IMG/VR virus record: IMGVR_UViG_3300023176_005623
Coordinates: 1-30,302 of that record
Source of the DNA: a virus
Reading direction: 5' to 3' (one strand)
Length of the DNA stretch: 30,302 nt
Shown here: positions 1 to 30,302 of the stretch, piece by piece
Layout of the letters: each line of letters opens with the position of its first letter
How positions within the stretch are numbered: position 1 is the first letter of the stretch
Translations under genes and position numbers: made by a program
Notes under the pieces: model-generated
What the model was told of the DNA's origin: nothing
What the model saw: only the letters and a program-made list of their open reading frames with translations
The model's database searches: none

Positions 1-281
1 TTTATATTAACGTTACTGCCATTTGCACTTGAGTTTAAAGATGGCTCAGCAGCATTAATTTGAACTCCACCAGCAACTGAAGTTTTGGTAATATTAGTTC
101 CAGCAACAACTGCATTTGGAATATTTGATTGGAGAGGACTTAAGAAATTTAAATTTGTCCCATTACCAATGGCACTGTAAATTTCTTGAAAATTGCTATT
201 GATTTTTATAGCACCACTTAAAAGATTATCTCCAGTTCCATCATTTGGTGCTGACCCAGTTGATATACCTTGATATGCCAT
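1..281 (-). CDS. Fibre-like virion structural protein, N-terminal part only
   Basis: The N-terminus of a gene that runs off the left edge of the window. The ATG at 281-279 begins MAYQGISTGSAPNDGTGD, followed by a segment containing KINSNFQEIYSA and then an Asn/Ala/Thr/Ser-rich stretch. An opening of the type 'YQGxxTGxxPNDGTGDxLxxxxxKINxNFxEIY' is common at the start of cyanophage tail-fibre or other virion appendage proteins (from memory of the family). About 93 residues are visible. It is the last visible gene of the structural block transcribed leftward. The exact role (fibre, whisker or neck appendage) cannot be told from the visible part. Confidence 0.7.
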   Translation of the reverse strand, partial: MAYQGISTGSAPNDGTGDNLLSGAIKINSNFQEIYSAIGNGTNLNFLSPLQSNIPNAVVAGTNITKTSVAGGVQINAAEPSLNSSANGSNVNI

Positions 282-297
282 TTTTAACGCTTTTTAG

Positions 298-552
298 TTA
301 TTTAGTTTCTGCGTAGACGTGATAATAGCACTCTATAGGAAGAGAACTATTAGATTGAAGTCTAATTTCCTTCGATGTAACAACTTTTACTGAAATATTT
401 TGATTGGAACCACATGGTGTGATTAAGACTGTAATTGTCTTTGGATTAATTCTGTCTTCCCATTCTTCTGGTAACTCTATTACAGAATTTCCAAAGACTT
501 TTCCGCGAGCAAACAATAAATTGCTTTGTTTTGTAAAAATTGTATTTTCCAT
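298..552 (-). CDS. Free-standing copy of the structural C-terminal domain (84 aa)
   Basis: Nearly the whole protein corresponds to the C-terminal domain of the two larger proteins at 1263-1883 and 1888-2658. The shared features in order are RGK, a short hydrophobic stretch ending LP..W, a (V/I)(D/N)P..I.V..TP.G segment, and a final C.Y.V.AE. It lacks the FDIPHPTK linker that precedes this domain in the longer copies. It is probably a virion protein because of its paralogues and its position between an appendage gene and the baseplate genes. A T4-type late promoter box lies about 20 bases upstream. The function of the domain is unknown to me. Confidence 0.7.
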   Translation of the reverse strand: MENTIFTKQSNLLFARGKVFGNSVIELPEEWEDRINPKTITVLITPCGSNQNISVKVVTSKEIRLQSNSSLPIECYYHVYAETK

Positions 553-574
553 ACTAAAATTAATAATTTACATG

Positions 575-582
575 TATTTATT
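575..582 (-). promoter_or_regulatory. T4-type late promoter box (AATAAATA)
   Basis: Read on the minus strand the octamer is AATAAATA, seven of eight bases of the T4 late promoter consensus TATAAATA. It lies in the short gap upstream of the 84-residue gene, with a predicted start about 16 bases before its ATG. There is no -35 element, as expected for late promoters of this type. Confidence 0.5.
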
Positions 583-1263
583 TTAAAGACCTAACCATTG
601 CGATGGATGAGTGGAACCCTGATGGTAATCTGCATATTCTTTCTTCAAAGTTACTCTAATATCTCCAGCAATCACTACTCTTTCACACTCTCGTTTGGTA
701 AATTTTTGAGTAAAGTGTCCAATGTTACTTGGAAAAATTACCATACTTCCTTCCTTTGGAGTAATGGTATAGACATTACAATTATATTTGTTGTATCCTG
801 TAATTAAATTTCTTTGAATTGCAGTTTGAAATAAATCTCCCACAGATTCATTTTTATTTTGTTGTTGTGCCACACAAAATTTATCAGAAGTCTCATCAGT
901 ATTTGTATAATATACAAAACTCAAATTGGATTCATTATGTGTATGTGGTTTGACTGATGGTGTTTCATCATCAAAGTGGCATCCAACCCAAGATTTAATT
1001 ACATGATAATCCAATTTCGAATAATCAATTAATAAAGTATCAAAATAATTATCAATATGAGTTCTTAATTCTTCAAAAAATACTTTATATTCTAAATTAT
1101 GATGTGCAAAAATTCGTCCGGAATATTCTGGACTCTCATTAATATATCCATTAAACCAATATTCTTTTAAAGATTCTAAATTTTTTTCTTTAAATTCTTG
1201 ATGGCACTTTACATCACCTTGATACACAACAAGAGGAAAAAGTTCATGTATTTTATAGTTCAT
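583..1263 (-). CDS. 2OG-Fe(II) oxygenase family protein
   Basis: A 226-residue protein resembling the short 2-oxoglutarate/Fe(II) oxygenases frequent in cyanophages (2OG-FeII_Oxy_5 type). The core signature is visible: PHTHN (His107 and His109), then NLSFVYYTNTDE, then a long insertion, then the small strand MVIFPSNIGHFTQ with the distal His183 and the Arg-containing CERVVIAGDI (Arg195, candidate 2-oxoglutarate anchor). These enzymes hydroxylate proteins or small molecules; the substrate is not known. The ATG at 1263-1261 overlaps the stop of the upstream structural gene (TGATG), so the two are probably translationally coupled. An upstream in-frame TTG is less likely as start. Confidence 0.8.
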   Translation of the reverse strand: MNYKIHELFPLVVYQGDVKCHQEFKEKNLESLKEYWFNGYINESPEYSGRIFAHHNLEYKVFFEELRTHIDNYFDTLLIDYSKLDYHVIKSWVGCHFDDETPSVKPHTHNESNLSFVYYTNTDETSDKFCVAQQQNKNESVGDLFQTAIQRNLITGYNKYNCNVYTITPKEGSMVIFPSNIGHFTQKFTKRECERVVIAGDIRVTLKKEYADYHQGSTHPSQWLGL

Positions 1264-1883
1264 CAAACACCATTGATATTATATTCTCTATTATCTCCTG
1301 GATAGTCGTTTGGTGTCAAGCCTGGATATTCTGGGATATTTCTTGCAGTGTCTTTTCTTTCTCCAAAGACTACATAGTTGCAATTTATTTGGGAACCTGA
1401 ATTATTTTTAATAATAATTTTAGAACCCCACTCAATTTTTTCAACATAAAGTTCTTGCCATGAACCAAGAGGAGTTAAGTTTACTCCAATTGTTTCTGGA
1501 TCAACTAATCCCCTCCAATAATCCGGGAGAACAATAACACTATCATTTACAAGTTTTCCTCTGTAAAAAACTTCTGCAGAAGGTCCTTCTAAACAAATGT
1601 ATCTAAGTCTATAATTTTCTTTAGTTGGGTGTGGAATATCGAAAGATTTTTTTGAATCCCAAACAGCTGCTTTAGTATTGAGTGAACCAACAGCGGTAGT
1701 TTTTAAATCGGTACATTGAACATAATCATGCCGATACAATGGACATGCATCTGACGGATAATCAGCATCTCCCGTCCAAGGATACATTGGATATCTCCAA
1801 TCTGTTGTTGGAGTCAATTCTCCCCATTCACCTATACACTTCTTTTTTCCAATTCTTTGTTCTACAAATTTATCATCTGCCAT
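1263..1883 (-). CDS. Virion structural protein with conserved FDIPHPTK C-terminal domain
   Basis: A 206-residue protein. The first ~75 residues are unique and rich in Trp, Tyr, Pro and Asp. From about residue 79 it carries SFDIPHPTK, then LRYICLEGP and the domain starting YRGKL, shared with the 256-residue neighbour and the 84-residue protein. The last part (PEYPGLTPNDYPGDN) also matches the neighbour. This C-terminal module is recurrent in T4-like cyanophage structural proteins (family knowledge). It sits directly downstream of the 256-residue paralogue with a 4-base gap and shares its stop with the start of the oxygenase gene. Probably a tail or baseplate appendage component; the specific role is unknown. 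Confidence 0.7.
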   Translation of the reverse strand: MADDKFVEQRIGKKKCIGEWGELTPTTDWRYPMYPWTGDADYPSDACPLYRHDYVQCTDLKTTAVGSLNTKAAVWDSKKSFDIPHPTKENYRLRYICLEGPSAEVFYRGKLVNDSVIVLPDYWRGLVDPETIGVNLTPLGSWQELYVEKIEWGSKIIIKNNSGSQINCNYVVFGERKDTARNIPEYPGLTPNDYPGDNREYNINGV

Positions 1884-1887
1884 TTAA

Positions 1888-2658
1888 TTACCTCTTAGTG
1901 TCATAATGGAATCCAGAGACTGAATATTCGTCATTATTTCCTGGATAATCGCTAGGAGAATCTCCTTCATATTCTGGAATTAATTTTTCACCATCACTTC
2001 TTTCGGCAAAGATATGATAGTGACATTCTATAGATTCTTCCGATGTCAAATAAACTTTATTATTTTCAATCTTTTCTACTACAATATTTTGAACTCTTCC
2101 TACTGGAGTAATTGAAACTGTGATGGAGTCTTCATCAACAAATTTTTTCCAATACTCTGGCAGATTTATAATATTTTCTCCCTTTAGTTTTCCTCTAACA
2201 TAAACATCATTGGATGGACCTTCGGGGCAAGTATGTCTCAATCTCCACCCCTCTTTTGTTGGGTGTGGAATATCAAAGTTCTTCTTTGCGGAAAGAATAT
2301 GTACTCCGCAACGAGACATTACTTCTCCTTGAGCAACAATGTCATTTCCTGCAACAACATTTCCTTGAAGATCCAAATTATTAAATATCGCAACATCACC
2401 CTTCACACAAAGTGAGTATGGATTATTCAAAGGTCTACATAAACCACCAAGAACAACAGGAACACTAGATTCTGAATTAACATTGGGTCCAATCATCACA
2501 GTAGCATTTACAATTGGAAATGCGCTTGCACTTCCCATGATTACTGGACCTTCAATAAAAGCAGAACCTCGTGCTTCTACAGGACCAACTCCTAAAGCTA
2601 TTGGATTTCCTTGACCACAAAAAAATCTTTTTCCTACAAATAAATCTGGTACTTTCAT
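1888..2658 (-). CDS. Structural protein: beta-rich N-terminus plus FDIPHPTK domain
   Basis: A 256-residue protein. Residues 1-120 are Gly/Val/Ala-rich with short alternating hydrophobic repeats (for example FIEGPVIMGSASAFPIV and GNVVAGNDIVAQGEV), compatible with a beta-helix or stacked strands. From about residue 127 comes NFDIPHPTK, LRHTCPEGP and the same C-terminal domain as the 206- and 84-residue proteins, including its PEYEGDSPSDYPGNNDEY end. It follows the spike-like 194-residue gene with a 6-base gap, so a place on the baseplate or tail tip is likely by context. No enzyme motif is visible. Confidence 0.68.
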   Translation of the reverse strand: MKVPDLFVGKRFFCGQGNPIALGVGPVEARGSAFIEGPVIMGSASAFPIVNATVMIGPNVNSESSVPVVLGGLCRPLNNPYSLCVKGDVAIFNNLDLQGNVVAGNDIVAQGEVMSRCGVHILSAKKNFDIPHPTKEGWRLRHTCPEGPSNDVYVRGKLKGENIINLPEYWKKFVDEDSITVSITPVGRVQNIVVEKIENNKVYLTSEESIECHYHIFAERSDGEKLIPEYEGDSPSDYPGNNDEYSVSGFHYDTKR

Positions 2659-2664
2659 CTTACT

Positions 2665-3249
2665 TTATCTAAAACGACTCTCATTTGGATATGGACCACC
2701 TTTAGATCCATTAATTTTTGTTGCACCATCAGCACAATCAATTAGACCACCATATATATCCAAGATTGCTTTACCTATTACATTTACTGTTTTTTCTGAA
2801 AATATTTTTGTCAATACTTTTGACTCGACATTAATAATTGGGGCATTTACAATTACTTTTTCATTAGCATCTATCGTTATTGTCCCATTCTCTCCATCAC
2901 TACCAGTAGAAATTAAATCAATATTTTCGGCAAGTATTCTAATTCTCCCGTTCGGAGCAGCTAAAATCATATCACCATTTTCAGCATGTACAAAAAATGC
3001 TGGATTTTCTCCCTCAATATCTTTTCCACATATTATTTGGTGAGAACCTGGGGATGAAAATATTGTTCCACCCTTTCTTCCATTCTCCACACTTCCACTA
3101 CTATCCATTTGCATGTAGTGGCGACCACCATCTTCACCAGTTCTAACTAAAAATCCACAAAGAACTTCGTCATCATGAACATGACCAAACCTTATTTCAC
3201 CATGGTCATTTCCAAGTCTGTATTGATGATAATTAATCGTTTTAGACAT
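2665..3249 (-). CDS. Spike-like beta-helical baseplate protein
   Basis: A 194-residue protein. The centre and C-terminus have the short regular repeats seen in VgrG/gp5-type needle domains, such as GDMILAAPNGRIRILAENID followed by TITIDANEKVIVNAPIINVES. The N-terminal part has GEIRFGHVHDDEVLCGFLVRTGEDGG. In T4 the needle is the C-terminal domain of gp5; here it follows gp5 as a separate gene whose start overlaps the gp5 stop by 8 bases. I infer that it completes the central spike. It could instead be another beta-helical baseplate accessory. Confidence 0.65.
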   Translation of the reverse strand: MSKTINYHQYRLGNDHGEIRFGHVHDDEVLCGFLVRTGEDGGRHYMQMDSSGSVENGRKGGTIFSSPGSHQIICGKDIEGENPAFFVHAENGDMILAAPNGRIRILAENIDLISTGSDGENGTITIDANEKVIVNAPIINVESKVLTKIFSEKTVNVIGKAILDIYGGLIDCADGATKINGSKGGPYPNESRFR

Positions 3250-5878
3250 TAAATTTTCCCACGCAATTTAGTACAGAAACAACTGCATCCTTTTGATTAT
3301 TTCTGGCAATATTTTCTGCAGTTGGAGGTCCAATTCTATTTACTCGGAATATAGGAATCAGCTTTGCGTTAAATCCGGTTTGAGATTCTATGAAAATTTC
3401 TGGAATATCCTTAAATCCTAGTCCACCATTTTTTATATCTACTCCAATTATAGAACCCAATTCATCAAATTTTGGATTAATTAATGCTCCATTACTAGGA
3501 GATATTTTTATACTATCTCCCGGTTGATAATCAAATCCAGGATCTGAAATATAAACGTCACGTATTTCCAGATATACTGGATATTCGCCCAGAGTATTTA
3601 TTGGGTTTCCATATATTATATTTCCGTTATCATCAATCACATTTCCATCACCAAATACATTAAGTCCAGAACCAGTTAGTCCAGTTCCAGAAGAACCACT
3701 TAAATTTGTCCCTGCATCAGCACTACCAGATCCTGCTGCTCCTCCTGCACCAAAACCAGCACCAGTACCAGTACCAGTACCACCAGCAGCAGCCACTTCC
3801 GCAAGACCAGTGTTAGCTCCATCTCCACCACCAGCAACTGCTCCAAAACCAGTACCAGCACCAGTACCAGCACCGCCAGTACCAGCACCACCAGCACCAA
3901 TACCACCAACTCCAGCACCAGCACCAGCACCAGCACCAGCACCAACTCCAGTCACTATTCCGGCACCTAATCCAGCCGCATCATCTCCTCCCAAGTTTGT
4001 TATTGTTGGTGCAACTATAGTCTGAGCTCCAGGCGAAATGTATGGAAGTTCTGTTCCAATTTGAACCTCATCTCCAGGTGAAAGTTGAATAGTTTGCCCT
4101 GGAGAATATGCTGGATCATATGTTCCATCAGCTCTTTTTACAATAGTATCTCCTGGATTTGCAAATACCCTACCATCACCACCTCTACTACCGTCTGAAA
4201 TTGGTAAATATCCAGTTCCAGATTGTTCCATAATTACATAATCAACTTCACCATTAGAATTTAAAACAGTTTTTCCATATGCTCCTCTACCTTTTCCGCA
4301 AGCATCGACAAATCTTACAGTAGGAGCACTTCCATATCCAGAACCTGGAGTAATAATATCAACACCAAGAATGCTACCAGTAGCACTTATAATGGCATTT
4401 CCGGTTGTTCCATTTCCACCACCACCAAAAAATTCTACTGTTGGTGGTCCACAGAACAGAGCTCCAACATTACAGGTATCTTGAAACACATCACTGAAAT
4501 CTAAATCAAAATTGAAGTTGTCTGGATCTATAGCACTAGCAGCATTTTTAGCAGTAGATGCGAAAGATTTTGCTTTATTTACTAAAGAATTTATATCTAT
4601 GCTGGGAACATTAGATGGACCATCCCAAGCACTCCATTCCTTTAACTCTGCACATTTTGGAGTTTCGTCACAAGATAATAAATTAAGCAATCCAGTAACA
4701 AAACCAATAACACCATCTGCTAAATCGAAAGCTGCACCAGTAAGAGCTTTTATTGGTCCAAGTATAGAATCTACACTAGATGTAATAAATCCAGTTAATT
4801 TTCCAAGCAGTCCTCCGACAAAGTTTTCAACCGCGCATATTGGAGCAGTTAAGAGTTTATCAACAGCACCCTTTAAGAACTTGCCAACCATCTTCAAAAG
4901 ATTGCTAATTATCTTTCTAAAAAGACATGCGATTAAATCGTTGGCCTTTTCTGTTGCTGCTTTAATTGCTGGTCTTTGATTTGGAAATGCAATATAGTAT
5001 AAGTCTTTTAAACCATTGTTAATTTTGTCTATGATATAACCTTGAATATTCGTAACAAGAGTTTTAACAGCTCCAGATATAAATTTTGTTGCTTTATCAA
5101 TCAGTTTATTTATTTTGTTCTCAACATTTTGAATTTTTGTTGATACTTTATCTCTCCATTTAGAAGTTGTTGCTTTTATTCTTTCAATACCCGAAATTAA
5201 TTGTTTTATGATAGTTGGAACTTTCGATATTGGTGAAGGATCACAACTTGAAGGTACGGGCAAATCAATCTTTTGTTTTCCCTCCGTATATGCTTCTAAA
5301 GAAGCGCCATCTTTTCTTGATTGAAGTCCTACACTAGATTGTACTGTAGTTCTATTTGAGGATGGTGAAGATGCTTCTGGATTTGATGTTTGTTTAGCGA
5401 GACCATCTTCTTGAGATGTTGGTAAAGAATATCTGGGAACAGAATCCCTATTTGTAAATCCACTAAAGGGTATAAATGGTGATTGCGGTGGGGATTTTAG
5501 AATAGAAACATATTGGTTATTACCAATTACTCCCATAATTACAGGAGTCTGAGCGTCATCTCCATCGAGAAAAAATCCGTAAACAAAATCACCTTGACTT
5601 AGATTTGGTGTTTGAGAACAACCTCTTGAACCAGAACCTGCAGTTACTGGAAACATCAATGATGCCCAAGGAAGCTCTGGGTCTGTGATTTCATCGCCAT
5701 GGTATCCCATGATGCGAACTTTATATCTCCAATCAAATCCAAGATGATCAGAAGTAGTTTCAGTTCTTCCTCCTGAGTAATTAATTACCCATTCATCTTC
5801 CGAAACAATCTGACCAATCCACCATACAAATCCGTCTCGACCAACAAAATGCTTCTTTAAAAATCCCTGTTCTATCAT
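3242..5878 (-). CDS. 5: Baseplate hub gp5-like protein (no lysozyme domain)
   Basis: An 878-residue protein. Residues 1-125 match the N-terminal OB domain of T4-type gp5: GRDGFVWWIGQIV, WRYKVRIMGYH, LPWASLMFPVTAGSGSRG and GDFVYGFFLDGDDAQTPVIMGVIG. Residues ~215-400 are long amphipathic helices. Then come GxGYxxxPTV-type modules (around 508-520), a Gly/Ala low-complexity tract (about 638-722) and a second GFDYQPGDSI-type module near the C-terminus. I see no T4 gp5 lysozyme domain between OB domain and C-terminus. The start (ATG 5878) overlaps the upstream stop as TAATG. By homology it forms the trimer under the hub, passing DNA and bearing the needle. Confidence 0.85.
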   Translation of the reverse strand: MIEQGFLKKHFVGRDGFVWWIGQIVSEDEWVINYSGGRTETTSDHLGFDWRYKVRIMGYHGDEITDPELPWASLMFPVTAGSGSRGCSQTPNLSQGDFVYGFFLDGDDAQTPVIMGVIGNNQYVSILKSPPQSPFIPFSGFTNRDSVPRYSLPTSQEDGLAKQTSNPEASSPSSNRTTVQSSVGLQSRKDGASLEAYTEGKQKIDLPVPSSCDPSPISKVPTIIKQLISGIERIKATTSKWRDKVSTKIQNVENKINKLIDKATKFISGAVKTLVTNIQGYIIDKINNGLKDLYYIAFPNQRPAIKAATEKANDLIACLFRKIISNLLKMVGKFLKGAVDKLLTAPICAVENFVGGLLGKLTGFITSSVDSILGPIKALTGAAFDLADGVIGFVTGLLNLLSCDETPKCAELKEWSAWDGPSNVPSIDINSLVNKAKSFASTAKNAASAIDPDNFNFDLDFSDVFQDTCNVGALFCGPPTVEFFGGGGNGTTGNAIISATGSILGVDIITPGSGYGSAPTVRFVDACGKGRGAYGKTVLNSNGEVDYVIMEQSGTGYLPISDGSRGGDGRVFANPGDTIVKRADGTYDPAYSPGQTIQLSPGDEVQIGTELPYISPGAQTIVAPTITNLGGDDAAGLGAGIVTGVGAGAGAGAGAGVGGIGAGGAGTGGAGTGAGTGFGAVAGGGDGANTGLAEVAAAGGTGTGTGAGFGAGGAAGSGSADAGTNLSGSSGTGLTGSGLNVFGDGNVIDDNGNIIYGNPINTLGEYPVYLEIRDVYISDPGFDYQPGDSIKISPSNGALINPKFDELGSIIGVDIKNGGLGFKDIPEIFIESQTGFNAKLIPIFRVNRIGPPTAENIARNNQKDAVVSVLNCVGKFNV
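3710..3965 (-). repeat. Gly-Ala-coding trinucleotide-like tract in gp5
   Basis: The plus strand shows runs of ccagca/ccagta hexamers, which on the coding strand read as GGT-GCT (Gly-Ala) repeats, with one almost pure run at about 3913-3945. It encodes a flexible Gly/Ala-rich segment of about 85 residues. The pure runs are likely to vary in length by slippage. Long open frames on the plus strand through this tract, coding Pro/Ala-rich peptides, are by-products of the repeat. Confidence 0.85.
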
Positions 5879-6096
5879 TAGTCTTCGTAAATTCTACATT
5901 CAGATGCATCTGGATGCGAATCACAATATAATTCTAAAGATGTCGGATCCTTAGTTTCTTCTGGATGCCTTTCTTGATATGTTTCTAGTTGGTCCAGTTC
6001 TTCTTGATAGTGTCTTCTACTTTGAGCATTTATGTTTGGGTCAGATAATCTTTCTTTATCTTCTTCAATATGCTGTTGTAATGTTTTTTCTTTCAT
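5878..6096 (-). CDS. Small charged protein between hub genes (72 aa)
   Basis: A 72-residue, highly charged and mostly helical protein (HIEEDKERL, RRHYQEELDQLETYQERHPEE) ending LYCDSHPDASECRIYED with two cysteines. Similar small proteins occur between the gp27-like and gp5-like genes of other T4-like cyanophages, as I recall, so it is probably a real conserved gene. It lies 5 bases after the gp27-like stop and its own stop overlaps the gp5 start (TAATG). Its position suggests a role in hub assembly, but no domain is recognised. Confidence 0.65.
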   Translation of the reverse strand: MKEKTLQQHIEEDKERLSDPNINAQSRRHYQEELDQLETYQERHPEETKDPTSLELYCDSHPDASECRIYED

Positions 6097-6101
6097 AGTA
6101 A

Positions 6102-7439
6102 TTAAAATGGTTTTCTTCCGAAAGTATCTCTAACAAGCGTCAGACTTGTAAAAGTATCTGATGTAGTTATTCTATGACATAAGCTTGCTATCATATATAT
6201 GCCACTACTTTGCTTATTCATTCCAGCATTAATATCTGTACTTAATTCTGGGAAATCGCAATGAATGAGATCTCCCGCTCTTAAACTAAAATCTCCCGCA
6301 ATAATAATATTTATTTTAATAGTGAACATTTGATTGTATCTCATGATGGATTGAACCATCGTATTTGTAGCATCAAATGTTGCATCTCCTGGTCTATTTT
6401 TCCAATCTTTTAGTTGACTCTTAACATTTTTTCCGTTAGGTAAAGTTCCTACATCCAAAATGTGATTCATCATTCTCGAAATTGGAGTTCTAAATTCATC
6501 TGCAACATAAGTAATATCTTCCGAGCCAGCATTTTTTATTTTTTCTTTTTGATTTTCATCAACATTGAAATTTCTTACTTTATAATTCATATTATAGAAA
6601 TCAAAAAATATACTTCTATTAGAATATGTTCCTAAAGTAAGATTTTGTTGAAGGTCAATATCTCTTTCTATAGTGTAATTTAATATCTTATCATCATATC
6701 CAGGTAAAATATCCGCACTGTTTGTGTAAAGATATTTTTTAACAGGATTTTGTTCAAATAATTTATCTATGGATTTAAATTTAAATCCGTCATAAGTTTC
6801 ATAAAAAAGATATCCAGCAGTTCCTCCAGATGAATTACCTAAACTAGGTACAGACTTTGATGCTAACCATGTACAAACATAAAATGGCTTCCTATAATTT
6901 CCAATAAAATTATATGGAATCGCTGTTTCGTCAAAATCTACATCTTTTTGAGTTTTAAGTCCAAGATTATCTTTAAGAATCTTTGAAACATTTTCAGATA
7001 TGTTTCCATTATATCTAGAGACTACTCTCGATTGCTCATTTGCAATAAATTCTCTCGTACAAAAATCTATAAAATACAAATCTTTTTGTGTTCCTGGATC
7101 TATATCACGTACTCTATTCACATAAAATGAGTTATCATTTTTAAATTTTAGTTTATTTTTTTGTGGTTGATTATCTTCAATTTCTATAAAGCATTGTTCC
7201 CCACCTCGTATTGGTAAAGAATCAATAATTCCGGATGGTTGTTTTCCATTTAAATTCTTATCAGAAAATCCAGTCTCTACAATTGTAGATGTTAATGATA
7301 TTGAGTTTGATAAAACACTTTCATAATATCTTATGTCTGGTGCAGCAGATGAAAAGTCTACCGATTCCCCATTATCTTTTGCTTGAAATAATTGGAATTG
7401 ATTAATGCTACCATTTCTAGTTGAAGAATTATTTGCCAT
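6102..7439 (-). CDS. Baseplate hub protein, gp27-like
   Basis: A 445-residue protein, a little longer than T4 gp27 (391). The C-terminal part has the gp27/gpD-type pattern: a strand-rich LRAGDLIHCDFPEL segment followed by SGIYMIASLCHRITTSDTFTSL..LVRDTFGRKPF. The N-terminal half contains ECFIEI, NSFYVNRVRDI and a FIDFCTREFIANEQ segment typical of tube-ring hub domains. It lies between the giant hydrolase protein (overlapping stop/start TAATG at 7439) and the gp5 group, the expected place for the hub ring that joins gp5 to the tail tube. Sequence identity to T4 gp27 is low, so the name rests on pattern and neighbourhood. Confidence 0.7.
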   Translation of the reverse strand: MANNSSTRNGSINQFQLFQAKDNGESVDFSSAAPDIRYYESVLSNSISLTSTIVETGFSDKNLNGKQPSGIIDSLPIRGGEQCFIEIEDNQPQKNKLKFKNDNSFYVNRVRDIDPGTQKDLYFIDFCTREFIANEQSRVVSRYNGNISENVSKILKDNLGLKTQKDVDFDETAIPYNFIGNYRKPFYVCTWLASKSVPSLGNSSGGTAGYLFYETYDGFKFKSIDKLFEQNPVKKYLYTNSADILPGYDDKILNYTIERDIDLQQNLTLGTYSNRSIFFDFYNMNYKVRNFNVDENQKEKIKNAGSEDITYVADEFRTPISRMMNHILDVGTLPNGKNVKSQLKDWKNRPGDATFDATNTMVQSIMRYNQMFTIKINIIIAGDFSLRAGDLIHCDFPELSTDINAGMNKQSSGIYMIASLCHRITTSDTFTSLTLVRDTFGRKPF

Positions 7440-9904
7440 TATCCTTGTTTATATAAGAATCCTATTATTTGCGATTTATAGTAACTATTTAATGTTTCTT
7501 TTTTGGAAATACTAATTGGAATCATTTGTCCTCCACCAGAATTTACAGAACTTGGAGTAGTTCTTTTTTGAGATTGCATTACAACTACAGGACTTTTACT
7601 ATCAAATCCCATTTCATACTCAGCAGATTCTGAAATTTTTGCAGTCGAAGAAGATAATTTACTTTGAATTGGTTTTGGTATTTGTATAGGTTTGGCTTCT
7701 GATTCTACTGTAGATGCTGTGGAACGCGATCTTCTATTTCTCAACCTATCTTGCCAAGAACTTTCTTTCGCGGAACTTTGAGTTGTTGATAAAGGAGTTC
7801 CCTTTTCAATACCATCAGCAACTCCCTGAATTAATTTGTCAAATTTTGAAGAATCTGTAAAATCTTTTCCATATTTTTTCTCCCAATCTACCATAACTCC
7901 AAGTTCAACTAGAGCAGTTGGTGATGCTGCTCCTCTATTTACAGTAGCATTACTTTGAGTATCACTACTAATATTTCCAAGGTCTTGGTTGTTTCTCTGG
8001 AATTCCAATAAAGCTTCTTGAATTGGTACTGCAAAAGCAGCATCTTCGGCATCTCCAGATCTTGTTCTGGTTAAAAATCCTGTTCCACCACCACTACGAG
8101 AAGCATCAAAATGTAAAGGAACAATTCTAACATCTTTTTTAGATTGTTTCGTAATATAATTATCGTAGGTTTCATAAGAAGAAAAATCTTCTGGTTTTAC
8201 AATTCCAACCTTATATCCCTTTTTCTCCAACTTTGATTTTAATTTTCTTGCGGCAGAGTCTTGATATTGCCTCTCTCTACCATCTGCACCTGTTGCTCTA
8301 GATTGATTAAATGATTTCTTACTTTCATCATCTGGAAATTTTCCAGATAGGTTTGGTGGAACATGATCTAGTGGAATTATAATATCATAATCGGAAGATT
8401 CTTTGGATTGTTTTGTTGGGGAATTTATTAATTGTGTTGTTGGAGTTGATGCTACTGGAGTTGATGCTGCTGGTCTTGAACCTCTTCTGGATTGTAGTCT
8501 TTTTTGTCTTTGTGATGCTGCTGGATTTGGTGTTGATGCTGCTGGTTTCGGTTTTGCTTCAGGAACTAATGATTCTGCTGGTTTTGGTGTTGATGTTGAT
8601 GCTGCTGGTTTTGGTGTTGATGCTGCTGGTTTTGGTGCTGAAGGTGCCGCTGAAGAACCAAAAGATTCGAAATTTTTTAAATTTCCAGTTCTAGCGATTG
8701 CCTTTTGTCTTTTATTTGATGGCCTTTCCCAATACATTGTAAACCATTTAGATGCATCTTCCGCACTAGAAAATTGTGTAGAAAGATACTCCGTAGTATC
8801 TCCTTCAGATAATGCATAATCAACCTGCCCTTTCCAATTCTCCTGCCAATTTTCACCAGCAGCTGATTTCATTGCTCTAAATCTAGTATTGTGATGCTGA
8901 AAAAGACCACCAGAAGTTCCATTATCTCCAATAGCACCAGAATCAAATGAAGACTCTGCTTGAATGTTTGCTAGCATCCCTTTAGCATGAATGTCAGGAA
9001 CACCTTTGCTTACCAAATAATCGTAAATTTCTCTTGGTGGTACAAAATTTTCTCTTCCCTCTGCTATTCCTCCTGCACCTTCTCCAGTTCCTTTTGGCAA
9101 ATCTTTATCAGATTCGGACAAAGCTTCTGGTCCGATTCCAAAAATACCAAAGAAATCTTTAGTAATACTTTCTGTATCATCAAACAGTTTTCCAATCTTC
9201 TCAGCATATTCTTCATCCTCAGTTCTATTTCCAATACCTAAGAATGATCTAATCTGATTGGTTAATTTTACTCCTCCAACTACAACCCATTTTAGAAAAT
9301 CCCAAATAGGTTTTATAAATTCTCCAAGTTTTTCTATGAATAGTTTTATCTTATCATAGATTTCTTTAAAGAATTTTACTATTTCTTTTATATTTTTTAC
9401 TATAGCTAAAACAACAGAACCTAGAATAATGTTCTTGAAAAATTTTCCAATCCCAAATTCATCTCCGGGTATTTTTTGCCCAGATATTGTTCCTTCTTTT
9501 TCTTTTTTCTCTAATCTATTTTCTTCTCTAGTATTCTTTAATTTTTGATATTGTTTTTTATCATCTTGAATTTTTCTTAGTTTTGTTTGATTGCCATACT
9601 TAAGAAATCTAACAATGGTTCCTAAAGTTTTTCCAATTTTTTCAAATATTGTTTTTACACCATCTTTTGGTTTATCCGCTTTGATGTTTTCAGTATCTTT
9701 AAAGTCTTTTGATAGTGTAGGTACTAAACTTGAACTTGGTCTTTTAATCAAAGAAGATTTTTTATTTCTATTTAATTCATAAGATTTTTCTTCATCATTA
9801 CCAAAAAACTTATCTACTGCTACCTTTTTTGCCTTAGATTCTGCAACCTTTTTTGCTTCTGGCAGTGCTAATTTTGCTGCTGTTCCTATTAGTGCTGGTA
9901 ACAT
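7439..9904 (-). CDS. Tail-associated lysozyme-amidase fusion, tape-measure/hub-like
   Basis: An 821-residue protein. Residues 1-150 are charged helices. Residues 153-215 are hydrophobic (NIILGSVVLAIV and following) as in tape-measure proteins. Residues ~286-410 resemble the phage tail lysozyme family (YDYLVSKGVPDIHAKGMLANIQAESSF, with Glu317 as the likely catalytic acid, then GTSGGLFQHHNTR). After a Pro/Ala/Ser linker (417-490), residues ~505-700 look like a zinc amidase of the Amidase_3 family: His514 in PLDHVP, Glu544 in GRERQ, His598 in VPLHFDAS and Glu667 in ALVELGV. It should cut both glycan strands and the peptide-glycan bond during DNA entry. Its linker resembles that of its upstream neighbour. 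Confidence 0.75.
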   Translation of the reverse strand: MLPALIGTAAKLALPEAKKVAESKAKKVAVDKFFGNDEEKSYELNRNKKSSLIKRPSSSLVPTLSKDFKDTENIKADKPKDGVKTIFEKIGKTLGTIVRFLKYGNQTKLRKIQDDKKQYQKLKNTREENRLEKKEKEGTISGQKIPGDEFGIGKFFKNIILGSVVLAIVKNIKEIVKFFKEIYDKIKLFIEKLGEFIKPIWDFLKWVVVGGVKLTNQIRSFLGIGNRTEDEEYAEKIGKLFDDTESITKDFFGIFGIGPEALSESDKDLPKGTGEGAGGIAEGRENFVPPREIYDYLVSKGVPDIHAKGMLANIQAESSFDSGAIGDNGTSGGLFQHHNTRFRAMKSAAGENWQENWKGQVDYALSEGDTTEYLSTQFSSAEDASKWFTMYWERPSNKRQKAIARTGNLKNFESFGSSAAPSAPKPAASTPKPAASTSTPKPAESLVPEAKPKPAASTPNPAASQRQKRLQSRRGSRPAASTPVASTPTTQLINSPTKQSKESSDYDIIIPLDHVPPNLSGKFPDDESKKSFNQSRATGADGRERQYQDSAARKLKSKLEKKGYKVGIVKPEDFSSYETYDNYITKQSKKDVRIVPLHFDASRSGGGTGFLTRTRSGDAEDAAFAVPIQEALLEFQRNNQDLGNISSDTQSNATVNRGAASPTALVELGVMVDWEKKYGKDFTDSSKFDKLIQGVADGIEKGTPLSTTQSSAKESSWQDRLRNRRSRSTASTVESEAKPIQIPKPIQSKLSSSTAKISESAEYEMGFDSKSPVVVMQSQKRTTPSSVNSGGGQMIPISISKKETLNSYYKSQIIGFLYKQG
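8435..8656 (-). repeat. Linker repeat shared with neighbouring gene (copy 2)
   Basis: This stretch encodes the Pro/Ala/Ser/Thr linker of the lysozyme-amidase protein. It contains KPAESLVPEAKP, ASTPNPAA and an SRRG-type end, which recur in the 1078-residue neighbour. On the plus strand the shared blocks include ggaactaatgattctgctgg and tttggtgttgatgc. Internal ASTPKPAA units are also repeated. Confidence 0.8.
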
Positions 9905-9905
9905 T

Positions 9906-12900
9906 TTATCCTACCACATTATAGATTCCTTTGACAACCATTGTTGTCATATTATTTGGATCTTCAGATGAGAAGAATGGTACTGGAGATTGTCCTCCCG
10001 AAGATGTACTTGCTGCATTTCCACTACTAATACGTGAAGGCATTGTAACAATTCCATTCCCAGAACTTCTTCTTGGCGGACCAATAGAAGGACCTTTTGG
10101 TTTGGATCTTACTATTTGTGCTGGTGCTGGTCTGGAACCTGGAGATGATAACTTTGGAGTAGACCCTGCTCCAGGACCAACATATTTGAAATGAGCACTT
10201 TGAGAATTATGATTATAGACATATCTCCAACCATATTTACTTCCATTTCTCTTCATCCATTCATATCCAGCACCATTCATATCAAGTGCTTCTCCATACA
10301 TATGATGGGAATTTGGATGTCCACCTATAGAATCATTTTTTTGTTGACTGCGACCAGAACTTGCAACATATTCGCCAAGATTCATACCAGAGTCTTCAAC
10401 TGCTCTTGCAAATTGTTGCGCAGCAGGACTAGAAAATACTACAGGTCTTCCATTTTGATCTATCTGACCTTGAACAGTATAACCAGAACCAGTTTCTGAG
10501 TGTGAAGCTGGAACTACTTTTGCAGAGCCAGACTTTCCATCTCTTCCAGAATCTTCAGTTCCGGAATCTTCACTTCCGGAAGAATAACTTTGTATCTGAC
10601 TTCCCATTGAAGTAGAAGTAGATGGAGGTATATATGAAGGACTTTCACCAGAACTTATATTTCTTATAGCACCCCAAAGTTGCTCTATTGATTTATTGAT
10701 TAAATCCAACATACCATAGATATTTTTTATCTCTCCAAACAATGCTTTGTTTACTTTACCCTTTCCTTCTTCTTTAGATTTTTCTAAAGATTCTTGAGTA
10801 GATTCATCTGCTGGAGTAAGTGTATTTCTTGGACCTCTTCTGGATTCTTGTCTGCTCTTTCTTCTTGCTGCTGGGTTTGGTGTTGATGCTTCTGGGTTTG
10901 GTTTTGCCTCAGGAACTAATGATTCTGCTGGTTTCGGTTCTGTGCCAGGAACTAATGATTCTGCTGGTTTGGATTGCTCTTTAGGTTCTGGTTTCGATTC
11001 TGTGCCAGGAACTAATGATTCTGCTGATCCAGATTGCTCCGCTTTTTTTGCTTCTTCTGCTTCTCTTCTTTCTTTTCTCTTCAAGAAATAGTGTTTTATC
11101 GCCGCTTCTGTTCCGGCACCCGCTGCCATAGAACCAACAGCAATAGCTATTCCGGCAGGACTTCCAGCACCAGCTGTAACTCCTGTAAGTGCTGTTCCCG
11201 CAGCAAATCCAAGAGCAGTTACCAACCATCCAGCGCCATATGCTGCAAGTTTGATAATAACAGCTTCCATATCACCTTTTTCCCAATCCTCCTTTAATTC
11301 TTCATAAAGAAAAAATAGTCCAAGCACTCTTAATATTGGTCCTAGTGCTCTAATAGCTCTAGCACCAGTACCTTTTAATGCTGATGCAATTGCTTTATTT
11401 TTGCTAATCCATTCCGACATTCCCGGAGGAGTCATTTTCTTCTTAACATAATTAAGACTTCCCTTAGCACTATTCCATGCAGATTTAGTAAAATCAAAAA
11501 TTTTGTCTTTAGTTCTACCAAGAAAATTCATACTTCTTTGAACTAATCCTGGTTTTACTGCTTGGGATTCTAATCTAGGAACATTTCCAAAAACATCTCC
11601 AACTTCATCTGCACCCGCTTTTGCCCAATTACCTAATCCTTTAGGGCCAGAATCTAGTGGTTGGGGACCAATAGGAGAGGTATATGCAGTTCTACCACCA
11701 AGTCTTGGTTTTAAATTTCTAAAAAATCTACCACCTCTTGAACCTGATGTTCGTGGTTTATCTCCTCTTGGTGGTTTATCTCCCTTTGGTGGTTTAGGTG
11801 GTTTAGGTGGTTTAGGTGGGTTTGGAGGTTTTCTAAGATTTCTAAACCACTTAAAAGCATCATATAACATCTTGACAAATTTAAATACTTTCCACCCGAT
11901 TCTCAGAGCAACTAATGCTAAAAGACCCTTAACAATTGTTGGTCCATGCTCTGACATAAAGTTGAAAAAGTCGTCAACTTTTTGTTTATTTTCCGGATTT
12001 TGTAACCACTTTAATGCACCAACAACTGCAGACCCCAATAGTATATTTGTAAAGAATTTTTTTATAGCATCAAAAAAATTAGTGACTGGAGACTCTATTG
12101 CCTTCGGAATTTTTAAACTTCTTTTCTTTTTTCTTTCTAAGTTTTTTTCTTTTTCTTTTCTTTTCTCCTCTTCATTGATTAATCTTTGATTTTCTTTATC
12201 TTTCTTTTCAATATCAGATTGTTTTTCTAATACATTTCTAATGGTAATTAAAGATTCTAAAATATTTCCAATACCATTAGTAAGTTCATTTTCTATTGAT
12301 TCACTTTTCTCAGATTCCTTATCTTCCGGTTTAAGACTATCTACCTTTTTAATCGCACCAGGTTTACGATTAAAAACTTTATCTATATTAACTTTCTTTT
12401 CTTTTACTTTAAACCTACCAGTCTTTCCTTTGACTCGCTTAAGTTCATTGGTAACGAGTTCAATGCTCTCAGTAGTCATCTGAGAGTTTGGCATTCTACC
12501 TTTAATTGATGCTTCTTTTAAGAGTGAAGCATACTCCTCATAAGTTAAATCAAATACATCTTCCAATCCTAAGATAGAAAGAATTTGAGAATCTATTTCT
12601 TCGTCAACTAGATCGTCATATTTTTTTGGTATGGTTGCAAGTGTTGCAAAACCACCTGGAGTATCTTTCTTTTTTACTTCTCCAACAGTTTCCTTTAAAA
12701 GGTCATCTAATCCCTTAGGAATTTTTTCTTCTTGGTCTTCAATACTACCTAAAAGTTCATCCAATCCTTCAGGGATTTCATCATCATCTTCCTCATCATC
12801 AACATCATTTTGCGGATTTACACTAAAACTCTGAGGAATTGCGGGAACTCCCACATATGGAAATAATTCCCAAGCATTATCTTCATCAGTAAGTTTTTTT

Positions 12901-13142
12901 AATTTATCTCTTATTTTCTGTCTATGATTCTTTATATCATCAAAAGATAAACCAAGACTTGCCATCCAATTTCTGATGGCAATTTGATTTTTTCCTCTTG
13001 GTTTTACATTTTTTCCGGCGTAATAAACTGCTAGGTCAAAATCAGATTGAAACTCTGGCTCCCACCTTTCACCCCCTTTCATGTACGAAGGATTTATTCC
13101 AAAACTATTAATGGATAGATTATTTGGAAGATCAGTTATCAT
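9906..13142 (-). CDS. Giant tape-measure/hub-like protein with M15 peptidase domain
   Basis: A 1078-residue protein. Order: acidic N-terminus with a doubled IPxGLDxLL motif (123-150), a Lys/Glu coiled coil (~305-345), a hydrophobic stretch (360-430), a PPKPPKPPK run (438-463), a second very hydrophobic Gly/Ala region (~600-700), a repeated SLVPGTE/KPAE linker, and a C-terminal domain at ~900-990. That domain has the M15 peptidase (VanY/endolysin endopeptidase) zinc pattern SxHxxGxAxD (Ser945, His947, Asp954) and the third ligand in AHFKYV (His984). I infer a tail protein spanning the tube or hub that brings a peptidoglycan peptidase. The gene ends 1 base before the lysozyme-amidase start. Confidence 0.7.
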   Translation of the reverse strand: MITDLPNNLSINSFGINPSYMKGGERWEPEFQSDFDLAVYYAGKNVKPRGKNQIAIRNWMASLGLSFDDIKNHRQKIRDKLKKLTDEDNAWELFPYVGVPAIPQSFSVNPQNDVDDEEDDDEIPEGLDELLGSIEDQEEKIPKGLDDLLKETVGEVKKKDTPGGFATLATIPKKYDDLVDEEIDSQILSILGLEDVFDLTYEEYASLLKEASIKGRMPNSQMTTESIELVTNELKRVKGKTGRFKVKEKKVNIDKVFNRKPGAIKKVDSLKPEDKESEKSESIENELTNGIGNILESLITIRNVLEKQSDIEKKDKENQRLINEEEKRKEKEKNLERKKKRSLKIPKAIESPVTNFFDAIKKFFTNILLGSAVVGALKWLQNPENKQKVDDFFNFMSEHGPTIVKGLLALVALRIGWKVFKFVKMLYDAFKWFRNLRKPPNPPKPPKPPKPPKGDKPPRGDKPRTSGSRGGRFFRNLKPRLGGRTAYTSPIGPQPLDSGPKGLGNWAKAGADEVGDVFGNVPRLESQAVKPGLVQRSMNFLGRTKDKIFDFTKSAWNSAKGSLNYVKKKMTPPGMSEWISKNKAIASALKGTGARAIRALGPILRVLGLFFLYEELKEDWEKGDMEAVIIKLAAYGAGWLVTALGFAAGTALTGVTAGAGSPAGIAIAVGSMAAGAGTEAAIKHYFLKRKERREAEEAKKAEQSGSAESLVPGTESKPEPKEQSKPAESLVPGTEPKPAESLVPEAKPNPEASTPNPAARRKSRQESRRGPRNTLTPADESTQESLEKSKEEGKGKVNKALFGEIKNIYGMLDLINKSIEQLWGAIRNISSGESPSYIPPSTSTSMGSQIQSYSSGSEDSGTEDSGRDGKSGSAKVVPASHSETGSGYTVQGQIDQNGRPVVFSSPAAQQFARAVEDSGMNLGEYVASSGRSQQKNDSIGGHPNSHHMYGEALDMNGAGYEWMKRNGSKYGWRYVYNHNSQSAHFKYVGPGAGSTPKLSSPGSRPAPAQIVRSKPKGPSIGPPRRSSGNGIVTMPSRISSGNAASTSSGGQSPVPFFSSEDPNNMTTMVVKGIYNVVG
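10829..11040 (-). repeat. Linker repeat shared with neighbouring gene (copy 1)
   Basis: This stretch encodes the linker of the 1078-residue protein, with three tandem ESLVPGT/ESLVPEA units. The block ggaactaatgattctgctg occurs three times on the plus strand. The end (KPNPEASTPNPAA, then RRKSRQESRRG) matches the linker of the adjacent lysozyme-amidase gene at the DNA level as well as the protein level. Confidence 0.8.
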
Positions 13143-13149
13143 GGAAGTT

Positions 13150-13317
13150 TTATCCGCCGTTCTGTTGTTGTCTTAATTTTTCTTCTTCAAGGTGATTTTG
13201 AAGTAAAGCAACATAAATGTCTCTTTCCCAAGGAATCAAATTTTCTACTTCCCATAATGAATATTTATGATACTGAAGTAGAGCAAAGTTAAGTTTATAA
13301 TAATTTTCAAGATCCAT
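13150..13317 (-). CDS. Small gene between gp26 and the giant tail protein (55 aa)
   Basis: A 55-residue protein starting MDLENYYKLNFALLQYHKYS and continuing with LIPWERDIYVALLQNHLEEEK. It fills the gap between gp26 and the giant tape-measure-like gene, ends 7 bases before the next start, and has no stops or low complexity, so it is very probably real. I recall similar short proteins at this place in other T4-like cyanophages. The position (just upstream of a tape-measure-type gene and after gp26) and the short helical 'PxERDIYxxLL' core recall the second tail-assembly chaperone of other myophages (P2 gpE' type), but that is an inference. Confidence 0.75.
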   Translation of the reverse strand: MDLENYYKLNFALLQYHKYSLWEVENLIPWERDIYVALLQNHLEEEKLRQQQNGG

Positions 13318-13328
13318 ATGTATCATTC

Positions 13329-14048
13329 CTAGGCGAAAAAACTTGTCAATCCCTCCAATACTACAGTACTTTCTACATTTGTTTTTGGATTTTTCACTTT
13401 AATCTCATGAGATAGTTTTGGCATTGTCGAGAAAAACTTCTCTACATCTTTAAATTGAATGCTATTCATTTGCCCCAGAAAATCTACAATTTCATTTTTA
13501 GTGACATCAGAAGATGACCAAACTTCTTCTTCATTATAAATTTTATCTACACAAGATGCAATTAAATCAAAAGATTGATCGATGTTCTTATCATCATCAA
13601 TATCAAAGTTATTTTTCACAAATTCATCTAAAGATGGATATTTCATTTCCATCACTAGAGTATCATCTAATTTGATTTTATTTGTGTGCTCACTATTTCG
13701 TTTTACTTTTATATCTTCGATAGCAATCTTTACTGAGATTTGAGTTATCCCATCATCAGGAGCTGTAATATTAACTTCAATTTCTTCTCCGATTGATTTT
13801 CCTCGGATATTCAAAAACAAATATTCAATATCAAAAGTTGGTAAATGTTCTACTTTGATACCTTTTGTTTGAATACAATTTTTAAGAACTGCTTTAATCG
13901 CATTAGAAATTTCTTTATTGCTTTCTGATTCTAATGCAAGAACTAAAAGTTTTTCTTCTTTAACTAAAAATGGTCTATACTTAATTGTTTTTCTAGTAGA
14001 TGGCAACTCAAGCTCGTATGAAGGAGTCGCAATTGTTGGTAAAGGCAT
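13329..14048 (-). CDS. 26: Baseplate hub subunit gp26
   Basis: A 239-residue protein with the T4-type gp26 (T4_baseplate family) layout: an N-terminal LPTIATPSYELELPSTRKTIKYRPF strand region, FLVKEEKLLVLALES, then the NCIQTKGIKVEHLPTFDIEYLFLNIRGKSIGE core, an acidic middle and a helical C-terminus. T4 gp26 is 208 residues. In T4 it takes part in assembling the hub. It is the second gene of the leftward structural block, 11 bases before the 55-residue gene, and resembles tail-assembly chaperones placed before tape-measure genes in other tailed phages. Confidence 0.85.
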   Translation of the reverse strand: MPLPTIATPSYELELPSTRKTIKYRPFLVKEEKLLVLALESESNKEISNAIKAVLKNCIQTKGIKVEHLPTFDIEYLFLNIRGKSIGEEIEVNITAPDDGITQISVKIAIEDIKVKRNSEHTNKIKLDDTLVMEMKYPSLDEFVKNNFDIDDDKNIDQSFDLIASCVDKIYNEEEVWSSSDVTKNEIVDFLGQMNSIQFKDVEKFFSTMPKLSHEIKVKNPKTNVESTVVLEGLTSFFA

Positions 14049-14092
14049 AATGTCCTATAATGATTTCAGATATTGATATTTAGTACACCAAA

Positions 14093-14971
14093 CTAAAATG
14101 CATTATTAATAAAATCACCAACTCTTTGACCATCTTGAGATCTACCTCTACCTTCCAACACTCTTTCTCCAAGACCATTTTTAGATCTAAGTAAAGTTGC
14201 AGCAGCAGAAGCAGCTCTTAATCTTTCCAAATCCGTTGAGTTATTGCCTAAGATATTGGTAGTTCCGGCATTACCATCAAAGTTTAAAGAATTTTGTTCG
14301 GCAATTGCGGGAGATCTTGGATCTGGAATAGTACCAATCTTTCCATCACCATAACGTTCTCTTACGTATCTAATATAAGAGAATGACACATTACATTTAA
14401 GTAGTTGACTTTGCTCGTAAGAAACTGGCATAGATGTTATTGATTTTGGAAATGCATTTATGAAACTATATTTCATGCTCGTTCCAAATTCTTTTTCAAA
14501 TTTTACGATGTGAATATTTTCTTTATATGTTGAAGGATAACTCATTCTATAATGAACATAATTTCCAGAATATTCATTGACATCAAAAGTATTATTTGAT
14601 GTTCCTTGACCAACAATAAAATCAATCCAAGAATCAAAAAATTCAATCACTCGATAATCTCTATCAACATAAAAAGTTAAATTTAAAGTATCATCATAAA
14701 TTCTACGATGAACCATCTGCTCAGTTACTCCATGAAAATCATTTTGCGATTCTTGAGTTGCCAAAGAAGTTCCTGGAAGAGAAGTTTCCGAGCACAATAA
14801 TTCTATATCAGAAATTTGATTATAATCTATAGATTTTGAACTTAAAAATGCTCTAACCGGATTCGGGATTGCAAACTTTACATGATATACAGAAGTTTGA
14901 GCAATATTTAATACTCTACTTTTTATTTCACTTACATTATAATACTTTGGATTGCCTGCTGAACCAGCCAT
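14093..14971 (-). CDS. Baseplate tail-tube initiator, gp54-like
   Basis: A 292-residue protein close in length to T4 gp54 (320). The N-terminal two thirds have a tail-tube-type pattern: VYHVKFAIPNPVRAFL, then DIELLCSETSLPGTSLAT, HRRIYDDTLNLTFYVDRDYRVIEFFDSWIDFI, YRMSYPSTY and SITSMPVSYEQSQLLKCNVSFSYIRYV. The C-terminal tail is Asn/Ala/Gly-rich and probably disordered. The tube-like fold, and gp48 and gp53 close by on the other strand, favour gp54, the protein on which the tube starts; a gp19-type tube paralogue is the alternative. It is transcribed divergently from gp4, with 36 bases between the two starts. Confidence 0.65.
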   Translation of the reverse strand: MAGSAGNPKYYNVSEIKSRVLNIAQTSVYHVKFAIPNPVRAFLSSKSIDYNQISDIELLCSETSLPGTSLATQESQNDFHGVTEQMVHRRIYDDTLNLTFYVDRDYRVIEFFDSWIDFIVGQGTSNNTFDVNEYSGNYVHYRMSYPSTYKENIHIVKFEKEFGTSMKYSFINAFPKSITSMPVSYEQSQLLKCNVSFSYIRYVRERYGDGKIGTIPDPRSPAIAEQNSLNFDGNAGTTNILGNNSTDLERLRAASAAATLLRSKNGLGERVLEGRGRSQDGQRVGDFINNAF

Positions 14972-14972
14972 T

Positions 14973-14980
14973 TATAAATA
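14973..14980 (+). promoter_or_regulatory. T4-type late promoter (TATAAATA) for gp4
   Basis: An exact match to the T4 late promoter octamer, on the plus strand, 27 bases before the gp4 start. It sits inside a palindrome (ATTTATAAAT), so the minus strand also shows most of the box, but there it would lie at the gp54-like start codon and is unlikely to serve that gene. Confidence 0.65.
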
Positions 14981-15007
14981 CAGTTACCTTTATATATTAT
15001 GTAGCCA

Positions 15008-15451
15008 ATGGCCGAATCATTAAAATCAAAATACAAACCTTCATATCCAAAAAAATATAAAGGAGACCCAAACAATATAATTTGCAGAAGCAGTTGGGAA
15101 AGAAAATTTTGTCGTTGGTGTGATTTAAATGAAAATATAATATCTTGGGGTTCGGAAGAATTTTTTATTCCTTATGTCTCTCCTCTTGATAATAGAGTTC
15201 ATAGATACTTTCCAGACTTTATTATAAAGGTAAAGGAAACTGATGGCAAAATAAAAACTTATGTTATTGAGGTGAAGCCCAAAAAACAAACTGCACCTCC
15301 GGTAAAAAAATCTAGAGTGACAAAAAGTTATATCTACGAAACAAAAACGTATGCAGTAAATCAGGCAAAATGGAAAGCTGCAAAAGAATGGTGTGATGAT
15401 AGATTAATTGAATTTAAAATTATTACCGAAGACGAACTTGGAATTAAATAG
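15008..15451 (+). CDS. 4: Head completion protein gp4
   Basis: A 147-residue protein matching the T4-type gp4 head completion family in length (T4: 150) and motifs: CRSSWERKFCRWCDLNENIISWGSEEFFIPY, then HRYFPDFII, TYVIEVKPKKQT and QAKWKAAKEWC. The pattern PDF...IEVKPK is that of a PD-(D/E)XK nuclease fold, consistent with the family's suggested role of trimming or protecting DNA ends as the head is completed. It is the first of three plus-strand genes embedded in minus-strand surroundings and has its own exact late promoter. Confidence 0.85.
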   Translation: MAESLKSKYKPSYPKKYKGDPNNIICRSSWERKFCRWCDLNENIISWGSEEFFIPYVSPLDNRVHRYFPDFIIKVKETDGKIKTYVIEVKPKKQTAPPVKKSRVTKSYIYETKTYAVNQAKWKAAKEWCDDRLIEFKIITEDELGIK

Positions 15452-15458
15452 ATAAATA
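15451..15458 (+). promoter_or_regulatory. T4-type late promoter box (GATAAATA) for gp48
   Basis: The octamer GATAAATA (seven of eight bases of the late consensus) starts on the last base of the gp4 stop codon. A predicted start near 15465 leaves a leader of about 43 bases with the Shine-Dalgarno-like aagggaag before the gp48 ATG. Confidence 0.5.
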
Positions 15459-15507
15459 ACAGTACCAAGGTATATCTACCAATCCCAGAATAAGGGAAGA
15501 AAGTTTA

Positions 15508-16743
15508 ATGGCAAAAAAATCGGCTAAAGTTGGGAATGATTTTATTGATATAGAAGTAACTACAATTGATTATCCCAAAGTATTCCAAAGAGGTAGTAAT
15601 ACCAATTTCGCCGAATGGAATGGTGCAAACTATTGGAATATTGTTGATGCTAATGCAACATTTTCTGATAATGAAGCGGCAGATTCTTGGATAAACACCT
15701 ACAATACAACATTAAAAGAAAATGTTTCAAATATAATTAATACTGAATTTGATATATTTGGAAGGAATGATATTTTAAATAATAATTTATTTAATTATAG
15801 AATTTCTGGGTCGAATGATGTTGACACAGAACCATCACCATTAAATGGCGGATTAGTTCCAGAATCTACATCTGGTTCTTCTACGGATAAAATTGATTTT
15901 ATGTATCCGAAGTATAGGACTAGAGAATATGATTATTTGCAAATTACTGCATATGAATATGAACCTCCAGGTGTAGGTGAGTTTGAACAAAAATTAAGTT
16001 TCTTTTCCCCAAATTCTACAGAAAGTAGAATAACAAATAAAAAGGGAAGTATTATTCTTCCTATGATTCCTGGCATATCTGAAGGAAATACTGTCAGATG
16101 GGGTCCGGATAGTTTGAGTCCTATACAACAATATTTTGCTGGAGTTGCTAGAGATGCGATAGATGATGTCAGCTCTGGAAATTTTAATGGAGGGATACAA
16201 AACTTTGTTGATAATCTGATTGGCGGAAGTCAAGAAGCACTTGCTAATCCAAATCTAAAAGAATATCTTGTAAATTATTTTGCTGGTCAATCGGTTGGAG
16301 CAAATATAGTAACACGTTCAAGTGGATTGGTTATTAATCCGAACTTGGAATTATTATTCCAAGGTCCCAACTTGCGTTCATTTGGATATCAATACAAATT
16401 AATTCCTAGGGATGATGATGAATCCAGAGAAATAAAACAAATGATAGTGTTCTTAAAAAAAGCAATGGCTCCAAAAAAGAATCAAAACTTATTCCTAAAA
16501 ACTCCATACGTTTTTAAATTAAGATATATTTTTGGAAAAACAAATAAAGATCATCCATTCTTAAATAAAATAAAAACCTGCGCACTAACAACATTGAATG
16601 TTGATTATACTCCGACAGGAAACTATATGACATATCAAGATGGTTCCATGGTTTCTTATAATTTAAGTTTGGGATTTAGCGAACTTGAACCAATCTATGA
16701 CACAGATTATCAAGATAACGATTACTCAACAATGGGATACTAA
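15508..16743 (+). CDS. 48: Baseplate tail-tube cap gp48
   Basis: A 411-residue protein (T4 gp48: 364). The C-terminal 150 residues carry the family signature: LELLFQGPNLRSFGYQYKLIPRDDDESREIKQMI, FLKTPYVFKLRYIFG, HPFLNKIKTCALTTLNVDYTPTGNYMTYQDGSMVSYNLSLGFSELEPIY. gp48 caps the baseplate and starts the tail tube together with gp54. It has a good ribosome site (aagggaagaaag, then ATG 15508) and a late promoter box upstream. The next gene, gp53, follows after 3 bases. Confidence 0.88.
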   Translation: MAKKSAKVGNDFIDIEVTTIDYPKVFQRGSNTNFAEWNGANYWNIVDANATFSDNEAADSWINTYNTTLKENVSNIINTEFDIFGRNDILNNNLFNYRISGSNDVDTEPSPLNGGLVPESTSGSSTDKIDFMYPKYRTREYDYLQITAYEYEPPGVGEFEQKLSFFSPNSTESRITNKKGSIILPMIPGISEGNTVRWGPDSLSPIQQYFAGVARDAIDDVSSGNFNGGIQNFVDNLIGGSQEALANPNLKEYLVNYFAGQSVGANIVTRSSGLVINPNLELLFQGPNLRSFGYQYKLIPRDDDESREIKQMIVFLKKAMAPKKNQNLFLKTPYVFKLRYIFGKTNKDHPFLNKIKTCALTTLNVDYTPTGNYMTYQDGSMVSYNLSLGFSELEPIYDTDYQDNDYSTMGY

Positions 16744-16746
16744 AAA

Positions 16747-17757
16747 ATGGCAAATCCGTATTTCAGAAATGTTCCAAACTTTGAATATGTAAGTAGAGAA
16801 GTAGATCAAAAAAGTATATCGGATTATTCTACTGTAAAGAATTTATTCAAAAGAGCACAAATACGTGATGATATTTTTCAAAATTTGAAATACTTTGAAA
16901 AATATCAGATTATTGGTGATGAAAGGCCAGATAATGTTGCATATAAATTTTACAACGATTCTACTTTAGATTGGGTAATTCTTTTATCAAATAATATAAC
17001 AAACGTCCAAACTCAATGGCCAATACCTCAAACAATTTTGGATTCTTTGTTAATTGAAAAATATGGCACCTATGAAAATCTTTACTCAGGAATACATCAT
17101 TATGAAACACTAGAAGTTAAAAATAGTAGGGGAGAGATAATTTTAAATTCTGGTAGGAATATTAAACCATCGTGGAAAACTGATGGAAATTTTGTTTCAG
17201 CATATAACTTTGGATATGATTTTATTGAAACAGTAACTCTAGACAATTTAAATGATATTGTTGAAGTAACTTTAAGAATTCCTATAGAGGGACTTAAAAT
17301 TGGAGATTCTATAAGTGCATTTGGATTTTCTGATGACATTTTTAATGGAAATCATATTATTTCAAGCACTACAAAAACAAGTTTTGGATTTGTTCAATCT
17401 TTTAGTTATACTGTAGAATCTGGTTCTCTAATTACAGAAGCTGTATTGAATGGAGGTGAATCTTTTGAATACACTCCTCCAGAAGAATTATTCAGTAATA
17501 AATTTTATTATGAATTTTATGACAACTATTTGAGTTCAACTGTAAGGATTCCTGCAGAAAGTATGTTAAGACCAGTTTTAAATTTTGAACACGAATCATT
17601 CATAGAAAACCAAAAAAGGAATATATTTGTACTTAAACCAAATTACTTGAATGTTGTCTTTAATGACTTAGATAACATCATGGAATACAAAAAAGGTTCT
17701 GAACAATATGTGTCCAGAACCCTTAAGAGAGCTGATAATATTAGACTATACGATTAA
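16747..17757 (+). CDS. 53: Baseplate wedge subunit gp53
   Basis: A 336-residue protein whose first ~130 residues match gp53: NPYFRNVPNFEYVSRE, the region DERPDNVAYKFYNDSTLDWVILLSNNITNVQTQWPI and KYGTYENLYSGIHHYET. T4 gp53 is 196 residues, so this one has an extra beta-rich segment (about 140-270) before a C-terminal RIPAESMLRPVLNFEH..ENQKRNIFVLKP region. gp53 links wedges and hub in the baseplate. It follows gp48 in one plus-strand unit. Its stop overlaps the stop of the convergent gp32 gene within the palindrome TTAA. Confidence 0.82.
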   Translation: MANPYFRNVPNFEYVSREVDQKSISDYSTVKNLFKRAQIRDDIFQNLKYFEKYQIIGDERPDNVAYKFYNDSTLDWVILLSNNITNVQTQWPIPQTILDSLLIEKYGTYENLYSGIHHYETLEVKNSRGEIILNSGRNIKPSWKTDGNFVSAYNFGYDFIETVTLDNLNDIVEVTLRIPIEGLKIGDSISAFGFSDDIFNGNHIISSTTKTSFGFVQSFSYTVESGSLITEAVLNGGESFEYTPPEELFSNKFYYEFYDNYLSSTVRIPAESMLRPVLNFEHESFIENQKRNIFVLKPNYLNVVFNDLDNIMEYKKGSEQYVSRTLKRADNIRLYD

Positions 17758-18713
17758 TCCATATCAACTAGTTTAGAGAAGTAGGATAGAGCATCATCTT
17801 CATCTTCATTTGAACTTGATGCTGAACTAGAACTAGAAGAAATGTTGTTCAGTTGATTACTGAGTTCTTGTGGAAGTTCACTTTCTTGACGACGAGATTC
17901 AAAGTTTGGTGAATAAGAACCACGGTCATCGTCTTCATTCTCAACTTCTTCATCAAAACGAGGACGAGATTCTGCTTTCTTTCCAAATACTGCATTCATC
18001 CGACGCTCAAGGTCCTCATAAGATTTGAACTGATCGGGTGCAGTTAAAGCAGTTAGAGAATACTCTTTCTTCCAGATGGTTTCAAGAGCATCGTCATCAT
18101 CCAGGAGTGGTGCAACTCGGTCGAACTCTGATTTGTCATAGTTCCAATAACCATCTTTCTTGACGATTTTGATTTTGAAGTTTGCACCCTGCCAGAAATC
18201 GAAAGGATTGATAGGAGTTTCATCTTCAAATTCTGGTTGCATTGACTCCATGATTTTGTCAAAGATTTTCTTACCATACTTAAAGAGAAAAACGCGACCC
18301 TCATTTTGAGGATTTGCAGGATCCTTTACAACGTAAATATTGGAGTAATAAGATAGTTTGCGCTTTTGCTTACGGACAGTTTCTTTATCTTTTTCGTTAC
18401 CACTATTCCAAAGTTCACGGTTATATTCGGAAATTGGATCCTTCTGACCAATCGTTGTCAGAGAGTTTTCAATGTACCAACCACCAGGACCTTGGAAAGC
18501 ATGGGAATACATTTTTGCCCAAGGAAGTTCTTCACTTTCAGGAGCTGGTAGGAAACGAATGATTGCAAAACCATTTCCAGTCTTGTCCATTTCAGGTTTC
18601 CAGAAACGGTCATCTACTGAAGAGTTGGTATTACTCATCTTCTCAACTTCTTTTACCAACTTGCTGGTAAGAGAACCGAGACGTGATTGCTTTTTAAGAT
18701 TTTCAAAAGACAT
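17754..18713 (-). CDS. 32: Single-stranded DNA-binding protein gp32
   Basis: A 319-residue gp32 homologue (T4: 301). It has the basic N-terminal segment (LKKQSRLGSLTSKL) for cooperative binding, an OB core with SYYSNIYVVKDPANPQNEGRVFLFKYGKKIFDKI and FWQGANFKIKIVKKDGYWNYDKSEF, and an acidic Ser-rich tail for protein contacts (SSSSSSASSSNEDEDD). It contains no cysteine at all, so the zinc site of T4 gp32 is absent. It is essential for replication, recombination and repair in T4. Two tandem promoters lie just upstream, in keeping with heavy early or middle expression. The gene converges with gp53 and no terminator is visible between them. Confidence 0.92.
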   Translation of the reverse strand: MSFENLKKQSRLGSLTSKLVKEVEKMSNTNSSVDDRFWKPEMDKTGNGFAIIRFLPAPESEELPWAKMYSHAFQGPGGWYIENSLTTIGQKDPISEYNRELWNSGNEKDKETVRKQKRKLSYYSNIYVVKDPANPQNEGRVFLFKYGKKIFDKIMESMQPEFEDETPINPFDFWQGANFKIKIVKKDGYWNYDKSEFDRVAPLLDDDDALETIWKKEYSLTALTAPDQFKSYEDLERRMNAVFGKKAESRPRFDEEVENEDDDRGSYSPNFESRRQESELPQELSNQLNNISSSSSSASSSNEDEDDALSYFSKLVDMD

Positions 18714-18753
18714 TAAATTACCTCTGATTGTTTTGGATTTGGCTTTTGGGACT

Positions 18754-18791
18754 TCTTTATCTTACTGATAGTAGGAAGGGATGTCAAGCCC
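18754..18791 (-). promoter_or_regulatory. gp32 proximal sigma70-like promoter (repeat copy 1)
   Basis: On the minus strand TTGACA (18787-18782), a 17-base spacer and TAAGAT (18764-18759) form a strong sigma70-like promoter. The predicted start is near 18752, leaving about a 40-base leader before gp32. The whole 38-base unit is repeated 54 bases upstream with only two mismatches. Confidence 0.75.
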
Positions 18792-18807
18792 GCCTTTGTT
18801 TCAGACC

Positions 18808-18845
18808 TCTTTATCTTACAGGTAGTAGGAAGGGATGTCAAGCCC
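18808..18845 (-). promoter_or_regulatory. gp32 distal sigma70-like promoter (repeat copy 2)
   Basis: A second copy of the unit, with TTGACA (18841-18836), a 17-base spacer and TAAGAT (18818-18813), 36 of 38 bases identical to the proximal copy. Its upstream edge touches the stop codon of the DUF1825 gene. Confidence 0.72.
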
Positions 18846-19171
18846 TATTCCAATTCATCTTTCATCTTTTTGATGACTGATGACATATTATTAAAAATAA
18901 CATTCATATCAACACCTTTCTGCATACCCATCAGGACTGCAGATTCTTCAATCATATTTTTCATATCAATTGCTTCTGGGTCATCAGAAAGTTTCATTCT
19001 AGTATATAAAATTCTCTGTCGCTCCAGAAGGTCTTCAAGAATATTGATATGTTCAAGCTGCTCATCTGTTCCCATTGTGGGAAATTTATAAACATTTTTA
19101 TAAATTATATCCTGTAATCGATTTATTTCTTTGATTTCTTCTCTTACAATTTCGGAATCGAAAAAATTCAT
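18845..19171 (-). CDS. DUF1825 family protein
   Basis: A 108-residue helical protein starting MNFFDSEIVREEIKEINRLQ and ending NMSSVIKKMKDELE, the pattern of DUF1825, a family found in cyanobacteria and their phages (host proteins start M-FFDSEIVQEE). The middle LLERQRILYTRMKLSDDPEA also fits. The function is unknown. The start overlaps the gp59 stop by 4 bases (ATGA), so it is probably translated together with gp59 in the replication cluster. It is probably an acquisition from the host. Confidence 0.8.
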   Translation of the reverse strand: MNFFDSEIVREEIKEINRLQDIIYKNVYKFPTMGTDEQLEHINILEDLLERQRILYTRMKLSDDPEAIDMKNMIEESAVLMGMQKGVDMNVIFNNMSSVIKKMKDELE

Positions 19172-19770
19172 TTGTTTAGCACAACTTTTTTTAACATATT
19201 CTTATATTTAACAATATCAATATTTAAAAATGGAGAATACTTTTCCATTTTCATGGATACAGAATTCCAAATTGGGTCATCAATATTTCTATCAAAACTT
19301 TTTTTATATCCAAGAATTGAATCTAAAATAATTAAAGTTTCTAAACTAATTTCTTTTGACAAATAAAGTTTTAGAATCTTTGGATGACTCCTGTTTTTGA
19401 GTGCAAAAAATGAATCAAATTCTTTATCCAAAAAAATAGATTCAATCTCCTCTTTAAAATTATAAGATAGAGATTGAATCTTTTTTTGCCATTTTAGAAA
19501 ATTATCATTACCAGATTTAATCAATTCTCCAATCCATAGTTTATCTGGATTGTCTGAAAGTGAAAAGTTTGCGACAAAAAAACTAATTATTTCATCATCA
19601 TCTTTTTGCCTACTCAGTTTTTCAAACCAAAATCTATCTTTCCTTTTATAAAAAGATTTTTCACTTGCTTTTACTTTTCCATTATATTTCAAAAAATCAT
19701 AGTTAGTTTGTGTAAAATGATTCTTTAATGAAATGTAAGTTTTGTAAGCATCAATGGGAGTCACTTTCAT
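19168..19770 (-). CDS. 59: Helicase loader gp59
   Basis: A 200-residue protein (T4 gp59: 217) with a matching layout: N-terminal YKTYISLKNHFTQTNYDFLKYNGKVKASEKSFYKRKDRFWFEKLSRQ, then FFVANF, DNPDKLWIGEL, and C-terminal SLETLIILDSILGY and DDPIWNSVSMKMEKYSPFLNID. In T4, gp59 loads the gp41 helicase on gp32-coated forked DNA. Its placement in the gp32 cluster fits. The start is 2 bases after the gp33 stop and its stop overlaps the DUF1825 start. Confidence 0.88.
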   Translation of the reverse strand: MKVTPIDAYKTYISLKNHFTQTNYDFLKYNGKVKASEKSFYKRKDRFWFEKLSRQKDDDEIISFFVANFSLSDNPDKLWIGELIKSGNDNFLKWQKKIQSLSYNFKEEIESIFLDKEFDSFFALKNRSHPKILKLYLSKEISLETLIILDSILGYKKSFDRNIDDPIWNSVSMKMEKYSPFLNIDIVKYKNMLKKVVLNK

Positions 19771-19772
19771 TA

Positions 19773-20042
19773 TCAGATAGGTAGTCTTGCTTTAGATGTT
19801 TTCTTGAGAAAATTTAATTCCATGGCATTCCACTTTACTTTTTCCTTAAGTGGTTTTGTAATCAGTTTAGATACTGATTCTACATCTATACTATTTTTTT
19901 CACAATAATATACGATGGCACTAATATAGTCCAAATCATCTGATGTTTGGACTAGATTTTCAATTTCTTTTGCGAATCTTTCAGAACACATAAATTTTTT
20001 ATCAAACTCACTAGTTAATTCGTTTTTTATTTTATTCGGCAT
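19773..20042 (-). CDS. 33: Late transcription co-activator gp33
   Basis: An 89-residue protein resembling the gp33 proteins of T4-like cyanophages (T4: 112). Visible features are a helical SAIVYYCEKNSIDVESVSKLITKPLKEKV core and the C-terminal MELNFLKKTSKARLPI. In T4, gp33 bridges the sliding clamp, RNA polymerase and gp55 at late promoters. T4 identity is low, so the name relies on the C-terminal pattern and on its usual neighbour gp59. It overlaps the preceding exonuclease gene by 11 bases. The late promoter boxes elsewhere in the window would be its targets. Confidence 0.75.
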   Translation of the reverse strand: MPNKIKNELTSEFDKKFMCSERFAKEIENLVQTSDDLDYISAIVYYCEKNSIDVESVSKLITKPLKEKVKWNAMELNFLKKTSKARLPI

Positions 20043-20712
20043 AGGAGTTTACTTTGTCTTCTACGAACTTTTTAATGTATTTTGTTAAGAGACGAATATA
20101 CTTTTCTTTGTCCCTTTCTTCGTAGACTACAACTTCACCATTTACACATGTCATAATAATGACAAATTTCTTGACTGATATTCCAGTCAATTCGTGAAGC
20201 ATACATGCATACGCACAACACTGTACAAAGTAACCATCAATCCATTCTCTAGGCTTTGGTTTTTTTGAAGTCTTAAAGTCTACGATTGCTAATTCCCCAT
20301 CAAACTCAGCAATACAATCAACTGTTCCGGCGATTCCAAAAAATTGACTATAGAGAGAACCTTCTAGAGCATAAATGTTATTTATACGACTTAATTCTGG
20401 TTTAGCAATCTTAAACAAATACTCCGATATTGGTTGAACTTTTGGAAGTTCTTTATTTAAAAGGTGATGCTCAATCAATGTGTGAGCATCAGTTCCTTGA
20501 CTTGTAGCCTGCCTAGTAATTTTATTTGCTTCTTCTTCACCTACACGGTTACGCCATTTCTGAAAGAACTCTTTATTGTAATGACTAATAACAGAAGTAA
20601 TCGATACTGCTCGAAAATTATCATCAGAATCTTTGATTTTGTAATATCTTACACCATCGATTACTTCCCTTTGTAGTTTAGGTAAATCAATTTCTACATG
20701 TTGAAAACTCAT
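20032..20712 (-). CDS. PD-(D/E)XK exonuclease, RecB/MGME1-like
   Basis: A 226-residue nuclease. Motifs in order: GTDAHTLIEH (His77), the ALEGSLYS segment with Glu117, GIAGTVDCIAEFDGELAIVDFKTSK (Asp132, Asp145, Lys147, the metal-binding D..(D/E)xK core) and QCCAYACML (Gln164, Tyr168, the QxxxY motif). This is the layout of RecB-like and MGME1-like exonucleases acting on single-stranded ends. T4-like cyanophages commonly carry such a gene near phoH and gp33. It probably processes ends in recombination or degrades DNA. The start lies 7 bases after the phoH stop. Confidence 0.8.
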   Translation of the reverse strand: MSFQHVEIDLPKLQREVIDGVRYYKIKDSDDNFRAVSITSVISHYNKEFFQKWRNRVGEEEANKITRQATSQGTDAHTLIEHHLLNKELPKVQPISEYLFKIAKPELSRINNIYALEGSLYSQFFGIAGTVDCIAEFDGELAIVDFKTSKKPKPREWIDGYFVQCCAYACMLHELTGISVKKFVIIMTCVNGEVVVYEERDKEKYIRLLTKYIKKFVEDKVNSYAE

Positions 20713-20719
20713 AAATCTA

Positions 20720-21475
20720 TCACATTCCTAGTTCATTTTTTGCAATTAGATATTCTTTAACAAGACCACTTCTACATACATCTTCAACACCAAATTCAAT
20801 AGTATCGAATGATGGCATGATACGCAGAATCTTCATGAAATCTACAATACCATTCTTTTCATTGGTCTTAACCAAATCTGATTGGGTTGCATCACCGCAG
20901 AACATAATTTTAGATTTTTCACCAACACGAGTAATGATTGAATCTAGTTCGTGCCCATTTAGATTTTGAAATTCATCAACGATAATAATAGCATTATCAA
21001 GTGTTGTACCACGAATAAAAGAAGTGCTCCAAAAACTAATCGTTCCTTGAGATTTTAGATTTCCATAAAGCATATCAAAGTCGGAATCTGATGGCATCTC
21101 GAACATGTACTTGACCATGTTCTTGTATGGAATCTGATAAAGAGATGATTTATCTTCATGGTCTCCAGGAAGAAAACCAATTTCTCTGGTAGCAACTAGA
21201 GACCTAACAATATAAATTTTTTCGTATGGAGTTTTCTCATTTAGAACATCTTTTAGTGCATTATAAAGAGTAATAAATGTTTTTCCCGTACCTGCACATC
21301 CGTATGCTACAAGATTTTGGTCTAAACGATATCTATCGAAAAGTTTTTCTTGGTTTTCGGTTAACGGTTCAATCTCTTTCATCAAAGAGACATTAATTGG
21401 CTTCTTACGTTTCATTTGTCTATTGCTCATCCCAAACGGTACTACTGGAACTAAATCTTTTTTCTTTCTTGACAT
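20720..21475 (-). CDS. phoH: PhoH-like ATPase
   Basis: A 251-residue P-loop protein. Walker A is GCAGTGKT (residues 59-66), Walker B IIIVDEFQN, with the PhoH features YIVRSLVATREIGFLPGDHEDK, MFCGDATQSDL and GVEDVCRSGLVKEY. phoH is one of the most widespread cyanophage genes; it is linked to phosphate stress in bacteria, but its phage role is uncertain (RNA-related ATPase or helicase activity is suggested). Length is close to other phage copies. It is cotranscribed with the exonuclease and gp33. Confidence 0.92.
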   Translation of the reverse strand: MSRKKKDLVPVVPFGMSNRQMKRKKPINVSLMKEIEPLTENQEKLFDRYRLDQNLVAYGCAGTGKTFITLYNALKDVLNEKTPYEKIYIVRSLVATREIGFLPGDHEDKSSLYQIPYKNMVKYMFEMPSDSDFDMLYGNLKSQGTISFWSTSFIRGTTLDNAIIIVDEFQNLNGHELDSIITRVGEKSKIMFCGDATQSDLVKTNEKNGIVDFMKILRIMPSFDTIEFGVEDVCRSGLVKEYLIAKNELGM

Positions 21476-21483
21476 TTTAAAAA

Positions 21484-21726
21484 TCAGATTGGTTTTACTC
21501 TGGATCCTGGTGCTTGAGATGCTTTTCGCAAAACATCATTCCACCCAGGGTTTTTTTGAATGAGTTTGTCTTTCCATTCTCCAACTTCTCCTGGTGTAGC
21601 ACACCCTTGAGACCAATCTCTTTGCCATTCTGGATTGTCGTTATACCATTGAGTTATATCATGAACACTCATTTCAATAACTTTTTGTTCTCCAGTTTCT
21701 TTATTAATAATTGGATAAATTGCCAT
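21484..21726 (-). CDS. Small conserved cyanophage protein (80 aa)
   Basis: An 80-residue protein starting MAIYPIINKETGEQKVIEMSV with a C-terminal PGWNDVLRKASQAPGSRVKP. The N-terminus has the beta-hairpin look of FmdB-type proteins (xxxYxxxNKxTGE), but has only one Cys and so cannot be a zinc ribbon. The ATG at 21726 is preceded by AGGAG at a good distance, which decides against an in-frame TTG 3 bases upstream. It has its own late-promoter box, unlike its phoH and thyX neighbours, so it may be a virion or late protein. No function is assigned. Confidence 0.75.
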   Translation of the reverse strand: MAIYPIINKETGEQKVIEMSVHDITQWYNDNPEWQRDWSQGCATPGEVGEWKDKLIQKNPGWNDVLRKASQAPGSRVKPI

Positions 21727-21751
21727 CAAATCTCCTATTATGAGTTTTTAA

Positions 21752-21759
21752 TATTTATT
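21752..21759 (-). promoter_or_regulatory. T4-type late promoter box (AATAAATA)
   Basis: AATAAATA on the minus strand, in the 34-base gap between thyX and the 80-residue gene. The predicted start near 21745 is about 19 bases before that gene's ATG. Because it is intergenic and correctly placed, it is a better candidate than similar octamers inside genes. Confidence 0.55.
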
Positions 21760-21760
21760 C

Positions 21761-22513
21761 TTAGGGAGAAAGTCTTGCTTTATGAAGACGTTTCTGCTCA
21801 TAATATGCCCAAACATTTGGCGACCATTCTTTAATATGCTCGGAAATTTGTTCGCACAAACATTGAATTTCTAGTTGAGCATCTAGTTTTGACCGAAGGT
21901 CTAGAAGGTGAAGAACAGAACGAAGATTAAAAGAAACTACAAAGTTTTGTCGAATTGCTTGAGGAAGATAATCCCTCAGATGTTCCTCACACATACCTTC
22001 AGAATAGTATTCTGCATATTCTTGACACTCTAGAAGAATCCTAGCGAGTTTTCTTTGACGATGCTCTTCTGTCCACTCATATTTTTTACCCTTTCGATTG
22101 GTATAAAATCCAGCTGGACGAACATAAAAAACTTCTTCAATGTCAAGTTCTTGTTTTGCAACCTGACGAACTCGTTTTCCAGTATACCTTTGAGATTGTA
22201 CATCAAAGGTAACTCCTACGCGATGAGTTCTTGCCTGAACAATTACATTATGAACGTATCCGGAAACGGAGAATGTAATTGAAGGATGTTCGATTGGACC
22301 CCAATGACCTCGCTCATTTCCCAATAGTTGGTCAACAATCCATTGACCACACTTTTCTGGACTTGGTGGTTCTACTGTATGAATAGGAACTTCTGAGTAA
22401 TCACATTTTCCAGCCTGCCAAATAATTTGTTCTGGATTTTCATAGGCATTTAGTTTTACAACGCTTAGATTTTTATCCAGAGTAAGAAGGTCTTTTGCTT
22501 TAATTGGTTTCAT
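21761..22513 (-). CDS. thyX: FAD-dependent thymidylate synthase ThyX
   Basis: A 250-residue ThyX homologue that makes dTMP from dUMP using FAD, methylenetetrahydrofolate and NADPH. The signature region is QARTHRVGVTFDVQSQRYTGKR (about residues 93-114), the cyanophage variant of the RHRx7S motif, with His97-Arg98 and Ser107. Another conserved part is NERGHWGPIEHPSITFSVSG (flavin/substrate region), and LRSVLHLLDLRSKLDAQLEIQ supplies the C-terminal Arg-rich helix. It provides thymidylate for phage DNA. It follows the 57-residue gene by 8 bases, with GAGGAA as ribosome site. Confidence 0.92.
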   Translation of the reverse strand: MKPIKAKDLLTLDKNLSVVKLNAYENPEQIIWQAGKCDYSEVPIHTVEPPSPEKCGQWIVDQLLGNERGHWGPIEHPSITFSVSGYVHNVIVQARTHRVGVTFDVQSQRYTGKRVRQVAKQELDIEEVFYVRPAGFYTNRKGKKYEWTEEHRQRKLARILLECQEYAEYYSEGMCEEHLRDYLPQAIRQNFVVSFNLRSVLHLLDLRSKLDAQLEIQCLCEQISEHIKEWSPNVWAYYEQKRLHKARLSP

Positions 22514-22521
22514 TAATTTCC

Positions 22522-22695
22522 TCAGTAAGTACTATCTTCAAAGATTTCATCATAATCGTCTATGGGTAAAAAATCAATACCCTGGTCTTCATCAATATTT
22601 CTGTTAGAACCTGGGGTTGTTTCCAATTCTTCCTCCAAAACATTTATCACAAATTTTAAATTGTCTATAATCGCTTTAATCTTTTCTGGATTCAT
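22522..22695 (-). CDS. Small acidic protein before thyX (57 aa)
   Basis: A 57-residue protein: an N-terminal helix (MNPEKIKAIIDNLKFVINVLEEELE) and an acidic tail (DEDQGIDFLPIDDYDEIFED). The ATG at 22695 is preferred to an in-frame TTG at 22710, since the predicted transcription start is near 22709. The leader is then only about 14 bases and has no clear ribosome site. It is the first gene of the thyX transcript. The protein is not recognised. Confidence 0.65.
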   Translation of the reverse strand: MNPEKIKAIIDNLKFVINVLEEELETTPGSNRNIDEDQGIDFLPIDDYDEIFEDSTY

Positions 22696-22715
22696 TATTA
22701 GTGGAAACAATAGAA

Positions 22716-22744
22716 ATTATAGACAAAAAAAGAGGGGATGTCAA
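22716..22744 (-). promoter_or_regulatory. Consensus sigma70 promoter driving the thyX operon
   Basis: On the minus strand TTGACA (22744-22739), a 17-base spacer and TATAAT (22721-22716): both hexamers are perfect matches to the bacterial sigma70 consensus. The -35 box lies partly in the loop of the terminator hairpin of the upstream operon, and the spacer holds that terminator's T-run. Confidence 0.85.
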
Positions 22745-22751
22745 TCCCCTC
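22725..22751 (-). terminator. Intrinsic terminator of the DUF4278 micro-operon
   Basis: On the minus strand an 8-bp perfect stem GAGGGGAT/ATCCCCTC with a 4-base TGAC loop is followed at once by seven T residues. It lies 11 bases beyond the stop of the 27-residue gene. It is a textbook rho-independent terminator. Confidence 0.88.
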
Positions 22752-22761
22752 ATCAGAATTT

Positions 22762-22845
22762 TTACTTATTCAACAATCGAACCTCAAGTACAATTAACAA
22801 GATGAAAATAGCACTTGCAATTGTAATTTCTGCTACAACCATCAT
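22762..22845 (-). CDS. 27-residue single-helix membrane peptide
   Basis: MMVVAEITIASAIFILLIVL followed by EVRLLNK: one hydrophobic helix and a short charged C-terminus. Its ATG overlaps the upstream stop (ATGA) and it ends just before the terminator. It is too short for standard gene callers; support comes from the coupling, the membrane-helix composition and the precise fit to the operon end. It resembles small photosynthetic or respiratory complex subunits only in shape, not in recognisable sequence. Confidence 0.55.
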   Translation of the reverse strand: MMVVAEITIASAIFILLIVLEVRLLNK

Positions 22846-22955
22846 AGTTTTGTTTTGCAATTTCCTGCCATACAAAGCTGAGCATTATACAATTTTTTCT
22901 CTTTAATTTGCTTTTCTTTAATTATAGAAAGCCAATTAACTGGAGATTTTTTCAT
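22842..22955 (-). CDS. 37-residue basic protein
   Basis: MKKSPVNWLSIIKEKQIKEK, then KLYNAQLCMAGNCKTKL. Start and stop are both coupled by ATGA overlaps, to the DUF4278 gene upstream and the 27-residue gene downstream. Two cysteines lie six residues apart (C..AGNC). No family is recognised. Confidence 0.55.
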   Translation of the reverse strand: MKKSPVNWLSIIKEKQIKEKKLYNAQLCMAGNCKTKL

Positions 22956-23086
22956 GATACCACCTCAACGTTTTTGTTGTAGTTAATTCCACGCCATTGA
23001 TGTGGTAGGGTCTTAACTTCATGCTTTTGTTGATTTGGTCGATTGTCAGTATCGTACTTAATACCGCGATAAGTAACTTTTGCCAT
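22952..23086 (-). CDS. DUF4278-like protein (44 aa)
   Basis: MAKVTYRGIKYDTDNR, then a basic stretch, then LPHQWRGINYNKNVEVVS. The 'TYRGxxYD' start with a second 'RGxxY' near the end is the pattern of DUF4278, a small family common in cyanobacteria and cyanophages with unknown function. There is a strong ribosome site (TAGGAG, 7 bases before the ATG). It is the first of three genes joined by ATGA overlaps and ends in front of a terminator. The leader contains an element repeated before the next gene upstream. Confidence 0.75.
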   Translation of the reverse strand: MAKVTYRGIKYDTDNRPNQQKHEVKTLPHQWRGINYNKNVEVVS

Positions 23087-23106
23087 TTGAATACTCCTAA
23101 AGAAAT

Positions 23107-23144
23107 GAGATGATTAGTCCCGTTCCTTCAGTCGGCTTTTGCGT
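23107..23144 (-). repeat. Leader repeat element, copy A
   Basis: On the minus strand ACGCAAAAGCCGACT, then GAAGGAACGG, then CATCT within 25 bases. The same order of blocks appears in copy B at 23336-23371. This copy lies between the 62-residue gene and the DUF4278 gene, ending about 20 bases before the latter's start. Confidence 0.65.
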
Positions 23145-23145
23145 C

Positions 23146-23334
23146 TTATTCTCCTACTTTAAAGCACGCAGGATCTGTTCCTCTAATAAAGACAGAAAGA
23201 AAAGTTAATTTCTCATCTCTAGTTAAAAGTTCAGATTCAAATACACCATTAGTTAACCAATCAAAATCCTCACACTTCATGAGAATTTTAGAGTCTGGTT
23301 GAGACGTTGCTAGTATCAATGAAAGTAGAAACAT
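23146..23334 (-). CDS. Small protein with N-terminal hydrophobic segment (62 aa)
   Basis: MFLLSLILATSQPDSKILMK, then CEDFDWLTNGVFESELLTRDEK and a C-terminal FIRGTDPACFKVGE. The first 11 residues could be a short signal peptide or membrane anchor; the rest has two Cys (20 and 57 region) and could be secreted or periplasmic. An internal ATG (residue 19) would remove the hydrophobic part. I recall similar small proteins in other cyanophages, but cannot give a function. Its own promoter and a structured leader precede it, suggesting separate control. Confidence 0.6.
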   Translation of the reverse strand: MFLLSLILATSQPDSKILMKCEDFDWLTNGVFESELLTRDEKLTFLSVFIRGTDPACFKVGE

Positions 23335-23335
23335 A

Positions 23336-23371
23336 AGATGAACGATCCGTTCCGAGTCGGCTTACTTGCGT
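23336..23371 (-). repeat. Leader repeat element, copy B
   Basis: On the minus strand ACGCAAGTAAGCCGACT, then CGGAACGGATCG, then CATCTT, ending a few bases before the ATG of the 62-residue gene. The blocks ACGCAA, AAGCCGACT, GGAACGG and CATCT are shared with copy A. Confidence 0.65.
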
Positions 23372-23392
23372 TCGCTATTCGGAAATAGCGAA
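23371..23392 (-). promoter_or_regulatory. 5'-leader hairpin
   Basis: TTCGCTATT and AATAGCGAA form a perfect 9-bp stem with a 4-base loop, located about 7 to 28 bases downstream of the predicted start of transcription. No T-run follows, so it is not a terminator. A stabilising 5' structure or a protein-binding site is possible. Confidence 0.7.
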
Positions 23393-23405
23393 TGAACGTA
23401 TGGTC

Positions 23406-23434
23406 ATTATAGACCGTATAATCTATATAGTCAA
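23406..23434 (-). promoter_or_regulatory. Sigma70-like promoter before the structured leader
   Basis: On the minus strand TTGACT (23434-23429), a 17-base spacer and TATAAT (23411-23406). The predicted start is near 23399, giving a leader of about 65 bases before the 62-residue gene. The stretch 23335-23464 holds this promoter, the hairpin and the repeat, but no gene. Confidence 0.75.
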
Positions 23435-23464
23435 TTGGTTCTGTAAAATACGATACAATTTTTT

Positions 23465-23629
23465 TTATTTTCTTAATGTTTTTAGATGCTCAAGAATATT
23501 TTCTCTAATCCACATTAACTCATGGTAACACTGCTGTTCATGAGCACATTGTCTAAGTTCTTGATCTGGTTTGTATACACTTTCAATAAACAAATCTAGA
23601 CCGCGATTCCATTTTTCTTCTTCGGACAT
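23465..23629 (-). CDS. Small helical protein (54 aa)
   Basis: MSEEEKWNRGLDLFIESVYK, then PDQELRQCAHEQQCYHELMW and RENILEHLKTLRK. The sequence is helical with a C..H...C.H cluster (Cys34, His36, Cys40, His42 region) that could bind a metal, though that is speculative. The start overlaps the stop of the glutaredoxin-like gene (TAATG), which supports a real coupled gene. No terminator is clear after it; an A+T-rich stretch follows. Confidence 0.65.
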   Translation of the reverse strand: MSEEEKWNRGLDLFIESVYKPDQELRQCAHEQQCYHELMWIRENILEHLKTLRK

Positions 23630-23868
23630 TAGAACAATCCTTTTTTACTGAAATATTGTAGAGACTCTTTCATGTTACCAACATGTTCACTACCATATGC
23701 AACTTGAGGAAATTCTGCTTCCGAACCAAACTCAGAAACAAATTGCCTAAGAGTGAAGTCTCTGTCTAAAATATATTCATGATATTCTCCGCCAAGAGAT
23801 TTTAGCAACATTGCCATGCGCTCACATTCTTGACTTCCATTACTATAAATTACTGCTGCTTTAGTCAC
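23629..23868 (-). CDS. Glutaredoxin/thioredoxin-fold protein lacking the first Cys
   Basis: A 79-residue protein starting (GTG) VTKAAVIYSNGSQECERMAMLL. It has the glutaredoxin outline: first strand VIYS, active-site loop, helix, then EFPQVAYGSEHVGNMKESLQYF corresponding to the conserved cis-Pro strand and GSxxxG segment. The usual CPYC is SQEC, so only one Cys remains. The GTG start is chosen because GGAGG lies 5 bases upstream; the longer ATG frame adds 19 unlike residues. It overlaps the upstream gene by 8 bases. A redox or iron-sulfur-related role is possible but the active site is degenerate. Confidence 0.65.
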   Translation of the reverse strand: MTKAAVIYSNGSQECERMAMLLKSLGGEYHEYILDRDFTLRQFVSEFGSEAEFPQVAYGSEHVGNMKESLQYFSKKGLF

Positions 23869-24178
23869 GTTGCCTCCAATCATCAGGTTTATCTTGCTTG
23901 AACCAATCAACAATTTCATCAGCACTGCTGAATCCAGTTCTATGATTTGATGGATCTGGATCTCCCAACCCCATCTTATTCATAAAATCATCAAGTCCTC
24001 CTTCTTGCATATCAGGATTTGCAGCTTTCCTTCTTGCTTTGTCCAACCAATCTCTGGCAGTTGTATGAGACTTTGCAAGTTTTTCTGCCCAAATCATATC
24101 CTCAAGTTTTACATCTTCGCCATTTACAATACACTTGCAAATAGATTCTAAGCGTAATCTGTATTGTGTGGATAACAT
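23861..24178 (-). CDS. Conserved cyanophage protein (105 aa)
   Basis: MLSTQYRLRLESICKCIVNG, then EDVKLEDMIWAEKLAKSHTTARDWLDKARRKA, a NPDMQEGGLDDFMNKMGLGDPDPSNHRTGF segment and a final DEIVDWFKQDKPDDWRQRD. The helical N-terminus and Gly/Asp-rich hinge resemble a hypothetical protein I recall from many T4-like cyanophages; no function is known. The ribosome site AAGGA is 6 bases upstream of the ATG. It lies between a helical 68-residue protein and the glutaredoxin-like gene in one transcript. Confidence 0.75.
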   Translation of the reverse strand: MLSTQYRLRLESICKCIVNGEDVKLEDMIWAEKLAKSHTTARDWLDKARRKAANPDMQEGGLDDFMNKMGLGDPDPSNHRTGFSSADEIVDWFKQDKPDDWRQRD

Positions 24179-24179
24179 A

Positions 24180-24386
24180 TCAATCCTTTGCTTTGGTTAA
24201 CCAGTTTTCTAATTCATTCACTTTTGTGAACTCATTGTATGCTGCTTCTGAACGTTCATTAAGAATATCCAGAATGTCATCAATGATTAAATTGTTGTCA
24301 ATATAATCGTCTAAGTATTTATCGATAGCCTCTTTAAGGTATCTCTTACGATTCCATTCTGGAGAATAAGGTCTATAGCTTGCCAT
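24180..24386 (-). CDS. Conserved small helical protein (68 aa)
   Basis: MASYRPYSPEWNRKRYLKEA, then IDKYLDDYIDNNLIIDDILDIL and NERSEAAYNEF and ELENWLTKAKD. It is a helical acidic protein like hypotheticals in other cyanophages. The start at 24386 is preferred, but an ATG three codons upstream (24395) is possible; neither has a Shine-Dalgarno sequence. With the promoter just upstream the leader would be only about 16 bases. It is followed after 1 base by the 105-residue gene. Confidence 0.65.
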   Translation of the reverse strand: MASYRPYSPEWNRKRYLKEAIDKYLDDYIDNNLIIDDILDILNERSEAAYNEFTKVNELENWLTKAKD

Positions 24387-24408
24387 AATTAACATTGTTC
24401 ATAAAGCA

Positions 24409-24437
24409 ATACTAGTTGATGAAGAAAAATTTGTCAA
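24409..24437 (-). promoter_or_regulatory. Sigma70-like promoter downstream of speD
   Basis: On the minus strand TTGACA (24437-24432), a 17-base spacer and TAGTAT (24414-24409). It lies in the 57-base gap after speD and points to the 68-, 105- and 79-residue genes. The -10 box matches the consensus at 4 of 6 positions. Confidence 0.6.
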
Positions 24438-24443
24438 CACACA

Positions 24444-24770
24444 TTACCTTTCTATGTAACTCAATGTATGATTTTCAGCATTTAACTGTTGAATAATCAT
24501 ATCACATCCAATTTTTGGATTTGAATCTCCGCAAGTAAATATATCTACTGCAGCATTACCATCTTCAGGCCAAGTATGAATACTAATGTGACTTTCTGAA
24601 AGTAAGGTTAGTACAGTAACACCTTGAGGTTTAAACTTTTTACATATTGATTGGATGACAGTAGCGCCACTTACAAAAGCAGCATTTTCTAACAAATCAA
24701 TAAGATAACTTTCATCATTTAAGTGATTAAATGAACACCCATAAAGATTTAACAAATAATGCTTTCCCAT
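24444..24770 (-). CDS. speD: S-adenosylmethionine decarboxylase proenzyme SpeD
   Basis: A 108-residue prokaryotic-type AdoMet decarboxylase, which supplies decarboxylated AdoMet for spermidine synthesis. The self-cleavage site is SES-HISIHTWPE, with Glu59/Ser60 where Ser60 becomes the pyruvoyl group; His65 lies in IHTWPE and the catalytic Cys80 in VDIFTCGD. The length is slightly shorter than the ~120 residues of typical bacterial forms. speD is a known auxiliary gene in cyanophages; polyamines could help with DNA packing or with the host photosystem. It follows the 67-residue gene by 6 bases. Confidence 0.9.
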   Translation of the reverse strand: MGKHYLLNLYGCSFNHLNDESYLIDLLENAAFVSGATVIQSICKKFKPQGVTVLTLLSESHISIHTWPEDGNAAVDIFTCGDSNPKIGCDMIIQQLNAENHTLSYIER

Positions 24771-24776
24771 CTCAGT

Positions 24777-24980
24777 TTATTCATCTCCAACTAAATTGGA
24801 TATAATTGTTTCAGAATTATCCATCACCTTCAATGTGTAGATTGAAGAATTCATATACTTTTTAAGTCTCTTATAATCTTTTAGTAGCTTATCTACTTCA
24901 TTACCATTAACAGTAATTCCAAGACTACTTTCTACATTTTTCTTTTTTGTTTTTTTACTATCACCAAAACCTTTGTTCAT
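24777..24980 (-). CDS. Small basic protein upstream of speD (67 aa)
   Basis: MNKGFGDSKKTKKKNVESSL followed by GITVNGNEVDKLLKDYKRLKKYM and a C-terminal strand region. The N-terminus is basic and probably disordered, with a following helix. Its start overlaps the preceding gene's stop (ATGA). No family is recognised, and the coupling is the main support. Confidence 0.6.
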   Translation of the reverse strand: MNKGFGDSKKTKKKNVESSLGITVNGNEVDKLLKDYKRLKKYMNSSIYTLKVMDNSETIISNLVGDE

Positions 24981-25276
24981 TTTCTTTTCTTGTTTTTATC
25001 TGAAGATTTTTTATTGCCCCATAGTTTTGGATTGGTTCTACCATATCCAAAATCAATTCTCTTAAGTGAATTGGGACCATATCTATCATAATATAGATCA
25101 AATATACGAACTCTTGAACCTCTTGTCAAATCAATATATTCTTGACCATCAACAACATACCAAACCAGATATGCATCATTAGGAAATGATTTATCTTTTG
25201 CTCTCTCTATAGTTGTTTTTTCTAAAAGAATGTCACATCCATACTTGGATGGAGTGTAACTTGAATCATCAAACAT
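24977..25276 (-). CDS. Hypothetical protein with basic C-terminus (99 aa)
   Basis: MFDDSSYTPSKYGCDILLEK, then a central DAYLVWYVVDGQEYIDLTRGSRVRIFDLYYDRYG, and a Lys-rich C-terminus (NKKSSDKNKKRK). The middle looks beta-rich; the 'YGPNSLKRIDFGYGRTNPKLWG' part is Gly/Tyr-rich. The ribosome site GGGAG precedes the ATG. I recall proteins of this type in other cyanophages, but no role. It is coupled to the 67-residue gene and thus to speD. Confidence 0.65.
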   Translation of the reverse strand: MFDDSSYTPSKYGCDILLEKTTIERAKDKSFPNDAYLVWYVVDGQEYIDLTRGSRVRIFDLYYDRYGPNSLKRIDFGYGRTNPKLWGNKKSSDKNKKRK

Positions 25277-25294
25277 TTAATTACTCCCAATTTA

Positions 25295-25900
25295 TCAAGA
25301 ACGTCCTCCCCACTTTATATCTGGATATGCTTCTTTGACAATTTCTAGAGTAATTTTATACTTATCCGTAAGTTTCTTATCTTTTACTAGGATTAAAATT
25401 TCTGCTTCTAGAGGATGCAAACCTTCTAGAATTTGAATAAACATAGTTTCCCTTCGAATTGAAGTTAGACTATCGTTACCTCCCCTAACAAAATTGTAGA
25501 GTTTTGTGTATTCGTTTCTTAGAGAAGTATGTTGAGCATCTGCTCGTTCTGCTAGACCATTGAAAGATACTTTGTCCTGAGAACCTGCAATTCTTTTCTC
25601 TACCTTTTCACTAAGACTTCCACCAAGAGAAGTTTGATCTTTGGTATTTGAATATGGAACAGGACCTTCGGGTAGAGCGGATTTTACACTTTCGTCAAAG
25701 TTCCAAATAAAAATTGATTTTAGTGCTGGATTCTCGTACTTCTTCAGCACTTCAATTTTTTTAGCATTGGACCTTTGCTTCGATACTAACTCCAGAATTT
25801 CATATTGAAATGCATTTGGTTGCAATTCAACACTCTGTTCTGGTTTTTTTGCGGTGACTTTTTTTGTTCTTGTAGAAGTCTTTGCTTTCGTTGTAGTCAT
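25295..25900 (-). CDS. DUF6433-like conserved phage protein
   Basis: A 201-residue protein with a Lys/Thr-rich N-terminal tail, then FQYEILELVSKQRSNAKKIEVLKKYENPALKSIFIWNFDESVKSALPEGPVPY, a variable middle, and RNEYTKLYNFVRGGNDSLTSIRRETMFIQILEGLHPLEAEILILVKDKKL, ending VKEAYPDIKWGGRS. This order (helix, 'LPEGPxPY', 'LYNFVxGGNDxL..RRExxFIQxLExLHPxEAE', 'xKEAxPxI') is that of the DUF6433 group of T4-like phages, as I recall it; function unknown. A late-promoter box lies 28 bases upstream. Confidence 0.7.
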   Translation of the reverse strand: MTTTKAKTSTRTKKVTAKKPEQSVELQPNAFQYEILELVSKQRSNAKKIEVLKKYENPALKSIFIWNFDESVKSALPEGPVPYSNTKDQTSLGGSLSEKVEKRIAGSQDKVSFNGLAERADAQHTSLRNEYTKLYNFVRGGNDSLTSIRRETMFIQILEGLHPLEAEILILVKDKKLTDKYKITLEIVKEAYPDIKWGGRS

Positions 25901-25927
25901 AATAGATTCAATTCAGTATTATTTTGG

Positions 25928-25935
25928 TATTTATT
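25928..25935 (-). promoter_or_regulatory. T4-type late promoter box (AATAAATA)
   Basis: AATAAATA on the minus strand in the 40-base gap before the DUF6433-like gene; the predicted start near 25921 gives a leader of about 20 bases. It suggests late expression of this gene and those behind it, including speD. Confidence 0.5.
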
Positions 25936-25940
25936 ATTGT

Positions 25941-26177
25941 TTAAATATCTTCTTCGTTCTCTTCCGAATCATAATCTGAAAAATAATCTTTTTCAAATCT
26001 GACTGACAATATTTCATCTGGAATTATGTTCCCATGCTCATCTATAAATTCTGGATGAAGATTGAGAGGTCTATTTTCCCAAAAGTGTTTATTTGCTATC
26101 CATCCAACAATTCCCCCAACAACAAAAAACAAAATAGTAACAAGCACATATGATGTTACTAAAAGCGTCGTTTCCAT
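25941..26177 (-). CDS. Single-pass membrane protein (78 aa)
   Basis: METTLLVTSYVLVTILFFVV then GGIVGWIANKHFW forms one N-terminal membrane helix. The rest, RPLNLHPEFIDEHGNIIPDEILSVRFEKDYF, is soluble and ends in an acidic tail (DYDSEENEEDI). Similar membrane-anchored proteins with 'HPEFxDExGNxIPDExL' occur in other cyanophages, as I recall. A Gly-rich GGGGGG ribosome site precedes the ATG. The role is unknown. Confidence 0.7.
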   Translation of the reverse strand: METTLLVTSYVLVTILFFVVGGIVGWIANKHFWENRPLNLHPEFIDEHGNIIPDEILSVRFEKDYFSDYDSEENEEDI

Positions 26178-26197
26178 TGTTATTACCCCCCAGAAAG

Positions 26198-26383
26198 TTA
26201 TTTTTTCTTCATATAAAAGTTAAAGTTAAAATGAAACTCCCTGGAAAAAAGAGAGAACATTTTTCCAAAACTTATCTCATAATCTTTTGGAACCTCCCTC
26301 TTTTTATTGGTTTTTCGGAGCATAAGCTCCACACCTTTATTTATCGACAATCGTTTTCCTTTTTCTTCCCGGCTTTTTGTCAT
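26198..26383 (-). CDS. Basic 61-residue protein overlapping the upstream gene
   Basis: MTKSREEKGKRLSINKGVEL, then MLRKTNKKREVPKDYEISFG and a Phe-rich end (FSREFHFNFNFYMKKK). The ATG at 26383 has an excellent ribosome site (AAGGAGG, 7 bases upstream), so it is chosen over an ATG 18 bases further out. The first 47 bases overlap the 3' end of the preceding gene in another frame. A role in DNA or RNA binding is possible from the charge only. Confidence 0.6.
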   Translation of the reverse strand: MTKSREEKGKRLSINKGVELMLRKTNKKREVPKDYEISFGKMFSLFSREFHFNFNFYMKKK

Positions 26384-26702
26384 CACTATACCTCCTTGCA
26401 TCTTGCATTATAGAGTCCAAATAGTTTCTTATTTTTCTTGCTTGAGGTTTAGAAATATGACCATAAGCTTCTCTAAGTTGCTTATGGTTATTGTCCATAC
26501 CACCTTCTAGATATTCCGACAATTCATTTACGGTATCTTTAATGGAGATTGCAGTGCTACTAGAAATGAATTCATCAACGTCTCTCTTTTTGGCACCTTT
26601 AATCTTTAAATAATCATAAAATTTTAGAACAAAAGATCCTTGGAAAGCCAAATCAATTGCTTTCTCTACGTCGTAACAGAATTCGATAAGATATGCTTCC
26701 AT
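26337..26702 (-). CDS. Hypothetical helical protein (121 aa)
   Basis: MEAYLIEFCYDVEKAIDLAF, then QGSFVLKFYDYLKIKGAKKRDVDEFISSSTAISIKD, and GHISKPQARKIRNYLDSIMQDARRY, with a basic end. The ATG at 26702 overlaps the glutaredoxin stop (TAATG), which I prefer to an upstream in-frame start within the glutaredoxin gene. No conserved domain is recognised. Confidence 0.7.
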   Translation of the reverse strand: MEAYLIEFCYDVEKAIDLAFQGSFVLKFYDYLKIKGAKKRDVDEFISSSTAISIKDTVNELSEYLEGGMDNNHKQLREAYGHISKPQARKIRNYLDSIMQDARRYSDDKKPGRKRKTIVDK

Positions 26703-26941
26703 TAAATTACTTTGTTTTCCTTTAAATAATTTACTGTTTCTGTGCAACCACCAAGATGATTTTGGTCATTTAGGATTACTTGAGGAAAAGTAGAACCATC
26801 TCCAAATTTGGAATAAAATTGTTCCCTATCAAAGTCTTCTCCTAACTTATAAATGGTATGTTCAAGTTTTGTGATTTGTAAAACCCTTTCAATCTTATCA
26901 CAAAAAGGGCATCCAGATTTAGAATAAACTGTAAACTTCAT
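26702..26941 (-). CDS. grx: Glutaredoxin
   Basis: A 79-residue glutaredoxin: MKFTVYSKSGCPFCDKIERVL with the CPFC active site (Cys11, Cys14), then TFPQVILNDQNHLGGCTETVNYL, the cis-Pro and GG glutathione-binding segments. It reduces disulfides with glutathione; phage copies such as T4 NrdC typically serve ribonucleotide reductase. The start at MKF is the family norm; an ATG 12 bases upstream (26953) is possible but has its AAGG directly adjacent. It lies after the 81-residue gene and is coupled to the 121-residue gene. Confidence 0.88.
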   Translation of the reverse strand: MKFTVYSKSGCPFCDKIERVLQITKLEHTIYKLGEDFDREQFYSKFGDGSTFPQVILNDQNHLGGCTETVNYLKENKVI

Positions 26942-26976
26942 ATCAGAAATCATCCTTTTAATAGTATGTATTATTT

Positions 26977-27222
26977 TTAAGATTCTGGAGCAATTGATGG
27001 TTCAAACGGTTTGCGAGAACGATTTTTAATTACAATAAATGCATCCTTTTGATAAGTAACTGTTCCAAAAGGTTTTGCCCACTTTTGATTTGCATTTGGA
27101 TTAGTAGCAGTTCCAGTCACTGCAACTCCACCAACCTCAACACAAATTTCATCATCGACTTCCCAACCAAGAGTTTGAATTACATTGGAAAGTTTGCTGA
27201 GAATGTCATTATTCTGCTCCAT
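26977..27222 (-). CDS. Hypothetical protein after the ferredoxin terminator (81 aa)
   Basis: MEQNNDILSKLSNVIQTLGW, then EVDDEICVEVGGVAVTGTAT, WAKPFGTVTYQKDAFIVIKN and a basic end. It has a helix followed by a beta-rich, probably small barrel-like part. I chose the ATG at 27222 with GGAAGAG upstream; an ATG at 27255 sits directly after the terminator T-run, without a ribosome site. No family is recognised. How it is transcribed past the terminator is unclear; partial read-through is one option. Confidence 0.65.
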   Translation of the reverse strand: MEQNNDILSKLSNVIQTLGWEVDDEICVEVGGVAVTGTATNPNANQKWAKPFGTVTYQKDAFIVIKNRSRKPFEPSIAPES

Positions 27223-27255
27223 TACATTCTCTTCCGGTTCTAGATTTCCAAGCAT

Positions 27256-27284
27256 AAAAAAACTGAGAGATTTTACTCTCCCAG
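27256..27284 (-). terminator. Intrinsic terminator of the ferredoxin gene
   Basis: On the minus strand CTGGGAGA and TCTCTCAG form an 8-bp stem (one G-U pair) with a 6-base loop, followed by seven T residues. It lies about 24 bases downstream of the ferredoxin stop. Confidence 0.85.
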
Positions 27285-27307
27285 TTTATCGCGTTCTTAT
27301 CCTTTTG

Positions 27308-27598
27308 TCAAAGGTTTTCTTCCTGCTCTACCAGAATTGTACAATCCGACTCTGGATAAGCAGTACATGTGAGAACAAATCCTTCTTCTAGTTGGTCATC
27401 ATCTAGAAAAGTTTGGTCATCATTGTTCACTTTTCCACTAATAACCTTACCAGCACAAGATGAACATGCTCCAGCACGGCAGGAATATGGCAAATCAATT
27501 CCCTGCTCATCAGCAGCATCTAGAATATATGAATCTTCATCACACTGAATTACTTGTGATGAACCATCAGGAAAACTTAGAGTAACATTAAAAGTCAT
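27308..27598 (-). CDS. petF: Plant-type [2Fe-2S] ferredoxin
   Basis: A 96-residue ferredoxin: Cys40, Cys45, Cys48 and Cys78 in [15 protein letters not shown] and VLTCTAYP hold the [2Fe-2S] cluster, with an acidic surface for partner binding. It carries electrons from photosystem I to enzymes. Cyanophage ferredoxins are known to feed electrons to host or phage reductases. The start at 27598 has GGAGAG in front; an upstream in-frame start lies within the promoter region. The gene has its own promoter and terminator, so it is a single-gene unit between metabolic and small genes. Confidence 0.92.
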
Positions 27599-27642
27599 TT
27601 TTCTCTCCAAAAAATAAAAAGTGGTGGGGAGTTCTCTTCCCA

Positions 27643-27671
27643 ATTGTAACGTATTATGTAGTTAACGTCAA
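27643..27671 (-). promoter_or_regulatory. Ferredoxin sigma70-like promoter
   Basis: On the minus strand TTGACG (27671-27666), a 17-base spacer and TACAAT (27648-27643), each one mismatch from consensus. The predicted start near 27636 gives a leader of about 38 bases before petF. Confidence 0.75.
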
Positions 27672-27689
27672 ATCTCCCTATGAGAATTT

Positions 27690-27779
27690 TTAATCCTCAG
27701 TCTGTTCTTTGTATCTCTGCAAATCTCTACACAATCCACTCACTCCAAGAAAGATAAGATAAAGCCCCAAAAAGGTCAT
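27690..27779 (-). CDS. 29-residue peptide, last member of the micro-gene relay
   Basis: MTFLGLYLIFLGVSGLCRDL, then QRYKEQTED: a hydrophobic N-terminal half and a charged end, i.e. a membrane-anchored peptide. The ATG overlaps the upstream stop (ATGA). It ends about 20 bases before the ferredoxin promoter. Tiny size makes it uncertain alone; coupling and composition support it. Confidence 0.55.
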   Translation of the reverse strand: MTFLGLYLIFLGVSGLCRDLQRYKEQTED

Positions 27780-27913
27780 ACGAAAGTCCTCTCTTTAGAA
27801 TTAGGTAGTTGTTTAGATTTGAAAATTTTATCTTCTTTTGATGGTCGATAAAGATTTGGCCAAGTATCTCTAATAATCTCAGCCAATTTATCTGGAGTAT
27901 TTGTCGTAATCAA
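27776..27913 (-). CDS. 45-residue protein with TTG start
   Basis: Read with a TTG start it is MITTNTPDKLAEIIRDTWPN, then LYRPSKEDKIFKSKQLPNSK and ERTFV. The sequence looks like a real folded helix plus a basic tail. The frame is closed upstream by a stop 18 bases before the TTG with no ATG or GTG between, so the start must be TTG (coupled as TTGA to the 43-residue gene) or the segment is reached by frameshift from that gene. No family is recognised. Confidence 0.5.
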   Translation of the reverse strand: MITTNTPDKLAEIIRDTWPNLYRPSKEDKIFKSKQLPNSKERTFV

Positions 27914-28041
27914 TGCGCCGTCCCATTCCCATCATAATCGTCACTATCATAATACACATTCTCCCCTTTGTAAAATCCAAAGAAAATGGTTGTAAGTACA
28001 AATGGAATGCAAATCCAAACTAAAAAATCAGATAGGTTCAT
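27910..28041 (-). CDS. 43-residue membrane protein
   Basis: MNLSDFLVWICIPFVLTTIF, then FGFYKGENVYYDSDDYDGNGTAH: one membrane helix and an acidic tail. The start is inside the last codons of the preceding gene (14-base overlap). It is the fifth gene after gnd and is not recognised beyond being cyanophage-like. Confidence 0.6.
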   Translation of the reverse strand: MNLSDFLVWICIPFVLTTIFFGFYKGENVYYDSDDYDGNGTAH

Positions 28042-28180
28042 TGTTTTCATCAAGTCCTTGTGAATTTAAATAATCAATCCACCATTGCGGATTCTTGGGA
28101 GATTTCCATCTAGGAACATCGACACCTTTTTCGGAATAATATTCAAGTAAAGCATCATCTATAATCTGTGCGATCTCCAT
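28028..28180 (-). CDS. 50-residue soluble protein
   Basis: MEIAQIIDDALLEYYSEKGV, then DVPRWKSPKNPQWWIDYLNS and QGLDENNEPI. A helix followed by a Trp/Pro-rich part. The ATG at 28180 is preceded by GAGGA at a good distance and overlaps the preceding gene by 26 bases; longer upstream versions would overlap the membrane gene by over 100 bases and are less likely. The function is unknown. Confidence 0.6.
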   Translation of the reverse strand: MEIAQIIDDALLEYYSEKGVDVPRWKSPKNPQWWIDYLNSQGLDENNEPI

Positions 28181-28367
28181 ACTCCTCTTCCTCCTCATCA
28201 ATGTCTGCATATGGATTTGCCACAAAGGGTCCTCGTTTTCGTAAAGGTTCTTTTCTGACATAATCCGTCTCAGCATTTACTGCAGATATCCATACAGATA
28301 GTTTCATTACTATGTAGATGATTGCAAGAGGTAAAAAGCACCCAATAAGAATTAATGTTTTATACAT
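28155..28367 (-). CDS. 70-residue membrane protein
   Basis: MYKTLILIGCFLPLAIIYIV, then MKLSVWISAVNAETDYVRKEPL and an acidic tail with YADIDEEEEEYGDRTDYR. One N-terminal membrane helix, then a soluble charged part. The ATG at 28367 lies 9 bases from GGAGG; two ATG codons directly adjoining the ribosome site are less suitable. I recall similar proteins near gnd in other cyanophages. The role is unknown. Confidence 0.7.
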   Translation of the reverse strand: MYKTLILIGCFLPLAIIYIVMKLSVWISAVNAETDYVRKEPLRKRGPFVANPYADIDEEEEEYGDRTDYR

Positions 28368-28494
28368 CGTCATCATCCTCCCAATATCCGTCGAATGGTT
28401 CCTGACATAACTCCCTATGTTTCAAAAATCTTACTGCTTGATGCAGTAGTTTTTCATCCTCCTCAGTAAATTTTTCTTTTGGTTCTTCACTCAT
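28360..28494 (-). CDS. 44-residue acidic protein after gnd
   Basis: MSEEPKEKFTEEDEKLLHQA, then VRFLKHRELCQEPFDGYWED and DDDV. A short helix and an acidic tail. Its start overlaps the gnd stop (ATGA) and its end overlaps the membrane gene start by 8 bases. Coupling on both sides makes it a likely real gene. No function is assigned. Confidence 0.65.
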   Translation of the reverse strand: MSEEPKEKFTEEDEKLLHQAVRFLKHRELCQEPFDGYWEDDDDV

Positions 28495-29525
28495 CTTACG
28501 TGGTGACCTCCAAACATGTAACGCATACCATTCAAAATCTTGGACGCGAAAGCACCAAGACGGCGCGAGTTAAATCTCTCATACAAAGCAGTACTGATGA
28601 CAGGAGCGGGTACGCCAAGATCCACAGCAGCGTGAACCGTCCAACGACCCTCACCAGAATCTGATACTCCGCCATCGAATTTGCTAAGTTCTCTATCGTA
28701 CCGTAGAACATCAGCGGTAAGGTCAAGTAACCAGCTACCAACAACGCTACCACGACGCCATAACTCAGCAACCTCAGCAACATCAATATCATATTGATAA
28801 TCTTCAGGATTATCCATTGGAGCAACTTCAGCATCACCCTCTTTAACGTATTTCGAGCCAGCATTTGCTTCATGCAGGATATTAAATCCTTCTGCATATG
28901 CTTGCATGATTCCGTATTCGATTCCATTGTGAACCATCTTTACAAAGTGTCCTGCTCCTGGCCCACCACAATGTAGCCAACCAAATTCTGCACCCGTTAC
29001 ATATCCGCCAGGTGCAGTTCTCGGGGCAGCATCAATCCCTGGTGCGAGGGCATCAAAAATGCTTTTACAAGCGGCGACTGCAGTATCTCCGCCACCAACC
29101 ATAAGACAGTATCCACGATCCAAACCATAAACACCGCCGCTAGTGCCACAATCAAGATATTGGATACCAAATTTTGCCAATCGTTCTGCTCTTTTCCGAC
29201 TGTCCTTAAAATTGCTATTGCCATGATCAATAATAATATCTCCTTCACGACAATATCGTAATAACTCATCGAGTGTTTCCTCCACCGTTTCTGCTGGTAC
29301 AACCATCATAAACACTCCTGGTTTTTTGTCAGAAGTTTTAGAACTATGAACTATTTGAACAAGGCTTTGTATAGAAGTGGTAACTCCACTAACATAACCC
29401 TTTTCATATTGCTCACAAGCTTTTTCATAGTTATTTCTATATCCCCAAACTTCTAGTCCACAATTAATCATTCGACGGGACATTCCTTCTCCCATCCTTC
29501 CAAGTCCAATCATTCCTACTTTCAT
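28491..29525 (-). CDS. gnd: 6-phosphogluconate dehydrogenase, short form
   Basis: A 344-residue enzyme converting 6-phosphogluconate to ribulose 5-phosphate and CO2 with NAD(P)+ reduction. Motifs: nucleotide site GLGRMG (7-12), VPAETVEETLDELL, DIIIDHGNSNF, GTSGGVYGL (Ser129-Gly131) and the catalytic HFVKMVHNGIEYGIMQAYAEG with Lys196 and Asn200. The length is that of the short bacterial type rather than the ~470-residue form. It is a known cyanophage auxiliary gene of the oxidative pentose phosphate pathway, usually with zwf. The ribosome site is GGGAGG. It appears richer in G+C than the surrounding small genes, as expected for a host-derived gene. Confidence 0.93.
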   Translation of the reverse strand: MKVGMIGLGRMGEGMSRRMINCGLEVWGYRNNYEKACEQYEKGYVSGVTTSIQSLVQIVHSSKTSDKKPGVFMMVVPAETVEETLDELLRYCREGDIIIDHGNSNFKDSRKRAERLAKFGIQYLDCGTSGGVYGLDRGYCLMVGGGDTAVAACKSIFDALAPGIDAAPRTAPGGYVTGAEFGWLHCGGPGAGHFVKMVHNGIEYGIMQAYAEGFNILHEANAGSKYVKEGDAEVAPMDNPEDYQYDIDVAEVAELWRRGSVVGSWLLDLTADVLRYDRELSKFDGGVSDSGEGRWTVHAAVDLGVPAPVISTALYERFNSRRLGAFASKILNGMRYMFGGHHVR

Positions 29526-29689
29526 AGAATCCTCCCAGGAATATAATCAACTCCAACTAAAACTTCTTCTAAAAGTTTCCCATAATCTTTGAATTGCTTA
29601 TCTCCAGCAATGAAGCACCTTTGTCTGCGCCAAATTGCTTCTGCAAGCATTCGTTTTTCTTCTTCTGTAAATCCTTCTAGCCTGTTCAT
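29522..29689 (-). CDS. 55-residue protein directly before gnd
   Basis: MNRLEGFTEEEKRMLAEAIW, then RRQRCFIAGDKQFKDYGKLL and EEVLVGVDYIPGRIL. It is helical and basic in the middle. The start is coupled to the 60-residue gene and the stop to the gnd start, both by ATGA overlaps. I recall similar small proteins in other cyanophages. A role in gnd control is only suggested by position. Confidence 0.7.
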   Translation of the reverse strand: MNRLEGFTEEEKRMLAEAIWRRQRCFIAGDKQFKDYGKLLEEVLVGVDYIPGRIL

Positions 29690-29868
29690 TTGTCTTTAAG
29701 CAAATTTTCTATTTGTTTGCGAGTGCTATCCATTTTTTCTTTTTCACGCTCAGAATGTTTATATCCATGCTTACCGTGAAAAATAAAATGACCCTGGCAT
29801 ATCATAGTTATACCGAAAAGAAATAGGGTTATTACCCCTAACCATTCTACAATGTGATATTCAACCAT
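29686..29868 (-). CDS. 60-residue membrane protein
   Basis: MVEYHIVEWLGVITLFLFGI, then TMICQGHFIFHGKHGYKHSE and a charged end. One membrane helix followed by a His-rich loop (five His within about 17 residues) and a helical Lys/Glu tail. It overlaps the 62-residue gene by 22 bases. The function is unknown; the His cluster could bind a metal. Confidence 0.65.
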   Translation of the reverse strand: MVEYHIVEWLGVITLFLFGITMICQGHFIFHGKHGYKHSEREKEKMDSTRKQIENLLKDK

Positions 29869-30035
29869 GGGAATACTGGTGGTATAACTCCTATCAATCT
29901 CAGAAGTCCTTCAGCAAATAAAGCAAGAACCACCCAACCGACGCACATACTAATGATAGAAGCATTACGGTTGTGTCGTCGTATTGCTGCATCAATCATC
30001 TCCTGGACTTCTTTTCTTGTAACTTGGTCTTCCAT
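29847..30035 (-). CDS. 62-residue membrane protein
   Basis: MEDQVTRKEVQEMIDAAIRR, then HNRNASIISMCVGWVVLALF and AEGLLRLIGVIPPVFPW. A soluble N-terminal helix, a strong membrane helix, and a Pro-rich end. It starts 4 bases after the 53-residue gene. It is consistent with a small inner-membrane or thylakoid protein, but nothing more can be said. Confidence 0.65.
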   Translation of the reverse strand: MEDQVTRKEVQEMIDAAIRRHNRNASIISMCVGWVVLALFAEGLLRLIGVIPPVFPWLNITL

Positions 30036-30039
30036 TTAA

Positions 30040-30201
30040 CTAATGTGATTTTTTACTAAAAGGTTCCCAATGTTCCCACTTGTACTTATGAACTGCCCAT
30101 ATGCCAGCAATTGGAACAAAAACCAAACACCATGCCATAAACCCCATGGTCCAAGGATTATTTAAAACAATCCGAGAAAAGTGTGCTACTTGATGTATCA
30201 T
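30040..30201 (-). CDS. 53-residue membrane protein after the zwf-like end
   Basis: MIHQVAHFSRIVLNNPWTMG, then FMAWCLVFVPIAGIWAVHKY and KWEHWEPFSKKSH. One Trp-rich membrane helix and a basic, aromatic C-terminus. It starts 1 base after the stop of the partial gene at the window edge. Small, but complete and well placed. No family is recognised. Confidence 0.65.
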   Translation of the reverse strand: MIHQVAHFSRIVLNNPWTMGFMAWCLVFVPIAGIWAVHKYKWEHWEPFSKKSH

Positions 30202-30202
30202 T

Positions 30203-30302
30203 TTACGCAGGATAATCCCAATTTGTAATTTGGTCTATTTTATGCTGTGGTCCCCATGTTCCAGAATCGTACAGATATGGAATTGTTCTTATAGGACAGG
30301 AA
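30203..30302 (-). CDS. zwf: Probable glucose-6-phosphate dehydrogenase, C-terminal end only
   Basis: Only about 32 C-terminal residues are visible, including YLYDSGTWGPQHKIDQI and a final NWDYPA. The 'Y..GTWGP....D......' pattern matches the end of many G6PD sequences (AGTWGPxEAD), and zwf often lies near gnd in cyanophages. The enzyme would make 6-phosphogluconolactone and NADPH, one step before Gnd. The fragment is short, so this is an inference from one motif and the neighbourhood. Confidence 0.5.
   Translation of the reverse strand, partial: SCPIRTIPYLYDSGTWGPQHKIDQITNWDYPA

Follow-up and report, generated by a model that had tools for sequence, protein, structure and literature searches.

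Gene content of the window and proteins A and B

The window, i.e. the whole 30,302-base stretch of viral DNA analysed here, contains T4-like genes for gp26, gp51, a gp27-position hub protein, a gp5-like spike, gp48, gp53 and gp32, and additionally encodes a helicase loader, PhoH (phoH), 6-phosphogluconate dehydrogenase (gnd) and CP12. On the basis of this gene content, the DNA was assigned to a T4-like cyanophage of Kyanoviridae type. Two large ORFs, here termed A and B, lie between gp51 and the gp27-position gene (Table 1), and the coordinates and residue numbers given for their domains in the original prediction were correct.

Table 1. Features of the hub gene cluster in the window; residue numbers refer to the respective protein.
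Feature	Position	Strand	Basis or remarks
gp26-like baseplate hub subunit	13329..14048	(-)	PF12322
gp51-like hub assembly catalyst, 58 aa	13150..13326	(-)	phrog_634, E 2e-26
Protein A, 1078 aa	9906..13142	(-)	M15 module between an N-terminal part (coiled coil, hydrophobic segment) and a conserved C-terminal peptide
A residues 221-408, N-terminal core homologous to B core	11919..12482	(-)	hhalign; also matches phrog_35029
A residues 895-995, M15/LAS peptidase domain	10158..10460	(-)	Zinc ligands His947, Asp954, His984; Gln981 at catalytic-acid position
A residues 1055-1078, conserved C-terminal peptide SEDPNNMTTMVVKGIYNVVG	9909..9980	(-)	Candidate docking tag
Protein B, 821 aa	7439..9904	(-)	Tail lysozyme and amidase between the N-terminal core and a conserved C-terminal peptide
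B residues 21-174, N-terminal core homologous to A core	9383..9844	(-)	hhalign
B residues 288-408, Phage_lysozyme2 domain	8681..9043	(-)	Glu317; Pfam, alignment, profile
B residues 505-702, Amidase_3 domain	7799..8392	(-)	His514, Glu544, His598, Glu667; Pfam, model
B residues 797-821, conserved C-terminal peptide LNSYYKSQIIGFLYKQG	7442..7516	(-)	Putative docking role
gp27-position hub protein, 445 aa	6102..7439	(-)	phrog_350; T4-GC15 class
gp5-like spike, 878 aa	3242..5878	(-)	Weak OB-domain match; without lysozyme domain

A and B have homologous N-terminal cores (hhalign 99.6%, E 2e-23), in which a coiled coil is followed by a basic RExxLE stretch and a hydrophobic FFxxIxxFFxNxLLGS segment. 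The C-terminal peptides are likewise conserved but slot-specific, with one type for A and one for B, and are candidate docking tags.

The gene for CP12 (a Calvin-cycle regulator; PF02672, E 3e-12) was located at window positions 5881-6096 (-) between the gp27-position gene and gp5, matching its position in several Synechococcus phages. Downstream of gp5, the ORFs at 298-552, 1263-1883 and 1888-2658 (-) form a small tandem family, all three matching phrog_17490 and phrog_28536, both uncharacterised.

Hydrolase domains of A and B

Domains were called by Pfam, every one above the curated cut-off; the lysozyme domain was further judged by profile, and the amidase and M15 domains were folded as separate models. 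For the 821-residue protein B, the original prediction of a tail-lysozyme-like domain with Glu317 and of an Amidase_3-like domain with four named residues was borne out. Residues 292-406 match PF18013 Phage_lysozyme2 (62.5 bits against a cut-off of 28.2, E 6e-17), Glu317 is present in 12/12 aligned sequences, and a lysozyme profile of 11 relatives matches phi29 gp13 (3csr, E 8.5e-16), where Glu317 aligns with Glu45. Residues 542-700 match PF01520 Amidase_3 (40.5 bits against a cut-off of 27, E 4e-10), and His514, Glu544, His598 and Glu667, corresponding to the His/Glu/His zinc ligands and the catalytic Glu, are invariant across 10 amidase sequences; for all residues named in the original prediction, clustering was judged from alignments. 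The AlphaFold model of residues 489-713 (pLDDT 74, pTM 0.78) had only N-acetylmuramoyl-L-alanine amidases as top matches in two comparisons (Foldseek E-values down to 7.5e-7; CwlD with Z 16.6).

In the 1078-residue protein A, for which an M15-type site had been predicted, residues 903-959 match PF08291 Peptidase_M15_3 (25.4 bits against a cut-off of 23.2, E 1.6e-5). The model (pLDDT 85) best matched VanXYg (Z 8.2) and the S. albus G DD-peptidase 1lbu (Z 7.7), the latter being found by the sequence profile as well (E 6e-7). The zinc site SxHxxGxAxD...HxF is intact, with its three ligands invariant in all aligned relatives. In M15 enzymes such as the S. albus G carboxypeptidase, VanX and the T5 endolysin, the catalytic acid stands three residues ahead of the last zinc His. 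No Asp or Glu is found at this position in A, where it is occupied by Gln981. Among the M15 relatives, which came from viral contigs and P-SSM7, this residue is His (43), Asp (19), Gly (8), Glu (3) or Ser (1), and in the subfamily of A itself Gly, Gln or, only in P-SSM7, Asp. Fold and zinc ligands agree with the prediction, and the canonical acid is missing; we therefore assign the domain to M15 because of its fold and zinc ligands and do not regard it as a demonstrated peptidase. Since the acid is replaced, cleavage of a peptide bond by A is uncertain; judged from the sequence, it is plausible, not assured.

The M15 domain might instead bind the wall without catalysis, so that only glycan and amide bonds would be cut, which is compatible with our main reading of A and B and to which we give somewhat less than an even chance. 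Gln981, the Gly of close relatives in the S-RIM2 group and the restriction of the subfamily Asp to P-SSM7 point in this direction, whereas the invariance of the zinc ligands, the His at the acid position in a large sister group, and a conserved His six residues ahead of the last zinc His, which could substitute for the acid, argue for activity.

A fixed two-gene slot with exchangeable modules

Loci for comparison were gathered via the gp27-position protein, not via the lysins. The gene order gp26-gp51-A-B-gp27-gp5 was fixed, with exactly two large ORFs separating gp26 from gp27 in 121 of the 122 loci containing both genes (all searches pooled, some of the loci being related to each other). The exception was the freshwater phage S-CRM01 with one ORF (L181:9410-12004), where a single 864-aa protein with Phage_lysozyme replaces A and B.

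With profiles built locally and then checked against Pfam, at least one lysin was recognised in 48 of the 77 complete loci found by gp27, and at least two kinds in 19, while 29/77 had none recognisable by the profiles used. The Pfam families found in A or B slots were M23, Phage_lysozyme2, Hydrolase_2, M15_3, VanY, glucosaminidase, GH19, Phage_lysozyme, Amidase_2 and Amidase_3. Searches starting from the lysins led to the same place: the amidase alone (8 loci) returned to these slots, and with M15 alone, gp26 or gp27 was also present in 60 of the 79 loci having an M15 ORF, several of the others being short contigs.

The identity of the modules did not follow that of the backbone. The amidase of the window is 80% identical to that of locus L087, where it resides in slot A, when the respective gp27 and gp26 proteins are 29% and 45% identical. 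Similarly, the M15 domain shares 74% identity with its S-RIM2 counterpart, which resides in slot B, the gp27 proteins being 27% identical. The reverse was seen in locus L011, having a gp27 64% identical to that of the window and a lysozyme only 28% identical. This mismatch indicates that modules move between phages and between slots, in line with the modular hydrolase set that had been proposed.

The proposal that A and B together address glycan, amide and peptide bonds stood in part: three hydrolase folds are present, the peptide cut is the uncertain one, and several classes in one locus are not exceptional in kind, other slot members having two to four lysins each. All three classes together were seen in only one complete locus of the local domain survey, that of the window, but we do not claim it as the sole such set, as L026 (M23, with sub-threshold Hydrolase_2 and Amidase_2 matches) and S-CREM2 (GH19 and Phage_lysozyme, plus a stretch weakly resembling Amidase_3) carry further candidate lysins. 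An Amidase_3 match in L005_A, obtained from an iterated local profile and without Pfam support, was not relied on.

Hub setting and proposed role in entry

In T4, the lysozyme (PF00959) is carried on the gp5 hub spike. A lysozyme domain was found in none of the cyanophage gp5-like proteins of 57 relatives (0/57) by a profile library in which T4 gp5, as positive control, scored 48.5 bits, and in the whole genomes of S-SM1, S-CREM2 and S-N03 the Phage_lysozyme matches fall in B, not in gp5. The contrast with T4 drawn in the original prediction was thereby upheld. The neighbours gp26, gp51, gp27, gp5, gp48 and gp53 are common to T4 and the window, and the lysins of the window are, in our reading, hub-borne like that of T4, but in the window gp5 is without lysozyme and two adjacent separate proteins bear several unrelated hydrolases.

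Published mass spectrometry places orthologues of A and B in virions. In the virion proteome of S-CREM2 (PMC10665884), 73 and 71 unique peptides came from gp208 and gp209, respectively, which occupy the A/B slot in the same synteny, and ORF213 and ORF214 of S-SCSM1, likewise in the slot (ORF213 37% identical to A, residues 177-410), were detected in virions, with the authors' remark that they perhaps were a residue of CsCl purification (PMC9602691). The modules of both phages (GH19 and Phage_lysozyme in S-CREM2; glucosaminidase and VanY in S-SCSM1) differ from those of the window. The gp27-position protein (T4-GC15) has been found in virions of S-SM1 (PMC3037559). Since sequence searches of the PDB with A, B and gp27 for a Kyanoviridae hub structure returned only designed helical proteins or nothing, the hub location of A and B, as originally suggested, rests on synteny together with the virion proteomes.

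Slot proteins have earlier been read as endolysins or lysis proteins, or as passenger (non-structural virion-associated) proteins (PMC10665884, PMC9602691). Endolysins acting in lysis from within, in accordance with PHROG names and the RefSeq label 'endolysin' on orthologues, seem very improbable for genes that are within the hub cluster in all loci of the pooled set except one, that encode long coiled-coil and hydrophobic carriers, and that have orthologues in the virions of two isolates. Furthermore, separate ORFs for small lysins (169-236 aa) are present in S-PM2, S-RIM2, Sf-CH1b and S-SCSM1, and weakly in S-CREM2; those of the first four phages are likely the endolysins.

The original prediction had also considered the proteins tape-measure-like. 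In such a reading, A and/or B would be the tail tape measure with attached lysins, as in T5 pb2, TM4 Tmp and phiIPLA35. This part was not upheld, and we regard it as unlikely. A and B do adjoin gp51 and gp27, where T4 has 27-28-29, and none of the other genes in the cluster is labelled as a tape measure, but neither protein had a profile match to T4 gp29 (hhalign probability <1% with a single gp29 sequence, a comparison of limited sensitivity), and the PHROG tape-measure matches of B span little beyond the lysozyme domain. The N-terminal parts are helical and hydrophobic, yet the sequence added in S-CREM2, in which A and B are the longest among the examined isolates with measured tails (418 nm), is Ser/Thr/Asn-rich, repetitive or of low complexity, together with lysin domains, and not helix. 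Over these few isolates the sum of A and B grows ca. 1.8-fold against ca. 3-fold for the tail, and S-CRM01, with its single protein in place of two, has a tail of 140-170 nm. As for another tape measure, the length of S-CREM2 gp124 (2668 aa) would fit (2668 x 0.157 nm, ca. 418 nm), but this candidate was rejected, being located among wedge and fibre genes and not helical-looking.

We therefore read A and B as paired hub cargo proteins of a T4-like cyanophage that replace the gp5 lysozyme and carry exchangeable hydrolase modules (probability about 0.8). The conserved ends, i.e. the N-terminal coiled coil with the hydrophobic segment and the C-terminal peptide, would anchor the proteins in the tail, where they would sit in the lumen of the hub or tube. 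Sheath contraction would push or release A and B into the periplasm for a local attack on the wall, with the lysozyme predicted to act on the glycan, the amidase on the MurNAc-L-Ala amide and M15 possibly on the stem peptide; at the inner membrane, the hydrophobic segments may be of additional help. In this manner, A and B would take over the role of the T4 gp5 lysozyme, with enzymes presumably fitted to the host.

Virion-borne, modular lysins are already well known (PMC6116005). The lysozyme family of B is that of phi29 gp13 (Phage_lysozyme2 and M23), and some relatives of the window have the same lysozyme-M23 pair; phi29, in turn, has the short tail of a podovirus and a single tip protein, in contrast to the two long carriers of the window with amidase and M15 in addition. 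TAL, TAME and VAPGH lysins of tail tips and tape measures (e.g. TM4 Tmp, T5 pb2, HydH5; PMC6116005, PMC1796659, PMC3150257) are also virion-borne, act in entry and are often modular, whereas the window type has a dedicated two-gene slot, homologous carriers and many interchangeable modules. What we consider new is that T4-like cyanophages have this fixed two-gene carrier slot, in which modules are widely exchanged and which stands in for the gp5 lysozyme. No earlier description of it was found in a search of the open-access literature, a body that leaves most subscription papers outside.

T4-like cyanophages are abundant in the ocean. Their crossing of the cyanobacterial wall lacks annotation, as gp5 is named 'tail lysozyme' although it lacks the domain, and the actual candidates for entry lysins are labelled hypothetical or endolysin, so that nearly all annotations miss or mislabel them. 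The fixed slot names the genes to test and corrects this widespread mis-annotation, and its modules constitute a natural library of candidate entry lysins against cyanobacterial walls. In a wider reading, for which we see the chances as evenly balanced, the slot would be an exchange bay of the hub, where duplicated carriers take nearly any envelope-acting enzyme and have replaced the gp5 lysozyme, module turnover being a main route of entry adaptation to the walls of different cyanobacteria. The cargo seen comprises ca. 10 hydrolase families and one ADP-ribosyltransferase domain, in S-PM2.

The latter domain (PF01129, residues 66-218, 25.1 bits against a cut-off of 22.3) was identified in the slot-A protein S-PM2p207 (L086:4105-7608), which also bears a tail lysozyme at residues 905-1041; it is possibly a takeover enzyme injected aboard a hub lysin carrier. 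The 1415-aa slot-B protein of L026 (L026:5751-9998) combines M23 and an M15-like site with its sub-threshold matches, perhaps amounting to four hydrolases in one chain. In S-CREM2 gp208 (L178:6484-11181), GH19 is accompanied by the weak Amidase_3-like stretch (E 0.017) and by another that resembles NlpC/CHAP on visual inspection, and the slot proteins of this phage may together carry four lysins.
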